Shown here one piece after another: positions 1-64,000 of a DNA stretch of 64,000 nt. The translations under genes were made by a program, and so were the position numbers. Below the pieces are notes generated by a model, which saw only the letters and a program-made list of their open reading frames with translations, made no database searches and had not been told where the DNA came from. This stretch comes from Roseomonas sp. CECT 9278. Lineage in GTDB: Bacteria; Pseudomonadota; Alphaproteobacteria; Acetobacterales; Acetobacteraceae. Location of the stretch: NCBI RefSeq assembly GCF_918698155.1, contig NZ_CAKKLX010000017.1, positions 1-64,000 on the forward strand. Reading direction: 5' to 3'. Positions within the stretch are counted from its first letter, which is position 1. The number at the start of each line of letters is the position of its first letter.

Positions 1-561
1 CGGCTGCACCGGCCGGGGCGCCTCGGCGGCCGCGGTGACGACCGGCGCGGCCGGCGCGGCAACCGGTGCCGCAGCAACAGGTGCCGCGGCCACCGGCGCC
101 GCGGGCGCTGGCGCTGGTTGTGGCGTCGCGGCCGCTACGGCGACCGGGCTGGGCGATGCCGTCGGGGCCGCGACCGGTGTGCGCGGCGCTGCGGCGGCCA
201 GCGCGATGGCCGTGGCGCTGCCATCGCCGGCAGGTTCCACCGGCGCGAACAGGGACGGCGTGCCGGCGAATTGCCGCGGCGGGGGCAGGCGGCGTTCCAT
301 CTCGGCCGGGCGCACGAATTGCGCGGGGGTCATGGCTTCCAGAGGCAGGTGCCGCTGCGCCACCTGGCGCAACCGGTCCGGTTCGTTCAGCAGGGCCCAT
401 TCGGCGCGCAGCACCTGGGTGCGTTCGCGTGCCTGCTCGGTCTGGCGGTTGATCCCGCGCAGCTCGCGGTCGAGCTGCGCGACCGAATGCTTCACCTGGT
501 ACAGGTACAGCCCCGCCCCGGCGGCGGTGACCATGCTGAGCAGCGTCAGGGGGCGGATCAT
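1..561 (-). CDS. ftsL: Cell division protein FtsL, 3' end beyond window
   Basis: Reading leftwards from an ATG at 561, the frame stays open to the window edge (187 codons, C-terminus missing). It begins [10 protein letters not shown], has one membrane segment (about residues 4-22), then a charged coiled-coil-like stretch (about 25-58) with the FtsL-type motif [11 protein letters not shown] near residue 54. FtsL is a bitopic septal protein that works with FtsB and FtsQ to activate septal peptidoglycan synthesis. The ATG overlaps the rsmH stop as ATGA, the classical mraZ-rsmH-ftsL order. After about residue 100 the protein turns into a low-complexity Ala/Pro/Val tail that runs past the edge; such a tail is not part of the conserved FtsL core. 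Identification rests on position, topology and motif. Confidence 0.85.
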
Positions 562-1496
562 GCGGCCTCCTCCAGCCGTTCCAGCGCGCGCAGGCGGGCG
601 GATCGGGCACGGGGATTGTCGCGCGTCTCGGCCTCGGAAGGCCGCAGCGCGCGGGGTGTCAGCAGGCGGAAGCGGGGCGCGGTGCGCGCGGCGAGCGCGC
701 CCGGATCGTGGCGGGAAGCACCGGTGCCGCGGCCCGCGGCCTCGGCCATGAAGCGTTTGGCGATGCGGTCTTCCAGCGAATGGAAGGCCACCACCACCAG
801 CCGCCCGCCCGGTGCCAGCAGCGATGCGGCGGCGGCGAGTCCGCGCTCGACCTCGCCCAGCTCGTCGTTCACCGCCAGGCGCAGCGCCTGGAAGGACCGC
901 GTCGCGCCATCGATGCCCGAAGGGTCACGCGGCACCTTCGATCGCACCAGCGCGGCGAGGTCGCCGGTGGTCGCGAAGGGCTGCTCCGCGCGCCGCGCCA
1001 CGATGGCCTTGGCGATCCGCCGCGAGAAACGCTCCTCGCCGAGGCGATACAGGATGTTCGCGAGGTCTTCCTCGGGCAGCGTGTTCACCAGGTCGGCGGC
1101 CGAGGGCCCGGCCTTCTCCATCCGCATGTCGAGCGGCCCGTCGGCGCGGAAGGAGAAGCCGCGCTCCGCCTGGTCGAGCTGGAAGGACGACACGCCGAGG
1201 TCCATCACCACGCCGTCCAGCGCGCTCACGCCGCGCTCGGCGAGGAGGTCCAGCATGTCGCCGAAGCGGCCTTCGATCAGCTGCAGCCGGGGGGCGAAGC
1301 GCGCGACCAAGCCGGCGCCGCGGGCGATCGCGTCGGGGTCGCGGTCCATCGCGAACAGCGTGCAGCGCGGCGCGGAGTCGAGGATAGCCGCCGCATAGCC
1401 GCCACCGCCGAAGGTGCAATCCAGGTAGGCGGCATCGTCGCGCGGGGCGAAGCTGGCCAGCACCTCGGCCAGCATGACGGGCAGGTGGCCGGTCAT
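558..1496 (-). CDS. rsmH: 16S rRNA (cytosine-1402-N4)-methyltransferase RsmH
   Basis: This 312-residue protein N4-methylates C1402 of 16S rRNA at the decoding centre, using S-adenosylmethionine. The N-terminus [13 protein letters not shown] and the glycine-rich SAM motif [15 protein letters not shown] (about residues 25-39) are hallmarks of MraW/Rsm[14 protein letters not shown] near residue 96 and [11 protein letters not shown] near residue 236 are the other conserved blocks. Length is normal for the family. It lies between mraZ, whose last four bases it overlaps, and ftsL, also overlapped by four bases, so the three are translationally coupled and cotranscribed from the mraZ promoter region. 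Confidence 0.97.
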
Positions 1497-1960
1497 GGCC
1501 GCGGGTCCCGGCGCGCCACGGGGGCCAGCGTCAGGCCCTTGTCGCGGGCGCTGACGACGGAGCCGCTGAGATAGGCTTCGCCGCGCTCGGCGTCCCAGAT
1601 CTGGAAGCGGCGGCGCTGGCCGACGAACAGCAGCGCATCGGTCAGGCCGGCCATGGCGATGTGGCGTTCGGGCAGCGAGACGCGGCCCTCGGCATCCGGG
1701 CGGAGCTCCGCGGCATGGGCGAAGATGGCACCGCCGAGATCGTCGGAATCCGGGGAGAACAGCGCGAGCCCGTCATGCCCGTCGGCCGCGGCGTCGAACT
1801 CGCTGGCCGGCCAGCATTCGATGCAGGGCAGCTTGTAGGAAGGAAAGAAGACGAGGTCCTGGTCACCGGTCCGCGCGAGCGCGCCGCGGAAGTCGGCGGG
1901 CACGGAGATGCGCCCCTTCTTGTCCAACTTCCCCTTGTGCGTGCCCAGGAACCGGGTCAT
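1493..1960 (-). CDS. mraZ: Transcriptional regulator MraZ
   Basis: MraZ is a ring-forming DNA-binding protein with two tandem SpoVT/AbrB-like folds that controls the division and cell-wall cluster, including its own gene. The 155-residue product opens with [21 protein letters not shown], the conserved DxKGR-type motif of the first MraZ repeat. The second repeat is visible as [12 protein letters not shown] near residue 91. Length matches the family. It is the first gene of a leftward operon with rsmH and ftsL. An ordered array of MraZ-type boxes lies about 150 bp upstream of the start (2108-2152), consistent with autoregulation. Confidence 0.95.
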
Positions 1961-2107
1961 CGCCCCCCGCGTGCGGCCCGTCGGGGCCGCTCAAAGATTG
2001 CTGTTCCGGCCCGGGTCAGCGGCCGGCGAGGCCCCCCGACCCCGCCGGCTCGCCCGACCATCCCGCTCCGGATCCCGCTCGCCCCCCCGAGCTCGCTAGG
2101 ACCCTCA

Positions 2108-2152
2108 TGGGATGACATGGGATAACACGGGAAAACTTGGGACAGCAAGGGA
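2108..2152 (-). promoter_or_regulatory. MraZ-box array: five 10-bp-phased repeats upstream of mraZ
   Basis: On the plus strand TGGGA begins at 2108, 2118 and 2138, CGGGA at 2128 and AGGGA at 2148, giving five pentamers at an exact 10-bp pitch. In the mraZ reading direction they read TCCCA/TCCCG/TCCCT. E. coli MraZ is known to bind tandem TGGGN repeats with 5-nt spacers, the same pitch. The array lies about 150 bp before the mraZ start, in an otherwise non-coding stretch (1961-2252). Inferred role: autoregulatory operator of the mraZ-rsmH-ftsL operon. Confidence 0.85.
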
Positions 2153-2252
2153 GAAAGAATCTTGCGAGTGCGTGCTGTTGCACGAAAAACACTATGTTTC
2201 CCGCCGCTTGCGCGCCGAGGCTGCCCGATTTGTTGAGGAAACACGAAGGGTT

Positions 2253-2273
2253 TTTCGCGACGGCGTCGCGAAA
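2253..2273 (-). terminator. Stem-loop just past the rnpB 3' end, possible terminator
   Basis: A perfect 9-bp inverted repeat, TTTCGCGAC / GTCGCGAAA, with a 3-nt loop starts a few bases beyond the RNase P RNA 3' end. Its position fits rnpB termination, but no U-run follows on the minus strand, so it could equally be a processing or stability hairpin. Confidence 0.45.
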
Positions 2274-2276
2274 GTG

Positions 2277-2693
2277 GCGCCAGACGGCCTGTAAGCCGGG
2301 TTCTGTCGCACCCGTTGCCGGGCACGGACGGCCATTCCTCTGGAACCCGCATCGCTGCGGGCTTCGCGCGGCCAACCCGGGCGGAAGGGCGGGACCGCCC
2401 CTGCGTCAACGCGTTGCCGCGCCTCGCCGTCCGCCCCTATTCGGCCTTGCTCCCGGTGGGGTTTGCCGTGCCGCCGCCGTTGCCGGAAGCGCGGTGGGCT
2501 CTTGCCCCACCGTTTCACCCTTGCCCGCAGGCCTTGCCCCGGGGGACAAAACGTGCGGGCGGTCTGTTCTCTGTGGCACTTTCCCTGGGGTCGCCCCCGC
2601 CGGCCATTAGCCGGCACCGTAGTCCCGTGGAGCCCGGACTTTCCTCCAGCCCGCGATCGCTCGCGGACCAGCGGCCGTCCGGCCGTCTGACGC
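2277..2693 (-). ncRNA. rnpB: RNase P RNA, bacterial class A
   Basis: This is the catalytic RNA of ribonuclease P, which matures tRNA 5' ends. Read on the minus strand it contains the near-invariant 5' block GAGGAAAGTCCGGGCTCC and, near the 3' end, ACAGAACCCGGCTTACAG. The two ends form helix P1: 13 bases at 2681-2693 pair with 13 bases at 2277-2289, with only one G-U wobble. The length of about 417 nt and the GC-rich variable helices fit alphaproteobacterial class A RNAs. Open frames across this stretch are artefacts of its high GC. Ends are set by helix P1 and are accurate to a few bases. Confidence 0.97.
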
Positions 2694-2700
2694 CGCGCGT

Positions 2701-2729
2701 CCTGTGCGCGGCGCGGCGGCGCGCGTCAA
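2701..2729 (-). promoter_or_regulatory. Putative sigma70-type promoter of rnpB
   Basis: On the minus strand TTGACG (2729-2724) is followed after 17 nt by CACAGG (2706-2701), about 7-8 nt before the predicted 5' end of RNase P RNA near 2693. The -35 element and spacing are good; the -10 is weak, as is common in GC-rich alphaproteobacteria. Confidence 0.5.
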
Positions 2730-2823
2730 GCCGCGAAGCGCTTCACGGCGCGCCGCGCCGGGGCCTCGCGGCGGCGCGCGCTTCGTGCTTCACCGCGTGC
2801 CGTTCGTTCCCTGGGGAAGCACC

Positions 2824-3216
2824 ATGATCCGCGTTCTCACCACCGATGTCCCGCGCGTGCTGCTCGCGCTGCTGTTCCTGGTCGGCGCCGCCAATGGCTT
2901 CGCCTGGATGATCACCGGCCACGACCTGATCCATCCGCCGACCTCCGATGCCGGGTTGCGCTTCGAAGCCGCGCTGCGCGACAGCGGCTTCCTCTGGCCG
3001 CTGATGAAGACGATCGACCTGGTGGCCGGGCTGATGCTGCTGTTCAACCGCGCGCCGGCGCTCGCACTGCTGATGCTGCTGCCGATCATCACCGTGATCA
3101 TCCTGTTCCACCTGGTGCTGAACCCGGGCGGGCTGCCGATCGCGGGCGTGCTGGCGGTGCTGACGGCGATGCTGGTCTTCGCGTATCGGGACCGCTACGC
3201 GCCGCTGCTGCGCTGA
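2824..3216 (+). CDS. Small DoxX-like integral membrane protein
   Basis: The product has 130 residues and about four hydrophobic segments: near residues 9-30 (VLLALLFLVGAANGFAWM), 60-78, 80-100 and 107-122. An Asn-Gly-Phe in helix 1 and a Lys-Thr-Ile-Asp stretch before helix 2 resemble the DoxX/SURF4-like family of four-helix proteins, but I cannot fix the family from sequence alone. The ATG at 2824 was chosen because GGGGAAG lies just upstream and the longer frame would run into rnpB promoter DNA. It stands alone, converging on the LysR gene with only 6 bp between the stops. Function is unknown. Confidence 0.75.
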   Translation: MIRVLTTDVPRVLLALLFLVGAANGFAWMITGHDLIHPPTSDAGLRFEAALRDSGFLWPLMKTIDLVAGLMLLFNRAPALALLMLLPIITVIILFHLVLNPGGLPIAGVLAVLTAMLVFAYRDRYAPLLR

Positions 3217-3222
3217 ACGGCG

Positions 3223-4119
3223 TTACCCTGCCGCGCGCGCCCGCATCCAGTCCCACAGCACTTGCGCCGGGCGGCGCAGCGGGCCGGCGGGACGCGCCAG
3301 GTGATGCGCGCGCGGACCGGGTGCGGCGAAGGGATGCGCATAGACCAGCCGCCCCGAGGCGATTTCACGGTCCGCCAGGTCCCCGCGCGCCAGCGCCAGC
3401 CCCAGCCCGGCCGCCGCGGCCTCCAGCGTCAGGCCGAAATCGCTGAACACCGGCCCGTTGTCGGGCGGCGCGCCGCGCCAGCCAGCCGCCGCCAGCCACG
3501 CCGCCCAATGGTCGCGGTTGACGTCGAAGATCAGCGGGATGCGCTGCGCGATGGCCTTGATCGACGGCGTGCCGCGCAGCTTGAAGTCGGGTGATCGGAC
3601 CGGGCGCAGCGTCTCGGGCAGCAGCAACTCGGCCTCCAGCCCCGGCCAGGGCGGCAGGCCGTGCCGCACCAGGAAATCCAGTCCGTGGCGTCGCGGGTCC
3701 TGCAGTTCGGTCGTCGCCACCACATCGACGCGGATCGCCGGATGCGCGGCGTTGAACTCCGGCAGGCGCGGCAGCAGCCAGCGCGCGGCGAAGGTCGGCA
3801 CCACGCCGATGCGCACCTCGCCACCGGCATCCTGGGCGCGGCGGCGGCGGGTGGCGGCGCGGCGCGTGGCGTCCTCGATGCCGGCCAGCAGCGGCGCGAC
3901 CTCGCCATGGTAGCGGCGTGCCAAAGCGGTCGGCTCCGCACCCTTTGGCCCACGCCGAAACAGGGGCGCGCCCAGCATCGCCTCCAGCGCGGCGACATGG
4001 CGGCTGATCGCGCCATGCGTCAGGCCCAGCGCCGCGCCCGCCTGGCCAAAGCTGCCGGCGCGCAAGGCGGCATCCAGCGCGCGGAGCTGTTCCATGCTGG
4101 GCAGGCGGGTCGGGCGCAT
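3223..4119 (-). CDS. LysR family transcriptional regulator (GcvA-like)
   Basis: The 298-residue protein has an N-terminal winged helix-turn-helix (MEQLRALDAALRAGSFGQAG, then LGLTHGAISRHVAALE, about residues 8-50) and a C-terminal periplasmic-binding-fold effector domain starting at EVRIGVVPTFAARWLLPRL (about 102). The THGAISRHV recognition helix and the WLLPRLPEF block resemble the GcvA/AmpR branch. It is divergent from a DUF1127 gene, and a palindromic T-N11-A site sits five bases before its own start, the usual arrangement for LysR autoregulation. The effector and target are not known; the divergent gene is the simplest candidate target. Confidence 0.9.
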   Translation of the reverse strand: MRPTRLPSMEQLRALDAALRAGSFGQAGAALGLTHGAISRHVAALEAMLGAPLFRRGPKGAEPTALARRYHGEVAPLLAGIEDATRRAATRRRRAQDAGGEVRIGVVPTFAARWLLPRLPEFNAAHPAIRVDVVATTELQDPRRHGLDFLVRHGLPPWPGLEAELLLPETLRPVRSPDFKLRGTPSIKAIAQRIPLIFDVNRDHWAAWLAAAGWRGAPPDNGPVFSDFGLTLEAAAAGLGLALARGDLADREIASGRLVYAHPFAAPGPRAHHLARPAGPLRRPAQVLWDWMRARAAG

Positions 4120-4123
4120 GGAC

Positions 4124-4138
4124 GTGAGTATTCCTCAC
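4124..4138. promoter_or_regulatory. Putative LysR box (T-N11-A palindrome)
   Basis: GTGAG-TATTC-CTCAC is a perfect 5-bp dyad whose second and penultimate-but-one positions form the T-N11-A signature (T4125, A4137). It lies in the 117-bp gap between the LysR gene and the divergent DUF1127 gene, adjacent to the LysR start. LysR regulators typically bind such sites; binding by this one is inferred. Confidence 0.55.
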
Positions 4139-4236
4139 ACCCGCCGTGAGCGCGAGGCGCTTCCGCGACCCCAGCCATGCGGCGCACGCTGCCCGGCACG
4201 GTGCATCATGCAACCCCGCACCGCCAGGAGCCGACC

Positions 4237-4497
4237 ATGTCCGTCGAACCCACCGCCAACCCCCTCCGGACCGCAGCGCGCCCGGCCCTGCGCGTCGCCA
4301 CCGACGCGCCCGGCCCGCTGATGCGCCTGTGGGTGGCTGCGGTGGAGGCGGTGGAACGCCGCCGCGCGGCGAAACTGGTCGGCGAGATGGACGACCGCAT
4401 GCTGCGCGACATCGGCATCCATCGCGGCAACGCGATGCAGGCGATCCGCGAAGGGCGGGAGGATCAGCGGCGCGTGATGCCGTGGTGGGACAGGTAG
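4237..4497 (+). CDS. DUF1127 family small protein
   Basis: The 86-residue protein ends in a DUF1127 domain: an amphipathic helix (RLWVAAVEAVERRRAAKLVG, about 29-48) followed by MDDRMLRDIGIHRGNAMQAI. The LxDIGIxR core is the family signature. Members in alphaproteobacteria are small, Arg-rich and often stress- or phosphate-responsive; some bind RNA. The start at 4237 follows AGGAG with good spacing; an upstream in-frame ATG at 4177 lacks such a site. It is transcribed divergently from the LysR gene and ends in a strong bidirectional hairpin. The N-terminal 28 residues are Pro/Ala-rich and not part of the domain. Confidence 0.85.
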   Translation: MSVEPTANPLRTAARPALRVATDAPGPLMRLWVAAVEAVERRRAAKLVGEMDDRMLRDIGIHRGNAMQAIREGREDQRRVMPWWDR

Positions 4498-4499
4498 CA

Positions 4500-4555
4500 C
4501 GAGAGGAGCGCCGCCCCTCTCGAACTCTCCCCGCCAAGGGCCGAAAGGCCCTTGG
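4500..4555. terminator. Two hairpins between convergent genes
   Basis: First hairpin: CGAGAGG (4500-4506) with CCTCTCG (4516-4522). Second: CCAAGGGCC (4534-4542), a GAAA tetraloop, then GGCCCTTGG (4547-4555), a perfect 9-bp stem. They fill the gap between the plus-strand DUF1127 gene and the minus-strand amidase and can serve both directions. No clear U-tract follows. Confidence 0.65.
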
Positions 4556-4561
4556 ATCCCG

Positions 4562-5233
4562 TTACCGCAGCAGACCCTCGACGGCGGCCAGGCGCGCGCG
4601 CGTCGGCGCATCGGCAATGCCATCGGCTCGGCCGGGAACCCAGTGGCGCTGGAAGGCCGCAACCAGCACGGGCAAGGGCAGGTCGGTGCGGTAGCCGATG
4701 GCCGCCAGCAGCGCCGGCACCGCATCCTCGGGCGGTGGCGCGGGGTCGGCATCCGGCCACAGGCCCACACCGTTGCGCGCCAGGCCCTCCCAGTCGAACA
4801 ACTCGCCGGGGTCCTGCTTGCGGTCGGGGGCGATGTCGCTGTGCGCCACCACGTTGCGCGCCGGGATGGGATGGCGCGCCAGGATGTCCAGGCACAGGTC
4901 GCACACCGCCGCCATCTGCAAGGCGGGAAAGGCACGATAGCCCCAGTCATGGCCGGGATTGACGATCTCGATGCCGATGGACCGCCCGTTCAGCGCCGTG
5001 TGGCCGCGCCAATGGGAGACACCGGCATGGGCGGCACGGCGATGGTCCGGCACCAGGCGGAAGATCGCGCCGTCCTCCTCGACCACATAATGCGACGACA
5101 CCTTGGCGGCCGGGTCGCGCAGGCGGGCAATGGCCTCGGCGCCGCTTCGCATGCCGGTGTAGTGCAGCACCAGCATGTCGATCGGCACCCCGTCCGGGCG
5201 GTCGTCCTGGTTGGGGCTGGGCGCCTCGATCAC
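4562..5233 (-). CDS. N-acetylmuramoyl-L-alanine amidase, AmiD/AmpD type
   Basis: This zinc amidase should cleave the lactyl-Ala bond between MurNAc and the peptide stem during wall turnover. The Amidase_2 domain shows MLVLHYTGM (zinc His about residue 24), [34 protein letters not shown], and [16 protein letters not shown] with the second His and the Asp/Lys of the active site. A C-terminal helical stretch (about 160-223) resembles the small peptidoglycan-binding module of AmiD. No ATG fits; a GTG at 5233 gives VIEAPSPNQ, typical of AmiD N-termini, and lies 8 bp after the stop of the upstream J-domain gene, implying coupled translation. I see no convincing signal peptide, so it may act on cytoplasmic recycling products (AmpD-like); this is unsettled. 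Confidence 0.88.
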
Positions 5234-5241
5234 CGCCGGCG

Positions 5242-6009
5242 TCAGAGGCCCCGCTCCCGCTTGATCCGGTCCCAGGCGGCGTTGATCTCGGCCACCTTGC
5301 CGGTCGCGCGCTTGACGAACTCCTCCGGCACCCCGCGCGAGGCCAGGCTGTCCGGGTGGTTCTCCCGCATCAACTGCTTCCACGCCGCGCGCACCTGCTC
5401 GTCGCTGGCCTCTCGCGTCAGGCCCAGCACCGGGTAGGGGTCCTCCATCTGCTGCGCGCTGATCCCGCGCGGCGTCCCGCCCTTGGCGCGCTGCCAGGCG
5501 CCCGCATCCAGGCCGAAGCGCGCATGGATGCCGCGCAGCATGTCGCCTTCGTATTTCGTGACCGGCCCGTCGGCGCGGGCAATCCGCACCAGCGCAGCCA
5601 GCACGTCCTCGAGCATCGCCTTGTTGTCGGCGAAGGCGGCGCCGAGCTTCTCGGCGAAGGGCTCCCACCCCTCGGCCGATTCGCGTGCCTGGTCGAACAG
5701 CCGGCCGACATCGCGCAGCGATTCCTCCGGCACGCGGAACATTGTGCGGAAGGCCTCGATCTCGGCCCGCTTCACCGGCCCATCGACCTTCGCAAGCTTG
5801 GCCGACAGCACGACGATGGTGAAGGAGAACAGGTTCTCCTTGCCGCCCAGCATATGGACCATGTCGGCGGCATGCGGCGGGATGCGCCCCGAACCCGGCA
5901 TGCCGGTCTGGTCGGCGGCATGGCCGACCGCCGCGCCCACCATGGCGCCGAAGGGGCCACCCATGGCGAAGCCCGCCATGCTGCCCAGGATCTTGCCCCA
6001 GAAGCTCAT
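5242..6009 (-). CDS. djlA: TerB and J-domain protein, DjlA-like
   Basis: The 255-residue protein starts with a glycine-rich hydrophobic segment (residues 3-30, [20 protein letters not shown]) like the membrane anchor of DjlA. A TerB-like helical domain follows (about 55-170, with [20 protein letters not shown] and [12 protein letters not shown]), then a C-terminal J domain (about 190-255: [21 protein letters not shown] and the HPD tripeptide in RENHPDSL). J domains stimulate DnaK ATPase, so this is probably an inner-membrane co-chaperone with its J domain in the cytoplasm. It is shorter than E. coli DjlA. It lies upstream of the amidase in a two-gene unit, suggesting an envelope-related client, which is inference. 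Confidence 0.88.
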
Positions 6010-6132
6010 GTCCCGCCCCTGCTAGCACGGTACGGCGCGCGCGTCAGGCGCGCCTTGCCCCGGCTGGGGCAGGGACTTATTGCGGAGCACGGCCGGCGCG
6101 GGTGTGCGTGGCCGGGGCAATGGGGTGCGCGC

Positions 6133-9100
6133 ATGGCCGGCTGGCAGTTCTGGATCGATCGCGGCGGCACCTTCACCGACATCGTCGCGCGCGACCCCGA
6201 GGGCCGGCTGTCCACCCGCAAGCTGCTGTCCGAGAACCCGGAACGCTACCGCGACGCCGCGGTGGCAGGCATCCGCGAAACCCTGGGCATTGCGCCCGGC
6301 GCCCCGGTGCCCGCCGGCGTGATCGAGGCGGTGAAGATGGGCACCACCGTCGCCACCAATGCGCTGCTGGAGCGCAAGGGCGAACGCGTCCTGCTGCTGG
6401 TCAATCGCGGCTTCGCCGACATGCTGCGGATCGGCAACCAGGCGCGCCCGCGGCTGTTCGACCTCGATGTCCGCCTGCCCGAATTGCTGCATGAACGGGT
6501 CGCCGAGATCGGCGGCCGCGTCGCGGTGGACGGCGCGCAGATCGAACCGCTCGACGAGGCCGCCGCCCGCGCCGCGCTGAAGGCCGGCTTCGCCGATGGC
6601 ATCCGCGCCGTGGCCATCGTGCTGATGCATGCCTGGGCGCATCCCGCCCACGAGCTGCGCCTGGGCGAGATCGCGCGCGAGGAAGGCTTTCCCCAGGTCT
6701 CGCTGAGCCACCAGGCCAGCCCGCTGCCGCGCATCGTCCCGCGCGGCGATACCACGGTGGTCGATGCCTACCTGTCCCCCGTGCTGCGGCGCTATGTCGA
6801 CCAGGTGGCGTCGGAACTGCCCGGCGTGCGGCTGTATTTCATGCAGTCCAATGGCGGGCTGACCGAGGCCGGCCGCTTCCAGGGCAAGGATGCCATCCTG
6901 TCCGGCCCCGCCGGCGGCATCGTCGGCGCGGCGCGCACCGCGGCGATGGGCGGCTTCGATCGCATCATCGGCTTCGACATGGGCGGCACCTCCACGGATG
7001 TCGCGCTCTATGCCGGCGAATTCGAACGCGCCTTCGAGACCGAGGTGGCGGGCGTGCGGATGCGCGCGCCGATGATGGCGATCAACACGGTGGCGGCCGG
7101 CGGCGGGTCGATCCTGCATTTCGACGGCGCGCGGATGCGCGTCGGGCCGGATTCCGCCGGCGCGGTGCCGGGGCCGGCCTGCTACCGCCGCGGCGGGCCG
7201 CTGGCCGTGACCGACGCCAATGTCATGGTCGGCAAGATCCAGCCGCGGCATTTCCCGGCGATCTTCGGCCGCGGTGGCGACCAGGTGCTGGATGCGGCCA
7301 TTGTGCGGGAGAAGTTCACCACGCTCGCTGCCGAGATCTCCGCCGCCACCGGCACGTCGCGCGACCCGCGTGACGTGGCCGAGGGATTCCTGCGCATCGC
7401 CGTCGCCAACATGGCGAACGCCATCAAGCAGGTCTCCATCCAGAAGGGCCACGATGCCACGCGCTTCGCCCTGCAATGCTTCGGCGGCGCGGGCGGGCAG
7501 CATGCCTGCCTGGTGGCCGATGCGCTGGGCATGGAGACGGTGTTCATCCACCCCTTCGCCGGCGTGCTCTCGGCCTATGGCATGGGCCTGGCGGACCAGG
7601 CGGCGATCCGCGAGGGCGCGGTGGAGGCGCCGCTCTCCCTCGATGCGATGGATGGCCTTGCCGCGCGGCTCGATGCGCTGGCCGAACAGGGTCGCGCGGA
7701 GCTGGCCCGGCAGGGCGCCGACCCCGCGCGCCTCGTCGTCGCCCGCCGCCTGCACTTGCGCTACGCCGGCACGGATGCCTTCCTGCCCGTGCCCTTCGCC
7801 GACCACGCCAGGGTGCTGGAGACCTTCACCGAAGCGCATCGCCGCCGCTTCGGCTTCGCCACACCCGAGCGCCAGGTGGTGGTGGAAGCCTGCATCGCCG
7901 AGGTGACGATGCCCGGCGAGCGGGTCGCCGAACCGGCGCTGCCCGACCGCGGCGACGGTCATCCCGCCCCGATCGACACCGTCGAGATGTGGAGCGAGGG
8001 CGCCGCCCATGCCGCCCCGCTGTTCGATCGCGACGATTTGCTCCCTGGCGACCTGATCGCCGGCCCGGCGCTGATCCGCGAAGCCATCGCCACCACGGTG
8101 ATCGAACCCGGTTGGACGGCGGAGATCACCGCGCTGGACCACCTGGTGCTGCGGCGGACCCAACCGCGCGCGGCGGCCCTGGCCGCGACCTCCGACCGGC
8201 CCGACCCGGTCATGCTGGAGCTGTTCAACAACCTGTTCATGAACGTGGCCGAGCAGGCCGGCGCGGTGCTGCAGAACACGTCGCTGAGCGTGAACATCAA
8301 GGAACGGCTGGACTTCTCCTGCGCCATCTTCGATGCCACCGGCGCGCTGGTGGCGAATGCGCCGCATGTGCCGGTGCACCTGGGTGCCATGGGCGAGAGC
8401 GTGCGCACCGTCATCCGCTCCCGCGGCACGACGCTCAAGCCGGGCGACGTGGTGGCGCTGAACAATCCGTCCAATGGCGGCACGCATCTGCCCGATGTCA
8501 CGGTCATCACGCCGGTCTTCGACGATGCCGGGCGCGAGATCCTGTTCTTCGCCGGATCGCGCGGCCACCACGCCGATATCGGCGGCCTGACGCCCGGTTC
8601 GACGCCACCCGGATCCAAGACGCTGGAGGAGGAAGGCGTCGTCATCGACGACTTCCTGCTGGTCGATGGCGGCTGCTTCCGCGAGGCCGAGTTCCGCGCC
8701 CTGCTGGCCGGTGCGACCTACCCCGCCCGCAGCCCCGACGTGAACGTGGCCGACATCAAGGCGCAGGTGGCCTCGAACGAGAAGGCCGTGCAGGAATTGC
8801 AGCGCGCCGTCGCGGAATTCGGCCTGCCCACCGTGCGCGCCTACATGAAGCACGTCATGGACAATGCCGAGGAAAGCGTCCGCCGCGTCCTGGCACGCCT
8901 GCCCGACGGCGCATTCGCCACTTCCATCGACGACGGCGCGCCGCTGAAGGTCGCCATCCGCGTGGACCGCGCCAACCGCCGCGCCGTGATCGACTTCACC
9001 GGCACCGGGGCGCAGCGGCCCGACAATTTCAACGCACCCTCCGCCGTCTGCCGCGCCGTGGTGCTGTATTGCTTCCGCTGCCTGGTGGGCGAGGACATCC

Positions 9101-9735
9101 CGCTGAACGACGGTTGCCTGAAGCCGCTGGAGATCATCATCCCCGACGGCACCTTCCTGTCGCCGCGCCCTGGCGCTGCGGTGGTGGCGGGCAATACGGA
9201 AGTCAGCCAGATGACCTGCAACGCCGTGCTGGCGGCGCTGGGCGCCTGCGCCTCGGCCCAGGCGACGATGAACAACGTGCTGTTCGGCGACGCCACCTAC
9301 CAATACTACGAGACCGTCTGCGGCGGCGTCGGCGCCGGCCCCGGCTTCGACGGCTGGGGCCCGGTGCAGACCCACATGACCAACACGCGCATGACCGACC
9401 CCGAGATCCTGGAACTGCGCTACCCCGTGCGGCTCGAGGAATTCGCCATCCGCCACGGCTCCGGCGGTGCCGGGCAGTGGCGCGGCGGGGATGGTTCGCG
9501 CCGGCGCCTGCGCTTCCTGCGGCCGATGGAGGCGGTGATCGTCGCTTCCCGCCGCACCGTCGCCCCGCATGGCTTGCAGGGCGGCGCCGATGGCGCGGCC
9601 GGCCGGCAATGGGTGGAACGCGCCGATGGCAGCGTGCAGGTGCTGCGCGGCAGCGACCGCGCCGCCCTCGCGCCCGGCGACGTCTTCGGGCTGGAGACGC
9701 CCGGCGGCGGCGGCTGGGGCACGCCCACGGCGTGA
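6133..9735 (+). CDS. Fused HyuA-HyuB hydantoinase/5-oxoprolinase
   Basis: The 1200-residue product has the full two-module architecture of ATP-dependent 5-oxoprolinases. The HyuA-type part (residues 1 to about 680) opens with [19 protein letters not shown] and contains [17 protein letters not shown] and [12 protein letters not shown], the ATP-binding motifs of the acetate kinase/Hsp70 fold. The HyuB-type part (about 690 to end) contains [18 protein letters not shown] and [20 protein letters not shown]. 5-oxoprolinase opens 5-oxoproline to glutamate, but related fused enzymes act on hydantoins, so the substrate is not certain. The ATG at 6133 matches the conserved N-terminus; the frame is open upstream only because of high GC. 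It is divergent from the djlA-like gene, and its stop overlaps the next gene's GTG. Confidence 0.9.
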
Positions 9736-12581
9736 CGCGCCGCACCGCCCTCGCGCTGGCCTTGCTGCCGCTGGCGCTGCTGGCGACCGCGTGGTTCGGC
9801 CCACGTTTCCTGGATGGCGAGGCGCAGCGCGAGCGCGTCGCCGCCATCGCCACCGCGCGGCTGGGCCGGCCGGTCACGCTGAACGGCACGGTGCGCCTGA
9901 CCCTGCTGCCGCAGCCGATGGTCGAGGCCGCGGCCATCCGCATCGACGACCCGGAGGCCGACGCGATCGGGGTCTCGGCGCGGGCGCTGCGCCTCCGGCT
10001 GGGGCTGCTTCCGCTGCTGCTGGGGCGGCTGGAACCCCGCGACCTGGTGCTGGTCGGCGCCGATATCCGCCTGCCCTGGCCGCCACCCAGCATCGGCGCG
10101 CTGCGCCCGCCGCCCTGGCTGGTCGATTTCGACGCCCGCATCGAGGAAAGCCGCGTCGCCATCGGCGGCGCCGTGCTGGAAGGCGTCGCGGCACGCCTGG
10201 CGGCGCCCGGGCCGCTCGACGCCGTGCGCACCGAGGGCAGCTTCACCTGGCAGGGCGCGCCGGTGCGCTTCGAGGCGGTGTTGGGCCGGCCCGGCTTCGA
10301 TGGCGCGGCGACGCTTGATGTCGGGCTCTCGCTCCAGGGCGCCGGCGCCAATGCCCGCGGGATCGTGGTGGCCGAAGGCGGCTTCGAGGGGCGTGTCGAG
10401 GCCGCGGGGCCGGACCTCGCGGCGCTGTTCGCCTCCGCCCCCGGTCCGTTTCGCGCGACGGGGCGGCTGGTGGTGACGGGCGAACTCGCGGCCGCGGATG
10501 ATTTGGCGCTCGACCTCGGCGGCGTGACCGGGCGCGCGGCGGCGACCTTCCGCTTCGCCCCGGCGCCGCGCATCGACATCGCGCTGGCGCTGGCGCGGCT
10601 GGACCTCGATGCCTGGGTCGCGGCGTTGCGCGGTGCCGCGGCGCCGCCACTGCCCGTCGGCCTCGATATCGCGGCCGAGGCGGCGTCCTACGCCGGGCAG
10701 ACGCTGCGGCGGTTGCGCGGCGGCATCTTCCGCGAAGCCGACCGGCTCACGCTGACCGACCTTGCCGTTCTGCTGCCGGGCGATGCGCAGGTCGAGGGCG
10801 CGGGCGCCACCCATGGCCAGCGGCTGGAACTCGGCCTGCGCTTCTCGGGCCCCAGCCTGCGCGCCACCGCGGGCGCCTTCGGCCTGCCGGTCGATCGCTT
10901 CGATCCCGCGGCGCTGCGCGCCTTTGAGGGCCATGCGCGGATCGAGCTGGACGGCACGCAGGTCGGCGTGCCGGAACTTGCCGCCACGATCGACCGATCA
11001 CGCGTCAGCGGCGCCGGCGTGCTGCGGTTCGGCGCGCGCCCGGCGCTCGGACTCGGCCTCACCTTCGACCGGCTGGATCTCGATCGGCTGCTGCCGCCCG
11101 CCGGCGGATGGGCGGAGGCGCTGCGCACGCCGCCCGGCTTCGACGCCAACCTGCGGATCGCCGCGGATACGCTGGCCTGGCGCGGCATCGCGGCCGAACG
11201 CGGCGCGCTCGATGCCGTGATGGAGGGCGGGCGGATCGGGGTGCGGCGGCTGTCGGCCCGCATCGGCGCCGCCGATGTGACGCTGGCCGGCAGCCTGATG
11301 CTCGGCGCGACACCGCGCTTCGCGGAGCTGGGGCTGGAAGTCGCGGCGGCATCCGCGACCGGCCTTGCCGAGCTGCTGGCACCGCGCCTGGCCCTGCCGC
11401 CGGCGCTGGCCGGCCAGGCGCTGCACCTGCGGGTGAATGGCGGCGGGCCAGGCGAGGCGCTGGCGCTGGCGATCGAAGGCGAGCTCGGCGAATTGCGCGC
11501 CGAGGGCCAGGCCACCCTCAACCTCGGCCAGGCGCGGGCTGGCGGCACGCTCACGCTGCGCCATCCCGGCGCGCCGCGGCTGCTGATGCTGTTGGGTGCG
11601 CGCGACCCGCCGACCTGGCTCGGCGAAGGGTCCTTCGCGCTGATCACCACGCTGTCCGGCAATGCGGCCGGGATCGCCGCGGAGAGCCTCGACCTGGTGG
11701 CCGGCGGGTTGCGCCTGCGCGGGCCTTTGGCGCTGGCGCTGGAGGGCGCGCGGCCCCGCCTGACCGGGCGGCTTGCCGCGGAACGCCTGCCGCTGCCGGG
11801 TGTCGCGCTGCGCGCCACCGACCCGATCGACCTCGGCGCGCTCATGGTTGTCGACGCCGAGCTGGCGCTGGAGGCGAGCGAGCTGCTGCTGCCGGCGCTG
11901 CCGCCGCTGCGCGAGGCCAGCGCCCGGCTGTTGTTGGCGGAGGGGCGCCTGGCGCTCGAGGACCTGCGCGCGGCGATCGGCGGCGGGGTGCTCGATGGGC
12001 GGCTCGCGCTGGAGTCCACCGCGCAGCCACCGGTGGTCTCGGGGGCGCTGGGGCTGGCCGGCGCGACCCTGACCGGGCCGCTTTTCGGCACGCCATTCGA
12101 CATCGCCTCGGGCCAGATCGAGGCGCAGGGCCGGTTTTCCGCCAGCGGCCACGCGCCGGCCGCGCTTCTGGCGACGCTCTCGGGCGAAGGACGCGTCGCG
12201 GTGGCGAATGGCGTGCTGTCGGGTGTGGCGCTGGGCAGCGCGGCCGGTGCGGCCGCGAACGAGGATTTCGCCGGTGCCGAGGCCGGGGTGCGCGAGGCGC
12301 TGGCCGGCGGCGCCACCGCGCTCGACCGGCTGGAGGGCGGCTGGCGCGCGGCCGGCGGCGTGGTCACGCTGGATGGCGTGCGGATCGTGGCGGAGGGTGG
12401 CGCGACCGGGTCGGTCGAAGGCGGCATCGATGTGGCGCGTGGCGGGATCGACCTGCGGTTCCTGGTGCAGCCGGGCCCGGCGGACGCGCCGCCGATCGCG
12501 CTGCGGGTGACCGGGCCGGCGCAGACTCCGCGGCGGCAGCCCGAGATCGCGGCCTGGTCGCGCTGGCGGGCGGAGCGGTAG
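9732..12581 (+). CDS. AsmA-like envelope protein
   Basis: This 949-residue protein has an N-terminal membrane anchor (residues 3-20, [20 protein letters not shown]) followed by a long domain beginning [18 protein letters not shown], characteristic of AsmA. AsmA-family proteins are long beta-groove proteins spanning the periplasm that take part in lipid transport between membranes; the C-terminal part (about 780-949, [24 protein letters not shown]) matches the conserved AsmA C-terminal domain. The start GTG overlaps the oxoprolinase TGA as GTGA, so its translation is coupled to a functionally unrelated enzyme. Codon use is as GC-rich as its neighbours. The AsmA assignment is solid; the transported lipid is unknown. 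Confidence 0.85.
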
Positions 12582-12607
12582 GGCGGATACCGGTCCGATG
12601 GGCGGGG

Positions 12608-12665
12608 CTGGTCGTGTGACGATCCTCGTGAAGGCAAGGGTACGCAACCGTGCCAAGGCGAGCGG
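12608..12665 (-). repeat. Dispersed intergenic element, copy 1
   Basis: Read on the minus strand, this 58-base stretch aligns with a plus-strand stretch at 52471-52536. Shared blocks include CCGCTCGC-TTG-C-CGGTT, then ACC-TTGC-TTCACGAGG-TC-TCA, ending in CGA-C-G. About 8 bases are inserted in the other copy after CGGTT. Both copies are intergenic. It sits between the AsmA gene and the ribbon-helix-helix gene, in a 196-bp gap where I see no other gene. Nature unknown: conserved regulatory site, small RNA part or element remnant. Confidence 0.5.
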
Positions 12666-12777
12666 ATGCGTCTTGCGCAACCCGGGCGACCGCCCGTGTC
12701 GAGCCCGGTGAAGCTGCGCCGGGGAAGGATGGGCTGGAGGCGTGCCCGCGGGACCCGGCGGGCGACGCCTGATCGGG

Positions 12778-12996
12778 TCAGCCCGGCCGTCGGGCCTGCA
12801 GCGCGAACACACGCAACGTGCTCGCCAGCGGCGCCTCCGGCGGGCGTGCGGCATCCAGTTCCGCCACCAGCGCCGCAAGGCTGATGCCACGCTGCGCGGC
12901 TTCGTGGTCGAGCACCGCCCAGAAGGCCGGTTCCAGCGCGACCGATGTACGATGTCCGGCCAGGCTGAAGGACCGCTTGGCCAAGTGCGGCTTCAC
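12778..12996 (-). CDS. Ribbon-helix-helix domain protein
   Basis: The 72-residue protein matches the RHH_4-type ribbon-helix-helix family: KRSFSLAGHRTSVALEPAFW (about 7-26) forms the strand and first helix, and GISLAALVAELD the second. Proteins of this type are small dimeric DNA binders common in alphaproteobacteria, often beside fumC or sspB. The GTG start overlaps the fumC TGA (GTGA), so it is the second gene of a fumC operon. The target operator is unknown. Confidence 0.8.
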   Translation of the reverse strand: MKPHLAKRSFSLAGHRTSVALEPAFWAVLDHEAAQRGISLAALVAELDAARPPEAPLASTLRVFALQARRPG

Positions 12997-14405
12997 CCGC
13001 CGCTGTCCATGGTGCCGTCCGGGCGCAGCATGTCGGCGGGGCGGACCCAGCGGTCGAAATCCTCGGGTGCCACATGGCCGAGCCGCGCGGCGGCGTCGCG
13101 CAGCGTGAGGTCCTCCGCCAGCGCCAGCTTGGCGATCTGCACGGCCTTGTCGTAGCCGATGCGCGGGTTGAGCGCGGTGACCAGCATCAGCGATTTCGCC
13201 ACCTGGTCGGCGATCCGCGCCAGGTTGGGCTCCAGCTTCGCGACCATGTGGGTGGCGAAGGACCGCGCGGCGTCGCCGAGCAGGTTCGTGCTCTCGAGCA
13301 CCGCCTGGATGATCACGGGCTTGAAGACATTGAGCTCCAGGTGACCCTGCGCGCCGGCGAAAGTCACCGTGGTCTGGTTGCCCATGACGCGGGCGCAGAC
13401 CATGGTCAGGGCCTCGGACTGCGTCGGATTGGTCTTGCCGGGCATGATGCTGGAGGACAGGCCGTCGGCGGGGATGACCAGTTCGCCGAAGCCGCCGCGC
13501 GGGCCGGAGCCGAGCAGGCGGATGTCGTTCGCGATCTTGCTGAGCGAGACAGCCAGGGTGTTCAACGCGCCATGCAGTTCCACGAAGGCGTCGTGCGCGG
13601 CCATGCCCTCGGACTTGTCGGGGTTCGGCGCATAGGCCTCGCCGGTGCGCGCGGCGAGCACGGCACAGAACACATCGTCGAAATCGGGATGGCGGTTGAG
13701 CCCGGTGCCGGCCGCGGTGCCGCCCTGGGGCAGCAGCAGCAGGCGCGGGATGGCATCCGCCACGCGGGCGATGCCGTTCTGCACCTGGCGCGCCCAGGTG
13801 GCGAATTCGCCACCCAGCGTGACCGGCACGGCGTCCATCAGGTGCGTGCGGCCAAGCTTGACGATGTCGGCATAGGCCGCCGCCTTCGCCATCAGCGCGG
13901 CGTGCAGGCCGGCCAGGCCCGGCAGCAGCCGCGCGCGCAGCGCCGCGATGGCGGCGATATGCATCACCGTCGGGAAGCTGTCGTTCGATGACTGGCCGCG
14001 GTTGACGTGGTCGTTCGGGTGAACGGGGCTGCGCGATCCGAGCGGCTGGCCGAGCGCGCCATTCGCGAGGTTCGCGATCACCTCGTTCGCGTTCATGTTG
14101 GTCTGGGTGCCGGACCCGGTCTGCCAGACCGGCAGCGGAAAATCTGCGTCGCGCAGGCCGCCGGCCACCTCCTCGGCGGCCGCCATGATGGGGCGGGCGA
14201 TGCTGTCGGGCAGCTCGCCAAGCCGCCGGTTGGCCTCGGCCGCGGCCCATTTCTGCAGCCCGGTCGCGTGGATCACGCCGCGGTCGAGCGGCGTATCGCC
14301 GATGGCAAACAGCGCGCGGGCACGCTCGGTCTGCGGGCCCCAGTGGCGATCCGCCGGGATGGCGATGGTGCCGAGGCTGTCGGTTTCCGTGCGCGTGGCG
14401 GTCAT
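12993..14405 (-). CDS. fumC: Fumarate hydratase class II
   Basis: FumC interconverts fumarate and malate in the TCA cycle without a metal centre. The 470-residue product shows the superfamily blocks WQTGSGTQTNMNANEVIANL (about 105-124), SSNDSFPTVMHIAA and, as the signature, SSSIMPGKTNPTQSEAL (about 320). The start at 14405 gives MTATRTETDSLGTIAIP, a typical FumC N-terminus; the frame stays open upstream across the VOC gene by chance. It is followed, with a 4-bp overlap, by the RHH gene. A second, oxygen-sensitive class I fumarase lies 1.8 kb upstream on the same strand. Confidence 0.96.
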   Translation of the reverse strand: MTATRTETDSLGTIAIPADRHWGPQTERARALFAIGDTPLDRGVIHATGLQKWAAAEANRRLGELPDSIARPIMAAAEEVAGGLRDADFPLPVWQTGSGTQTNMNANEVIANLANGALGQPLGSRSPVHPNDHVNRGQSSNDSFPTVMHIAAIAALRARLLPGLAGLHAALMAKAAAYADIVKLGRTHLMDAVPVTLGGEFATWARQVQNGIARVADAIPRLLLLPQGGTAAGTGLNRHPDFDDVFCAVLAARTGEAYAPNPDKSEGMAAHDAFVELHGALNTLAVSLSKIANDIRLLGSGPRGGFGELVIPADGLSSSIMPGKTNPTQSEALTMVCARVMGNQTTVTFAGAQGHLELNVFKPVIIQAVLESTNLLGDAARSFATHMVAKLEPNLARIADQVAKSLMLVTALNPRIGYDKAVQIAKLALAEDLTLRDAAARLGHVAPEDFDRWVRPADMLRPDGTMDSGG

Positions 14406-14422
14406 GACGCGGATATGGGGCG

Positions 14423-14830
14423 TCAGGGCGCCTCGCCGTAGGTGGCGATCTCGATCAGGTTGCCATCGGGGTCGCGACAATAGACCGAGGTGATGGGGCC
14501 GAGCGCGCCGTCCTTGGCGACCGGGCCCTGTGCGATGGCCACGCCGCAGCGATGCAGATGCGCCGCGATCTGCTCGGCATCGACGGTGACGATGAAGCAC
14601 AGGTCGGCGGTGCCAGGGATGCCGCCGCCGGCGCCGGTCCACCATTCCTGCTGCGTGGCCTCGACCGGGCGCAGGTTCATCTTCTGCCCGCCGAATTTCA
14701 GCGTGGTGCGGTTGTGCGGGCCGAATTCCTCGACCTCCATGCCCAGCACCCGCTGGTACCAGGACGCCGAGATGGTGACGTCCCGGCAGGTGACGACCAG
14801 GTGGTCGAGGCGATCGACGGCAAAGCGCAT
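14423..14830 (-). CDS. VOC family (glyoxalase-like) protein
   Basis: The 135-residue protein has the vicinal oxygen chelate fold: LDHLVVTCRDVTISASWYQRVLGMEV at the N-terminus (given as two betaalphabeta halves) and a C-terminal SVYCRDPDGNLIEIATY. The first-half His (LDHLVV) and the terminal Glu in NLIEIA are the usual metal ligands. Such proteins include glyoxalase I, dioxygenases and epimerases; the substrate is not evident. It lies 17 bp upstream of fumC on the same strand and may be cotranscribed. Confidence 0.85.
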   Translation of the reverse strand: MRFAVDRLDHLVVTCRDVTISASWYQRVLGMEVEEFGPHNRTTLKFGGQKMNLRPVEATQQEWWTGAGGGIPGTADLCFIVTVDAEQIAAHLHRCGVAIAQGPVAKDGALGPITSVYCRDPDGNLIEIATYGEAP

Positions 14831-14909
14831 GGTGGCTCCGGGCTGGAGGGGCTTGGCGCGCCCTGTAGCGCCCGCGGCGCGGCGTGTCACCCGCGCCGCC
14901 GCGCCGGCA

Positions 14910-15227
14910 TCAGTTCCAGCGGCCCGGGCTGTAGCGCCAGCGGTCGCCATCCTGGTCCCAGCGCGGCTGGGCGTATGAGCGGCCGCGGCGCTCGCGCTGC
15001 CAATGGCCTTCCTGCCAGGTGTAGCGGTTGCCGTTCCAGCGGTAGTGGCTGTCGACCCAGACGCGGCCGCGGCGCGGCGGCGGCGGGCGGCGGGCATAGG
15101 CCGGGGGTGGTGGCGGCCCGATCTGCAAGGTGATGCCCTGCGCGGCGGCGGGCGTGGCGGTTGCGACGCCGGCCGCGGTGGCGGTGACGGCCGCAAGCGC
15201 GGCGAACAGGCTGCGGCGGGTGGTCAA
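14910..15227 (-). CDS. Secreted YXWGXW-repeat protein
   Basis: The 105-residue product has a signal peptide (LTTRRSLFAALAAVTATAAG, cleavage near ATPAAAQ, about residue 30), a Pro-rich linker (about 36-53), then three aromatic W-x-x-G-x-W-type units: NGNRYTWQEGHW, DQDGDRWRYSPGRW and the WVDSHYRW lead-in. YXWGXW proteins are small periplasmic or surface proteins of unknown role. The start is a TTG at 15227, fixed by a perfect AAGGAGGA seven bases upstream; no ATG or GTG fits. It lies alone between the VOC and ridA genes. Confidence 0.75.
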   Translation of the reverse strand: MTTRRSLFAALAAVTATAAGVATATPAAAQGITLQIGPPPPPAYARRPPPPRRGRVWVDSHYRWNGNRYTWQEGHWQRERRGRSYAQPRWDQDGDRWRYSPGRWN

Positions 15228-15289
15228 GCGGGATCCTCCTTCGCGGTGCTTCCGCAAAGGGTAACGCTGGCGTGCGCGGCGGGTTGCGG

Positions 15290-15676
15290 TCAGCCGCGGC
15301 GGCGCGCGGTGACCTCGATCTCGATCTTCATCGCGTCGGTCTGCAGGCCGGCATGGATGAGGGTGGAGGCCGGGCGTGCCTGGCCCAGATACTGCTTCAC
15401 CACAGGCCAGCAGGGTTCCCAGTCGGCACGGTCGGGCACGATGAACAGCACGCGCACCACGTCGTCCAGCGTCGCGCCGGCCTGCGCCAACGCGGCGGCA
15501 ATGTTGCGGAAGGTCTGGTCGCATTGCGCGACGACGCCGGGCTGGATCGTCATGGTGGCGTAGTCGTAGCCGGTGGTGCCGGAGACCCAGATGTCGTCGC
15601 CGATGACGACGGCGCGGGAATAGCCGATCTCCTCCTCGAAGCGGGAGCCGGAGGAGATCAGGCGGCGTTCGGTCAT
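15290..15676 (-). CDS. RidA family protein
   Basis: The 128-residue protein belongs to the YjgF/YER057c/UK114 (RidA) family. Visible are GYSRAVVIGDDIWVSGTTGYD, DQTFRNIAAALAQAGATLDDVVRVLFI and RPASTLIHAGL. RidA trimers deaminate reactive enamines/imines such as 2-aminoacrylate. The C-terminal part KIEIEVTARR replaces the commoner IEIEAIA. It is the last gene of the fumarase-DUF2798-DUF1272-ridA unit; its ATG overlaps the DUF1272 stop as ATGA. The conserved Arg of the active site appears present (RPASTLIHAG). Confidence 0.92.
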   Translation of the reverse strand: MTERRLISSGSRFEEEIGYSRAVVIGDDIWVSGTTGYDYATMTIQPGVVAQCDQTFRNIAAALAQAGATLDDVVRVLFIVPDRADWEPCWPVVKQYLGQARPASTLIHAGLQTDAMKIEIEVTARRRG

Positions 15677-15927
15677 GGCGTGGGTCCTATGCAGCGTTCG
15701 GGCCGGTGCACGCGCTCCGTGCTGGCCGGGAATTTCTGCAGCTTCGCCGCCGGGCGGATCGGCCGCGGCACCAGGTTGCCGCCGCAATTGGGGCAGAGCC
15801 CGCCGGGCAGGCGCGTGGCCGCGCAGTCGGTGCACCAGGTGCATTCGAAGGAGCAGATCAGCGCCTCGCGGCTGTCGGGCGGCAGGTCCCGCCCGCAGCA
15901 TTCGCAGTTGGGCCGCAGCGCCAGCAT
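15673..15927 (-). CDS. DUF1272 cysteine-rich protein
   Basis: The 84-residue protein begins [19 protein letters not shown] and carries eight cysteines in CxxC-like pairs (CECC, CSFECTWCTDC, CPNC), typical of DUF1272 and suggestive of zinc binding. The C-terminal 25 residues are a short basic tail. Function is unknown. It is embedded between DUF2798 and ridA genes with overlaps of one and four bases, so the whole unit downstream of the class I fumarase is coupled. Confidence 0.88.
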   Translation of the reverse strand: MLALRPNCECCGRDLPPDSREALICSFECTWCTDCAATRLPGGLCPNCGGNLVPRPIRPAAKLQKFPASTERVHRPERCIGPTP

Positions 15928-16159
15928 CACGGCACCGCCACGATGCGCGCGACCATCCGCCGCACGATCGGCAGCACCACCAGCACGGTCGGGAAGGCGA
16001 TGACCCAGGAGCTGACCCACGCGATCGGCCAGGCGCCGAGCGCCATCCACGAGAACCCCAGCGCCATGAAGGTCGATACGCCCGAGATGATGATCGTCAT
16101 GATCCCGGACAGGATGAACCCCGTGACCGGCAGCGCGTAGCGGGCGGGCAGCCGGCCGC

Positions 16160-16163
<4 letters not shown>
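15927..16163 (-). CDS. DUF2798 membrane protein
   Basis: The 78-residue protein has two transmembrane helices, about residues 10-37 ([20 protein letters not shown]) and 44-68 ([20 protein letters not shown]), with the RYALPV / FxLSxxMTxxVS pattern of DUF2798. Its start overlaps the class I fumarase stop (ATGA), and its stop overlaps the DUF1272 start by one base (TGATG). Function unknown. Confidence 0.85.
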
Positions 16164-17809
<1,646 letters not shown>

Positions 17810-17907
17810 GGCGGCATTCCGATGCGGTATCGCCGGACCAATAGCCCAGGCCGCGCGCCGCGTCAGCCGGCCTTGCCGCCCCCTCACGCCGCTGCGAGGA
17901 TATCGGG

Positions 17908-20181
17908 ATGACACGACCCCGGCACCTCGACCTCCCGAATGCGCATTCCGGGCATACTGCCCATTTCACCGACTACCGCGCCGCGGAGATCGGCCAGGTC
18001 ACGGTCACCCCGGATGACCCGGTGCAAGCCGGCAGCTTCGCCAGCCACACGCTGGTCTTCACCGCCGGGCGCTTCGGCGTGGACGATACCGGCAGCCTGC
18101 GCATCTGCACTCGCCAGGTGAGCGACAACGGCCGGCCGCAATTCACCGATTCCAAGGCGCCGAACTACGTCACCGCCGAGGCATCGAACGGCGCGCGGCT
18201 GGTGCTGGACTACAACCCAAAGCTGGCGATGCGCCCCTGGTCGCGTACGCTGACCGTGACGGTCGCGCGCGGCTTCCTCTCGCCGGGGGATACCATCACC
18301 ATCCGCATGGGGGATACCCGCGGCGGGTCGCCGGGCATGCGCATGCAGACCTATGTGGAAGCGCGCTTCCACTACCTGGTGCTGGCGGATGTCTTCGCCA
18401 CCACCAACTGGGCGCTGCTGCCGGTGCAGCCGGGCTTCCCGATCGTGGCGGGGCCGGAGGCGCGGCGGCTGGCGATCCTGCCGACGCGCCGCGCGCCGGG
18501 CGAAGGCTTCGCGCTGCTGCTGCGCGCCGATGACCGCTGGGGCAACCCGACGGCGCTGCCGGCGGGGTCGCACAGCCTGCGCGCCAACGTGCCGGTCGCC
18601 GGGCTGCCGGACCGCTTCGACTGGCCGGAAGGCGCGCGCGCCCATCGCATCGACGGGCTGACCGCCGAGGCGGCCGAGGCGCTGACCATCACCTGGGGCG
18701 ATGTCGTCTCCAACCCGATGCGCGTGGCCGGCGCGCCGCTCACGCCCTTTTGGGCCGACCTGCACGGGCAGTCGGGCGAGACGGTCGGCACCGGGTCGAT
18801 CGACGCACTCGCCACCTATGCGCGCGACCTGGCCGGCGTGGACGCCATCTGCCACCAGGGCAACGACTTCCAGATCACGCCGGAGGGTTGGGCCGATTTC
18901 CAGCGCGCCTTCGATGCCTTCGATGTGCCCGGGCGCTTCGTCTTCCTGCCGGGCTATGAATGGTCGGGCAATACGGCGCTGGGCGGCGACCGCAACGTGA
19001 TCTTCCCCGAGACCGGGCGCACCATCCGCCGGTCCTGCCACGCGCTGGTCGAATCCCTGGCCGACGAGCACACCGATGCGCTCGACGCCCGCGCGCTGCA
19101 CGCCGCGCTGCGGGCCGAGGGCGCGCCGGTGCTGTGCATCCCGCATGTCGGCGGCCGCTTCGCCAACCTGCACTACGCGCATGACCGCATGCTGGAACGC
19201 GCGGTCGAGGTGCATTCCGACTGGGGCACCTTCGACTGGCTGCTGGACGATGCCTTCGCGGTCGGCGCGCGCGTCGGCATCGTGGCGAATTCCGATGGGC
19301 ACAAGGGGCGGCAGGGCGCGTCGCATCCCGGCGCGTCGCAGTTCGGATCGTATGGCGGGCTGACCTGCCTGCTGGCGCAGGACCTGTCGCGCGCGGGCAT
19401 CTTCGATGCGCTACGCCGGCGCCACCACTACGCGACCACCAACGCGGCGCGCGTGCAAGCCGATGTACGGGTGCGGATCGCCGCGCCCGCCGCGCTGCAT
19501 GTCGACGACCCGGCTTTGGGCGGCGCGGCGGATGGCCGCACCGCCGAGGCCATGATGGGCGACATCCTGGCCGGCGTGCCCGACGACACCGCGCTGTTCA
19601 CCGCCGAGATCATGGGCGCGGCGCCGATCGAGCGCATCGAACTGCGCAACCGCGATGCGCTGGTTGAAACCATCCGCCCCGATGCCTCGCCCGGCCTGCG
19701 CCTGCGCGTGGTCTGGGAAGGCAGCGAATACCGCGGCCGTGGGCGCGAGACCGCCTGGACAGGCGAGATCGGCGTGACCGGCGGCACGACCTGGGGGCCG
19801 GTGCGGGCGATCAACCGCTTCAACCTCGATCACCGCTTCGCCGCGGACGACACCACGCTGCGTTTCCAGGGGGTCACCACCGGCGGCTTCCAGGCGATGG
19901 AGGCGCCGCTGTCGAACCTCGATGGCACGCTGCGGATCGACACCGCGCTGGTGAAGGCGGAAGTCCCGTTGCGCGACCTGCTGGCGGGCGAACAGGTGTG
20001 GGAGGCCGGCGGCCTGGGCCGGCGCATGCGCGCCTTCCTGCTGCCGGATGCCGCGCCGTCCGCGATACGCTTCGAACGCCGAATTCCGCTGCGGCGCGAC
20101 GCCGACAACGCGCTGTTCCTGCGCGCCACCTTCGAGGATGGGAGTGTGCTGTGGACCAGCCCCGTATACCTGCTGCCGTGA
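17908..20181 (+). CDS. Putative PHP-like (DUF3604-type) metal-dependent hydrolase
   Basis: The 757-residue protein has a beta-rich N-terminal half (about 1-275) and a putative metal-binding domain from about 280. It holds [19 protein letters not shown] (Asp284, His286), [44 protein letters not shown] and VANSDGHKG. This order of His/Asp motifs is that of PHP-superfamily hydrolases and DUF3604, but the first motif reads DLHxQ rather than HxH. A third beta-rich region (about 560-757) follows. No signal peptide is evident, so it is probably cytoplasmic. It is head-to-tail with a TTT receptor whose GTG overlaps its stop, which suggests the receptor's ligand, or a product of it, is the substrate. 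The reaction is unknown. Confidence 0.7.
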
Positions 20182-21146
20182 CCCGCCGCGCCGCGCTCGC
20201 CGCCGCGCTGCTACTGCCCGCCGGCGCCCGCGCGCAGGCGCCGGCCTGGCCGAACCGGCCGATCACGATGATCGCACCGCTCGCCGCCGGGTCCTCGGTC
20301 GATATCCTGGCACGGTTGGTGGCCGAGCAATGGTCGCAGCGCCTGGGCCAGCCGGTGCCGGTGGAAAACCGGCCGGCGGCGAACGGCAACCTGGCGCTGA
20401 GCCAGGTCGCGCGCGCGCCGGCCGATGGCTACACCATCACCGTGACCGGGCAGACCTCGGTCGCCTTCAACCCGGTGCTGTACGGCACCATCCCGTATGA
20501 CCCGCTGCGCGACTTCGCCTATATCGCGCGCATCGCCGGCATCTCGAACGCGCTGGTGGTGCGGACCGCCTCGCCGATCCGCTCGCTGGCGGAATTGCTG
20601 GCGGCGGCGCGGGCGGAACCCGGCAAGCTGACCTATTCGTCGGGCGGGGTCGGCACCACGCACCACATCTCCTCGGCCATGCTGGCGCAGCAGGCGCGGA
20701 TCGATGTGCTGCACGTGCCCTATCGCGGGGCGCCGCAGGGCATCCTGGCGGCCCAGAGCGGCGAGGTGGACTTCGCCTACTTCAACATCTCCACCCTGCT
20801 GCCGGGCATCCGGTCCGGCGCCTTCCGGCCACTGGCGGTGACCTCGGCCGAGCGTTCGCCCTTCCTGCCCGACGTGCCGACCATGAAGGAACTCGGCTTC
20901 CCGGACTACGAGATGACGACGTGGGTGGCCATCGCCACCGTGGCGGGCGTGCCCGCGCCCGTGCTGGCACGCATGGTCGAGGTGACGAACGCCGCGCTGG
21001 GCGACCCCGCGGTGCAGCGGCGCCTGGTGGAGCTGGGCTTCGAACCCCTGCCGCCGATCCCGCAGCCGGAGATGCTGGCCTTCGTGCGCGGCGAGAAGGA
21101 ACGCTGGGAGCCGATCATCCGCGCGACGGGCGCGCGGCGGGAATAG
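20178..21146 (+). CDS. Tripartite tricarboxylate transporter substrate-binding protein (Bug family)
   Basis: The 322-residue protein has a twin-arginine-like signal peptide ([20 protein letters not shown]), then the Bug signature WPNRPITMIAPLAAGSSVDI, PVENRPAANGNLALSQVARA and DVLHVPYRGAPQGI. Bug/TctC proteins are periplasmic receptors that capture carboxylates and related acids for TctA-TctB permeases. The GTG start overlaps the stop of the PHP-like hydrolase (GTGA), so the two are one operon. No TctA or TctB is nearby. The ligand cannot be read from sequence. Confidence 0.92.
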   Translation: MTRRAALAAALLLPAGARAQAPAWPNRPITMIAPLAAGSSVDILARLVAEQWSQRLGQPVPVENRPAANGNLALSQVARAPADGYTITVTGQTSVAFNPVLYGTIPYDPLRDFAYIARIAGISNALVVRTASPIRSLAELLAAARAEPGKLTYSSGGVGTTHHISSAMLAQQARIDVLHVPYRGAPQGILAAQSGEVDFAYFNISTLLPGIRSGAFRPLAVTSAERSPFLPDVPTMKELGFPDYEMTTWVAIATVAGVPAPVLARMVEVTNAALGDPAVQRRLVELGFEPLPPIPQPEMLAFVRGEKERWEPIIRATGARRE

Positions 21147-21153
21147 CGCGCGC

Positions 21154-21675
21154 TCAGGCGTCCTTGGCCGGCTTGCGGCGGAAGGCATCGAGGCTGACCA
21201 CCTGCGCCGGGGCGGGCGGTTCCGCGGATTCCGGCGGGGCGGCAGCGGGGGCGTCCTCATCCGGCGCGTCGTCGGCAAAGGTGGGCAGGTCGGCGCCGGT
21301 CACCGGGAAGCGCAGGCCGAAGCGCACCTGCGGGTCGTGGAACATGGTCAATGCGCCGAACGGCACCACCAGGCGGGACGGCACGCCACCGAAGAACAGC
21401 GTGACCGCGAAGCGCTGCGCCGCGCGGTCGACCTGCAGGTCCTCGAACTGGTGCTGCACGACGATGGTGATTTCCTGCGGATAGCGCGCCTTGAGGTGGC
21501 CCGGCACCGTGGTGCCCGGGTGGTCGGTGCGGAAGGTCAGGTAGAAATGGTGTTCGCCCGGCAGGCCATGGGCCGCGGCGTGTTCCAGCGCGCGGATCGC
21601 GACATCGCGCAGCGCTTCCTCGGCCCAGGCGTCATAGGGCATCAGGCTTTCGGGCGGGGCGGCGTTGTCGCTCAT
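21154..21675 (-). CDS. sspB: ClpXP adaptor SspB, alphaproteobacterial type
   Basis: SspB tethers ssrA-tagged polypeptides to ClpXP for degradation. The product (173 residues from the ATG at 21675; an ATG nine bases earlier is possible) has the SspB fold blocks EHHFYLTFRTDHPGTTVPGH, YPQEITIVVQHQFEDLQV and RFAVTLFFGGVPSRLVVPF. After an acidic/Pro linker it ends in VVSLDAFRRKPAKDA, the ClpX-docking tail of the alpha-type adaptor. It is immediately downstream of ssrA on the same strand, about 40 bp from the end of the tmRNA coding piece, so tag and adaptor genes are physically linked. Confidence 0.95.
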   Translation of the reverse strand: MSDNAAPPESLMPYDAWAEEALRDVAIRALEHAAAHGLPGEHHFYLTFRTDHPGTTVPGHLKARYPQEITIVVQHQFEDLQVDRAAQRFAVTLFFGGVPSRLVVPFGALTMFHDPQVRFGLRFPVTGADLPTFADDAPDEDAPAAAPPESAEPPAPAQVVSLDAFRRKPAKDA

Positions 21676-21714
21676 GGGGGCCATCTACGCATGGATCGGG
21701 CGAATGCCAAGGGA

Positions 21715-21990
21715 AGTGGGGGGCTTCTGTTGCCCGGTGCCCCCCGAACCGCGCTTACCTATCTCTAGGCAGCGAGCGCCACGGTCTCGCGACCGTTATC
21801 GTTGGCACTTGTGATTTGGTCCGATGACGGCGGTACCATGCCGGGCAAAAGACGGATCTTTACCGCGCGCGTCGAGCCTGTTTCGCCCCCCTCCGCCGGC
21901 CACGATACTGGCCGGGTGATTGGTGGAGGCGCCGGGTACCGCCCCCGGGTCCGCAACGCTTATTCCATACGCCGTTTATCGCCATAGTCA
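21715..21990 (-). ncRNA. ssrA: Two-piece (permuted) tmRNA
   Basis: tmRNA rescues stalled ribosomes and adds a degradation tag. Read leftwards, the acceptor piece comes first: a T-arm with stem CCGGG/CCCGG and a 7-nt loop, then CGCCTCCACCA ending at 21921. A segment of about 30 nt (21920-21891) is expected to be excised. The coding piece starts GGGGGCGAAACAGGCTCGAC at about 21890; its first seven bases pair with CGCCTCC of the acceptor piece (one G-U). The resume codon GCC at 21806 opens the tag ANDNGRETVALAA, stop TAG at 21765. The coding piece ends in a 7-bp hairpin (21718-21724 with 21739-21745). A 6-bp palindrome at 21987-22000 marks the upstream edge. Outer ends are approximate. Confidence 0.95.
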
Positions 21991-22125
21991 CCGAGGTGAC
22001 ACGACGGATATAGGCGAAGGCGCGACGGATTGCGAGACGCGATTGGTGCCGCCCCGCTGCGGTGCCGACAATCCGGCCGCGGCGGTGGCGTATCGCGCGC
22101 CGGTCAGTCTGCGGCGTGCCGAAGC

Positions 22126-23295
22126 TCAGCCCTGGCCGTCGCGCGACAGCCCGCGTTCGACCACGCGGGCATAGAGCGCGGCGCCATACGGGATCGCCTC
22201 GTCATTGAAGGCGTAGCGCGGGTTGTGCGGCATCGCGCCATCGCCGTTGCCGACATGGATATAGGCGCCGGGGACGCGCTCCATCATGAACGAGAAGTCT
22301 TCCGAGCCCATGCCCGGCGGGTTGTCGCGCGCGACGCGCTCGGCCCCGACCAGCTCCGCCGCGGCCTCGGCATAGGCGTCGGTCTGCGCGGGGTCGTTGA
22401 TGGTGGGGGCGAAGATCAACCGCCAGTCGGTGGTCGCGCTGGCGCCGAAGCCGCCGGCCACACCCTCGGCCACGCGGCGCATCGCCGCTTCGATCTGGCT
22501 GCCGACCTCACGCGTGAAGAAGCGCGCGGTGCCGGAGATGGTCGCGGTCTCGGGGATGACGTTGTAGGCCTCGCCGCCGATCACCTTGGTCACGCTGACC
22601 ACGGCCGGGTCGCGCGGAGACAGCGTGCGGCTGACGATGGATTGCAGCGCGCTCGTGATGTGGCAGGCCGCCAGGACCGGGTCGATGCTGACTTCCGGGC
22701 GCGCGCCGTGCGCGCCCTTGCCGCTGACCGTGATGTCGAAGAAGGCGCCGCCGGCCGCGGTCGGGCCAGGGCGGATGCCGTAGTGGCCGACCGGCATGCC
22801 GGGGCGGTTGTGCATCCCGTAGATGGCGTCGCACGGGAAGCGTTCGAACAGGCCGTCGGCCAGCATGGCGAGCGCACCGCCGCAGCCTTCCTCCCCGGGT
22901 TGGAAGATGAAGTGGACGATGCCGTCGAAGTTGCGCGTCTCGGCCAGGTAGCGCGCCGCGCCCAGCAGCATGGTGGTGTGCCCGTCATGGCCGCAGGCAT
23001 GCATCACGCCGGGCGCGGTGCTGCGATGGGGCATGTCGGCCGGTTCCTGGATGGGCAGCGCGTCCATGTCCGCGCGCAGGCCGATGGCGCGGTTGCCTGA
23101 GCCGTTGCGGAGCACGCCGACCACGCCGGTGCCGCCGACGCCGCGATGCACCTCGATGCCAAGGGATTCCAGTTCGCGCGCGACGACCTCGGCGGTGCGG
23201 TGCTCGGCCATGCCGAGTTCCGGGTGGGCGTGCAGGTCGCGGCGGATGTCGGTCAGCGCGGCGTGGTGGCGGCGGATGGCATCGAGGGCGGACAT
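22126..23295 (-). CDS. M20 family amidohydrolase (hippurate hydrolase-like)
   Basis: The 389-residue protein is an M20D-type amidohydrolase of the IAA-amino acid/hippurate hydrolase group, which cleaves N-acyl amino acids. It shows RRDLHAHPELGMAEHRTAE at the N-terminus, GLRADMDALPI, GVMHACGHDGHTTMLLGAAR (metal Cys and His, about 105-112), FIFQPGEEGCGGA (catalytic Glu), and the C-terminal GSEDFSFMMERVPGAYIHVGNG. The start ATG at 23295 fits the family N-terminus. It stands alone between thyX (divergent) and ssrA. The acyl substrate is unknown. Confidence 0.93.
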   Translation of the reverse strand: MSALDAIRRHHAALTDIRRDLHAHPELGMAEHRTAEVVARELESLGIEVHRGVGGTGVVGVLRNGSGNRAIGLRADMDALPIQEPADMPHRSTAPGVMHACGHDGHTTMLLGAARYLAETRNFDGIVHFIFQPGEEGCGGALAMLADGLFERFPCDAIYGMHNRPGMPVGHYGIRPGPTAAGGAFFDITVSGKGAHGARPEVSIDPVLAACHITSALQSIVSRTLSPRDPAVVSVTKVIGGEAYNVIPETATISGTARFFTREVGSQIEAAMRRVAEGVAGGFGASATTDWRLIFAPTINDPAQTDAYAEAAAELVGAERVARDNPPGMGSEDFSFMMERVPGAYIHVGNGDGAMPHNPRYAFNDEAIPYGAALYARVVERGLSRDGQG

Positions 23296-23492
23296 GGCGG
23301 CTCCGAGGGCAGGGCACGCCATGGTGGGGCGGCGGCGGCGGCCCGTCGAGGGGGCCATGCGGTCATGGCACCAGGGGGCTATGCGTTGATTCCGCTGGAT
23401 TTCTGCGCGGCCGCGGCCGCGGCGCGCCGCGCCTGTGTGACGACTCGGGCCATCCCTCCTAATACGGCGCCCGAGTGTCGCAGGGGGACGCA

Positions 23493-24434
23493 ATGGCGCT
23501 GACCGACGAACAGCAGCAGGAAATCGAGGCGGCGCGCGCCGCCGAGGGCCGCACGCGCCGCCCGAGCGTCCCGGCGCTCGAGGCCATGCTGTTCGAGGCG
23601 CTGCCCGTGCTCGACCATGGCTTCGTCCGCGTGGTGGACTACATGGGCGACGACGCGGCCATCGTGCAGGCGGCACGCGTGAGCTATGGCCGCGGCACCC
23701 GCGCGGCGAACGAGGATCGTGGCCTGATCCGCTACCTGATGCGCCACCGCCACTCCACGCCCTTCGAGATGTGCGAGATCAAGTACCACGTGAAGCTGCC
23801 GATCTTCGTGGCACGCCAATGGATCCGCCATCGCACCGCCAACGTGAACGAGTATTCCGCGCGCTATTCCATCCTGGATCGCGAATTCTACATCCCGGCG
23901 GCCGACCACCTGGCGGCGCAATCCGCGGTGAACCGCCAGGGCCGCGGCGACATCCTGCAGGGCGAGGAGGCCGCGCGCGTGCTCGACCTGCTGCGCGAGG
24001 ACGCGACGCGCAACTACGACCACTACATCGAGATGCTGAACGAGGACGAGGACGGAGCGCCGCGCGATCCGTCGCGACAGGGCCTGGCGCGCGAACTGGC
24101 GCGCATGAACCTGACGCTCAACGCCTATACGCAATGGTACTGGAAGACCGACCTGCACAATCTGCTGCATTTCCTGTCGCTGCGTGCCGATGCCCACGCG
24201 CAGCACGAGATCCGCGTCTATGCCGAGGCCATGCTCGATACCGTGAAGGCCTGGTGCCCGATCGCCTTCGATGCGTTCCGCGACTACCGGCTGGGCGCGG
24301 TCACGCTCTCGGCCCAGATGATGGGCATCGTGCAGCGCTTGCTGGCCGGTGAGGCGGTCACGCAGGAAGGCTCCGGCCTGTCGAAGCGCGAGTGGCGCGA
24401 ATTGATGGCGACGCTCGGCCGCGATGCCGCCTGA
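23493..24434 (+). CDS. thyX: FAD-dependent thymidylate synthase ThyX
   Basis: ThyX makes dTMP from dUMP with methylene-tetrahydrofolate and reduced FAD. The 313-residue product contains the diagnostic RHRxxSxNExSxRY-type motif as [14 protein letters not shown] (about residue 110), with Thr-Ala in place of the usual xS, plus [20 protein letters not shown]. The ATG at 23493 follows CAGGGGG with good spacing; a GTG 18 bases earlier is possible. The gene is longer than many ThyX proteins, as usual in alphaproteobacteria. It precedes two small ORFs linked by overlaps. Confidence 0.95.
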
Positions 24435-24618
24435 CCGCGGCCACGAGATCGACCGCTTCCCCGGGTGGTCGGCGGGGCGCGGCGCTGGCGGGCCGGTGAC
24501 CGCGGCCGGTGGAGCGACGTCGCGCGACGCCGGCGCCGTGCCGCCCCCGCCGATCGACATGCCCGATGGCGCGGGACCGCTCGCCACCCGCGACGGCCGG
24601 GCCGGCGCGCGGCCGTGA
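24424..24618 (+). CDS. Small hypothetical protein overlapping thyX
   Basis: A 64-codon frame starts within the last 11 bases of thyX and ends with a GTGA overlap into the next small gene. The third codon positions are almost all G or C, as in true genes here. The product is Gly/Ala/Pro-rich with an early HEIDRFPGW segment and no recognisable domain. The overlap chain is the main support; it could still be chance. Confidence 0.35.
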
Positions 24619-24863
24619 GTGGGCGCGCCGGTGCGAAGGGTGCGCGTGGTGGTGCCGCCAAGGGGGCGCGGTCGAAGAGGGCCGGCGGCCGCTGGGCCGC
24701 CCTTGGCCCATCGGCACGGCGCTGGATCTTCATCGGCGGGTTCACCCTGGCACTGCTGGTGGGTCTGCCGCTGGCGCATGCGCTGATCGGCGACATCGGC
24801 GCCATCCTGCTCGGCACATTCGCCTTTGGCTTCGTGGTCGGGCGGATGACCCTGAAGCGCTGA
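24615..24863 (+). CDS. Small membrane protein, basic N-terminus
   Basis: The 82-residue product starts at GTG 24615, overlapping the stop of the preceding small frame. The first 38 residues are very basic and Gly/Ala-rich (GRAGAKGARGGAAKGARSK); two hydrophobic segments follow (about 39-58, IFIGGFTLALLVGLPLAHAL, and 62-78, AILLGTFAFGFVVGRM). It ends LKR. It resembles small inner-membrane proteins with a cytosolic basic tail. Function unknown; no family recognised. Confidence 0.5.
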   Translation: MSGRAGAKGARGGAAKGARSKRAGGRWAALGPSARRWIFIGGFTLALLVGLPLAHALIGDIGAILLGTFAFGFVVGRMTLKR

Positions 24864-24911
24864 CCAGGCTCCGGGCCAGCCAATACCGCCCTGCCGCGGA
24901 GGCCATCTCGA

Positions 24912-25187
24912 TCACCGCGGTCCCTGCCAGGGCGCCGGCCGGCTGCCGATCTGCGCGAGGACCGGCAGCCCGACCGGGCCGCTGACCGTCACGTGCTCGA
25001 CATGCCCGCGGGCGGCGAGGGCCCTTGCGCGCGAAGACCCTTCGCCGCCATCGACGACAGGGCGCAGCGCGACGCGCGCCGACGGGCAGGCAGCCAACGA
25101 CTTGGCCGCGATCACGTCGGCCACCGCATCGGCGTGCCGGCATTCCTTGAAGCCGCAGGGCGCGAGCCGGGTGCGCACAAGGCTCAT
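24912..25187 (-). pseudogene. Glycerate kinase N-terminal remnant
   Basis: The frame from ATG 25187 reads RLAPCGFKECRHADAVADVI, then AACPSARVALRPVVDGGEG and VEHVTVSGPVGLPVLAQIG. These match the N-terminal block order of GlxK/GckA-type glycerate kinases (PxxFKExLxAxEVAxAI; PMxDGGEG; TGPxGxPVxAxxG). Homology stops after about 80 residues and the frame ends at 24912; the remaining three quarters of the enzyme are absent. The flanks (24864-24911 and 25188-25320) hold nothing I recognise. Probably a decayed, truncated gene. Confidence 0.6.
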
Positions 25188-25320
25188 CGCGTCGTCCCTT
25201 GCCAGGGTGTCCCGACAGGAACGCGCCGGCGGGCCGAAGTCTTCCCGCGCAGGGAGGGGCGACGTAGCCGATCGGCGCGGCGTGCCGAACCACCGGGCAC
25301 ACCCGGCAGGACTGCCCGCC

Positions 25321-25779
25321 ATGACGCGCACCGAGCGCATTCTCCGCCTGCTGGCATGGGCGGCGGCGATCTGGATCGCCTACGAGTTCACCTTGTACCA
25401 GCAGTACAAGCTGACCGGGCATCCCGGGGCGGTCGATTTCATCTTCCAGCCGCTGGCCGATGGGTTCGGCATCCCGGCCTACGAGAAGCCGTTCCGCCTG
25501 GGGGTGGCGAGCATGGAGATCCTGGCGTCGATCCTGGTGCTGCTGCCCGGGACGCGCGCCTGGGGTGGGGTGCTGACCATCGGCATCATGTCGGGCGCGA
25601 TCTTCTTCCATGCGATCGGCCCGATCGGCATCGATCCCTACGGCGGCGGCGGGAAGCTGTTCAAGGAAGCGATCTTCACCTGGCTGATGGGCGCCTTCGT
25701 CGCCTTTGCGCATCGGCAGGAGATCCTGTCGATGGCGGCGCGCCTGGGGGTCAGGCTGCCCGGCGCACGGGCAGCCTGA
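25321..25779 (+). CDS. DoxX-like four-helix membrane protein
   Basis: The 152-residue product has about four hydrophobic segments (9-26, 56-82, 84-102, 117-135). Motifs FTLYQQYKLTGHPGAVDFIF, GIPAYEKPFRLGVASMEIL and HAIGPIGIDPYGGGG, with FKEAIFTWLMGAF, resemble the DoxX/DUF-type membrane proteins linked to respiratory or redox functions. It converges on ilvD with a 9-bp gap. The role is unknown. Confidence 0.75.
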   Translation: MTRTERILRLLAWAAAIWIAYEFTLYQQYKLTGHPGAVDFIFQPLADGFGIPAYEKPFRLGVASMEILASILVLLPGTRAWGGVLTIGIMSGAIFFHAIGPIGIDPYGGGGKLFKEAIFTWLMGAFVAFAHRQEILSMAARLGVRLPGARAA

Positions 25780-25788
25780 CGGCGGTGT

Positions 25789-27645
25789 TCAGCGGCGCCG
25801 AACGCCCGAGACGTCGCGCACCGCGCCGCGCGACGCGCTGGTGGTCAGCGCCGCATAGGCCTTCAGCGCGGCGGTGACGTTGCGCTTGCGCGGGGCGGCC
25901 GGCTGCCAGGCATCCGCGCCCTTCGCTTCCATCGCCGCGCGGCGCTGCGCCAGGATGTCGTCCGGCACAGCCAAATGCAGGCGGCGGTTGGGGATGTCGA
26001 TCTCGATGATGTCGCCATCCTCGACCAGGCCGATCAGCCCGCCCTCGGCGGCCTCGGGCGAGCAATGCCCGATCGACAGGCCGGACGAACCGCCCGAGAA
26101 GCGCCCATCGGTCACCAGCGCGCAGGCCTTCCCCAGGCCCTTCGACTTCAGGTAGCTGGTCGGATACAGCATCTCCTGCATGCCGGGGCCACCGCGCGGG
26201 CCTTCGTAGCGCACCAGCACAACGTCGCCCTCCTTCACGCCGCCGCCCAGGATGGCCTCGACCGAGGCATCCTGGCTTTCGAAGACCCGCGCCGGGCCGG
26301 TGAAGCGCAGGATCGAGGCATCCACACCCGCCGTCTTCACGATGCAGCCTTCCTCGGCGATGTTGCCGAACAGGACCGCGAGGCCGCCATCCTTCGAGAA
26401 GGCGTGCGCCATGTCGCGGATCACGCCGCCGGCGCGGTCGATGTCCAGTTCCTCCCAGCGCGATGCCTGGCTGAAGGCGAGGGTGGTCGGGATGCCGCCG
26501 GGGGCGGCGCGGAAGAAGGTTTGCACGGATGCGGACGGGCTGCGCTTCACGTCCCATTCGGCGAGCGCTTCCGCCAAGGTCGGCGCGTCGATGCGCGAGA
26601 CGGAGGTGTCGATCAGCCCGGCGCGGTCGAGTTCGCCCAGGATGCCCATGATGCCGCCGGCGCGGTGCACGTCCTCGACATGCACGTTGATGACGGACGG
26701 CGCGACCTTGCACAGCACCGGGACGCGGCGCGACAGGCGGTCGATGTCGGCCATGGAGAAGGGCACCTCGCCCTCCTGCGCGGCGGCCAGCAGGTGCAGC
26801 ACGGTGTTGGTCGAACCGCCCATGGCGATGTCGAGCGTCATGGCGTTCTCGAAGGCCGTGAAGGTCGCGACCGAGCGCGGCAGGACCGAAAAATCGTCCG
26901 TCTCGTAGTGGCGGCGGGTGATCTCGACGATGCGGCGCCCGGCTTCGAGGAACAGCTCCTCGCGGTCGGCGTGCGTGGCGAGCACCGTGCCGTTGCCCGG
27001 CAACGCCAGGCCCAGCGCCTCGGTCAGGCAATTCATGGAATTGGCGGTGAACATGCCCGAGCACGACCCGCAGGTCGGGCAGGCGGAGCGTTCGATGACC
27101 GCCACTTCCTCATCCGTCACCGAGGCATCGGCGGCGACGATCATGGCGTCGATCAGGTCCACGCTGCGCTTCACGCCGCGATGCACGACCTTGCCGGCCT
27201 CCATCGGCCCGCCGGAGACAAACACGGTCGGGATGTTCAGCCGCATCGCCGCCATCAGCATGCCCGGCGTGATCTTGTCGCAGTTCGAGATGCAGACCAG
27301 CGCATCGGCGCAATGCGCGTTAACCATGTATTCCACGGCGTCCGCGATCAGTTCGCGCGAGGGCAGGGAATACAGCATCCCGTCATGGCCCATGGCGATG
27401 CCGTCATCCACCGCGATGGTGTTGAATTCCTTGGCGACACCGCCGGCCTTCTCGATCTCGCGCGCGACCAGCTGGCCGAGGTCCTTCAGGTGGACATGGC
27501 CCGGGACGAACTGGGTGAAGGAATTGGCGATGGCGATGATCGGCTTGCCGAAATCGCCGTCCTTCATGCCGGTGGCGCGCCACAGCCCACGCGCGCCGGC
27601 CATGTTGCGGCCATGGGTGGTGGTGCGGGAGCGGTACTGCGGCAT
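25789..27645 (-). CDS. ilvD: Dihydroxy-acid dehydratase
   Basis: IlvD dehydrates 2,3-dihydroxy-isovalerate and -methylvalerate, the third common step of valine/isoleucine synthesis. The 618-residue product shows [38 protein letters not shown] (cluster Cys), [20 protein letters not shown] (cluster Cys) and [21 protein letters not shown], matching the long (E. coli-type) IlvD. The ATG at 27645 gives [21 protein letters not shown], the conserved start. It lies downstream of mrp/apbC on the same strand with 72 bp between; a link between an Fe-S enzyme and an Fe-S carrier makes sense but is inference. Confidence 0.97.
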
Positions 27646-27717
27646 GCGGGCGTTTCCTGTTGGCGGCGGCTGCGGGGCGGGGTGTAGCGCGATGGGCGCC
27701 GGGTGCAAGAATGGCGG

Positions 27718-28824
27718 TCAGTCGATGACGATGGCCGGCCCGGCCTCGGCCTTCGCGCGGGCCTTTTCCCACACGCGGGCGGCGATGCGGCGGTATTCCG
27801 CCGCCTCGGCGCTGTCGGGCCGGGCGGTGACGATCGGCGTGCCGGCATCGGCCAGTTCGCGGATCTCCAGCTTCAGCGGCAATTCGCCCAGGAACTCGAC
27901 ACCCAGCCGCTCGGCCTCGCGCTTCGCGCCGCCATGGCCGAACAGCTCGGACCGATGGTTGCAGTTGGGGCAGCAGAAATAGGACATGTTCTCGATCACG
28001 CCGAGCACCGGGACGTTCACCTTCTCGAACATCCGCACGCCGCGGCGGGCATCGAGCAGCGCCACATCCTGCGGCGTGGAGACGATCACCGCGCCGGCCA
28101 GCGGCACGCGCTGGGACATGGTGAGCTGCGCATCCCCGGTGCCCGGCGGCATGTCCACCACCATGATATCCAGCGCACCCCACTCCACCTGGCCCATCAT
28201 CTGTTCCAGCGCGCCCATCACCATCGGGCCGCGCCAGATCATCGGTGTTTCCTCATCGACCAGGAAGCCGATCGACATGGCCTTGAGGCCCCAGCGCGAC
28301 AGCGGCGTGATGGTCTGCCCGGTGGCGCGCGGCTTCTCGCGCGTGCCCAGCATCTGCGGCAGGGAGGGCCCATAGATGTCGGCATCCAGAAGCCCGACGC
28401 GCAGCCCCTGAAGGGCCAGCGCCACCGCCAGGTTCACCGCGGTGGTCGACTTGCCGACGCCGCCCTTGCCGGACGCGACGGCGACGATCGCGCCGACCTC
28501 GGGCAGCAGCATCGGTCCCTGGCCGGAGGGCGCGCGCGCCGCCTGGCGGGGCGTGGCGGGTTGCGGGGCGGCGTCGCGATGCGCGGTCAGCACCACCGTC
28601 GCGTTCAGCACCCCGGGCACCGCGCCGGCGGCGGCCTGGGCCGCGGCGCGCAGCGGCTCCATCTGCGCGGCGCGCTCGCGCGGGACCTGCAGGCTGAACT
28701 GCACCAGCCCATCGCGGGCGGCGAGGCCCTGCACCATGCCCGACGCGACGATGTCCTGCCCGGTCGCCGGGTCCTTCACCGCGCGCAGCGCCGCGGTCAC
28801 CGCTGCCGCCAGAGTCTCACCCAT
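27718..28824 (-). CDS. apbC: Mrp/ApbC iron-sulfur cluster carrier ATPase
   Basis: The 368-residue P-loop ATPase of the Mrp/NBP35 family carries [4Fe-4S] clusters to apo-enzymes. It has an N-terminal MIP18-like domain (about 1-85), the deviant Walker A VASGKGGVGKSTTAVNLAVA (about 114), DADIYGPSLPQMLG, VVDMPPGTGDAQLTMSQ, and the CxxC pair in ENMSYFCCPNCNHRSEL for bridging a cluster in the dimer. Length is standard for bacterial Mrp. It is divergent from hflK across a 182-bp gap and precedes ilvD. Confidence 0.95.
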   Translation of the reverse strand: MGETLAAAVTAALRAVKDPATGQDIVASGMVQGLAARDGLVQFSLQVPRERAAQMEPLRAAAQAAAGAVPGVLNATVVLTAHRDAAPQPATPRQAARAPSGQGPMLLPEVGAIVAVASGKGGVGKSTTAVNLAVALALQGLRVGLLDADIYGPSLPQMLGTREKPRATGQTITPLSRWGLKAMSIGFLVDEETPMIWRGPMVMGALEQMMGQVEWGALDIMVVDMPPGTGDAQLTMSQRVPLAGAVIVSTPQDVALLDARRGVRMFEKVNVPVLGVIENMSYFCCPNCNHRSELFGHGGAKREAERLGVEFLGELPLKLEIRELADAGTPIVTARPDSAEAAEYRRIAARVWEKARAKAEAGPAIVID

Positions 28825-29006
28825 CGCTTGAAAAACCCTCGTTCCTGGACAATATCCGCGCGGCCGGCGAGGGTGCCCCACAACAGGCGGCTTCCCCGGT
28901 GCCCGGCCGGCGTCCATATGGTCGGGCGCCGCCCTTCCTGCATCCCTCATGGCAGGCGACGGGCGAGACGTCATCAGTGGTTTATGATTTGGAGGCCCAA
29001 CGTCGC

Positions 29007-30239
29007 ATGCCCTGGAACAACAGTGGCGGACAGAGTCCCTGGGGCAACCCGCGGCCAGGCGGGCCGTGGGGATCGCCGCCGCCGCCCGGTGGCGGTGGTG
29101 GTGGCGGCCCGGGCGGTCCGGGCGGCAGCGGCAGGGGGCCTGACCTCGACGACATGATCCGCCAGGCGCAGGACGCGGTGCGCCGGTACCTGCCGCGCGG
29201 CGGCGGCAAGGGCGCGGCGTTGCTGGGCGTCGTTCTGGTGCTGGTGTGGGGCGCGTCGGGCTTCTTCCGCGTCCAGCCGGACGAACAGGGCGTGGTGATG
29301 CGCTTCGGCGCCTTCGAGCGCGCCGTGCCGCCCGGCCTGAACTATCATATTCCCTGGCCGATCGAATCCGCCACGACGCCGCGCGTGACGCGCATCAACA
29401 GGGTGGATATCGGCTTCGTCGGTGCCGCCGATGCGCCCGTGGTGACCGGGCGCGTGCCACCGGCGCGCGACGTGCTGGCCGAATCCCTGATGCTGACCGG
29501 CGACGAGAACATCATCGACATCGATGTCGCGGTGTTCTGGCGCATCCGCGATGCCGAGGAATTCCTGTTCAACACGCGCAACCCGGAAAGCACGGTGAAG
29601 TCCGCCGCCGAATCCGTGATGCGCGAGGTGATCGGCCGCACGCCGATCCAGCCCGCCCTGACCGAGGCGCGCGCCCAGATCGAACAGGATGTGCGCCGCG
29701 GCACCCAGGCCATCATGGACCAGTACCGCGCCGGCATCGAGATCGTGCAGGTACAGCTGCAGAAGGTCGATCCTCCGTCGCAGGTGATCGACGCCTTCCG
29801 CGACGTCCAGCGCGCCAATGCCGACCGCGAGCGCGCCCGCAACGAGGCGGAATCCTTCCGCAACGACATCATCCCCCGCGCCCGCGGCGAGGCCGAGCGC
29901 GTGGTGCAGGAAGCCCAGGGTTTCCGTGAGAGCCAGATCGCCCGCGCCCGCGGCGAGGCGGCGCGGTTCAACTCGGTGCTGACCGCCTACCAGGCGGCCG
30001 GGGACGTGACCGTGCGGCGCATGTACCTCGAGACCATGGAGGAGATCCTGCGGCGCAACCCGACCATCCTGGTGGATGACCGCCTCCAGGGCATCGTGCC
30101 CTTCCTGCCGCTGGGCGACGGGGCGGCGGTGCCGCGCCCGCCCGCTGGCGGCCTGCCGACAACGCGACCGCAGCCGCTGCCCGCGGCGCCGCAAGGCCCG
30201 GGCGTCGTGCAAAGCCGTTCGCCGGGAGTGCCGCGATGA
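29007..30239 (+). CDS. hflK: FtsH modulator HflK
   Basis: HflK is a single-pass inner-membrane SPFH (prohibitin-like) protein that forms a cage with HflC around the FtsH protease. The 410-residue product has a Gly/Pro-rich cytosolic N-terminus, a membrane segment (about 71-90, GAALLGVVLVLVWGASGFF), then the SPFH domain starting RVQPDEQGVVMRFGAFERAV. The DVAVFWRIRDAEEFLFNTRNP block is typical. The start at 29007 follows GGAGG 11 nt upstream. The C-terminus is Pro-rich. Its stop overlaps the hflC ATG (ATGA). Confidence 0.95.
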   Translation: MPWNNSGGQSPWGNPRPGGPWGSPPPPGGGGGGGPGGPGGSGRGPDLDDMIRQAQDAVRRYLPRGGGKGAALLGVVLVLVWGASGFFRVQPDEQGVVMRFGAFERAVPPGLNYHIPWPIESATTPRVTRINRVDIGFVGAADAPVVTGRVPPARDVLAESLMLTGDENIIDIDVAVFWRIRDAEEFLFNTRNPESTVKSAAESVMREVIGRTPIQPALTEARAQIEQDVRRGTQAIMDQYRAGIEIVQVQLQKVDPPSQVIDAFRDVQRANADRERARNEAESFRNDIIPRARGEAERVVQEAQGFRESQIARARGEAARFNSVLTAYQAAGDVTVRRMYLETMEEILRRNPTILVDDRLQGIVPFLPLGDGAAVPRPPAGGLPTTRPQPLPAAPQGPGVVQSRSPGVPR

Positions 30240-31177
30240 ACCGCACCATCGCCCTGATCGCGGGGCTTGCCGTGGTCGTCGTGACGGCGGCGTCCACGCT
30301 GTTCACCGTGCAGCAGACGCAGCAGGTGCTCATCACGCAGTTCGGCCAGTACATCCGTGCCATCAACGAGCCCGGGCTGCACTTCAAGGTGCCCTTCATC
30401 CAGACGGTCATCACCTTCGACCGCCGGCTGCTCGACTTCGATGCACCGGGCGAGGAAGTTATCCTGGGTGACCAAAGGCGGCTGATCGTGGATACCTTCA
30501 CCCGCTACCGTATCACCAACCCGCTGCGCTTCTACCAAACGGTCGGCGCGACCGAGGGCGGCATCCGCGCGCGGCTGAACTCCATCGTCTCGTCCTCCCT
30601 GCGCCGCGTGCTGGGCAACGAGCCGCTGCTGTCGGTGCTGTCCACCGACCGCGCGCGGATCATGGGTGAGATCCGGGGCCAGGTGAACAACGAGGCGCAG
30701 CAGTTCGGCATCGAGGTTGTGGATGTCCGCATCCGCCGCGCCGACCTGCCGGAGGAGAACACCCAGGCCATCCTGTCGCGCATGCAGTCCGAACGCGAGC
30801 GCGTGGCGCGCGAGGCCCGCGCCGAGGGCGCCGAGATCGGCCAGCGCGTGCGCGCCGGCGCCGAACGCGAGCGCACCGTGCTGATCGCCGAGGCGCAGGC
30901 CCAGTCCGACATCCTGCGCGGCCAGGGCGAGCAGGAGGCGATCCGCATCGTGGCGGAAGCCTTCAGCAAGGACCTCGACTTCTTCCAGTTCTGGCGGTCG
31001 ATGCAGGCCTACCGGGAGGCCTTCTCCGAGGGCAACACCCGTATGGTCATGACGCCGGAATCGGAGTTCTTCCGGTTCTTCCGGGACAGCGGTGGCCGCC
31101 TGGCGCCGCTGTCGGGCACCCCGGTCCCGGCGCCCGCTGCGCCAGCGGCCGCGCCTGCGACGCCGACGCCGCAGTGA
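30236..31177 (+). CDS. hflC: FtsH modulator HflC
   Basis: The 313-residue partner of HflK has an N-terminal signal anchor (about 5-24) and an SPFH domain: TQQVLITQFGQYIRAINEPG, LLDFDAPGEEVILGDQRRL and FTRYRITNPLRFYQTVG. The coiled-coil arm (about 170-230) is Glu/Arg/Ala-rich. C-terminal FWRSMQAYREAF and SEFFRFF are typical of HflC. The stop overlaps the GTG of the DUF2065 gene. HflKC restrain and guide FtsH-dependent membrane-protein turnover. Confidence 0.95.
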   Translation: MNRTIALIAGLAVVVVTAASTLFTVQQTQQVLITQFGQYIRAINEPGLHFKVPFIQTVITFDRRLLDFDAPGEEVILGDQRRLIVDTFTRYRITNPLRFYQTVGATEGGIRARLNSIVSSSLRRVLGNEPLLSVLSTDRARIMGEIRGQVNNEAQQFGIEVVDVRIRRADLPEENTQAILSRMQSERERVAREARAEGAEIGQRVRAGAERERTVLIAEAQAQSDILRGQGEQEAIRIVAEAFSKDLDFFQFWRSMQAYREAFSEGNTRMVMTPESEFFRFFRDSGGRLAPLSGTPVPAPAAPAAAPATPTPQ

Positions 31178-31368
31178 CCTTCGCGGGCCTCCTCCAGGGC
31201 GTGGCCGTTGTCCTCGCCCTGGAGGGGATCGCGTATGCCCTGGCCCCCGAGGCCATGCGCCGGGGCCTGGTCGTGCTGATCCAGGCGTCGGAACAGCGCC
31301 TTCGCCTCGGTGGACTGATCGCCGCGGTCGTCGGCGTCGCCATCGCCTGGCTGATGAACGGGCCGTGA
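31174..31368 (+). CDS. DUF2065 membrane protein
   Basis: The 64-residue protein with two hydrophobic helices (about 6-24 and 44-62) and the motif ALEGIAYALAPEAMRR matches DUF2065, which is characteristically found right after hflC in alpha- and gammaproteobacteria. The GTG start overlaps the hflC TGA. Position suggests a helper for HflKC or Deg, but no function is established. Confidence 0.85.
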   Translation: MTFAGLLQGVAVVLALEGIAYALAPEAMRRGLVVLIQASEQRLRLGGLIAAVVGVAIAWLMNGP

Positions 31369-31480
31369 TCCGTCACGCCCGACTGAATGGTGCGCTGCGG
31401 CGCGATACGTTGCATGATGCCGGCTTGCGCCCGCTTTCGAAGGCGCCGGCTGTCCGAACGACCCTTCCCGGATTCTCCCC

Positions 31481-33019
31481 ATGAGGTGCTCCACCGTGCG
31501 CTTCGCCGCCCTTGCAGTCGCCGCCCTCCTCGCGGTCAGCCCCTTCGCCCCCTCGGCCATGGCGCAGCGCGCGCCCGAGAGCTTCGCGCCCCTGGCGCGG
31601 CAGTTGCTGCCGGCGGTGGTCAACATCTCCACCACCCAGGCGGTCCAGGCGCGGCCTGGCCGTCCGGACGCGCCGGATGTCCCGCAGGCCCCACCGGGCA
31701 GCCCGTTCGAGGAATTCTTCCGGGACTTCTTCAACCGCAACCGGCCGCCGGGACAGGAAGGCGCGCCCACGCCGCCGGGCCCCGGGACGGGACCGCAGCA
31801 GCGCCCGCAGCGTCGCGGCCAGTCGCTCGGGTCGGGGTTCATCATCGATGCGCAGGCCGGCATCGTCGTCACCAACAACCACGTCATCGACGGCGCGGAC
31901 GAGATCAACGTGATCCTGTCCGACAATACCTCGATCCGCGCCGAGCTGCTGGGCACCGACCCGCGCACCGACATCGCCGTGCTGCGCATCCGCACCGACA
32001 AGCCGCTGACCGCCGTGCCCTGGGGCAATTCCGACGAGGCGCTGGTCGGCGACTGGGTGATCGCGATCGGCAACCCCTTCGGCCTCGGTGGGTCGGTGAC
32101 GGCGGGCATCGTCTCGGCGCGCGGCCGTGACATCCGCCAGGGCCTGTATGACGACTTCATCCAGACCGATGCCGCGATCAACCGCGGCAATTCCGGTGGC
32201 CCGCTGTTCAACATGGCCGGCCAGGTGATCGGCATCAACACGGCCATCTACTCGCCCTCCGGCGGGTCGATCGGCATCGGCTTCTCGATCCCGTCCAACC
32301 TGGCGCAGCGGATCGTGGCGCAGTTGCGCGACGGCGGGCGGGTGCGGCGAGGGTGGCTTGGCGTCAACATCCAGCAGGTCACGGACGAGATCGCCGAGGC
32401 GCTGCGCCTGCCCAACGGCGCGCGCGGTGCGCTCGTGGCGCGTGCCCAGGAAGGCGGCCCGGCGGCCGCCGGCGGCATCCGCTCGGGCGATGTGATCCTG
32501 CGCTTCAATGGCGCGGAGGTCCGCGAGATGCGCAACCTGCCGCGCATCGTTGCGGACAACGTCGTGGGCACGCAGGTGCCTGTCGTGATCTGGCGCGATG
32601 GCAAGGAGGAGACGGTGACCATCACGCTCGGCGAATTGCCCGCCGAGCAGGCCGCCGCGGCCGGGGCACCGCCGGCGGCCCCCGCCCCCGCGCAGCCGGT
32701 CGAACTGGCCGGGCTTGGCCTGCGCGTCGCGCCCATCACCGACGAACTGCGCCAGCGCTTCAACCTGCGCGCCGAGCAGCGCGGCGTGGTGATCGTGGAA
32801 GTCGCGCCGAACAGCCCCGCGGCCGAGCGCGAACTGCGCCCCGGCGACGTGATCGTCGAGGTCCAGCAGGAGCGCGTCGCCACCCCCGCCGAGGTGCAGG
32901 AGCGCATCGCGCGGCTGCGCCAGCAGAACCGCGCGGTGGCGCTGTTTGCGGTCGAGGGTGCGGGCGGCCAGCGCTTCGTGCCGCTGCGCCTGCGCGGCGA
33001 GCGCGGCGCTCCCGGCTGA
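31481..33019 (+). CDS. degP: DegP/DegQ-type periplasmic serine protease
   Basis: The 512-residue product is a Do-family protease/chaperone for misfolded envelope proteins. It has a signal peptide (cleavage near PSAMAQ, about residue 28), a trypsin-like domain with the triad His in TNNHVIDGADEINV, Asp in RTDIAVLRI and Ser in INRGNSGGPLFN, and two PDZ domains (from about 285 and 405; GWLGVNIQQV and LGLRVAPITDELRQ). A Pro/Gln-rich loop (about 55-110) precedes the triad His. ATG 31481 is used; a GTG at 31496 with AGGTG upstream is a plausible alternative. It follows hflK-hflC-DUF2065, forming an envelope quality-control group. Confidence 0.95.
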   Translation: MRCSTVRFAALAVAALLAVSPFAPSAMAQRAPESFAPLARQLLPAVVNISTTQAVQARPGRPDAPDVPQAPPGSPFEEFFRDFFNRNRPPGQEGAPTPPGPGTGPQQRPQRRGQSLGSGFIIDAQAGIVVTNNHVIDGADEINVILSDNTSIRAELLGTDPRTDIAVLRIRTDKPLTAVPWGNSDEALVGDWVIAIGNPFGLGGSVTAGIVSARGRDIRQGLYDDFIQTDAAINRGNSGGPLFNMAGQVIGINTAIYSPSGGSIGIGFSIPSNLAQRIVAQLRDGGRVRRGWLGVNIQQVTDEIAEALRLPNGARGALVARAQEGGPAAAGGIRSGDVILRFNGAEVREMRNLPRIVADNVVGTQVPVVIWRDGKEETVTITLGELPAEQAAAAGAPPAAPAPAQPVELAGLGLRVAPITDELRQRFNLRAEQRGVVIVEVAPNSPAAERELRPGDVIVEVQQERVATPAEVQERIARLRQQNRAVALFAVEGAGGQRFVPLRLRGERGAPG

Positions 33020-33034
33020 GCCCCACCGTCACTC

Positions 33035-33061
33035 GGGGACTGACCATGCCTGTCAGTCCCC
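33035..33061 (+). terminator. Strong stem-loop after the Deg protease gene
   Basis: GGGGACTGAC (33035-33044), a 7-nt loop, then GTCAGTCCCC (33052-33061): a perfect 10-bp stem 16 bp past the protease stop. No U-tract follows, so termination is likely but not certain. Confidence 0.6.
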
Positions 33062-33110
33062 ACGTGCCAGAAGAAGGAGGGGGTTCGGGGGAGTTCTCTC
33101 CCCCGACCTG

Positions 33111-34817
33111 ATGCCCCGCCTGCCGCCCATCCTTGGTGCCGTCGCTGCCGCGCTGCTCGGCGTATGCGTGACCTGGAGTGCCTTCGGCGGCTTCATCCTG
33201 CCGCCGTCGCACACCGGCTGGATGCTGTCCGGCCACATCGGCCCCGATCCCGTCCAGTATTGGCTCGGCTGGACGGCCTTCGCGCGGGATGAATGGCGGG
33301 TGCCCCCCGGCGCCAATCCGGGTTGGGGGATGGAGCTCGCGTCGTCGATCTTCTACTCGGACTCAATCCCGCTGGTGGCCTTCGTGTTCAAGGCGCTGCG
33401 GCCGGTGCTGGAGGTCTCGCAATACTGGGGCCTGTGGATCCATGCCTGCGGCGCGTTGCAGGCCGTGATGGCATGGCTGCTGATGGGGCGCGTGACGACG
33501 GATGCGCTGGTCCGCCTGGCGGTGGCCGGCCTGTTCGTGATGCAGCCGCTGCTTCTGGGCCGGCTTGGCGGGCATTTCGCGTTGGGCGGGCAGTTCCTGC
33601 TGCTGATCGGGCTGTGGTTGTGCGTGGTGCCCGGGCAGGGGGCGCGGCGCGCGATCGCCTGGGCCGCCCTGATGGCCGCCGCGGCGATGGTGCAGGCGTA
33701 TATTCTGCCAATGGTGGGCGCGCTGTGGGCGGCGGACTGGCTGGCCCGCATAGCGGATCGCGACCGGCGCCACGCGGGCTTGGCCGGCGCCGAGGCGCTG
33801 GGCGTGCCGGCGGCAGGGATCGCGGGGCTCTGGGCGGGTGGGTTCTTCCTGCTCGGCGGCGGCTTCGGCGGGACCTGGGGCGGGTATGGGAAGATGCAGC
33901 TCGACCTGCTCGCGCCGTTCGACCCCGGCTATTGGGGTGCGCTGCTGCCGGATATCGAGACGGCGGGTCATCTCGAAGCCGGCAATTCCTATCCGGGCCT
34001 GGGCGCGCTGGCGGTGATCGGGCTGGGCGCGCTGGCCTGGGCCGCCGGTCCGCGCGGCGGCCTGCGGCGCTACTGGGCGCTTGTGCTGGTGCTGGCGGGG
34101 CTGCTGTTGCTGGCCATCACGCATCGCGTGGCGATCGGCGGGCGAGAGTTCGACGTGCTGCCCCTGCCGGATGGGATCGTGGCTTACGCCGATGCGTTGC
34201 GCGCGTCGGAGCGATTCTTCTGGCCGGTGCTCTACGCCGCGCTGTTCGGTGCCGCGGCGGTGCTGGTCCGCAAGCTGGGCGGGCGGCGGGCAGGCTTCGT
34301 GCTGGTCGCGGCGCTGGCGCTGCAAGCGGTCGACCTGCGCCCGGGATTCGCGCGGCTGCAGCACTATTTCGTCGTGCAGCCCCCGACCGTGCCGCTGCGC
34401 CTGTCCGACCCGTTCTGGCTGGCCGCCGCGCGGCGCTACGCCTTCGTGCGCGTCGTGCCGACCGGGATGCAGGCACCGAACTGGGAGGAGGTCGCGGTCT
34501 ATGCCGCGACGCTCGGCCTGCAGACGGATGCGGTGTATCTCGCCCGGCTCGATCCGCGCGCGGTCGAGACGGTGAATGCGCGCGTTGCCGCGCTGCTGGA
34601 CCGCGGCGCGTACGAACCGCGCACCTTCTATGTACTGGGCGATGCGGCGGTGCTCGCGCGCGCCCGGGCCGGCATGGACCCGTCGCGCGATCTGCTCGAA
34701 CGCTTCAACGACCGGTGGGTGCTGGCCCCCGGCTGGCGGCTTCAGCCGGCGGCGAGTTCACCACCTCAGCCCGCGGCGATGTCGCAGCCTCAGCCCGCGG
34801 CGACTTCGCAGCCTTAG
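33111..34817 (+). CDS. Polytopic membrane protein (DUF6311-like)
   Basis: The 568-residue product has about 10-11 hydrophobic helices in its first 430 residues, starting MPRLPPILGAVAAALLGVC, and a soluble C-terminal domain (about 430-568). HIGPDPVQYWLGWTAFARDE and the WGMELASSIFYSDSIPL loop recall the DUF6311 / GT-C-like membrane proteins that act on envelope polysaccharides; I am not certain of the family. No catalytic motif is assured. The last 26 codons are built from a 24-bp tandem repeat (SQPQPAA-type units), and the stop lies in the final repeat copy, overlapping the serB stop tail-to-tail. Confidence 0.75.
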   Translation: MPRLPPILGAVAAALLGVCVTWSAFGGFILPPSHTGWMLSGHIGPDPVQYWLGWTAFARDEWRVPPGANPGWGMELASSIFYSDSIPLVAFVFKALRPVLEVSQYWGLWIHACGALQAVMAWLLMGRVTTDALVRLAVAGLFVMQPLLLGRLGGHFALGGQFLLLIGLWLCVVPGQGARRAIAWAALMAAAAMVQAYILPMVGALWAADWLARIADRDRRHAGLAGAEALGVPAAGIAGLWAGGFFLLGGGFGGTWGGYGKMQLDLLAPFDPGYWGALLPDIETAGHLEAGNSYPGLGALAVIGLGALAWAAGPRGGLRRYWALVLVLAGLLLLAITHRVAIGGREFDVLPLPDGIVAYADALRASERFFWPVLYAALFGAAAVLVRKLGGRRAGFVLVAALALQAVDLRPGFARLQHYFVVQPPTVPLRLSDPFWLAAARRYAFVRVVPTGMQAPNWEEVAVYAATLGLQTDAVYLARLDPRAVETVNARVAALLDRGAYEPRTFYVLGDAAVLARARAGMDPSRDLLERFNDRWVLAPGWRLQPAASSPPQPAAMSQPQPAATSQP

Positions 34818-34835
34818 CCCGCGGCGACTTCGCCG
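34740..34835. repeat. Four tandem 24-bp repeats across the serB / membrane-protein junction
   Basis: Units at 34740-34763, 34764-34787, 34788-34811 and 34812-34835 share the consensus CCTCAGCCCGCGGCGA followed by a 3-base variable step and CGCAG. The fourth copy encodes the SerB C-terminus (EVAAG, minus strand); units 1-3 encode the end of the convergent membrane protein. A C-to-T change in unit 4 (CCTTAG) creates the plus-strand stop and turns the minus-strand TGA into TAA. Confidence 0.85.
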
Positions 34836-35707
34836 ACGCGATAGCCCTGCGCGAACAGCAGCGCGCGCAGGTCGCCGTGTTCCACGCGCGCGCGTGCCGC
34901 GGCAGCGACCACCGGCTTGGCACGGAAGGCCACGCCAAGCCCCGCCGCCTGGATCATGTCGAGGTCGTTGGCGCCATCACCCACCGCCAGCGTGGCGTCG
35001 AGCCCGATGCCGTCTTCCGCCGCCAGGCGCTTCAACGTCGCGAGTTTCGCATTGCGCCCGAGGATCGGGTCGGCGACATGGCCGGTGAGGCGGCCGTCGG
35101 CCTCGATCAGCGTGTTGGAGTGATGCTCGTGGAAGCCCACCAGTGCCGCGACGCGGCCGGTGAAGAAGGTGAAGCCGCCCGAGACCAGCGCGCAGCGGGC
35201 GCCGCTGGCACGCATGGTCGCGACCAGCTCGCGCGCGCCGGGCATCAGTTCGGTTTCCGCCCAGGTGCGCTGCATCGCCTCGACCGGCAGGCCGGCCAAC
35301 ATGCCGACGCGCTCGCGCAGCGCGGCCTCGAAATCCAGTTCGCCGTTCATCGCGCGCCTGGTGATGGCGGCGATGCGATCCTTGATGCCTGCCTGGCCGG
35401 CGAGTTCGTCCAGCGTCTCGGTGGTGACGATGGTGCTGTCCATGTCGGCGATCAGCAGGCGCTTGCGGCGTCCTGTCGCGGCCTGCGCGATGATGTCGAC
35501 CGCGGCGCCGGACAGCGCGGTGCGCGCCGCGGCATCCGCCTGCTCGGCCGCGAGGCCGCTGAAGGGCAGGTCGGCCGCTTCGTCCGGCGCCAGCCAATCC
35601 GGGGTGCCGGTGGCGGCGCCGAGCACGGCCAGCGCATCCCGCGCGGCGTGCAGCGTCGCGGTGGAGAGGCCGCCCGGCGGCGCGATCAGGGTGAGAACAT
35701 GGTCCAT
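34814..35707 (-). CDS. serB: Phosphoserine phosphatase SerB
   Basis: SerB dephosphorylates phosphoserine in the last step of serine synthesis. The 297-residue product has an ACT-like N-terminal half (about 1-80) and a HAD domain with the nucleophile motif IADMDSTIVTTETLDELA (Asp88 and Asp90), RRAMNGELDFEAALRERV, ALVSGGFTFFTGRVA and VGDGANDLDMIQAAGLGVAF. Length fits SerB. Its start is only 24 bp from the divergent miaA start. Its last codons lie in the fourth copy of a 24-bp tandem repeat. Confidence 0.96.
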   Translation of the reverse strand: MDHVLTLIAPPGGLSTATLHAARDALAVLGAATGTPDWLAPDEAADLPFSGLAAEQADAAARTALSGAAVDIIAQAATGRRKRLLIADMDSTIVTTETLDELAGQAGIKDRIAAITRRAMNGELDFEAALRERVGMLAGLPVEAMQRTWAETELMPGARELVATMRASGARCALVSGGFTFFTGRVAALVGFHEHHSNTLIEADGRLTGHVADPILGRNAKLATLKRLAAEDGIGLDATLAVGDGANDLDMIQAAGLGVAFRAKPVVAAAARARVEHGDLRALLFAQGYRVGEVAAG

Positions 35708-35730
35708 GCAGGCCGCGGTATGCCCGCGCC

Positions 35731-36696
35731 ATGATCGGGGATCAACCGCCCGCCTTGCTGGTGGCCGGCCCGACTGCCAGCGGCAAGTCCGCGCTGGCGC
35801 TGGCGATCGCCGAACGCACCGGCGGCATGGTGATCAACGCCGACAGCATGCAGGTCTATCGCGAGCTGCGCGTGCTGACCGCGCGCCCGACGGCCGCGGA
35901 GGAAGCACGCGCGCCGCATGGCCTGTATGGCGTACGCCCGGCAAGCGAAGCCGCCAGCGTCGCCTGGTGGCGCGCCGAGGCACTGGCCGCGATGCAGGCC
36001 GCGCAGGCAAGCGGCCGGCTGCCGATCCTGTGCGGCGGGACGGGGCTGTACTTCGCCGCGCTGACGCAGGGCCTGGCGGAGATCCCGCCCATCCCGGCGC
36101 CGGCGCGGGAGGAAGCGCGGCGGCTGCTGGCCGACCAAGGGCCGGCCGCACTGCACGAGATCCTGGCGGCCGGCGATCCTGCCACCGCGGCGCGGCTTCG
36201 CCCCACCGACAGCCAGCGCATCGCCCGCGCCTACGAGGTCTGGCGCGGCACGGGCCGCGGCCTGGCCGACTGGCAGGCCCGCGGCGGCACCGGCGCGGCA
36301 CCGTGGCGCTTCGCCGCGATCCTGATCGACCCGCCGCGCGACGCCCTGCGCGCCGCCATCGCCGACCGCTGGGGCGCGATGCTCGCGACCGGTGCCCTGG
36401 ACGAGGTCCGCGCGCTGGCGGCGCAACGGCTCGACCCCGCCTTGCCGGCGATGCGTGCCCATGGCGCGCCCGAACTGCTGGCGGTGCTGGCAGGGCAGAT
36501 GCCGGTGCAGGAAGCATCGCGCCGCGCCATCCTCAACACCGGGCAGTACACCAAGCGGCAGGCGACCTGGTTCCGACACCATGCGCTGGCCGATCCGTCG
36601 CGGACGCATACGATCCATGCGCGCATTGCGGGTCCGGCGCAATTATCGGAAAGAAATTTGGCAGATGTCATGTCTTTTGTTGATCGGCTGCGTTGA
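35731..36696 (+). CDS. miaA: tRNA dimethylallyltransferase MiaA
   Basis: MiaA adds an isopentenyl group to A37 of tRNAs reading codons that start with U. The 321-residue product has the P-loop LLVAGPTASGKSALALAIAE, then MVINADSMQVYRELRVLTAR, PHGLYGVRPASEAASVAWW, PILCGGTGLYFAALTQGL and the C-terminal ILNTGQYTKRQATWFRHH. Its 3' end overlaps a small leader ORF (36665) for the ilv operon. Length normal. Confidence 0.96.
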   Translation: MIGDQPPALLVAGPTASGKSALALAIAERTGGMVINADSMQVYRELRVLTARPTAAEEARAPHGLYGVRPASEAASVAWWRAEALAAMQAAQASGRLPILCGGTGLYFAALTQGLAEIPPIPAPAREEARRLLADQGPAALHEILAAGDPATAARLRPTDSQRIARAYEVWRGTGRGLADWQARGGTGAAPWRFAAILIDPPRDALRAAIADRWGAMLATGALDEVRALAAQRLDPALPAMRAHGAPELLAVLAGQMPVQEASRRAILNTGQYTKRQATWFRHHALADPSRTHTIHARIAGPAQLSERNLADVMSFVDRLR

Positions 36697-36718
36697 CGCG
36701 CCGCAACAGCAGGTCTAA
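36665..36718 (+). CDS. Putative ilvB leader peptide (attenuator ORF)
   Basis: A 17-residue frame, MSCLLLIGCVDAPQQQV, overlaps the 3' end of miaA and ends 64 bp before ilvB. Six of its first ten residues after Met are Leu, Ile or Val with a further Val at the end, the pattern of leader peptides that couple ribosome stalling to branched-chain amino acid supply. Downstream CGCCCG (about 36731) can pair with CGGGCG (about 36749), but there is no U-run, so transcriptional attenuation is not proven; translational control is possible. Confidence 0.45.
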   Translation: MSCLLLIGCVDAPQQQV

Positions 36719-36782
36719 GGGAGCGCCCTCGCCCGTGGGACCCCTCGCGGGCGGTGACCGTTCCACAGGAAAGACCGTCCCG

Positions 36783-38582
36783 ATGTCCGCCGCCACCAAG
36801 CCCGCCAACACCGAAGCCGCCCTGACGATGTCGGGTGCCGAGGTCGTGCTGCGCGCGCTGAAGGACCAGGGCGTCGAGGTCATCTTCGGCTATCCGGGCG
36901 GGGCGGTATTGCCGATCTATGACGCGCTGTTCCAGCAGAACGCCATCCGCCACATCCTGGTGCGGCACGAACAGGCCGCGGTGCATGCCGCCGAGGGCTA
37001 TGCGCGGTCGACCGGGAAGGTGGGCTGCGTGCTGGTGACCTCCGGCCCTGGCGCGACCAATGCGGTGACCGGGCTGGTGGATGCGCTGATGGACTCCATC
37101 CCGATCGTCTGCCTGACCGGCCAGGTGCCGACCCATTTGATCGGCAACGATGCCTTCCAGGAAGCCGACACCACCGGCATCACGCGGCCGGCCACCAAGC
37201 ACAACTACCTGGTCAAGAAGTCCGGCGATCTCGCGCGCGTCATGCACGAGGCCTTCTACGTCGCGAAGTCCGGCCGGCCTGGCCCTGTCGTGGTCGACCT
37301 GCCCAAGGACATCCTGATCAACAAGGCGCCCTACACCGAGCCGCCGATCGCCCAGCACCGCTCCTACCGCCCGCAGACCGAGCCGGACATGGAGCAGGTG
37401 CGCAAGGCGGTCCGCCTGCTGAAGACGGCGAAGCGGCCGATCGTCTATGCCGGCGGCGGCGTGATCAATTCGGGGCCCGAGGCCTCGCGCCTGCTGGTCG
37501 AATTCGTGCGCATGACGGGCTTTCCCTGCACGAACACGCTGATGGGGCTCGGCGCCTATCCGGCGGGCGATCCGCTGTTCGTCGGCATGCTCGGCATGCA
37601 CGGGACCTACGAGGCGAACCTCGCGATGCATGGCTGCGACGTCATGCTGAACGTCGGCGCGCGCTTCGATGACCGCGTGACCGGGCGGCTCAATGCCTTC
37701 TCGCCGAATTCGCGCAAGATCCACGTCGATATCGACCCGTCCTCGATCAACAAGAATGTCCCGGTCGAGGTGCCGATCGTGGGCGATGCCGGCCGCGTGC
37801 TGGCCGCGATGATCGAATGCTGGAAGTCCGAGGAAGCGCCGCAGGACAAGCACGTGCTCACCGCCTGGTGGCGCCAGATCGACGAATGGCGGGCGAAGGA
37901 CTGCCTGCGCTACCGCCAGGAAGGCAAGATCATCAAGCCGCAGCATGCGGTGAAGCGGCTGTACGAGATCACGCAGGAACTCGGGCGCGAGACCTTCATC
38001 AGCACAGAGGTCGGCCAGCACCAGATGTGGGCGGCGCAGTATTTCGGTTTTGCCAAGCCGAACCGCTGGATGACCTCGGGCGGCCTCGGCACCATGGGCT
38101 ATGGCCTCCCGGCCGCGATGGGCGTGCAGATCGCGCATCCCGATGCGCTGTGCATCGACATCGCCGGCGAGGCGTCGATCCTGATGAACATCCAGGAAAT
38201 GGGCACGCTCGCGCAGTACCGTCTGCCGGTGAAGGTGTTCATCCTGAACAACGAGTACATGGGCATGGTGCGCCAGTGGCAGGAACTGCTGCATGGCGGG
38301 CGCTATTCCGAGAGCTATTCCTCGGCGCTGCCGGACTTCGTGAAACTGGCGGAATCCTTCCACGCCAAGGGCATCCGCGTGACCGATGCCGCCGACCTCG
38401 ATGCCGGCATTCGCGAGATGATCGCCTATCCCGGGCCGGTCATCGCCGATATCGCGGTGGCCAAGGACGAGAACTGCTTCCCGATGATCCCGTCGGGTGC
38501 GGCGCATAACGAGATGATCCTCGGGCCGGAGCAGGAGGGTGGCGTCAAGGGCGTCACCGACGAAGGCAAGGTCCTGGTCTGA
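36783..38582 (+). CDS. ilvB: Acetolactate synthase, large subunit
   Basis: The thiamine-diphosphate enzyme makes acetolactate and acetohydroxybutyrate, the first common step for Val/Leu/Ile. The 599-residue product shows IFGYPGGAVLPIYDALF, the catalytic Glu in RHEQAAVHAAEGYAR (about residue 63), FPCTNTLMGLGAYP, and the ThDP-binding block around CIDIAGEASILMNIQEMG, with the NNEYMGMVRQWQ loop. The ATG at 36783 yields MSAATKPANTEAALTMSGAE. Spacing to ilvN is 12 bp and ilvC follows, the standard ilvBNC operon; a leader-peptide-like ORF lies upstream. Confidence 0.97.
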   Translation: MSAATKPANTEAALTMSGAEVVLRALKDQGVEVIFGYPGGAVLPIYDALFQQNAIRHILVRHEQAAVHAAEGYARSTGKVGCVLVTSGPGATNAVTGLVDALMDSIPIVCLTGQVPTHLIGNDAFQEADTTGITRPATKHNYLVKKSGDLARVMHEAFYVAKSGRPGPVVVDLPKDILINKAPYTEPPIAQHRSYRPQTEPDMEQVRKAVRLLKTAKRPIVYAGGGVINSGPEASRLLVEFVRMTGFPCTNTLMGLGAYPAGDPLFVGMLGMHGTYEANLAMHGCDVMLNVGARFDDRVTGRLNAFSPNSRKIHVDIDPSSINKNVPVEVPIVGDAGRVLAAMIECWKSEEAPQDKHVLTAWWRQIDEWRAKDCLRYRQEGKIIKPQHAVKRLYEITQELGRETFISTEVGQHQMWAAQYFGFAKPNRWMTSGGLGTMGYGLPAAMGVQIAHPDALCIDIAGEASILMNIQEMGTLAQYRLPVKVFILNNEYMGMVRQWQELLHGGRYSESYSSALPDFVKLAESFHAKGIRVTDAADLDAGIREMIAYPGPVIADIAVAKDENCFPMIPSGAAHNEMILGPEQEGGVKGVTDEGKVLV

Positions 38583-38594
38583 GGGGCGCGGAAC

Positions 38595-40170
<1,576 letters not shown>

Positions 40171-40190
40171 GCCGCCACGGGACCGACGCG

Positions 40191-40222
40191 AAGGGCCGGC
40201 GGGGCAACCTGCCGGCCTTTCG
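40191..40222 (+). terminator. Rho-independent-like terminator after ilvC
   Basis: GGCCGGC (40194-40200), a 10-nt loop, GCCGGCC (40211-40217) then TTT, flanked by AAG opposite TTT so the stem can extend. It lies about 24 bp after the ilvC stop. Confidence 0.75.
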
Positions 40223-40241
40223 CATATCAGGGGGGACGCCC

Positions 40242-40865
40242 ATGCCCACCATCGCCTGCCTGCACACCGCCGCGGGCAACCGCGCCGTGTTCGAGGCCGC
40301 CTGCCCCGAAGGCGTGACGCTGACCCACACCATCCGCGAGGACCTGCTGCGCGACGCCGAGGCTGCGGGCGGGCTGACCGACGCCATCACCGCCCGCACC
40401 GCCGCCGCGCTGGAAGCGCTGGCCCAGCCCGGCGTGGATGCCGTGCTGCTGACCTGTTCCACCGTGGGGCCGGGCGCCGCTGCGGCGCGCGCGCCCATCC
40501 CGGTGCTGCGCGTGGATGCGGCGCTGGCCGACGAAGCGACGCGTGGCGGCGGCCTGGTGGTGGCGCTGTGCGCCGTGGAAACCACTGTCGAACCCACCCG
40601 CGCCGTGTTCGCACAGGCCGCGGCCCGCCATGGCGCGAGGCTCGACGTCCGCCTGGTGCCCGATGCCTGGGCGGCGTTCCGCGCCGGCGACGCGGCCGGC
40701 TACCACGCCATCGTGGCCCGCGCCGCCGAGGCCGCCTTTGCCGAGGGCGCGGACCAGGTGGCGCTGGCGCAGGCCAGCATGGCGGGCGCCGCGGCGCTGT
40801 GCACCGGGCGCAAGCCGCTCGCGAGCCCGCCGGTCGGGCTTGCCGCCGCGCTCGCCTCGGCTTGA
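40242..40865 (+). CDS. Aspartate/glutamate (hydantoin) racemase family protein
   Basis: The 207-residue product resembles the Asp/Glu/hydantoin racemase superfamily: MPTIACLHTAAGNRAVFEAA, the first-domain AVLLTCSTVGPGAAAARAPI with the catalytic-type Cys (about 71), RVDAALADEA, and VALAQASMAGAAALCTGRKP in the second domain. In classical members a second Cys sits where Ser appears here (AQASM), so it may be a one-base racemase variant or a decarboxylase- or isomerase-like relative. It opens a plus-strand run with a PuuE-like deacetylase, a cupin and a TTT receptor. Confidence 0.75.
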   Translation: MPTIACLHTAAGNRAVFEAACPEGVTLTHTIREDLLRDAEAAGGLTDAITARTAAALEALAQPGVDAVLLTCSTVGPGAAAARAPIPVLRVDAALADEATRGGGLVVALCAVETTVEPTRAVFAQAAARHGARLDVRLVPDAWAAFRAGDAAGYHAIVARAAEAAFAEGADQVALAQASMAGAAALCTGRKPLASPPVGLAAALASA

Positions 40866-40896
40866 ACCAACGTTGGATGATGGGCAGGCTCTGTGG

Positions 40897-41838
40897 ATGA
40901 GCCAGCCTCCGCATTTACTCGCCGCCGATACCGACTACCCGCGCGACCTCCTGGGCTACGGCCCGCGGCCGCCGGACCCGCAATGGCCCGGCGGTGCGAA
41001 GCTCGCCCTGTCCTTCGTGCTGAACTACGAGGAGGGCGGCGAGAACACCGTCCTGAACGGCGATGCCGGCAGCGAGTTGTACCTGCACGAGGTCCCCGGC
41101 GGATCGCCGGTGCTGGGCGAACGCAACCGCACGGTGGAATCGCAATTCGACTACGGCGCGCGCGCCGGCGTCTGGCGCGTACTGCGCGCCTTCGCGGCGC
41201 ATGGTTTGCCGCTTACGGTCTATGGCGTCGGCCGGGCGCTGGAACTCAACCCGGATGCAGCGCGCGCCTTCGTCGCGGCGGGGCACGAAGTCGCTTCCCA
41301 TGCCTGGCGCTGGATCGACTACCACGGCATGGACGAGGCGACCGAACGCGCCGAGATCGCGAAATGCGTCGCCACCATCGAGCGCCTGTGCGGCGCCCGC
41401 CCGGTCGGCTGGTACACCGGGCGGATCAGCCCGAACACGCGCCGCCTGGTCGCGGAACATGGCGGATTCCTGTACGATTCCGACGCCTATGACGATGACC
41501 TGCCGCATTACGTGACGGTGGCGGGCAAGGCGCACCTCGTCATCCCGTACACGCTCGACAACAACGACATGAAGTACGCGGTGCCGCCCGGTTTCGGCGA
41601 TCCCGCGGGCTGGGAACGGCACCTGACCGATGCCTTCGACGTGCTGCTCGCCGAAGGGCGCGCCGGCGCGCCGAAGATGATGTCGGTCGGTCTGCATTGC
41701 CGCCTGGTCGGCCGGCCCGGGCGTGCCGCGGCGCTGCAGCGTTTCCTCGCGCGCGCGGCGCGGGAGAAGGACGTCTGGGTCTGCCGCCGCGCCGATATCG
41801 CCCGCCATTGGTGGGCCACCCACCCGCCGCAACCGTAA
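40897..41838 (+). CDS. PuuE-type polysaccharide deacetylase / allantoinase-like
   Basis: The 313-residue product is of the NodB/PuuE allantoinase branch of carbohydrate esterase 4. SFVLNYEEGGENTVLNGD near residue 38 is the PuuE hallmark, followed by RAGVWRVLRAFAAHGLPLTV, GHEVASHAWRWIDYHGM (the metal His pair) and GWYTGRISPNTRRLVAEHGG. PuuE members hydrolyse allantoin or act on related ureido compounds, so the substrate may be a ureide or hydantoin. The ATG at 40897 gives MSQPPHLLAADTDYPRDLLG; it starts 31 bp after the racemase stop and is followed, 10 bp later, by the cupin gene. Confidence 0.88.
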   Translation: MSQPPHLLAADTDYPRDLLGYGPRPPDPQWPGGAKLALSFVLNYEEGGENTVLNGDAGSELYLHEVPGGSPVLGERNRTVESQFDYGARAGVWRVLRAFAAHGLPLTVYGVGRALELNPDAARAFVAAGHEVASHAWRWIDYHGMDEATERAEIAKCVATIERLCGARPVGWYTGRISPNTRRLVAEHGGFLYDSDAYDDDLPHYVTVAGKAHLVIPYTLDNNDMKYAVPPGFGDPAGWERHLTDAFDVLLAEGRAGAPKMMSVGLHCRLVGRPGRAAALQRFLARAAREKDVWVCRRADIARHWWATHPPQP

Positions 41839-41848
41839 GGGGGCCGCC

Positions 41849-42163
41849 ATGTCCTACGCGCTCGAGAGCCGCGAACTGATCGCAGAGGCACCGGGGCTGC
41901 GCATGCAGATCCTGACCCTCGCGGCGGGCCAGGAAGTGCCCTGGCATTGGCACAGCGAGGTGACCGACACCTTCTGGTGCATGGAGGGACCCGTGGTGAT
42001 CGAGACACGCGCGCCGAGCGAGAGGGTCGAGCTCGCGCCCGGGCAGATGTTCGCGGTGCCGTCGAAGCGCGCGCATCGGGTGACCGGCAAGGATGGTGGG
42101 CGCTGCCGCTTCGCCATCCTGCAAGGTGTCGGAACCTACGACTTCAAGCCGGTGGGCGCGTGA
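41849..42163 (+). CDS. Cupin domain protein
   Basis: The 104-residue product has the single cupin barrel: GQEVPWHWHSEVTDTFWCMEG with the HxH-E metal ligands, then LAPGQMFAVPSKRAHRV with the last His. It probably binds a metal. The start follows AAGGGGG. It overlaps the next receptor gene at TGATG. Such cupins accompany enzymes of small-molecule catabolism; here the neighbours point to ureide-like substrates. Confidence 0.85.
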   Translation: MSYALESRELIAEAPGLRMQILTLAAGQEVPWHWHSEVTDTFWCMEGPVVIETRAPSERVELAPGQMFAVPSKRAHRVTGKDGGRCRFAILQGVGTYDFKPVGA

Positions 42164-43122
42164 TGCGCCGCCGCAGCGTGCTGGCGCTTCCGCTGTTGCT
42201 CTCCGCGCGGGGCGCGTCGGCGCAGGATGGTCGCCGGCTTGAGCTGATCGTCCCTTATCCGCCCGGCGGCGGCAATGACATCGGGGCGCGGGCGCTGGCA
42301 CCCGTGCTCGAACGCGAGCTGGGCATGGCGGTGGTGGTGCTGAACCGTCCGGGTGCCGGCAGCCAGATCGGCATGGCGCAGGTCGCGCGCGCCCGACCGG
42401 ATGGGCTGACGATCGCCTACGGGCTTTGGCCGCAGACGACCACGCTCTACCTCGACGCCTCGCGCCAGGCGGGGTTCACGCGGGACAGCTTCACGCCGCT
42501 TGCCCTGCATGTCACCGACCCCGGCGCGATCGTGGTGCGCACCGACAGCCCGCTGCGCAGCCTGGCCGACATGGTCGCCACCGCGCGGGCGCGGCCGGAT
42601 GACTTCCGGATGTCGGATAACGGGCAACTCGGGCATGAACACCTGGCGTCGATCCAGCTCCAGCGCATGGCGGGGCTGCGCTTCAACCAGGTGCATTTCA
42701 ACGGGGCCGGGCCGGCGCTGACGGCGCTGCTGGGCGGCCAGACGGAAGCGGCGATCTTCGCCGTCGGCACCGCCAGCGCGCAGATGCGCCAGGGGACGAT
42801 GCGGGCACTCGCGGTGCTGTCGGACTCCGAAAGCCCGTTCCTGCCCGGCGTGCCCACCGCGCGCGCGCAGGGCTTCGACATCGTCGCAGGGTCGACGCGT
42901 GCCTTCGTCGGCCCCGCCGGGCTGCCGCCGGAGGTGCGCGATCGCCTGGCCGGCGCGCTGGAGCGCGCCATCAGGTCGCCGGAGCACGAGGAGCGCATGC
43001 GCGCCCTCTCGATCCCGATCACCTTCCGCAATGCCGAGGCCTTCGCCGCCTATTGGGCGGAGGAGGAACGCGTGCTCCGGCCGTTGATCGAAAGCCTGGC
43101 CCGCGACGCGCGATCACAATGA
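42163..43122 (+). CDS. TTT-family substrate-binding protein (Bug family)
   Basis: The 319-residue receptor has an N-terminal signal (MRRRSVLALPLLLSARGASA), then LELIVPYPPGGGNDIGARAL, VLNRPGAGSQIGMAQVARA and VHFNGAGPALTALLGGQTE, the usual Bug pattern. A GTG codon directly before the ATG (GTGATG) is an alternative start. It is coupled to the cupin gene by a TGATG overlap and is the last member of the racemase-PuuE-cupin set. No permease subunit is nearby. Its stop faces a converging TTT receptor gene 48 bp away. Confidence 0.9.
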   Translation: MRRRSVLALPLLLSARGASAQDGRRLELIVPYPPGGGNDIGARALAPVLERELGMAVVVLNRPGAGSQIGMAQVARARPDGLTIAYGLWPQTTTLYLDASRQAGFTRDSFTPLALHVTDPGAIVVRTDSPLRSLADMVATARARPDDFRMSDNGQLGHEHLASIQLQRMAGLRFNQVHFNGAGPALTALLGGQTEAAIFAVGTASAQMRQGTMRALAVLSDSESPFLPGVPTARAQGFDIVAGSTRAFVGPAGLPPEVRDRLAGALERAIRSPEHEERMRALSIPITFRNAEAFAAYWAEEERVLRPLIESLARDARSQ

Positions 43123-43123
43123 C

Positions 43124-43156
43124 CCGCCGCCGCGCGCCATGGGCGCGGGGCGGCGG
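43124..43156. terminator. GC hairpin between convergent receptor genes
   Basis: CCGCCGC-CGCGC (43124-43136) can pair with GCGCGGGGCGGCGG (43143-43156) with a small bulge. It lies between the two convergent TTT receptor stops and can terminate both directions. There is no U-run. Confidence 0.45.
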
Positions 43157-43170
43157 CACCGCCGTGCCGT

Positions 43171-44139
43171 TCATTCGATCTTCTCGATGCGGTTCTGCTC
43201 CACCACCGCGCGCCACAGTGCGATCTCGCTGCGGACATGGTCGCCGAAGCGCGCCGGCGTCCCGCCCTCGGGCCGCACACCCAGGCCGCGCAGACGCGCC
43301 TGCACGTCAGTATCCGCACTGGCCTCGTTGAGGATGCGGTTGAGGCCGGCCACGATGTTCGCCGGCGTGCCGCGCGGCGCCATGTAGCCGAACCAGGGTT
43401 CGACCACGATGTTCGGGATGCCGGCCTCGGCGAAGGTCGGGATGTTGGGCAGGGAGGGGTCGCGCTCGCGCCCCGTCACGGCGATGGCGCGGATCTGGCC
43501 GGCGCGGATCGCCTGGATCTTGGTCGGGATGTTCTCGATCATCACCTGCACTTGGTTGGCCAGCAGCGCCTGCAGCGCCGGCGCGCCGCCGCGGAAGGGC
43601 ACATGGACCATCGCGGTGCCGAGCCGCCCGTTGATCAGTTCCGGCGTCAGGTGGTTCGACGACCCGAAGCCGGAGGAACCGTAGTTCACCCGAGAGCCAT
43701 TCGCCCGCGCCCAGGCGATGAATTCCGCCAGCGTCGTGGCCGGCACCGACGGGTGCACGGCCACCACGTTCATCACGCTGCCGCTCCAGAACACCGGCAC
43801 CAGGTCGCGCTCGATGTCGTAGGGCATGCGGGCATAGATCGCGGGGTTGATGGCGCAATTGCCGATGGTGCAGGCGCCGAGCGTGTAGCCATCGGGCGCG
43901 CTGCGCGCCGCGGCCTCCATGCCGATGTTGCCGTTGGCGCCGGAGCGGTTCTCGACCACCCAGGGATGCGGCGAGGACCGGCTGATCCGATCCACCAGGA
44001 TGCGCGCCACCAGGTCGGTCGACCCGCCGGGCGGGAAGGGCAGGATGATGCGGACCGGCCGGTCAGGCACCCAGTCCTGGGCAGTGGCGGGCGAGGCGAT
44101 GAATCCCGCGATGAGCGCGAGTACGATCCGGCGCAGCAT
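43171..44139 (-). CDS. TTT-family substrate-binding protein (Bug family)
   Basis: The 322-residue periplasmic receptor has signal peptide MLRRIVLALIAGFIASPATA, then RPVRIILPFPPGGSTDLVAR, VVENRSGANGNIGMEAAARS and MVHVPFRGGAPALQALLANQ. It converges on the receptor at 42163 across a 48-bp hairpin. Apparently monocistronic: upstream (44140-44242) holds no gene I can recognise before the leuA leader region. The ligand is unknown. Confidence 0.92.
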   Translation of the reverse strand: MLRRIVLALIAGFIASPATAQDWVPDRPVRIILPFPPGGSTDLVARILVDRISRSSPHPWVVENRSGANGNIGMEAAARSAPDGYTLGACTIGNCAINPAIYARMPYDIERDLVPVFWSGSVMNVVAVHPSVPATTLAEFIAWARANGSRVNYGSSGFGSSNHLTPELINGRLGTAMVHVPFRGGAPALQALLANQVQVMIENIPTKIQAIRAGQIRAIAVTGRERDPSLPNIPTFAEAGIPNIVVEPWFGYMAPRGTPANIVAGLNRILNEASADTDVQARLRGLGVRPEGGTPARFGDHVRSEIALWRAVVEQNRIEKIE

Positions 44140-44242
44140 GGCTTCCTCCGTTTATGTTTGTCGGCAGCCTGCCCGGCCCGGCGCGGGGCGGCAACATCGA
44201 CGCTTGCGACCGGCCGGCGCCGACCGTAATCTCCGGCCCGCG

Positions 44243-44353
44243 ATGACCATGCGCGCCCTCCCGGCCGGCCTGATCGCGGGGCGTCCCGCCCCGGCCACTG
44301 CGCGCGCGCCGCTCGGGCTCCTGCTCCTTCGACTTAATCGCCCCTGGGCGTGA
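44243..44353 (+). CDS. Putative leuA leader peptide (attenuator ORF)
   Basis: A 36-residue frame (a second ATG two codons in) ends ARAPLGLLLLRLNRPWA. Six leucines in eight residues, then a stop, is the classical leu leader pattern, where stalling at Leu codons signals low leucyl-tRNA. The frame ends 89 bp before leuA. The stop codon lies in a 5-bp hairpin (GGGCG-TGA-CGCCC, 44346-44358), and CCCCTG (about 44342) can instead pair with CAGGGG (about 44376), giving mutually exclusive structures. No U-run follows. Confidence 0.6.
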   Translation: MTMRALPAGLIAGRPAPATARAPLGLLLLRLNRPWA

Positions 44354-44442
44354 CGCCCGGCTGACCACGGCCGGACATCGCTCAGGGGAACCTGGGTCCG
44401 AACGCGCACATCCACAGCATCGCCACACAGGGAATGCCTGAC

Positions 44443-46023
44443 ATGGCCATCAACCATCCCTCCTTCGGCAATCTGGCCGACGACCGGATCATCATTTTCG
44501 ACACCACCCTGCGGGACGGCGAACAGTCGCCGGGCTTCTCGATGAACCTCGAGGAGAAGCTGCGCATGGCGGAGGCGCTGCACGAACTGGGCGCCGACGT
44601 GCTGGAAGCCGGCTTCGCCATCGCCAGCCCCGGCGATTTCGACTCCGTGCAGTCGATCGCGAAGCGCTTCGCCAAGGACGGGCCGGTCGTGGCCAGCCTG
44701 TCGCGCGCCAATACCGCCGACATCATGGCCTCGGCCGAGGCGACGAAGCCGGCGGCGCGGCCGCGCATCCATATCGTGCTCGCGACCTCCGACCTGCACA
44801 TGAAGGTCAAGCTGCGCATGACGCGGGAGGAGGTGCTGGCGCGCATCACCGAAAGCGTGACACTGGCCCGCAACCACGCCGCCGACGTGGAATGGTCGGC
44901 CGAGGACGGCTCGCGCTCCGACCTCGACTTCCTGTGCCGCTGCGTCGAGGCCGCGATCAAGGCCGGCGCGACCACGATCAACATCCCCGATACGGTCGGC
45001 TATTCGCTGCCGGCCGATATGGGCCTGATCTTCTCGACCCTGATGACCAAGGTGCCGGGTGCGGACAAGGTCATCTTCTCGACCCACAACCACAATGATT
45101 TGGGCCTGGCGGTGGCGAACACGCTGGCGGCCATCCAGGCCGGCGCCCGCCAGGTGGAATGCACCATCAACGGCATCGGCGAACGGGCCGGCAATGCCAG
45201 CCTTGAGGAAGTGGCGATGGCGCTGCGCACGCGCCACGACGCGCTGGGCGCGACCACCGGTGTGACGTCCCAGCGCATCCTGCGGACCTCCAAGCTGCTG
45301 GCGACGATCACCGGCTTCGACGTGCAGCCCAACAAGGCGATCGTCGGCCGCAACGCCTTCGCGCATGAATCCGGCATCCACCAGGATGGCGTGCTGAAGG
45401 ATGCCTCGACCTACGAGATCATGACGCCGGAATCCGTGGGCTGGACCACGAACAGCATCGTTCTCGGCAAGCATTCCGGCCGTGCCGCCTTCCGCGACCG
45501 GCTCAAGACGCTGGGCTACGAGGTCGGCGACAACCAGCTGAACGATGCCTTCAAGCGCTTCAAGGACCTCGCGGACCGCAAGAAGGTCGTCTACGACGAG
45601 GACATCGCCGCGCTGGTGGATGACGAGGTCGGGCGCGCCAATGAACGCATCCGCCTGACCGGGCTGAATGTCTCGACCGGCATGGGCACCAAGCCGATGG
45701 CGACCGTCGCGATCGAGGTCGATGGCGTGCGCGCCGACGGCATGGCGACCGGCGACGGCGGCGTGGATGCGACCTTCGCCGCCCTGCGCCAGGCCTTCCC
45801 GCATGAGGTGACGCTCAAGCTTTACGCCGTGCAGGCCGTGACCAGCGGCACCGACGCGCAGGCGCGCGTCACGGTGCGGCTCGAGGAAGCCGGCAAGATG
45901 GTGGACGGGCAGGGGGCGGATACCGACACCATCGTCGCCTCGGCCCGCGCCTATGTGCATGCGCTCAACAAGCTGCTGGTGAAGCGCGAGCGGACCGAGC
46001 CGCCGATCGTGCTGCGGGCCTGA
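44443..46023 (+). CDS. leuA: 2-isopropylmalate synthase
   Basis: LeuA condenses acetyl-CoA with 2-ketoisovalerate, the committed step of leucine synthesis. The product is 526 residues from the ATG at 44443, preferred over one at 44434 because AGGGA abuts that earlier ATG. It has the HMGL-type barrel (RIIIFDTTLRDGEQSPGFSM, TINIPDTVGYSLPADMG, FSTHNHNDLGLAVANTLAA) and, after GRNAFAHESGIHQDGVLK, the regulatory LeuA dimer domain (about 390-520). It ends in a TGATG overlap with a small secreted-protein gene. Confidence 0.97.
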   Translation: MAINHPSFGNLADDRIIIFDTTLRDGEQSPGFSMNLEEKLRMAEALHELGADVLEAGFAIASPGDFDSVQSIAKRFAKDGPVVASLSRANTADIMASAEATKPAARPRIHIVLATSDLHMKVKLRMTREEVLARITESVTLARNHAADVEWSAEDGSRSDLDFLCRCVEAAIKAGATTINIPDTVGYSLPADMGLIFSTLMTKVPGADKVIFSTHNHNDLGLAVANTLAAIQAGARQVECTINGIGERAGNASLEEVAMALRTRHDALGATTGVTSQRILRTSKLLATITGFDVQPNKAIVGRNAFAHESGIHQDGVLKDASTYEIMTPESVGWTTNSIVLGKHSGRAAFRDRLKTLGYEVGDNQLNDAFKRFKDLADRKKVVYDEDIAALVDDEVGRANERIRLTGLNVSTGMGTKPMATVAIEVDGVRADGMATGDGGVDATFAALRQAFPHEVTLKLYAVQAVTSGTDAQARVTVRLEEAGKMVDGQGADTDTIVASARAYVHALNKLLVKRERTEPPIVLRA

Positions 46024-46268
46024 TGCGGCGCCGCGCGGTCCTGCCGGGGATGCTCCTGGCCGGGGCCGCGCGGGCCCAGGCGCCGATCGGCACGGCGCGG
46101 ATGGAACAGGACGGGACGATCGTGGTCGACCTGGTCGCCCGGGAGGGCGCGGCCGTTGGTCATGGACGTCTGGTCTACCCGCCCGGGCATCCCGACCATG
46201 GCATGATCCTCCGCCACCTGGGCGGATTGCGCCCCGGCGAGGTCAAGCCGGTGCCGCCCTTTCCCTGA
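46023..46268 (+). CDS. Small putative secreted protein downstream of leuA
   Basis: The 81-residue product overlaps the leuA stop by one base. It begins with a Tat/Sec-like signal (MRRRAVLPGMLLAGAARAQA, cleavage near 19-20), then a short soluble region with VVDLVAREGAAVGHGRLVYP and PDHGMILRHLGGL. No family recognised. The overlap suggests cotranscription with leuA, but no leucine-related role is evident. The next 146 bp before mreB hold no gene; a G-run/C-run hairpin lies at 46313-46331. Confidence 0.65.
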   Translation: MRRRAVLPGMLLAGAARAQAPIGTARMEQDGTIVVDLVAREGAAVGHGRLVYPPGHPDHGMILRHLGGLRPGEVKPVPPFP

Positions 46269-46357
46269 CCGGTCCGGCCGATCCGGGGGAATCCGTCTTG
46301 AGCCCCGGCCCAGGGGGGGGTAAAGCCCCCCGTCCTCTCAAGCCCCATCAGTCGTGA

Positions 46358-47458
<1,101 letters not shown>

Positions 47459-47522
47459 TGGCATCCCTGAGCCGGCGCACCTTGCCGGCCGGGGATTGGG
47501 CAGGCAGGGGGATCGAGCGCGC

Positions 47523-48389
47523 GTGATCCGGCTGAGCATTCCGCTCCGGCAGGCCCTGGCGCGGCTGTCGCTGCCGCTGATGATCGCGGCTGCCTTCGGC
47601 GTCATGCTGCTGGGCAAGGCCGATGCGCTGCTGGCCGAACGGCTGCGCAGCCATCTGGCCGACGCGTTGTCACCCATCTACGCCGCGCTGGCCGAACCGA
47701 TGGGCGCGGTGCGCAACCTGGTGGAGGAAGTCCAGGACCTCTCGCAGCTGCGCCAGGACAACGCCGTCCTGCGCGAGGAGAACGAGCGTCTTCGCCGCTG
47801 GCAGGCGGCGGCGCTGGCGCTCGAATCCGAGAACGAATTGCTGCGGCGCCAGCTGAACTTCCTGCCGGAGGCCGCGCCCGCCTTCGTGACCGCCCGCGTG
47901 GTCGCGGATGGCGGCGGCACCTATGCACGCGCCGTGCTGCTGGCGACGGGGCCGCAGCACGCGATCCGGAAGGGCCAGGTGGCGCTGGACGAACGCGGCT
48001 TCGTCGGGCGGGTGACCGAGGTCGGCAGCCGGTCCGCGCGCGTCCTGCTCGCGACCGACATGAACAGCCGTATCCCGATCACCCTCGAATCGAGCCGCGC
48101 CCGGGCGATCATGGCCGGCAGCAACGGCGCCCGGCCGCGCCTGTCGCATTGGCCCGAGGGCGTCATGCCGGTCGAGGGCGAGCGCATCGTCACCAGCGCC
48201 GAGGCCGGTGCCTTCCCGGCCGGCCTGCCGGTCGGGGTGGTGCGCGTCTCGCCGCAGGGCGCGCCCGAGGTGGAGTTGTTCGCGAGGCTCGATCGCCTGG
48301 ATGCGGTGCGGTTGTTCGACTACGGGCTGCGCGGGATCCTGCCGCCGGAATCCGTGACGCGGCCCGAACCGCGTCCCGGCCGGCGCTGA
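47523..48389 (+). CDS. mreC: Rod-shape protein MreC
   Basis: MreC is a bitopic protein that positions PBP2 and activates it. The product (288 residues from the GTG at 47523, which has AGGGGGAT upstream) has an N-terminal membrane helix (about 15-35), a coiled coil (about 64-105, with NAVLREENERLRRW), and the MreC beta domain with ARVVADGGGTYARAVLLATG and GRVTEVGSRSARVLLATDMN. Pro-rich C-terminus. It starts 64 bp after mreB and is followed 10 bp on by mreD. Confidence 0.93.
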   Translation: MIRLSIPLRQALARLSLPLMIAAAFGVMLLGKADALLAERLRSHLADALSPIYAALAEPMGAVRNLVEEVQDLSQLRQDNAVLREENERLRRWQAAALALESENELLRRQLNFLPEAAPAFVTARVVADGGGTYARAVLLATGPQHAIRKGQVALDERGFVGRVTEVGSRSARVLLATDMNSRIPITLESSRARAIMAGSNGARPRLSHWPEGVMPVEGERIVTSAEAGAFPAGLPVGVVRVSPQGAPEVELFARLDRLDAVRLFDYGLRGILPPESVTRPEPRPGRR

Positions 48390-48399
48390 CGCCGGCGCC

Positions 48400-48957
48400 A
48401 TGGCGAGCCCACCCTTCCGCCCGCCCCAGGGCCGGCCGGCCCCGGCCCCCGGCTTCCTGCGCCGGCTCGATGCCTTCGCACGGCTGGCCTTCCCGGGCTT
48501 TTCCACGGGATTCCTGATGGTGCTGGCGGCCGCGCCGGTCAGCCTGCCCTCGCCGGTCTTCGCCGCGGCGCTGCCCTGCGTGTTCTTCTGGTCGGTGTTC
48601 CGTCCCGCGGCGATGTCGCCGCCGGTGATCTTCGGGCTCGGCCTGTTGCTGGATCTGCTGACCCTGGCGCCGCTGGGTGCCGGCGTGTTGGTGCTGCTGG
48701 CGGTGCATGGTGCGGCCCTGCGGTTCCGGCGCTTCCTTGCACGGCAATCCTTTCTCGCGGTGTGGCTCGCCTTCTGCGGGGCGGCGCTGGTCGCGGCCGC
48801 GCTGTTCTGGGGACTGCAGGCACTGCTGGCCTTGCGGCTGCCGCCCTTTGCGCCGGCGCTCCATGCGGCCCTGCTGTCGGCCGGGCTCTATCCGGCGGTC
48901 GCCCTTGTGCTGGCCCGGGCGCATGAGGCGATGCGCCACGCGGAGACGGCGCCATGA
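48400..48957 (+). CDS. mreD: Rod-shape protein MreD
   Basis: The 185-residue integral membrane protein has about five to six hydrophobic segments (starting near residue 34) and PVIFGLGLLLDLLTLAPLGA, the D-LxxxPLG pattern typical of MreD. It completes the MreBCD complex. Its stop overlaps the mrdA start (ATGA). Confidence 0.9.
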   Translation: MASPPFRPPQGRPAPAPGFLRRLDAFARLAFPGFSTGFLMVLAAAPVSLPSPVFAAALPCVFFWSVFRPAAMSPPVIFGLGLLLDLLTLAPLGAGVLVLLAVHGAALRFRRFLARQSFLAVWLAFCGAALVAAALFWGLQALLALRLPPFAPALHAALLSAGLYPAVALVLARAHEAMRHAETAP

Positions 48958-50855
48958 CCTGGCGCCCCTGGGGCGGTGCCGGCCTGCTGGGCGGCGAGCG
49001 CAGCATCCGCAAGGAGGAGGAACGCCGTCGCGGTACCTTCACCCGTCGCGCGGCCGTGCTCGGCGCGCTGCAACTCGGCGCCTTCGGCTTCCTGGCCACG
49101 CGGCTGTATCGGCTGCAGGTGGAGGAAGGCGCGCGCTACGCCACCCTGGCCGAGGAGAACCGCGTCAGCGCGCGGCTGTTTGCCCCGCCGCGCGGCCGTG
49201 TGCTGGACCGCAACGGCAAGGTCGTTGCGGGGAATCGGCTCAATTGGCGCGCGCTGCTGGTGGCCGAGCAGACGGCCGACCTCGGCGCGACGCTCGAGAC
49301 CTTTTCGCGGATCGTACCGCTTGGCGATCACGAGCGGGTCCGGATCGAGCGCGAGGTGCGTCGCAATCGCCGGTTCGTGCCCGTCATCCTGCGCGAATTC
49401 CTCACCTGGGAGGAAATGGCGCGCATCGAGGTCAACGCGCCCGACCTGCCTGGCATCTCGGTCGACATGGGCACCACGCGCATCTACCCCGAGACCGAGC
49501 ATCTCGCGCATGTGGTCGGCTACGTTGCGGCGCCGGCCGAGGCCGATGCCGGCGACGACCCGTTGATGCAGCTTCCCGGCATTCGCGTCGGCCGCGCCGG
49601 GGTGGAGCGCCATCATGACCGCATCCTGCGCGGGCGCGCGGGCGCGGTGCAGGTGGAAGTGAATGCGGTTGGCCGCGTCATCCGCGAACTGGATCGGCGC
49701 GAGGGCATTCCTGGCCAGGACGTCCAGATCAGCGTCGACACGGAATTGCAGAAGGCGGTCCGCGGCAAGATCCAGGAAGGCACCACCGCCGTGCTGCTGG
49801 ATGCGCGCAACGGCGAAGTGCTGGCGATGGCGACCAAGCCGTCCTTCGACCCGAACATCTTCAATTCAGGCGTCAGCGCGGCGCAGTGGCGGCAATGGAC
49901 TGCGGCACGCACCACGCCGCTGATCAACAAGGCGACGAACGGGCTCTATGCGCCGGGATCGACCTTCAAGATGATCGTCGCCCTGGCGGCGCTGGAAGCG
50001 CGCGTGGCGCGGCCGGGCGACATCGTCTCCTGCCCCGGGCACCTCGATTTCGGCAACAACCGCTTCCACTGCCACAACCGCAACGGCCATGGCGGGATGA
50101 ACATGCGCACCGCCATCATGGCGTCCTGCGACGTGTACTTCTACGAAATGGCGCGTCGCGTCGGCATGGACCGCATTGCCGCCATGGGCAACCGCTTCGG
50201 CATGGGAGTCGACCTTGATATCGAGTTGCCCGGCGCCCGGCGCGGCCTGATGCCAACCCGCGCCTGGCGCCAGGCGCAGGGTCGGCCGTGGTCGATCGGC
50301 GACACGATCGTGCATGGGATCGGGCAGGGTTTCTATCAGCTCACCCCGTTGTCGCTGGCCGTCATGACGGCGCGGCTTGCCACCGGGCGCGCGGTGCAGC
50401 CGCACCTCACGCGCGCCATCGGCGGCCGCCCGGTGCGCGGCAGCCGGGCCGAGGACTGGCCGAGCCTCGGTATTCCGGATGCCGACATGCGCCTCATTCG
50501 CGAGGCGATGTGGGCGGTGGTGAATGGCGGCGGCACCGCCGGCGCGTCCCGGCTGCCCTCCCAGTACGGGCAGATGGCGGGCAAGACCGGCACCACGCAG
50601 GTGCGCCGCGTGACGCGCGAGCAGCGCGAGCGTGGCTTCAACGTGTCCCAGGTGCCGCGGGAATGGCGCCCGCACGCGCTTTTCGTCGCCTATGCGCCGC
50701 ATGACAATCCGCTGTTCGCGCTTTCGGTGATCGTGGAGCACGGGTCGAGCGGGTCCGGGGCGGCCGCGCCGCTGGCGCGCGACATCCTGGTCGAGGCCTT
50801 CCAGCGCCTCGGCCCGCCACGGCCGGGCCAGCGTGTGGCGGAGGCGCCCCGATGA
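48954..50855 (+). CDS. mrdA: Penicillin-binding protein 2, elongation transpeptidase
   Basis: The 633-residue class B PBP crosslinks peptidoglycan during elongation. It has an N-terminal anchor (about 33-50), the pedestal with RNRRFVPVILREFLTWEEMA and GRAGAVQVEVNAVGRVIREL, then the transpeptidase domain with SxxK as APGSTFKMIVALAAL (catalytic Ser), SCDVYFYEMARR as the SxN-equivalent block, and KTG in AGKTGTTQVRRV. It overlaps mreD and mrdB by four bases each, so it is coupled to both. Confidence 0.97.
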   Translation: MTWRPWGGAGLLGGERSIRKEEERRRGTFTRRAAVLGALQLGAFGFLATRLYRLQVEEGARYATLAEENRVSARLFAPPRGRVLDRNGKVVAGNRLNWRALLVAEQTADLGATLETFSRIVPLGDHERVRIEREVRRNRRFVPVILREFLTWEEMARIEVNAPDLPGISVDMGTTRIYPETEHLAHVVGYVAAPAEADAGDDPLMQLPGIRVGRAGVERHHDRILRGRAGAVQVEVNAVGRVIRELDRREGIPGQDVQISVDTELQKAVRGKIQEGTTAVLLDARNGEVLAMATKPSFDPNIFNSGVSAAQWRQWTAARTTPLINKATNGLYAPGSTFKMIVALAALEARVARPGDIVSCPGHLDFGNNRFHCHNRNGHGGMNMRTAIMASCDVYFYEMARRVGMDRIAAMGNRFGMGVDLDIELPGARRGLMPTRAWRQAQGRPWSIGDTIVHGIGQGFYQLTPLSLAVMTARLATGRAVQPHLTRAIGGRPVRGSRAEDWPSLGIPDADMRLIREAMWAVVNGGGTAGASRLPSQYGQMAGKTGTTQVRRVTREQRERGFNVSQVPREWRPHALFVAYAPHDNPLFALSVIVEHGSSGSGAAAPLARDILVEAFQRLGPPRPGQRVAEAPR

Positions 50856-51997
50856 TCTTCGAACGCCGACTGCTCACGCGCGACCGCGGCGCGGGAATCC
50901 TCGAGAAGCTGTGGCAGATCCCCTGGACCTTCGTGTTGCTGCTGTGCGGGGTGGCAGCGGTCGGCTACGTCGCTTTGCTGTCGGCCGGCAGCGGCAACCC
51001 TGACGCCTATGCCCAGAAGCACGCCATCCGCTTCGGATTCGGGCTGGTGGTGATGCTCGGCATCGCATTGGTCGACATCAAACTGATCGCGCGCTTCGCC
51101 TGGCTCGGTTACCTCGGCGGGCTGGCGCTTCTGGTGTTGGTGCTGCTGCACGGCAATGTGGGCAAGGGCGCGCAACGCTGGATCGATATTGGGCCGGTCC
51201 AGCTGCAGCCTTCCGAACTGATGAAGATCATGCTGGTGCTGGCCCTGGCCGCCTGGTTCCACCGCGCCTCCTGGGAGCGCATCGGCAACCCGCTTTTCCT
51301 CATTCCACCGGCGATCGCCGTGCTGGTGCCGGTTGGGCTGATCCTGAAGCAGCCGAACCTCGGCACGGCGCTGATCACCTGCCTGGTGGGCGCGGCGGTG
51401 TTCTGGGCGGCGGGCATGCGCTGGTGGAAATTCGCGATCGGCATCGCCGCCGCCACGGTGGCGGCGCCCATCGCCTATGAACGGCTGCACGACTATCAGC
51501 GGGCGCGGATCACGACCTTCCTCGACCCCGAGAGCGACCCGCTCGGCGCCGGCTACAACATCATCCAGTCCAAGATCGCGCTGGGGTCTGGCGGGCTCTG
51601 GGGCAAGGGCTTCCTGCAGGGCACGCAGGGCCACCTGAACTTCCTGCCCGAAAAGCAGACCGACTTCATCTTCACGATGATCGCCGAGGAATTCGGCCTG
51701 GTCGGCGCGCTGACGACGCTGGCCATGCTCATGCTGGTGGTGGCCTTCTGCTACGTCGTGGCGTTCCGCAGCCGCCATCAATTCGGGCGCCTCCTGGCGA
51801 TCGGGCTGGGCACGAACTATTTCCTGTATGTGTTCGTGAACGTGGCGATGGTGACGGGTTCGATCCCGGTCGGCGGCGTGCCGTTGCCGCTGATCAGCCA
51901 CGGCGGTTCGGCGATGCTGACGGTGATGCTGGGCTTCGGGCTGCTGCTGTCGGCGCATGTGCATCGGGATGCCGAGATGGGTCCCATGCGAGAATGA
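50852..51997 (+). CDS. mrdB: Peptidoglycan polymerase RodA
   Basis: RodA is the SEDS glycosyltransferase partner of PBP2. The 381-residue product has about ten helices and the SEDS blocks GPVQLQPSELMKIMLVLALA, ALITCLVGAAVFWAAGMRWW, DPLGAGYNIIQSKIALGSGG and the hallmark GVPLPLISHGGSAMLTVMLG. The catalytic Asp candidate is in FLDPESDPLGAGYN. It ends the mre-mrd operon. Confidence 0.97.
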   Translation: MIFERRLLTRDRGAGILEKLWQIPWTFVLLLCGVAAVGYVALLSAGSGNPDAYAQKHAIRFGFGLVVMLGIALVDIKLIARFAWLGYLGGLALLVLVLLHGNVGKGAQRWIDIGPVQLQPSELMKIMLVLALAAWFHRASWERIGNPLFLIPPAIAVLVPVGLILKQPNLGTALITCLVGAAVFWAAGMRWWKFAIGIAAATVAAPIAYERLHDYQRARITTFLDPESDPLGAGYNIIQSKIALGSGGLWGKGFLQGTQGHLNFLPEKQTDFIFTMIAEEFGLVGALTTLAMLMLVVAFCYVVAFRSRHQFGRLLAIGLGTNYFLYVFVNVAMVTGSIPVGGVPLPLISHGGSAMLTVMLGFGLLLSAHVHRDAEMGPMRE

Positions 51998-52003
51998 TGG
52001 CCG

Positions 52004-52048
52004 GTCCAGCGCCATGGGGGCTGGACAAACGCGGCAAGGGGGTTAAAC
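52004..52048 (+). promoter_or_regulatory. Hairpin after mrdB and possible tRNA-Lys promoter
   Basis: GTCCAGC (52004-52010) pairs with GCTGGAC (52020-52026), a 7-bp stem 6 bp after the mrdB stop that may end the mre-mrd transcript. TGGACA (52022-52027) with TTAAAC (52043-52048) after 15 nt could be -35/-10 elements 40 bp before the tRNA. Both are weak. Confidence 0.35.
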
Positions 52049-52087
52049 AGCGGCCCCTCGGAACCGGCGGCAGCGCCGGAGCCAGGC

Positions 52088-52163
<76 letters not shown>

Positions 52164-52580
52164 ATACTTGGCAGACTTATCCACAACCCGGCGTATCCGC
52201 GCGGACCCATCCGGACCCCGCTCTGCCATATTCTGCGCGCGGCAGGTGGTCCGGTCTGCGTGACGGCGGCATCGCTTCTCGATGCGGGCGTTGGTCGTCC
52301 GATCACCGCGATACGCTCTCCGCCACAGAGCCGGGTGCGGCAGATGCGCCGACTGGACGTGTCGGCGTTGCTGGCACCGGCGGGATGCGGGCGCCGCTTG
52401 TGGCCGACGGGCGCGGCGTGTCTCGTGCCGAGGCGTACCGACAGGTGGCGAGCCGCGATTGGAGCCATTACCGCTCGCTTTGCCTCGGTTCAACGCCTTC
52501 GGACCATTGCGTTCACGAGGCTCCTCAACCGATCGGATGACGCCATCGCTGCAGGTCGGCGGGGTGATATCCTCACGCGC
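52164..52580. other. Non-coding stretch, 417 bp, no gene seen
   Basis: Open frames exist on both strands but none has recognisable protein features or start signals. The stretch contains a perfect single DnaA box TTATCCACA at 52177-52185 and the second copy of the intergenic element (52471-52536). I see no tRNA-linked integrase or attachment duplication. Confidence 0.6.
52471..52536 (+). repeat. Dispersed intergenic element, copy 2
   Basis: CCGCTCGCTTTGCCTCGGTT opens the element, and TTGCGTTCACGAGGCTCCTC lies near its end; together they align with the minus-strand copy at 12608-12665 with an 8-base insertion between them. It ends 45 bp before the GAF gene start. The 3' part holds the short dyad GAGG-CT-CCTC, absent in perfect form from copy 1. 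Confidence 0.5.
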
Positions 52581-53099
52581 ATGCGCTATGCCGGCGGCAT
52601 GGCACGAACCGACCCCTTGCCGGCCCTGCGCCGCGCCGCCGCCGCCCATGCTGCCCCCGGCCAGCCGGCGGCGCTGTTCGCCGCCCTGCAGGATGCGATG
52701 AACGAGGCCATCGGGCATCGGCTGTTCACCGTCATGCGCCACGATGCAGCGGCCGGACGGAACCGCCGCGCCCATTCCAGCGACCCCGCCGCCTATCCGG
52801 TGTCCGGCTTCAAGCCGGTGACCTGGGATCATCCCTGGACGCGGCGCGTGCTGGTGGATGGCACGGCGTGGATCGGCGACGGGCCCGCCGATATCGCCTG
52901 GGCCTATCCCGATCATGAGAAGATCGCGGCGATGGGCCTCGGCAGCGCGATAAACCTGCCGGTGCGCTGGAACGGGCGCACGCTCGGCACCGTCAACCTG
53001 CTGCATGATGCCGGGCATTTCACCCAGGCGGATGCGGAGATCGGCCTGGTCTTCGCGGCGCTCGCGGTGCCTGCGCTGCTCGGCGCCGACGCAACCTGA
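52581..53099 (+). CDS. GAF domain protein
   Basis: The 172-residue product (an ATG six codons later is possible) carries a GAF-like sensory fold: IGHRLFTVMRHDAAAGRNRR, WTRRVLVDGTAWIGDGPADI, MGLGSAINLPVRWNGRTLGT and VNLLHDAGHFTQADAEIGLV. No output domain is attached, so it may bind a small ligand by itself. GAF proteins of this size in Acetobacteraceae often precede TTT-linked catabolic genes. The ligand is unknown. It ends 16 bp before a TTT receptor. Confidence 0.75.
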   Translation: MRYAGGMARTDPLPALRRAAAAHAAPGQPAALFAALQDAMNEAIGHRLFTVMRHDAAAGRNRRAHSSDPAAYPVSGFKPVTWDHPWTRRVLVDGTAWIGDGPADIAWAYPDHEKIAAMGLGSAINLPVRWNGRTLGTVNLLHDAGHFTQADAEIGLVFAALAVPALLGADAT

Positions 53100-53115
53100 G
53101 ACGCTGGAGCCTTCC

Positions 53116-54084
53116 ATGACCATGCTGAACCGCCGCGCGCTGCTCACCGCCCCCATGACGATCGCGGCCGTGCCAGCCATGGCGCAGACCGCCTTCACGC
53201 GCCCGATCCGGCTGGTGATTCCCTGGGCGCCGGGCGGGACGACCGACATACTCGGGCGTATCGTTGCGGAACCGCTGGGCCAGGCGCTGGGGCAGCCGGT
53301 GGTGGTCGAGAACCGCACCGGCGCCAGCGGCAATATCGGGTCGGACCTGGTCGCCAAGGCGACGCCGGACGGGCACGCGATCCTGTTCGGATCGATGTCG
53401 ACCCACGCGATGAACCACGCGCTGATGCGCAGCATGCCCTTCGATGGCGTGGCGGATTTCACGCCGCTCGCGATGCTGGGCTTCGCCGTGAACACGATGG
53501 TGGTTCACCCGTCGGTCCCTGCGCAGACGCTGGGCGAGTTCATCGCCTATGCGCGCGCCAATCCCGACAAGGTCGCCTACGCCTCGGCGGGGCCCGGTTC
53601 CACCAACCACCTGTGCGCCGCGCTGTTCGCGAACATGACCGGCATCCGCATGGTCCATGTGCCGTATCGCGGCGGCCAGCCCGCCGTGACCGACACGGTG
53701 GCGGGCCAGACGCAGCTGTTCTTCAGCGCCGCAACGCAGACCATGCCGCATGTCGAGGGCGGGCGGCTGCGCCTGCTGGCGGTGACGGAGGCAGCGCGCT
53801 GGTCCCGCCAGCCGGCCATCCCCACGGTCGGCGAAGCTGTGCCGGGCTACGAGATGGCGGTCTGGTACGGCGCCTTTGGACCCAAGGGCATGGCGCCCGC
53901 CCTGCAACAGCGGCTGAACGCGGAACTCAATCGCGTGATGACGCTGCCCGATGTGAAGGATCGCCTGGCCGGCATGGGCGTCGAGGTGGCGCCGGAGAGC
54001 ACGGATGCCTTCGCCCAGCGCCTGCGTGCCGACGCCGAGAAGTGGGGCGCGCTGATCCGCCGCCTCGGGATCGAGGCATCCTGA
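53116..54084 (+). CDS. TTT-family substrate-binding protein (Bug family)
   Basis: The 322-residue receptor begins with a signal peptide (MTMLNRRALLTAPMTIAAVP, cleavage after AMAQ), then RPIRLVIPWAPGGTTDILGR, VVENRTGASGNIGSDLVAKA and MVHVPYRGGQPAVTDTVAGQ. It follows the GAF gene by 16 bp and precedes a crotonase by 62 bp, placing it at the head of the acyl-CoA gene run. The ligand may be the acid activated by the downstream enzymes; this is inference. Confidence 0.93.
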   Translation: MTMLNRRALLTAPMTIAAVPAMAQTAFTRPIRLVIPWAPGGTTDILGRIVAEPLGQALGQPVVVENRTGASGNIGSDLVAKATPDGHAILFGSMSTHAMNHALMRSMPFDGVADFTPLAMLGFAVNTMVVHPSVPAQTLGEFIAYARANPDKVAYASAGPGSTNHLCAALFANMTGIRMVHVPYRGGQPAVTDTVAGQTQLFFSAATQTMPHVEGGRLRLLAVTEAARWSRQPAIPTVGEAVPGYEMAVWYGAFGPKGMAPALQQRLNAELNRVMTLPDVKDRLAGMGVEVAPESTDAFAQRLRADAEKWGALIRRLGIEAS

Positions 54085-54146
54085 CCGCGGGTTGCCGCGA
54101 CTGGCGGTGCGATCCATTCTCCGCCCCCGGAACTGGGGAAACGCCA

Positions 54147-54947
54147 ATGGATGCGCCGCTGAAGATCGAGATCGAGGATGGCATCGCCCTCCTCACCATG
54201 AATCGGGCGGAGACGCGCAATCCGCTCGACCCCGAGATGCAGGATGCGTTGCTCGACACGCTCTCCGCGCTCGATGCCGGGCAGGAGGTCCGCGTCGCCA
54301 TCCTGACCGGCGCCGGCACCGCCTTCTGTGCCGGCGGGAACGTCCGCCGCATGGGCGAAGCGGCGAGCGGTCCGAAGGAACGCACGCCCGCGCAGGCGCG
54401 GGGCTACTACCGCTGGGGAATCCAGCGCATTCCGCGACTGCTCGAAACGCTGGAACTCCCGGTGATCGCCGCGGTGAACGGGCCTGCCATGGGCGCAGGC
54501 TGTGACCTGGCCTGCATGTGCGACCTGCGCATCGCCGGCGAGAGCGCGCGCTTCGCAGAATCCTTCGTGAAGCTGGGGATCATTCCCGGCGATGGCGGTG
54601 CGTGGCTGCTGCCGCGCGTGGTGGGCTTCGCCCGTGCCGCCGAGATGGCGCTGACCGGCGACACCCTGAGCGCGCAGGAGGCGCTGGCCGCGGGCCTGGT
54701 TTCGCGCGTGGTGCCGGATGCGGAGTTGATCCCGGCGGCGCGTGCGCTGGCCGCGCGCATCGCCGCCAACCCGCCCCAGGCCGTGCGCATGGCGCGGCGC
54801 CTGCTGCGCGAGGCGTGGAACAACCGGCTCGACACGGTCCTGGAAATGTCGTCCGCCATGCAGGCCGTGGCGCATACGACCGAAGACCATCGCGAGGCGC
54901 TGGCGGCGATGCGCGAGAAGCGCAAGCCGATCTACAAGGGCGTCTGA
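54147..54947 (+). CDS. Enoyl-CoA hydratase/isomerase family protein
   Basis: The 266-residue crotonase shows IALLTMNRAETRNPLDPEMQ, AILTGAGTAFCAGGNVRRMG (oxyanion hole), PVIAAVNGPAMGAGCDLACM (second oxyanion Gly) and AESFVKLGIIPGDGGAWLLP. The Glu/Asp pair of true hydratases is uncertain: GIIPGDGG carries an Asp at the second acid position, which is common in isomerase or lyase members. Coupled one base from the SDR gene that follows. Confidence 0.9.
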   Translation: MDAPLKIEIEDGIALLTMNRAETRNPLDPEMQDALLDTLSALDAGQEVRVAILTGAGTAFCAGGNVRRMGEAASGPKERTPAQARGYYRWGIQRIPRLLETLELPVIAAVNGPAMGAGCDLACMCDLRIAGESARFAESFVKLGIIPGDGGAWLLPRVVGFARAAEMALTGDTLSAQEALAAGLVSRVVPDAELIPAARALAARIAANPPQAVRMARRLLREAWNNRLDTVLEMSSAMQAVAHTTEDHREALAAMREKRKPIYKGV

Positions 54948-54948
54948 G

Positions 54949-55794
54949 GTGGCCTTCGCGCCGGGATTGCTCGCCGGGCGTCGCGCTTTGGTGACCGGCG
55001 GCGGCACGGGACTCGGGCGCAGCATCGGCCGGCGCTTCCTCGAACTCGGCGCTGCGCTGGCGATCTGCGGCAGACGCGCTCAGGTGCTGGAGGCCACGGC
55101 AGAGACCTTCCGCGCCGAGCTGCCCGGCGCGCAGGTCACGACCCATGTATGCGACATCCGCGACGCCGCGGCTGTCGAGGGCATGCTCGACAATGTCTGG
55201 CGCGGTGGCGCGCCCGACATCCTGGTCAACAATGCCGCGGCGAACTTCCTGGCGCAGACGCATCGCCTCTCGGCGCGTGCGGTGGATGCGGTGCTGGGCA
55301 CCACGCTGCATGGCGCCGCGTACTGCACGATCGGTTGCGGCCGGCGGTGGATCGAAGCCAGGCAGCCGGGGGTCGTGTTGTCGATCCTGACACTTTCGGC
55401 CCTGCAGGGCGGCGCCTTCACGGTGCCCTCCGCGATGGCCAAGGCGGGGCTTCTGGCGATGACGCAGAGCCTTGCCGTGGAATGGGGGCCGCACGGCATT
55501 CGCCTGGTGGCGATCGCACCGGGCACTTTCCCGACCGAGGCCGCTGTCGCGCGGTTGCGTCCCGGCGGCGTAGAGCACGCCGGCGTGCCGCTGCGCCGTG
55601 CCGGCAAGCACGAGGAACTGACCGACCTCGCCGCCTTCCTGGTGTCCGACCATGCCGGCTACGTGACCGGCGAATGCGTCGTGGCCGATGGCGGCCGGCG
55701 CCTGCTGGGCGGCGCGCGGGCCGGCGCGCAGGAGATGCTGGACTGGACCGATGCGGACTGGGCCGCGCAGCGCGCCCGCACGCCCGCGCGCTGA
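54949..55794 (+). CDS. 2,4-dienoyl-CoA reductase-like SDR
   Basis: The 281-residue short-chain dehydrogenase starts at GTG 54949, one base after the crotonase stop. It has the cofactor motif LVTGGGTGLGRSIGRRFLEL (TGxxxGxG), NNAA in DILVNNAAANFLAQ and VLSILTLSALQGGAFTVPSA. The usual YxxxK is replaced by PSAMAKAGLLAMTQSLAVEW, as in mitochondrial-type 2,4-dienoyl-CoA reductases, where Lys acts with Ser and without the Tyr. It probably reduces unsaturated acyl-CoA with NADPH. Between two crotonases. Confidence 0.88.
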   Translation: MAFAPGLLAGRRALVTGGGTGLGRSIGRRFLELGAALAICGRRAQVLEATAETFRAELPGAQVTTHVCDIRDAAAVEGMLDNVWRGGAPDILVNNAAANFLAQTHRLSARAVDAVLGTTLHGAAYCTIGCGRRWIEARQPGVVLSILTLSALQGGAFTVPSAMAKAGLLAMTQSLAVEWGPHGIRLVAIAPGTFPTEAAVARLRPGGVEHAGVPLRRAGKHEELTDLAAFLVSDHAGYVTGECVVADGGRRLLGGARAGAQEMLDWTDADWAAQRARTPAR

Positions 55795-55807
55795 GGAGCC
55801 TCGCCCG

Positions 55808-56620
55808 ATGGCCTTCGCCGAAATCGCCTATGACGTCGCGGATCGCATCGCCACGATCACCCTGAACCGGCCCGACAAGCGCAACGCCTGGTCGCCCGAG
55901 ACCGAGGCCGAGGTCCGTGACGCCTTCGCGCTGGCCGCGGAGGATGATGCCGTGCGGGCGATCATCCTGACCGGGGCCGGCAGCACCTTCTGCGTCGGCG
56001 CCGATGTGACGCGCATCGCCGGCGGCCGGCCGCCGCCACCGCGTTTCGTGGGGGTCACGCCGCCGCCGGGCGGCGATCCGCCGGTCGAGGACCTGTCGCG
56101 CCGCTACTCCTATATCCTGAACATCGGCAAGCCGGTGGTGGCGGCGATCAACGGGGCCGTCGCGGGCGTGGGTCTGGCCGTGTCATTGTATTGCGACCTG
56201 CGCTTCATGGTGGCGGGTGCCAAGCTGGCGGCGGCGTTTCCGAGGCGCGGCCTGATCGCCGAGCACGGTAGTGCGTGGATGCTGCCGCGCCTGATCGGGC
56301 CGATGAACGCAGCGGACCTGCTGCTGTCCGGCCGCACGATCACGGCGGAGGATGCCGCCGCGATGGGCCTGGTGCGCGTGCTGCCGGCCGACGGCTTCGG
56401 CCACGCCGTGCGCGCCTATGTCTCCGATATGGTCGAGAATTGTTCGCCGCGGTCGCTCCGCGTGATCCGACGGCAATTGGCGCTGGCGCCGCTGCAAACG
56501 CTTTCGGCGGCGATCGAGATAGCCGAGACGGAACAGGCCGCGACCATCGACACCGCGGATCGGCACGAGGGTGCGAAGGCCTTCCTCGAACGACGCAAGC
56601 CGAACTTCACGGGCCGCTGA
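55808..56620 (+). CDS. Enoyl-CoA hydratase/isomerase family protein
   Basis: The 270-residue second crotonase has IATITLNRPDKRNAWSPETE, AIILTGAGSTFCVGADVTRI, PVVAAINGAVAGVGLAVSLY and FPRRGLIAEHGSAWMLPRLI. The latter carries Glu (AEHG) at the first acid position. A Gly/Pro-rich loop (about 75-95) interrupts the oxyanion region. It ends in a 14-bp overlap with the convergent CoA-transferase gene. Confidence 0.9.
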   Translation: MAFAEIAYDVADRIATITLNRPDKRNAWSPETEAEVRDAFALAAEDDAVRAIILTGAGSTFCVGADVTRIAGGRPPPPRFVGVTPPPGGDPPVEDLSRRYSYILNIGKPVVAAINGAVAGVGLAVSLYCDLRFMVAGAKLAAAFPRRGLIAEHGSAWMLPRLIGPMNAADLLLSGRTITAEDAAAMGLVRVLPADGFGHAVRAYVSDMVENCSPRSLRVIRRQLALAPLQTLSAAIEIAETEQAATIDTADRHEGAKAFLERRKPNFTGR

Positions 56621-57824
56621 AGCGCGGGCCCAATCCGCCGGCGGCGCGCACCGTCTCGCGCTCCGCCTCCGCCATGCCGAGCAACTCGCCGAGCACCTCG
56701 GCCTCGTGCTGGTTGAGGAAGGGGCTCGGCGCGAAATCGGGCGGCGGGGCGCCGTCGATGCGCAGCGGCGTGGCGGGCAGAACGACGCGGCCGACCTCGG
56801 GGTGATCGACCCAGCGCAGCATGCCGCGTTCGTGCATGCCGGGGTCTTCCAGCACTTCCTCAAGCGTGCGGACGGGCGCCGCGGGCACGCCGTGCTGGCG
56901 CGTCAGCGCCTCGAGTTCCGCGCGCGTATGGGCCGAGGTCCAGTCGGTGACCATGCGGTCCACCTCGGCCATATGCGTCACGCGGTCGGGATTCGTGCGG
57001 AAGCGTTCGTCGCCGATCAGCGCCTGCTGGCCCATCGCACCCAGCAGCCGGTCCCAATGGCCTTCTGTGACCACGATGATGGCGATCCAGCCATCCTTCG
57101 CCGGATAGACGTTGTACGGAGCCATCGCCATGCCGGCATGGCTGTTGCCCGTCCGCGGCGGCACATCCTTCTTCAGCATGCCGCCGAAATGCATGCCGAT
57201 CGCCGAGGCCAACGTGGAATACGCAGCGTCCTGCATCGCGACCTCGACGAAGGCGCCCTTGCCTGTGCGTTCACGCGCGAACAACGCCGTCATCACCGCG
57301 CCGTACAGATGCGTGCCGCCCAGGAAGTCGCAAACGGTCGGGCCAGCCTTGGTCGGGGGGCCGTCCGGGAAGCCGGTGGTGTGCATGACGCCGACCGCGG
57401 CCTGCACCGTCAGGTCCATCGCAAGCCGGTCCTTGTCCGGCCCGGTCTGCCCGTAGCCCGATCCCGCCGCATAGATGATGCGCGGGTTGCGCTTGAGCAG
57501 CGCTTCGTGCCCCAGCCCCAGCCGGTCCATCGCGCCGGGGGAGAAATTCTCGATCACGACATCGGCGCGATCGACCAGGCGCAGGAATACCTCGCGTCCC
57601 TTCTCGTTCTTGAGGTCCAGCGACAGGCCACGCTTGTTCGAATTCAGCATGGCCATCGGAACCGATCCGCCGGCGACCATGGCGCGCCGGCGCAATGGCT
57701 CGCCGGTGGGCGGTTCGATCTTGATGACGGTCGCACCGGCCATCGCCATCAGGAACCCGGCATAGGGCGCCTGGTAGATATGCCCGAGGTCGAGGACGAG
57801 GATCCCCTCGAGCGGCCGCGTCAT
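56607..57824 (-). CDS. Family III CoA-transferase (CaiB/BaiF type)
   Basis: The 405-residue enzyme transfers CoA between carboxylic acids. It shows LEGILVLDLGHIYQAPYAGF, AGATVIKIEPPTGEPLRRR, SLDLKNEKGREVFLRLVDRA, VIENFSPGAMDRLGLGHEAL and VAMQDAAYSTLASAIGMHFG; the catalytic Asp of the family is likely in the VAMQDAA block. The ATG at 57824 was chosen; it starts 5 bp from the acyl-CoA dehydrogenase stop, so the two are cotranscribed. Confidence 0.93.
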   Translation of the reverse strand: MTRPLEGILVLDLGHIYQAPYAGFLMAMAGATVIKIEPPTGEPLRRRAMVAGGSVPMAMLNSNKRGLSLDLKNEKGREVFLRLVDRADVVIENFSPGAMDRLGLGHEALLKRNPRIIYAAGSGYGQTGPDKDRLAMDLTVQAAVGVMHTTGFPDGPPTKAGPTVCDFLGGTHLYGAVMTALFARERTGKGAFVEVAMQDAAYSTLASAIGMHFGGMLKKDVPPRTGNSHAGMAMAPYNVYPAKDGWIAIIVVTEGHWDRLLGAMGQQALIGDERFRTNPDRVTHMAEVDRMVTDWTSAHTRAELEALTRQHGVPAAPVRTLEEVLEDPGMHERGMLRWVDHPEVGRVVLPATPLRIDGAPPPDFAPSPFLNQHEAEVLGELLGMAEAERETVRAAGGLGPRFSGP

Positions 57825-57828
57825 CGCC

Positions 57829-59004
57829 TCAGACCTTCCCGCCGAGCGCGCGCCGCCCGATCGCGCTGCGATGTACCTCCGACGGACCTTCATACACGCG
57901 CATCAGACGCACCTGCTGGTGCATGAGCTGCAGCGGCAGTTCCTTCGTGACGCCCATGGCGCCGAAGGTCTGCATGGCGTTGTCCAGCACCTGCTGCGCC
58001 ATTTCGGTCGCGCGCACCTTCAGGATCGAGGCTTCCGTCCGCACGTCGGCGCCGGCATCCAGCTTGCGCGCGAGGTCTTCGACCATCAGCCGGCAGGCGT
58101 GCATTTCCATCACCGCATCGGCGGCGAACCACTGGATGGCCTGGCGATCGGCCAGGCGCACGCCCCAGGTCACGCGGTTCTGCGCCTGGTCGGCCATCAT
58201 CTCCAGCGCGCGGCGCGCCATCCCCACGCAGCGCGCGCCCATCTGCATGCGGCGCACGTTCAGGCGCAACTGCATCGGCGCATAGCCGCGGCCGAGTTCG
58301 CCCAGCACGTTCTCGTGCGGGATGCGGCAATCCTCGAATACCAGTTCGTAGGTCGTGCGACCGCCCACCATCGGAATGGCGCGCTCGATGATGAAGCCGG
58401 GCGTGCCCTTTTCCACGATGAAGGCGGTGATGCCGTCCTGCCGCTTGCCGTCGCCGCTGCGCGCCATGAGGATGATGAAGTCGGCGCGCGGCACGTTGGA
58501 AACCCAGATCTTGCGCCCGTTGATCACCCAGTCGTCGCCCTCGCGCACCGCGCGCGTCGTCATGCCGGCAGGATCGCCGCCGGCGCCGGGCTCGCTGATC
58601 GCCATGGCGGAACGCATGTCGCCGCGTGCATAGGGGTCGAGGTACTTCGCGCGCTGCACCGGGCTCGCGACCTGCAGCATCATGTGCAGGTTCGGGCTGT
58701 CCGGCGGGATGGTGAAGGGCACGCAGGCGCGCGCCATCTCCTCCTCCGCCGCGGCAAGCGAGAGCAGTGGAAGATTGGCGCCGCCGAATTCCTCCGGCAC
58801 GTCAAGGCCCCACAGGCCCAGTTCCTTGCAGCGGGCGAGGAGCGTCGCCTCCTCCTCCTCCGACAGCTTGAAGCCGCCGCCGGAGGCCTCGCGCTTGAGC
58901 ACCGAGGGCTCGAGCGGCATCACGTCCCGCTCCACGAACTTCGCGACCAGATCCCGCAGCATGCGGGTCTCCTCGGTGGCGGCGTAGGGCTGGTTGTGGT
59001 CCAT
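57829..59004 (-). CDS. Acyl-CoA dehydrogenase
   Basis: The 391-residue FAD enzyme oxidises acyl-CoA at C2-C3. It has MDHNQPYAATEETRMLRDLV, LGLWGLDVPEEFGGANLPLL, AISEPGAGGDPAGMTTRAVR, WVINGRKIWVSNVPRADFII and MRVYEGPSEVHRSAIGRRAL, the usual family order. RBS GGAGGATCG precedes the ATG. It lies at the head of a two-gene unit with the CoA-transferase; an 65-bp gap separates it from the divergent-looking but same-strand MBL gene upstream. Confidence 0.94.
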   Translation of the reverse strand: MDHNQPYAATEETRMLRDLVAKFVERDVMPLEPSVLKREASGGGFKLSEEEEATLLARCKELGLWGLDVPEEFGGANLPLLSLAAAEEEMARACVPFTIPPDSPNLHMMLQVASPVQRAKYLDPYARGDMRSAMAISEPGAGGDPAGMTTRAVREGDDWVINGRKIWVSNVPRADFIILMARSGDGKRQDGITAFIVEKGTPGFIIERAIPMVGGRTTYELVFEDCRIPHENVLGELGRGYAPMQLRLNVRRMQMGARCVGMARRALEMMADQAQNRVTWGVRLADRQAIQWFAADAVMEMHACRLMVEDLARKLDAGADVRTEASILKVRATEMAQQVLDNAMQTFGAMGVTKELPLQLMHQQVRLMRVYEGPSEVHRSAIGRRALGGKV

Positions 59005-59069
59005 GGTGCGATCCTCCGAACGGGGCGATACCGACCACCGGGGGCGGGCGGCGTCAAGCGATGTGGTGC

Positions 59070-59954
59070 CTACCGCACGTAGCGCCAGCGGAAGCGATCG
59101 CCCTGCGTCTCCACGCGTCCGACCGACGGGTCGGGAAAGTGGATCGGCAGCACTTTCGTGTCCGTGCCTGCCACCTGGCCGAAGAAGGACCGGCGGCTGG
59201 CCTCGGCCTCGGCCGCGTCCCAGCAGAACACGGTGGACCAGTCCGGCTGATGCACCTGCAGCGCGTGGTGCATCAGGTCGCCGGTGATGACCGCGTGCTG
59301 GCCGCCACTGCGGATATGCACGCAGCAATGGCAGGGCGAATGGCCCGGCGTGGGTTGCAACGTGATGCGGTCATCCAGCTGGAAGTCGTCATCCACCAGC
59401 AGCGCCTGGCCGGCCGCGACCACCGGTTCGCAGTTGAAGCGGAAGACGTTGCCGCCACCGCCCGGGCGCGTTTCCTCGGCCTTGGTCGAGGCTTCCCATG
59501 CCGCGTATTCCCGCTTGTGGAACACGTACTTCGCCTTCGGGAAGGTCGGCACCCAGCGCCCGTCGCGCAGCACCGTGTTCCAGCCCGAATGGTCGATGTG
59601 CAGGTGCGTGCACAGCACGTAGTCGATGTCGTCGAAGCCCAGCCCCTCGGCCTTCAGCCCATCCAGCCAGGGCTGCTTCGGGAAATCCATGGGCGCCGGG
59701 TAGCCCTTGTCCTCACCGGTGCAGGTATCGACCAGGATGGTGTGGTGCGGCGTGCGCACGACATAGGTCTGGTAGGTGATGACCATCTTGCCGGTGGCGG
59801 CGTCGTAGGTTTCCGGTTCCACCTCCTTCAGCCGTTCCGCCAGCAGCTCCGGCGCGGCCGCGGCCTTGGGGAACATGAGTTCGGGCGCGCGCCACGGGCC
59901 GTCGCGCTCGATGATGCTGGTGATGGTGACGTCGCCGATGGTGAGCTTGCGCAT
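59070..59954 (-). CDS. MBL-fold metallo-hydrolase
   Basis: The 294-residue protein carries the metallo-beta-lactamase motifs: LCTHLHIDHSGWNTVLRDGR (HxHxDH), PTPGHSPCHCCVHI and ITGDLMHHALQVHQPDWS, with a final IHFPDPSVG. It resembles the lactonase-like branch. The second-shell Cys pair (CHCC) is a local oddity. It lies between a TTT receptor and the acyl-CoA dehydrogenase on the same strand and may hydrolyse a lactone or thioester intermediate. Confidence 0.9.
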   Translation of the reverse strand: MRKLTIGDVTITSIIERDGPWRAPELMFPKAAAAPELLAERLKEVEPETYDAATGKMVITYQTYVVRTPHHTILVDTCTGEDKGYPAPMDFPKQPWLDGLKAEGLGFDDIDYVLCTHLHIDHSGWNTVLRDGRWVPTFPKAKYVFHKREYAAWEASTKAEETRPGGGGNVFRFNCEPVVAAGQALLVDDDFQLDDRITLQPTPGHSPCHCCVHIRSGGQHAVITGDLMHHALQVHQPDWSTVFCWDAAEAEASRRSFFGQVAGTDTKVLPIHFPDPSVGRVETQGDRFRWRYVR

Positions 59955-59978
59955 GTGCTGTCCTGCGGGTTCAGAAGG

Positions 59979-60944
59979 TCATTCGGCGCGGATGCCGGCC
60001 TCGGCGGCCACGCGGCGCCAGGTGGGCACGTCCTCGGCGAGGCGCGTGGCAAGGGTGTCGGGGCTGCTCATCAGCGGCTCGGCACCGAGCATCGCGAAGC
60101 GCGCGCGGAAATCCGGGTCGCTGCGCAGGGCCGCGAGTTCGGTCGACATCCGCGCCAGGATCGGCGCCGGCAACCCCTTTGGCGCAGCGATCGCAAACCA
60201 GTTCGGCGCAACATAGCCGGGCACGGTCTCCTGCGCGGTTGGCACGTCTGGCAGTGCCGCGATGCGTTGCGCCGTCGTCACCGCCAGGATTCGCGCACGA
60301 CCTTCCCTGGCATGGGCGAGCGTCTCCACGGTGCTGGCGAAGACCACGTCGATGTCGCGGGTATAGACAGCGTTCATCGCCTGCGCCGCGCCGCGATAGG
60401 GCACATGCACCATGTCGATCCGCGCGGTCGCAGCCAGCATCGCGCCGGACAAATGGTTGGACGACCCGATCCCCGACGTGCCGTAGGTGATGGTGCCCGG
60501 CTTCTCGCGCGCTTCGTCCACCAGCGCCTGCAGAGTCGCGAAGCGATGATCGGCGCGCACCGCGATGGTGGTCGCGATTTCCGCCACCAGCGATACCGGC
60601 GTGAGGTCCGTGCGCGGGTCGAAGCCGAGATTGGCGTATATCGCCGGTAGGATGGCGAGCGAGGAGGAGGTCAGCACGAATGTCGCGCCGTCCGGCGGGG
60701 CCTGGACGGTCGCGCGCAGGCCGATCGATCCGCCCGCGCCGGCGCGGTTGTCGATCACGAAGGGTTGGCCGAGCCTCTCGCGCAGCCGATCGCTGACCAG
60801 CCGGCCGACCGTGTCGATCGGCCCACCCGGCGCGAAGGGAATGATCAGGCGGATCGGGCGGTTCGGCCAGGCATCCTGCGCCAGCGCGGGCGCCGCGAGG
60901 CCGGCCAGGGCCGCGGCCAAGGCGCGCCGGTCGATGGACGTCAT
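59979..60944 (-). CDS. TTT-family substrate-binding protein (Bug family)
   Basis: The 321-residue receptor has signal peptide MTSIDRRALAAALAGLAAPA, then WPNRPIRLIIPFAPGGPIDT, VIDNRAGAGGSIGLRATVQA and MVHVPYRGAAQAMNAVYTRD. It lies 24 bp before the MBL gene and 79 bp after the DMT permease gene, so it may belong to one leftward run. No TctA/TctB is seen here. Ligand unknown. Confidence 0.93.
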   Translation of the reverse strand: MTSIDRRALAAALAGLAAPALAQDAWPNRPIRLIIPFAPGGPIDTVGRLVSDRLRERLGQPFVIDNRAGAGGSIGLRATVQAPPDGATFVLTSSSLAILPAIYANLGFDPRTDLTPVSLVAEIATTIAVRADHRFATLQALVDEAREKPGTITYGTSGIGSSNHLSGAMLAATARIDMVHVPYRGAAQAMNAVYTRDIDVVFASTVETLAHAREGRARILAVTTAQRIAALPDVPTAQETVPGYVAPNWFAIAAPKGLPAPILARMSTELAALRSDPDFRARFAMLGAEPLMSSPDTLATRLAEDVPTWRRVAAEAGIRAE

Positions 60945-61023
60945 GCACTCCTCCTCGACCGTCCTGCTCGCGGCGGCCCTGGCCGACGATCCGACGGACG
61001 CGCCGGGTGTGCAAGATGTCGCG

Positions 61024-61908
61024 TCATCGGCGCCGCGCTTCGCGACGGGCGATCCATGTGGTGGCGGCGAAGATGATGGCCGCGCCCGCGAAGGTGGTGG
61101 CGGCCGGCACGTCCGAGAACACCAGCCATCCCAGCGCCGCCGCCCAGATGATGTCGAGGAACTTCACGGGCTGCGTCGCCGAGATGTCGGCGATCCGGAA
61201 CGCCTCGGTCAGGCACCAATGGCCGGCGCTTCCCAGGAGGCCCGTCAGGAGGAACCAGCCCCATTGCTCGGCCGTCGGCCAGGTCCATCCCGGCAGCGCG
61301 AAGGGCAGCGTGAAGATGGTCACGGTGATCGCCTGCCAGGCGACGATCACCTCAGGCCGGTCGCGCCGCGTCAGGGCCTTGGTGATCAGGAAGGATGCCG
61401 CGAACAGCGGCACGGTGGCGAGCATCACCAGCGACCAGAAGCCGCCGCCCGTCCCGGTGAACTGCGGCGCGACCACCACCGCAATACCCAGCAGGCCGAC
61501 GCCCGCGGCGATCCACCGGGCGCGCACAAAGGGCTCGCCGAGGAAAAGCACCGCACCGGCCATGATGAAGATCGGCCCGGTGAAGCCGATCGCGGTGGTG
61601 TCCGCCAGCGCGATATGCGGCAGCGCCCAGAACCACAACAGCAGCCCTGCGGTATGCACCAGGCCGCGCCACGCCTGGCCGCGCAGGTCATGCGGCCGCC
61701 AGGCGGCGAGCCCCGTGCGCAGAATGAAGGGCAGCAGCACGACGAGCCCCGCAAGGTAGCGCAGGAACTGCGTTTGGAAGGGGTCAAGGTCCTGCGCGAG
61801 GTGACGCGCCACGGCATTCAGCAAACAGAACTGGAAACCCGCGAGCGCCATCCACGCCATGCCGCGCAGGGTGGCGGTGCGCCGCGCGCCCGCGGGCGGC
61901 GCGGTCAC
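61024..61908 (-). CDS. DMT superfamily (EamA) transporter
   Basis: The 294-residue permease has about ten helices in two EamA repeats; visible are WMALAGFQFCLLNAVARHLA, FQTQFLRYLAGLVVLLPFIL, ALADTTAIGFTGPIFIMAGA and, in the second half, GWFLLTGLLGSAGHWCLTEA and KFLDIIWAAALGWLVFSDVP. The start GTG overlaps the stop of the alpha/beta hydrolase (GTGA). Probable metabolite exporter; substrate unknown. Confidence 0.9.
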   Translation of the reverse strand: MTAPPAGARRTATLRGMAWMALAGFQFCLLNAVARHLAQDLDPFQTQFLRYLAGLVVLLPFILRTGLAAWRPHDLRGQAWRGLVHTAGLLLWFWALPHIALADTTAIGFTGPIFIMAGAVLFLGEPFVRARWIAAGVGLLGIAVVVAPQFTGTGGGFWSLVMLATVPLFAASFLITKALTRRDRPEVIVAWQAITVTIFTLPFALPGWTWPTAEQWGWFLLTGLLGSAGHWCLTEAFRIADISATQPVKFLDIIWAAALGWLVFSDVPAATTFAGAAIIFAATTWIARREARRR

Positions 61909-62780
61909 ACCCGTGCGGCTTCGCGAGCGAGCACGCGGGCAAGCGCTGCGTTGAACGGCGCCGCCGCCTCGTAGGCGACCCAATGGCCGGCATCGGGCAC
62001 CAGTTCGATGCGGGCATCCGCGCGCATTTCCCGCACCAGGTCGAGCCGCTGCTGCACATGCGGGCGCGCAATGGCGTCCTGCTCGCCATAGATCGCGCCG
62101 AGCGGCGCGCGGCTGCGCAGGATCGCCTGCTTCAGCGAATCCGTATTCGCCCAGCCCTTGCTCTTGAAGCGGGCGCGGCGGGTATGGAGATCCTGCATCG
62201 CCAGCGCCACCTCGTCGATGCGCGATGCGTCGGCGAACATCAACTCGGCAAGGTTGTGGCGATTGGCGGCTTCGCGGTCGGCACCCTCGAGCTGGCGCAC
62301 CTTCACCAGTTCGGTGCGCGACCGCACGAAGCCCAGCGCGCCGGCGCCGACGATCGTCAGGGAGGCGCAGTGGTCGGGGTCGATCGCTGCCAGGTGGCCG
62401 GAACACAGCGCCCCGAAGGAGAACCCCGCAAGGTCGTAGCCCTCGGTGCCAATCACCTGTCGCAGGCCTTCACGCAAGACTGCCGCCACGCCCTCGGGCC
62501 CGGCGGGCTCCGGCGGCATGTCGCTGTCGCCCAGCCCGGGCAGGTCCGGGCAGATCACCATCCGGTCGGTGGCGAAGGCGGCGATGTTGCGCAGCCAGTG
62601 GCGCCAGGAACCGGACCCGCCATGCAGCAGGACCAGCGGCCGCCCCGCACCCCAGGCGCGCCAGACCAGCGCACCGGTGCCGCAGGGCGTCTCCGCGCGG
62701 CGGGCGCCTTCGGCCACGGCGCGCAATGCTGCGTGCGGTTCCTCCCGAGCGTTGTTCCTGGACCAGATGAGCGAAGCCAT
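61905..62780 (-). CDS. Alpha/beta hydrolase
   Basis: The 291-residue product has LVLLHGGSGSWRHWLRNIAA (oxyanion HGGSG), ICPDLPGLGDSDMPPEP, the nucleophile elbow LAGFSFGALCSGHLAA (GxSxG) and a C-terminal VPDAGHWVAYEAAAPF with the catalytic His. The ATG at 62780 is used; a TTG two codons earlier is possible. It is coupled to the EamA permease gene by a GTGA overlap. May be an esterase or C-C hydrolase for a catabolic intermediate. Confidence 0.92.
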   Translation of the reverse strand: MASLIWSRNNAREEPHAALRAVAEGARRAETPCGTGALVWRAWGAGRPLVLLHGGSGSWRHWLRNIAAFATDRMVICPDLPGLGDSDMPPEPAGPEGVAAVLREGLRQVIGTEGYDLAGFSFGALCSGHLAAIDPDHCASLTIVGAGALGFVRSRTELVKVRQLEGADREAANRHNLAELMFADASRIDEVALAMQDLHTRRARFKSKGWANTDSLKQAILRSRAPLGAIYGEQDAIARPHVQQRLDLVREMRADARIELVPDAGHWVAYEAAAPFNAALARVLAREAARV

Positions 62781-62852
62781 GCGCAAGTCGTTCCCGAAGC
62801 ACCGGGCGCATCCTAGGGCAGGTGGGGCGACGGTCCAGACCGCCCGTGCCGG

Positions 62853-64000
62853 TCAGCCGACGGTCGCGGTCCGCACCGGCGGGCCTGCTGCCACGTCCTC
62901 GACACCGAGGCGGCGTTCGAGGCTCGGCAGTGTCTCCCGCGCCACGGCGATGACGGCGACCTGCAGATCGGGCGAAGGGTCCCCCCCGCGCGAAGCCTTC
63001 TGAAGCGCCTCAGCCTCGATCGCGAGCCGACTTGCACCCAGGGTTCTCGCGGCGCCCAGCAGCCGGTGCGCGGCGTGCTGCACATGCCCGGCATCGGCGC
63101 GTTCCGCGGCGGAGGCGTTGGTCAGCAGCGCCAGCGACCGACGCACCTCGCCCACGAATTCGGCCAGGATGCCGTGGGCGGCATGACCCAACTCGCGTTC
63201 CAGGATATCGAGGGCCGAGGTATCGAGGTACGGCGCGGCTGGTTCCTGCGCAGCGGCGGCGGGCACCGCCTTTCGTCGTGGAATCTGCTGCACCAGGTCC
63301 AGCAGCGCGGTGCGGTCCAGCGGCTTGCCGAGATGCCCATCCATGCCCGCGCGGCGCGTCGCTTCCACCTGGTCCGGCAGCACTGAGGCGGTGAGAGCGA
63401 TGACGGGAACCTCGCTGGCCGGCGCCGGCATGGCGCGCACGCGGCGCGTCGTCTCGAAGCCGTCCATGCCCGGCATCTGCAGGTCCATCAGCACCACATC
63501 GAAGCGCTGGCGTTCGAGCGCCAGCAGCGCCGTCGGCCCGTCCTCCGCCAGCGAGACGCTGTGACCGGCCGACTGCAGCATCGCCTGCGCGATCTGCCGG
63601 TTGGCCAGCACGTCGTCGACCACGAGCACGTTGAGCTTGAGCGCGGTCTGCGATGTGGCGGGGCTTGGCATGGGTGTCTTTTCCTCATCCAAGATGTCGC
63701 AGGCCCGCAGCGGCAATTCGACCCAGAACAGCGCGCCGCCGCCCGGCCGCTCGTCGCAACCGATCGTTCCGCCCATCAGCGCCACGAGCCGCGCCGATAT
63801 GGCGAGGCCCAGCCCGGTGCCCTGGCCGTCCGCCCCGCTATTCGGCGCGAGCTGGACGAAATCCTCGAACAGAAGATTGCGCTTGTCTGCGGGAACGCCC
63901 GGGCCGGTGTCGGACACCTCGATCCGCAATTGACCATCGCCGAGCCCGCGCACCTTCAGATCGACGCGCCCGCCGGCGGGCGTGAATTTCACCGCGTTGG
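62853..64000 (-). CDS. Hybrid histidine kinase, C-terminal part
   Basis: The N-terminus is beyond the right edge. From the edge the frame reads the N box NAVKFTPAGGRVDLKVRG, then DTGPGVPADKRNLLFEDFVQ (G1) and GADGQGTGLGLAISARLVAL (G2) of the HATPase domain. A receiver domain follows with KLNVLVVDDVLANRQIAQAM, phospho-Asp in VVLMDLQMPGMDGFETTRRV and the Lys block GHLGKPLDRTALLDLV. A C-terminal HPt domain contains QHAAHRLLGAARTLGASRLA with the phospho-His. The order HATPase-REC-HPt makes it a phosphorelay kinase; its signal and partner are not visible here. Confidence 0.93.
   Translation of the reverse strand, partial: NAVKFTPAGGRVDLKVRGLGDGQLRIEVSDTGPGVPADKRNLLFEDFVQLAPNSGADGQGTGLGLAISARLVALMGGTIGCDERPGGGALFWVELPLRACDILDEEKTPMPSPATSQTALKLNVLVVDDVLANRQIAQAMLQSAGHSVSLAEDGPTALLALERQRFDVVLMDLQMPGMDGFETTRRVRAMPAPASEVPVIALTASVLPDQVEATRRAGMDGHLGKPLDRTALLDLVQQIPRRKAVPAAAAQEPAAPYLDTSALDILERELGHAAHGILAEFVGEVRRSLALLTNASAAERADAGHVQHAAHRLLGAARTLGASRLAIEAEALQKASRGGDPSPDLQVAVIAVARETLPSLERRLGVEDVAAGPPVRTATVG

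Follow-up and report, generated by a model that had tools for sequence, protein, structure and literature searches.

The window, by which we mean the whole 64,000-nucleotide stretch analysed here, carries a permuted ssrA gene followed on the same strand by sspB. We read the pair, with a probability of about three in four, as an ordinary alphaproteobacterial tag-and-reader neighbourhood, in which SspB would read the ANDN front of the tag, ClpX would read its ALAA end and sspB would have its own promoter. This reading joins the anatomy of the locus, the linkage of the two genes, their conservation and the association of one tag motif with SspB to a predicted binding of the tag, ClpXP delivery and promoter use. 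The window is one more ordinary case, and the wider pattern revealed by the genome surveys matters more.

The ssrA and sspB genes of the window

The features of the locus are listed below in the order in which they are met on the minus strand.

21715..22039, minus strand: ssrA, permuted two-piece alpha tmRNA (22039-21715 is the extent of the Rfam covariance model; alpha_tmRNA RF01849 at 247.5 bits, curated score 50; tmRNA_permuted RF04321 at 148.1 bits)
22008..22013, minus strand: CTATAT, -10-like box at the ssrA 5' end (putative promoter; UAUAU is also in the Rfam consensus)
21921..21929, minus strand: CCTCCACCA, at which the acceptor piece ends (3') and after which the intervening segment comes (sequence and RF01849 alignment)
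21765..21806, minus strand: tag reading frame ANDNGRETVALAA, with resume codon GCC at 21806 and stop TAG at 21767-21765 (ARAGORN)
21706..21711, minus strand: CTTGGC, promoter-like -35 of sspB at the ssrA 3' edge (alignment of relatives)
21683..21688, minus strand: GTAGAT, promoter-like -10 of sspB, 7 nt before ATG 21675 (sequence; leaderless transcript predicted)
21154..21675, minus strand: sspB, alpha-type SspB adaptor, 173 aa from ATG 21675 (Pfam PF04386 at 134.2 bits, E 5e-39, cut-off 27; phmmer to solved chains)
21448..21450, minus strand: codon of SspB Q79 (numbered on the 176-aa frame); in the class at large, charge at this position tends to oppose the charge of tag residues 5-7
21172..21201, minus strand: VVSLDAFRRK, conserved C-terminal tail, likely ClpX-docking motif (column conservation)

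ARAGORN called a permuted tmRNA at 22015-21674 on the minus strand, with the tag ANDNGRETVALAA. The permuted order was apparent from ARAGORN, from the sequence and from RF04321, since the internal CCA end CCTCCACCA precedes the coding piece. Cutting into an acceptor and a coding piece is established for alphaproteobacterial permuted tmRNA, whose two-piece form was reportedly described by Keiler, Shapiro and Williams in 2000. The window's ssrA would be transcribed and cut in the same way, and at a stalled ribosome the tmRNA would add Ala-ANDNGRETVALAA. Both ssrA and sspB gave a single match in the window's genome, and the control genomes behaved as expected, with the ssrA model found in Caulobacter only and SspB in both E. 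coli and Caulobacter. Upstream of ssrA on the same strand lies an M20 peptidase gene, while beyond sspB a TctC-type gene converges from the other side. Elsewhere in the window there is a class A RNase P RNA gene (2276-2690, minus strand, 273.5 bits).

The open reading frame that matches PF04386 runs from 21684 to 21154 and, read from its upstream ATG at 21684, is 176 aa long. The start is likely to be ATG 21675, because ATG 21684 falls within the promoter-like -10 box. A phmmer search matched the window SspB to the solved chains 2qas, 2qaz and 2nys with E values of 4e-33 to 1e-32; we take the first two to be Caulobacter SspB and the third an Agrobacterium relative. The protein has a linker and a C-terminal tail with VVSLDAFRRKP in conserved columns. 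Across 129 aligned SspB from genomes with ANDN tags, conservation in the tail reached 84% at V162, 90% at L165, 91% at F168 and 94% at R169. Docking to ClpX is the likely role of this tail, as in other SspB proteins.

Other forms of ssrA were met in the genomes surveyed. Two or more ssrA matches exceeding the family cut-off were present within a single genome in G273 (three places), in G295 and in G081 (second place). The ssrA genes of L207 and L221 (f37), L225 (f74), L433 (f59) and L502 (f146) are 525-907 nt long and contain a long extra segment. A group I intron was considered for the long genes of f37 and others and rejected, as scanning the five loci gave no Rfam intron match that attained the gathering score.

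Gene order and the expression of sspB

The preliminary description had placed ssrA and sspB on the same strand about 40 bp apart. This was confirmed, with both genes on the minus strand and 39 nt between the end of the ssrA model and ATG 21675. A survey of 140 Acetobacteraceae genomes, of which 138 have ssrA and 137 have sspB, revealed linkage in 117 of the 137 genomes with both genes. The sspB domain follows the ssrA model on the same strand at a distance of 0-500 nt in 93 of these 137 and at up to 6 kb in a further 24. The genes are far apart on one contig in 4/137 and on different contigs in 16/137; sspB upstream of ssrA or on the opposite strand within 6 kb was found in none of the 137. 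A class-wide draw of 387 genomes gave ssrA in 370 and sspB in 356. For the 83 comparable genomes, namely those among the best 150 rows of both the ssrA and the sspB tables, the order was kept in 76 (65 + 11), with the genes far apart in 4 and on other contigs in 3. We also found sspB inside 114 of 148 further ssrA loci, nearly all of which were cut 1.5-1.6 kb either side of ssrA (one was wider and two were cut around sspB). The gene order is not unusual: it is an ordinary, widespread alphaproteobacterial neighbourhood of which the window is an ordinary member. The order is old and probably goes back to an ancestor shared by much of the class. Papers characterising the Caulobacter adaptor may well report the linkage already.

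When the window was aligned with 12 selected relatives, a promoter-like element became apparent before sspB, consisting of CTTGGC, 17-18 diverged nucleotides and TAGAT, with an ATG 6-8 nt further on. CTTGGC is altered in four of the aligned sequences and TAGAT in three, and one relative omitted from the alignment (L095) has a different spacer. We scored the linked loci with CTTGAC-N-CTATAT, which we take to be the alphaproteobacterial promoter consensus, and the pattern reached p<=0.05 at 21 of 211, where about 10 were expected by chance. The next start codon is 6-8 nt away at 13 of these 21, nearly all of them close relatives of the window. Since 21/211 is about twice chance and 13 of those loci have a start 6-8 nt on, the element is probably real in the window's clade and no class-wide rule. 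A similar S. meliloti promoter consensus is among the material quoted in PMC2245857. A generic scan of 21100-22400 found no sigma-70 promoter. The element suggests that sspB has a separate, leaderless transcript from its own putative promoter at the ssrA edge. Read-through from ssrA would be possible and unneeded; the element, conserved in close relatives, suggests that sspB need not depend on it.

Alternatively, sspB might be expressed as part of an operon, mainly by read-through from the ssrA promoter, with tRNA-type 3' processing freeing the sspB mRNA and with tag and reader made together. The shared strand and short gap in most genomes compared fit such an arrangement, as do the 190 of 211 linked loci with no significant promoter-like site and the scan of 21100-22400, which found no terminator-like site between the two genes. 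We nevertheless regard an operon as doubtful, given that in the window's clade the CTTGGC-N17/18-TAGAT element stands 6-8 nt ahead of the ATG, and that the ssrA model and the sspB domain are 0.66-5.4 kb apart in 24/137 genomes of the family.

The adjacency could also be inherited gene order with no functional meaning, since many gene pairs stay adjacent by descent. The two genes do lie apart in some genomes that keep both, including 4 in the family survey and the f44 genomes G044, G229 and G358, where no sspB open reading frame was found within about 1.5 kb of ssrA and sspB is located elsewhere. The relevant part of a 2007 S. meliloti study notes that both tmRNA flanking genes are conserved in alphaproteobacteria, without naming sspB there, and calls a functional association uncertain (PMC2245857). 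Against a neutral relic, the linkage persists in the 0.7-1.1 Mb genomes of f87 (sspB in the same locus in 21/21 genomes with ssrA above the cut-off, of 22 searched), and the ssrA and sspB products act in one pathway according to the portion of PMC8138137 that treats them. We therefore consider a neutral relic unlikely and retain the tag-and-reader neighbourhood as the preferred reading.

Tag front, tag middle and SspB

The preliminary description took the window's tag to be unusual and its middle, GRETV, to be the part that goes with SspB, and the comparison supported neither view. ARAGORN gave a tag in 70 of 80 named loci whose sspB is closely related (Roseomonas, Neoroseomonas and others). 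The tag is of the form ANDNxRE in 56 of these 70 and identical to ANDNGRETVALAA in 5, so it is typical of the clade. For the class-wide comparison we took 75 short tags, a single one from each sspB-bearing family represented in the first 197 genomes, and kept long-tag families out. Residues 1-4 hardly vary (A, N and N at positions 1, 2 and 4 in 75/75, D at position 3 in 73/75) and the final two residues are AA in 75/75, whereas residues 5-8 are hypervariable, with an entropy of 2.8-3.1 bits. The tag middle thus appears to be mostly a variable spacer across the class. In the E. coli tag AANDENYALAA, as described in the relevant part of PMC8512704, the front AANDENY binds SspB and ALAA binds ClpX. 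By our reading of the window, an SspB dimer would bind the N-terminal ANDN module, the ClpX pore would grip the C-terminal ALAA, and the five residues between would serve mainly as a spacer of variable sequence, though tag residues 5-7 may make a charge contact with SspB residue 79.

The suggestion that tag and reader are co-inherited gained support from families without sspB, where the N-x-N motif of the tag front is mostly gone. Among 338 genomes of 142 families, N-x-N is present in 317/322 genomes of sspB-bearing families and in 2/16 of sspB-lacking families. As the family majority it is found in 134/137 against 1/5 (Fisher p 1.1e-5), in 134/137 against 1/3 when only permuted tmRNAs are counted (p 0.003), and in 134/136 against 1/5 without f145 (p 4.7e-6), a family that weakens the contrast slightly. 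The stricter ANDN start gave 114/137 against 0/5 families (p 2.2e-4). The families with ssrA and no PF04386 match in the sampled genomes are f25 (3 genomes), f39 (5), f83 (5), f47 (2) and f68 (1); for 6 of these 16 genomes (G251, G285, G294, G316, G356 and G378) the absence of sspB was inferred by elimination from the full set of positives. Their tags start with ANES, ANDK, ANDD, AKSD, AKRD, AKNN, ADDN or AEDN, and f25 also has ANDN in one genome and ANNN in one other. Four sspB-less assemblies (G115, G157, G170 and G347) were counted with their sspB-bearing family, and dropping them left the N-x-N family table unchanged. Because only five families lack sspB, two of them with one-piece-type tmRNA, the contrast rests on few independent losses.

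Three sspB-bearing families, f92, f140 and f145, lack an N-x-N majority. In f140 (L428 and L494) the tag is ANNYVAPR[VA]ALAA, with no N-x-N, and the SspB matches are the weakest of the class-wide draw (E 1e-16 and 2e-19). In f145 (L345, L346 and L347) the tags are ANDYAL[PH]DMR[VL]AA, with no N-x-N in 3/3 genomes, and the good SspB match of G297 (E 9e-39) makes this family a plain counter-example to the motif rule. G297 was among 22 of 172 genomes first left out when 150 were sampled, and was added back afterwards. Taken together, the family comparison supports the N-x-N tag start, and not GRETV, as the part that goes with SspB, and a simple reading would be that SspB maintains the tag front.

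Two further observations concern families at the margin of this comparison. L191, L192 and L193 (f68 and f47), which are placed in the class, have a one-piece-type tmRNA with the tag A[DE]DNFEY... and no sspB match; the tmRNA type is an ARAGORN call in L191 and L192 and a pattern hit only in L193. In f129 (G166, G313 and G374) neither ssrA nor sspB was detected, the absence of sspB being by elimination in two of the three.

A nominal covariation of charge leaves room for some reading of the tag middle by SspB. E79 occurs in 28 of 242 genomes of the first set; tag residue 5 is basic in 19 of these, and residue 6 in another 4. Where SspB 79 is K or R, as it is in 17 genomes, tag residue 5 or 7 is always acidic, although 8 of the 17 carry Roseomonas-type tags, which have the acidic residue 7 with Q79 too. 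The charge prediction was written down before the further genomes were fetched, several of whose families overlap the first set; 8 of the 148 further loci gave no usable tag. In the further genomes, tag residues 5-7 are net positive in 8/9 genomes with E79 and in 24/99 others (p 2e-4, kinship ignored), and two of the four R79 proteins face negative tags and two neutral ones. Phylogenetically independent pairs from 350 genomes gave 10.8 opposite against 1.9 same charge (p 0.011), a result that is not significant after correction over 83 columns; no column survives it, and position 103 ranks higher than 79. We regard the tracking of tag residues 5-7 by SspB residue 79 as a lead, from a weak uncorrected signal. 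No tag contact is claimed for residue 79, because the profile alignment to E. coli SspB was too weak to map it onto the contact residues there (hhalign E 7e-5, probability 63). A pairing of E79 with loss of tag D3 was considered and dropped, since E79 also occurs with ANDN tags having Arg at position 5 or 6. In f87, whose tags are rich in Arg and Lys, SspB residue 120 has changed from V or A to E in 20/21 proteins.

That GRETV is specifically co-adapted with the SspB of its clade, and would be read poorly by other alphaproteobacterial SspB, is quite improbable: the opposite charges at residue 79 speak for it, but the window's Q79 is neutral and is shared by 92/108 further genomes with very different tag middles, the pair test is lost on correction, 1/9 E79 proteins faces a net negative tag, and Q79 is retained in 6 of the 25 genomes whose tag residue 5 is basic.

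Compound tags and known systems

The class also contains much longer tags. Of 337 tags from 141 families, 293 have 15 residues or fewer and 44, in 23 families, have 20-40 residues. Two or more N-x-N motifs are present in 0/293 short tags and in 32/44 long ones. Drawing one long tag per family at random and shuffling its residues (2000 draws), we found N-x-N after residue 4 in 20.5 of 23 families on average, against 9.1 when shuffled, and no draw reached the observed value; with ARAGORN's own calls only, the figures were 15.5 of 18 against 7.0, again with 0/2000. The 337 tags comprise 296 of ARAGORN's own and 41 that we picked manually among pattern hits or alternative frames, and the 44 long tags 35 and 9, with a shorter ARAGORN call replaced in G130, G004 and G110. 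The hand patterns demanded N among residues 2-4, which slightly favours N-x-N. An ARAGORN artefact was considered and is unlikely for most long tags: they repeatedly show a resume-codon context of TATAAAT or a similar sequence, as well as an ending in -AA.

Many long tags resemble a complete tag with another one after it, for example ANDNVAFVAANDNTVVEVAVAA in f94, ANDNFVACNDNFADEAVAIAA in f44 and ANRNRRQKVAANLNRKAVAKKAA in f87, and some look like three tags in a row. Long tags were found in f94, f117, f138, f154, f44, f87, f5, f18, f12, f115 and others (loci such as L472, L475, L504, L514, L350, L330 and L486), and they recurred in further f44 and f87 members fetched separately. In f95 and f123 some long tags lack the first motif and keep the internal one intact. 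In f92 and f113 a second motif is not clearly present, so the tandem description does not cover every long tag. The window's own tag is not tandem, with 13 residues and one N-x-N motif.

In f44 the second motif is NDN in 14 of 17 long tags; among the other three, one has NSN, a second lacks a motif at that place and the third has a different layout. The NDN is spelled with differing synonymous codons, which suggests that selection acts on the peptide, with the reservation that the 14 were selected for their NDN. On a tree of SspB with 350 leaves, the long-tag state changes 7 times, against a mean of 44 when shuffled, so long tags may have several origins. All 23 long-tag families have sspB, which alone proves nothing because only 5 families lack it. 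As a tentative proposal whose chances fall just short of even, the compound tags of these 23 of 141 families would be repeatedly arisen, peptide-selected, multivalent SspB degrons, mostly built of an N-terminal and a second module with an N-x-N motif in each, with SspB tracking the adjacent charge (Q79 changing to E where tags become basic) and with tag and adaptor, often neighbours, co-evolving.

Which part of a tag is read by an adaptor is commonly worked out by mutating a single model tag. Here the losses of SspB in nature, together with hypervariable middles and compound tags, amount to a class-wide natural experiment on tag reading, and the linked genes of a receptor and a very short ligand make a compact system of co-evolution. 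If compound tags are indeed multivalent ligands of the SspB dimer, they would provide ready-made degrons and a means from nature of testing adaptor avidity.

Compared with the alphaproteobacterial two-piece tmRNA described by RF01849, the window's ssrA has the same gene form, CCA-ending acceptor piece, ANDN tag start and AA tag end. We saw no structural difference; only the tag middle differs, and it is variable class-wide. With the Caulobacter and Agrobacterium SspB chains (2qas, 2qaz and 2nys) the window protein shares a homologous core, and with 2nys a homologous tail as well, with no difference of architecture seen. E. coli SspB is likewise an adaptor for ssrA-tagged proteins, although its sequence similarity to the window SspB is marginal (the hhalign match above is local). 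Unlike in the window, sspB of E. coli stands after sspA, at 3.376 Mb, and the 8-kb region inspected there contains no ssrA. In the parts of the literature searched, tmRNA database papers included, we found no mention of N-x-N repeats in natural tags; one of these database papers, PMC11915505, gives a total of 11,946 permuted tmRNA sequences. The closest counterpart is the engineered tag AANDENYAANDENY, which was studied in E. coli (relevant part of PMC8512704). It has a doubled SspB-binding motif like the natural long tags, but it is man-made and lacks ALAA, whereas nearly all natural long tags keep their -AA end.
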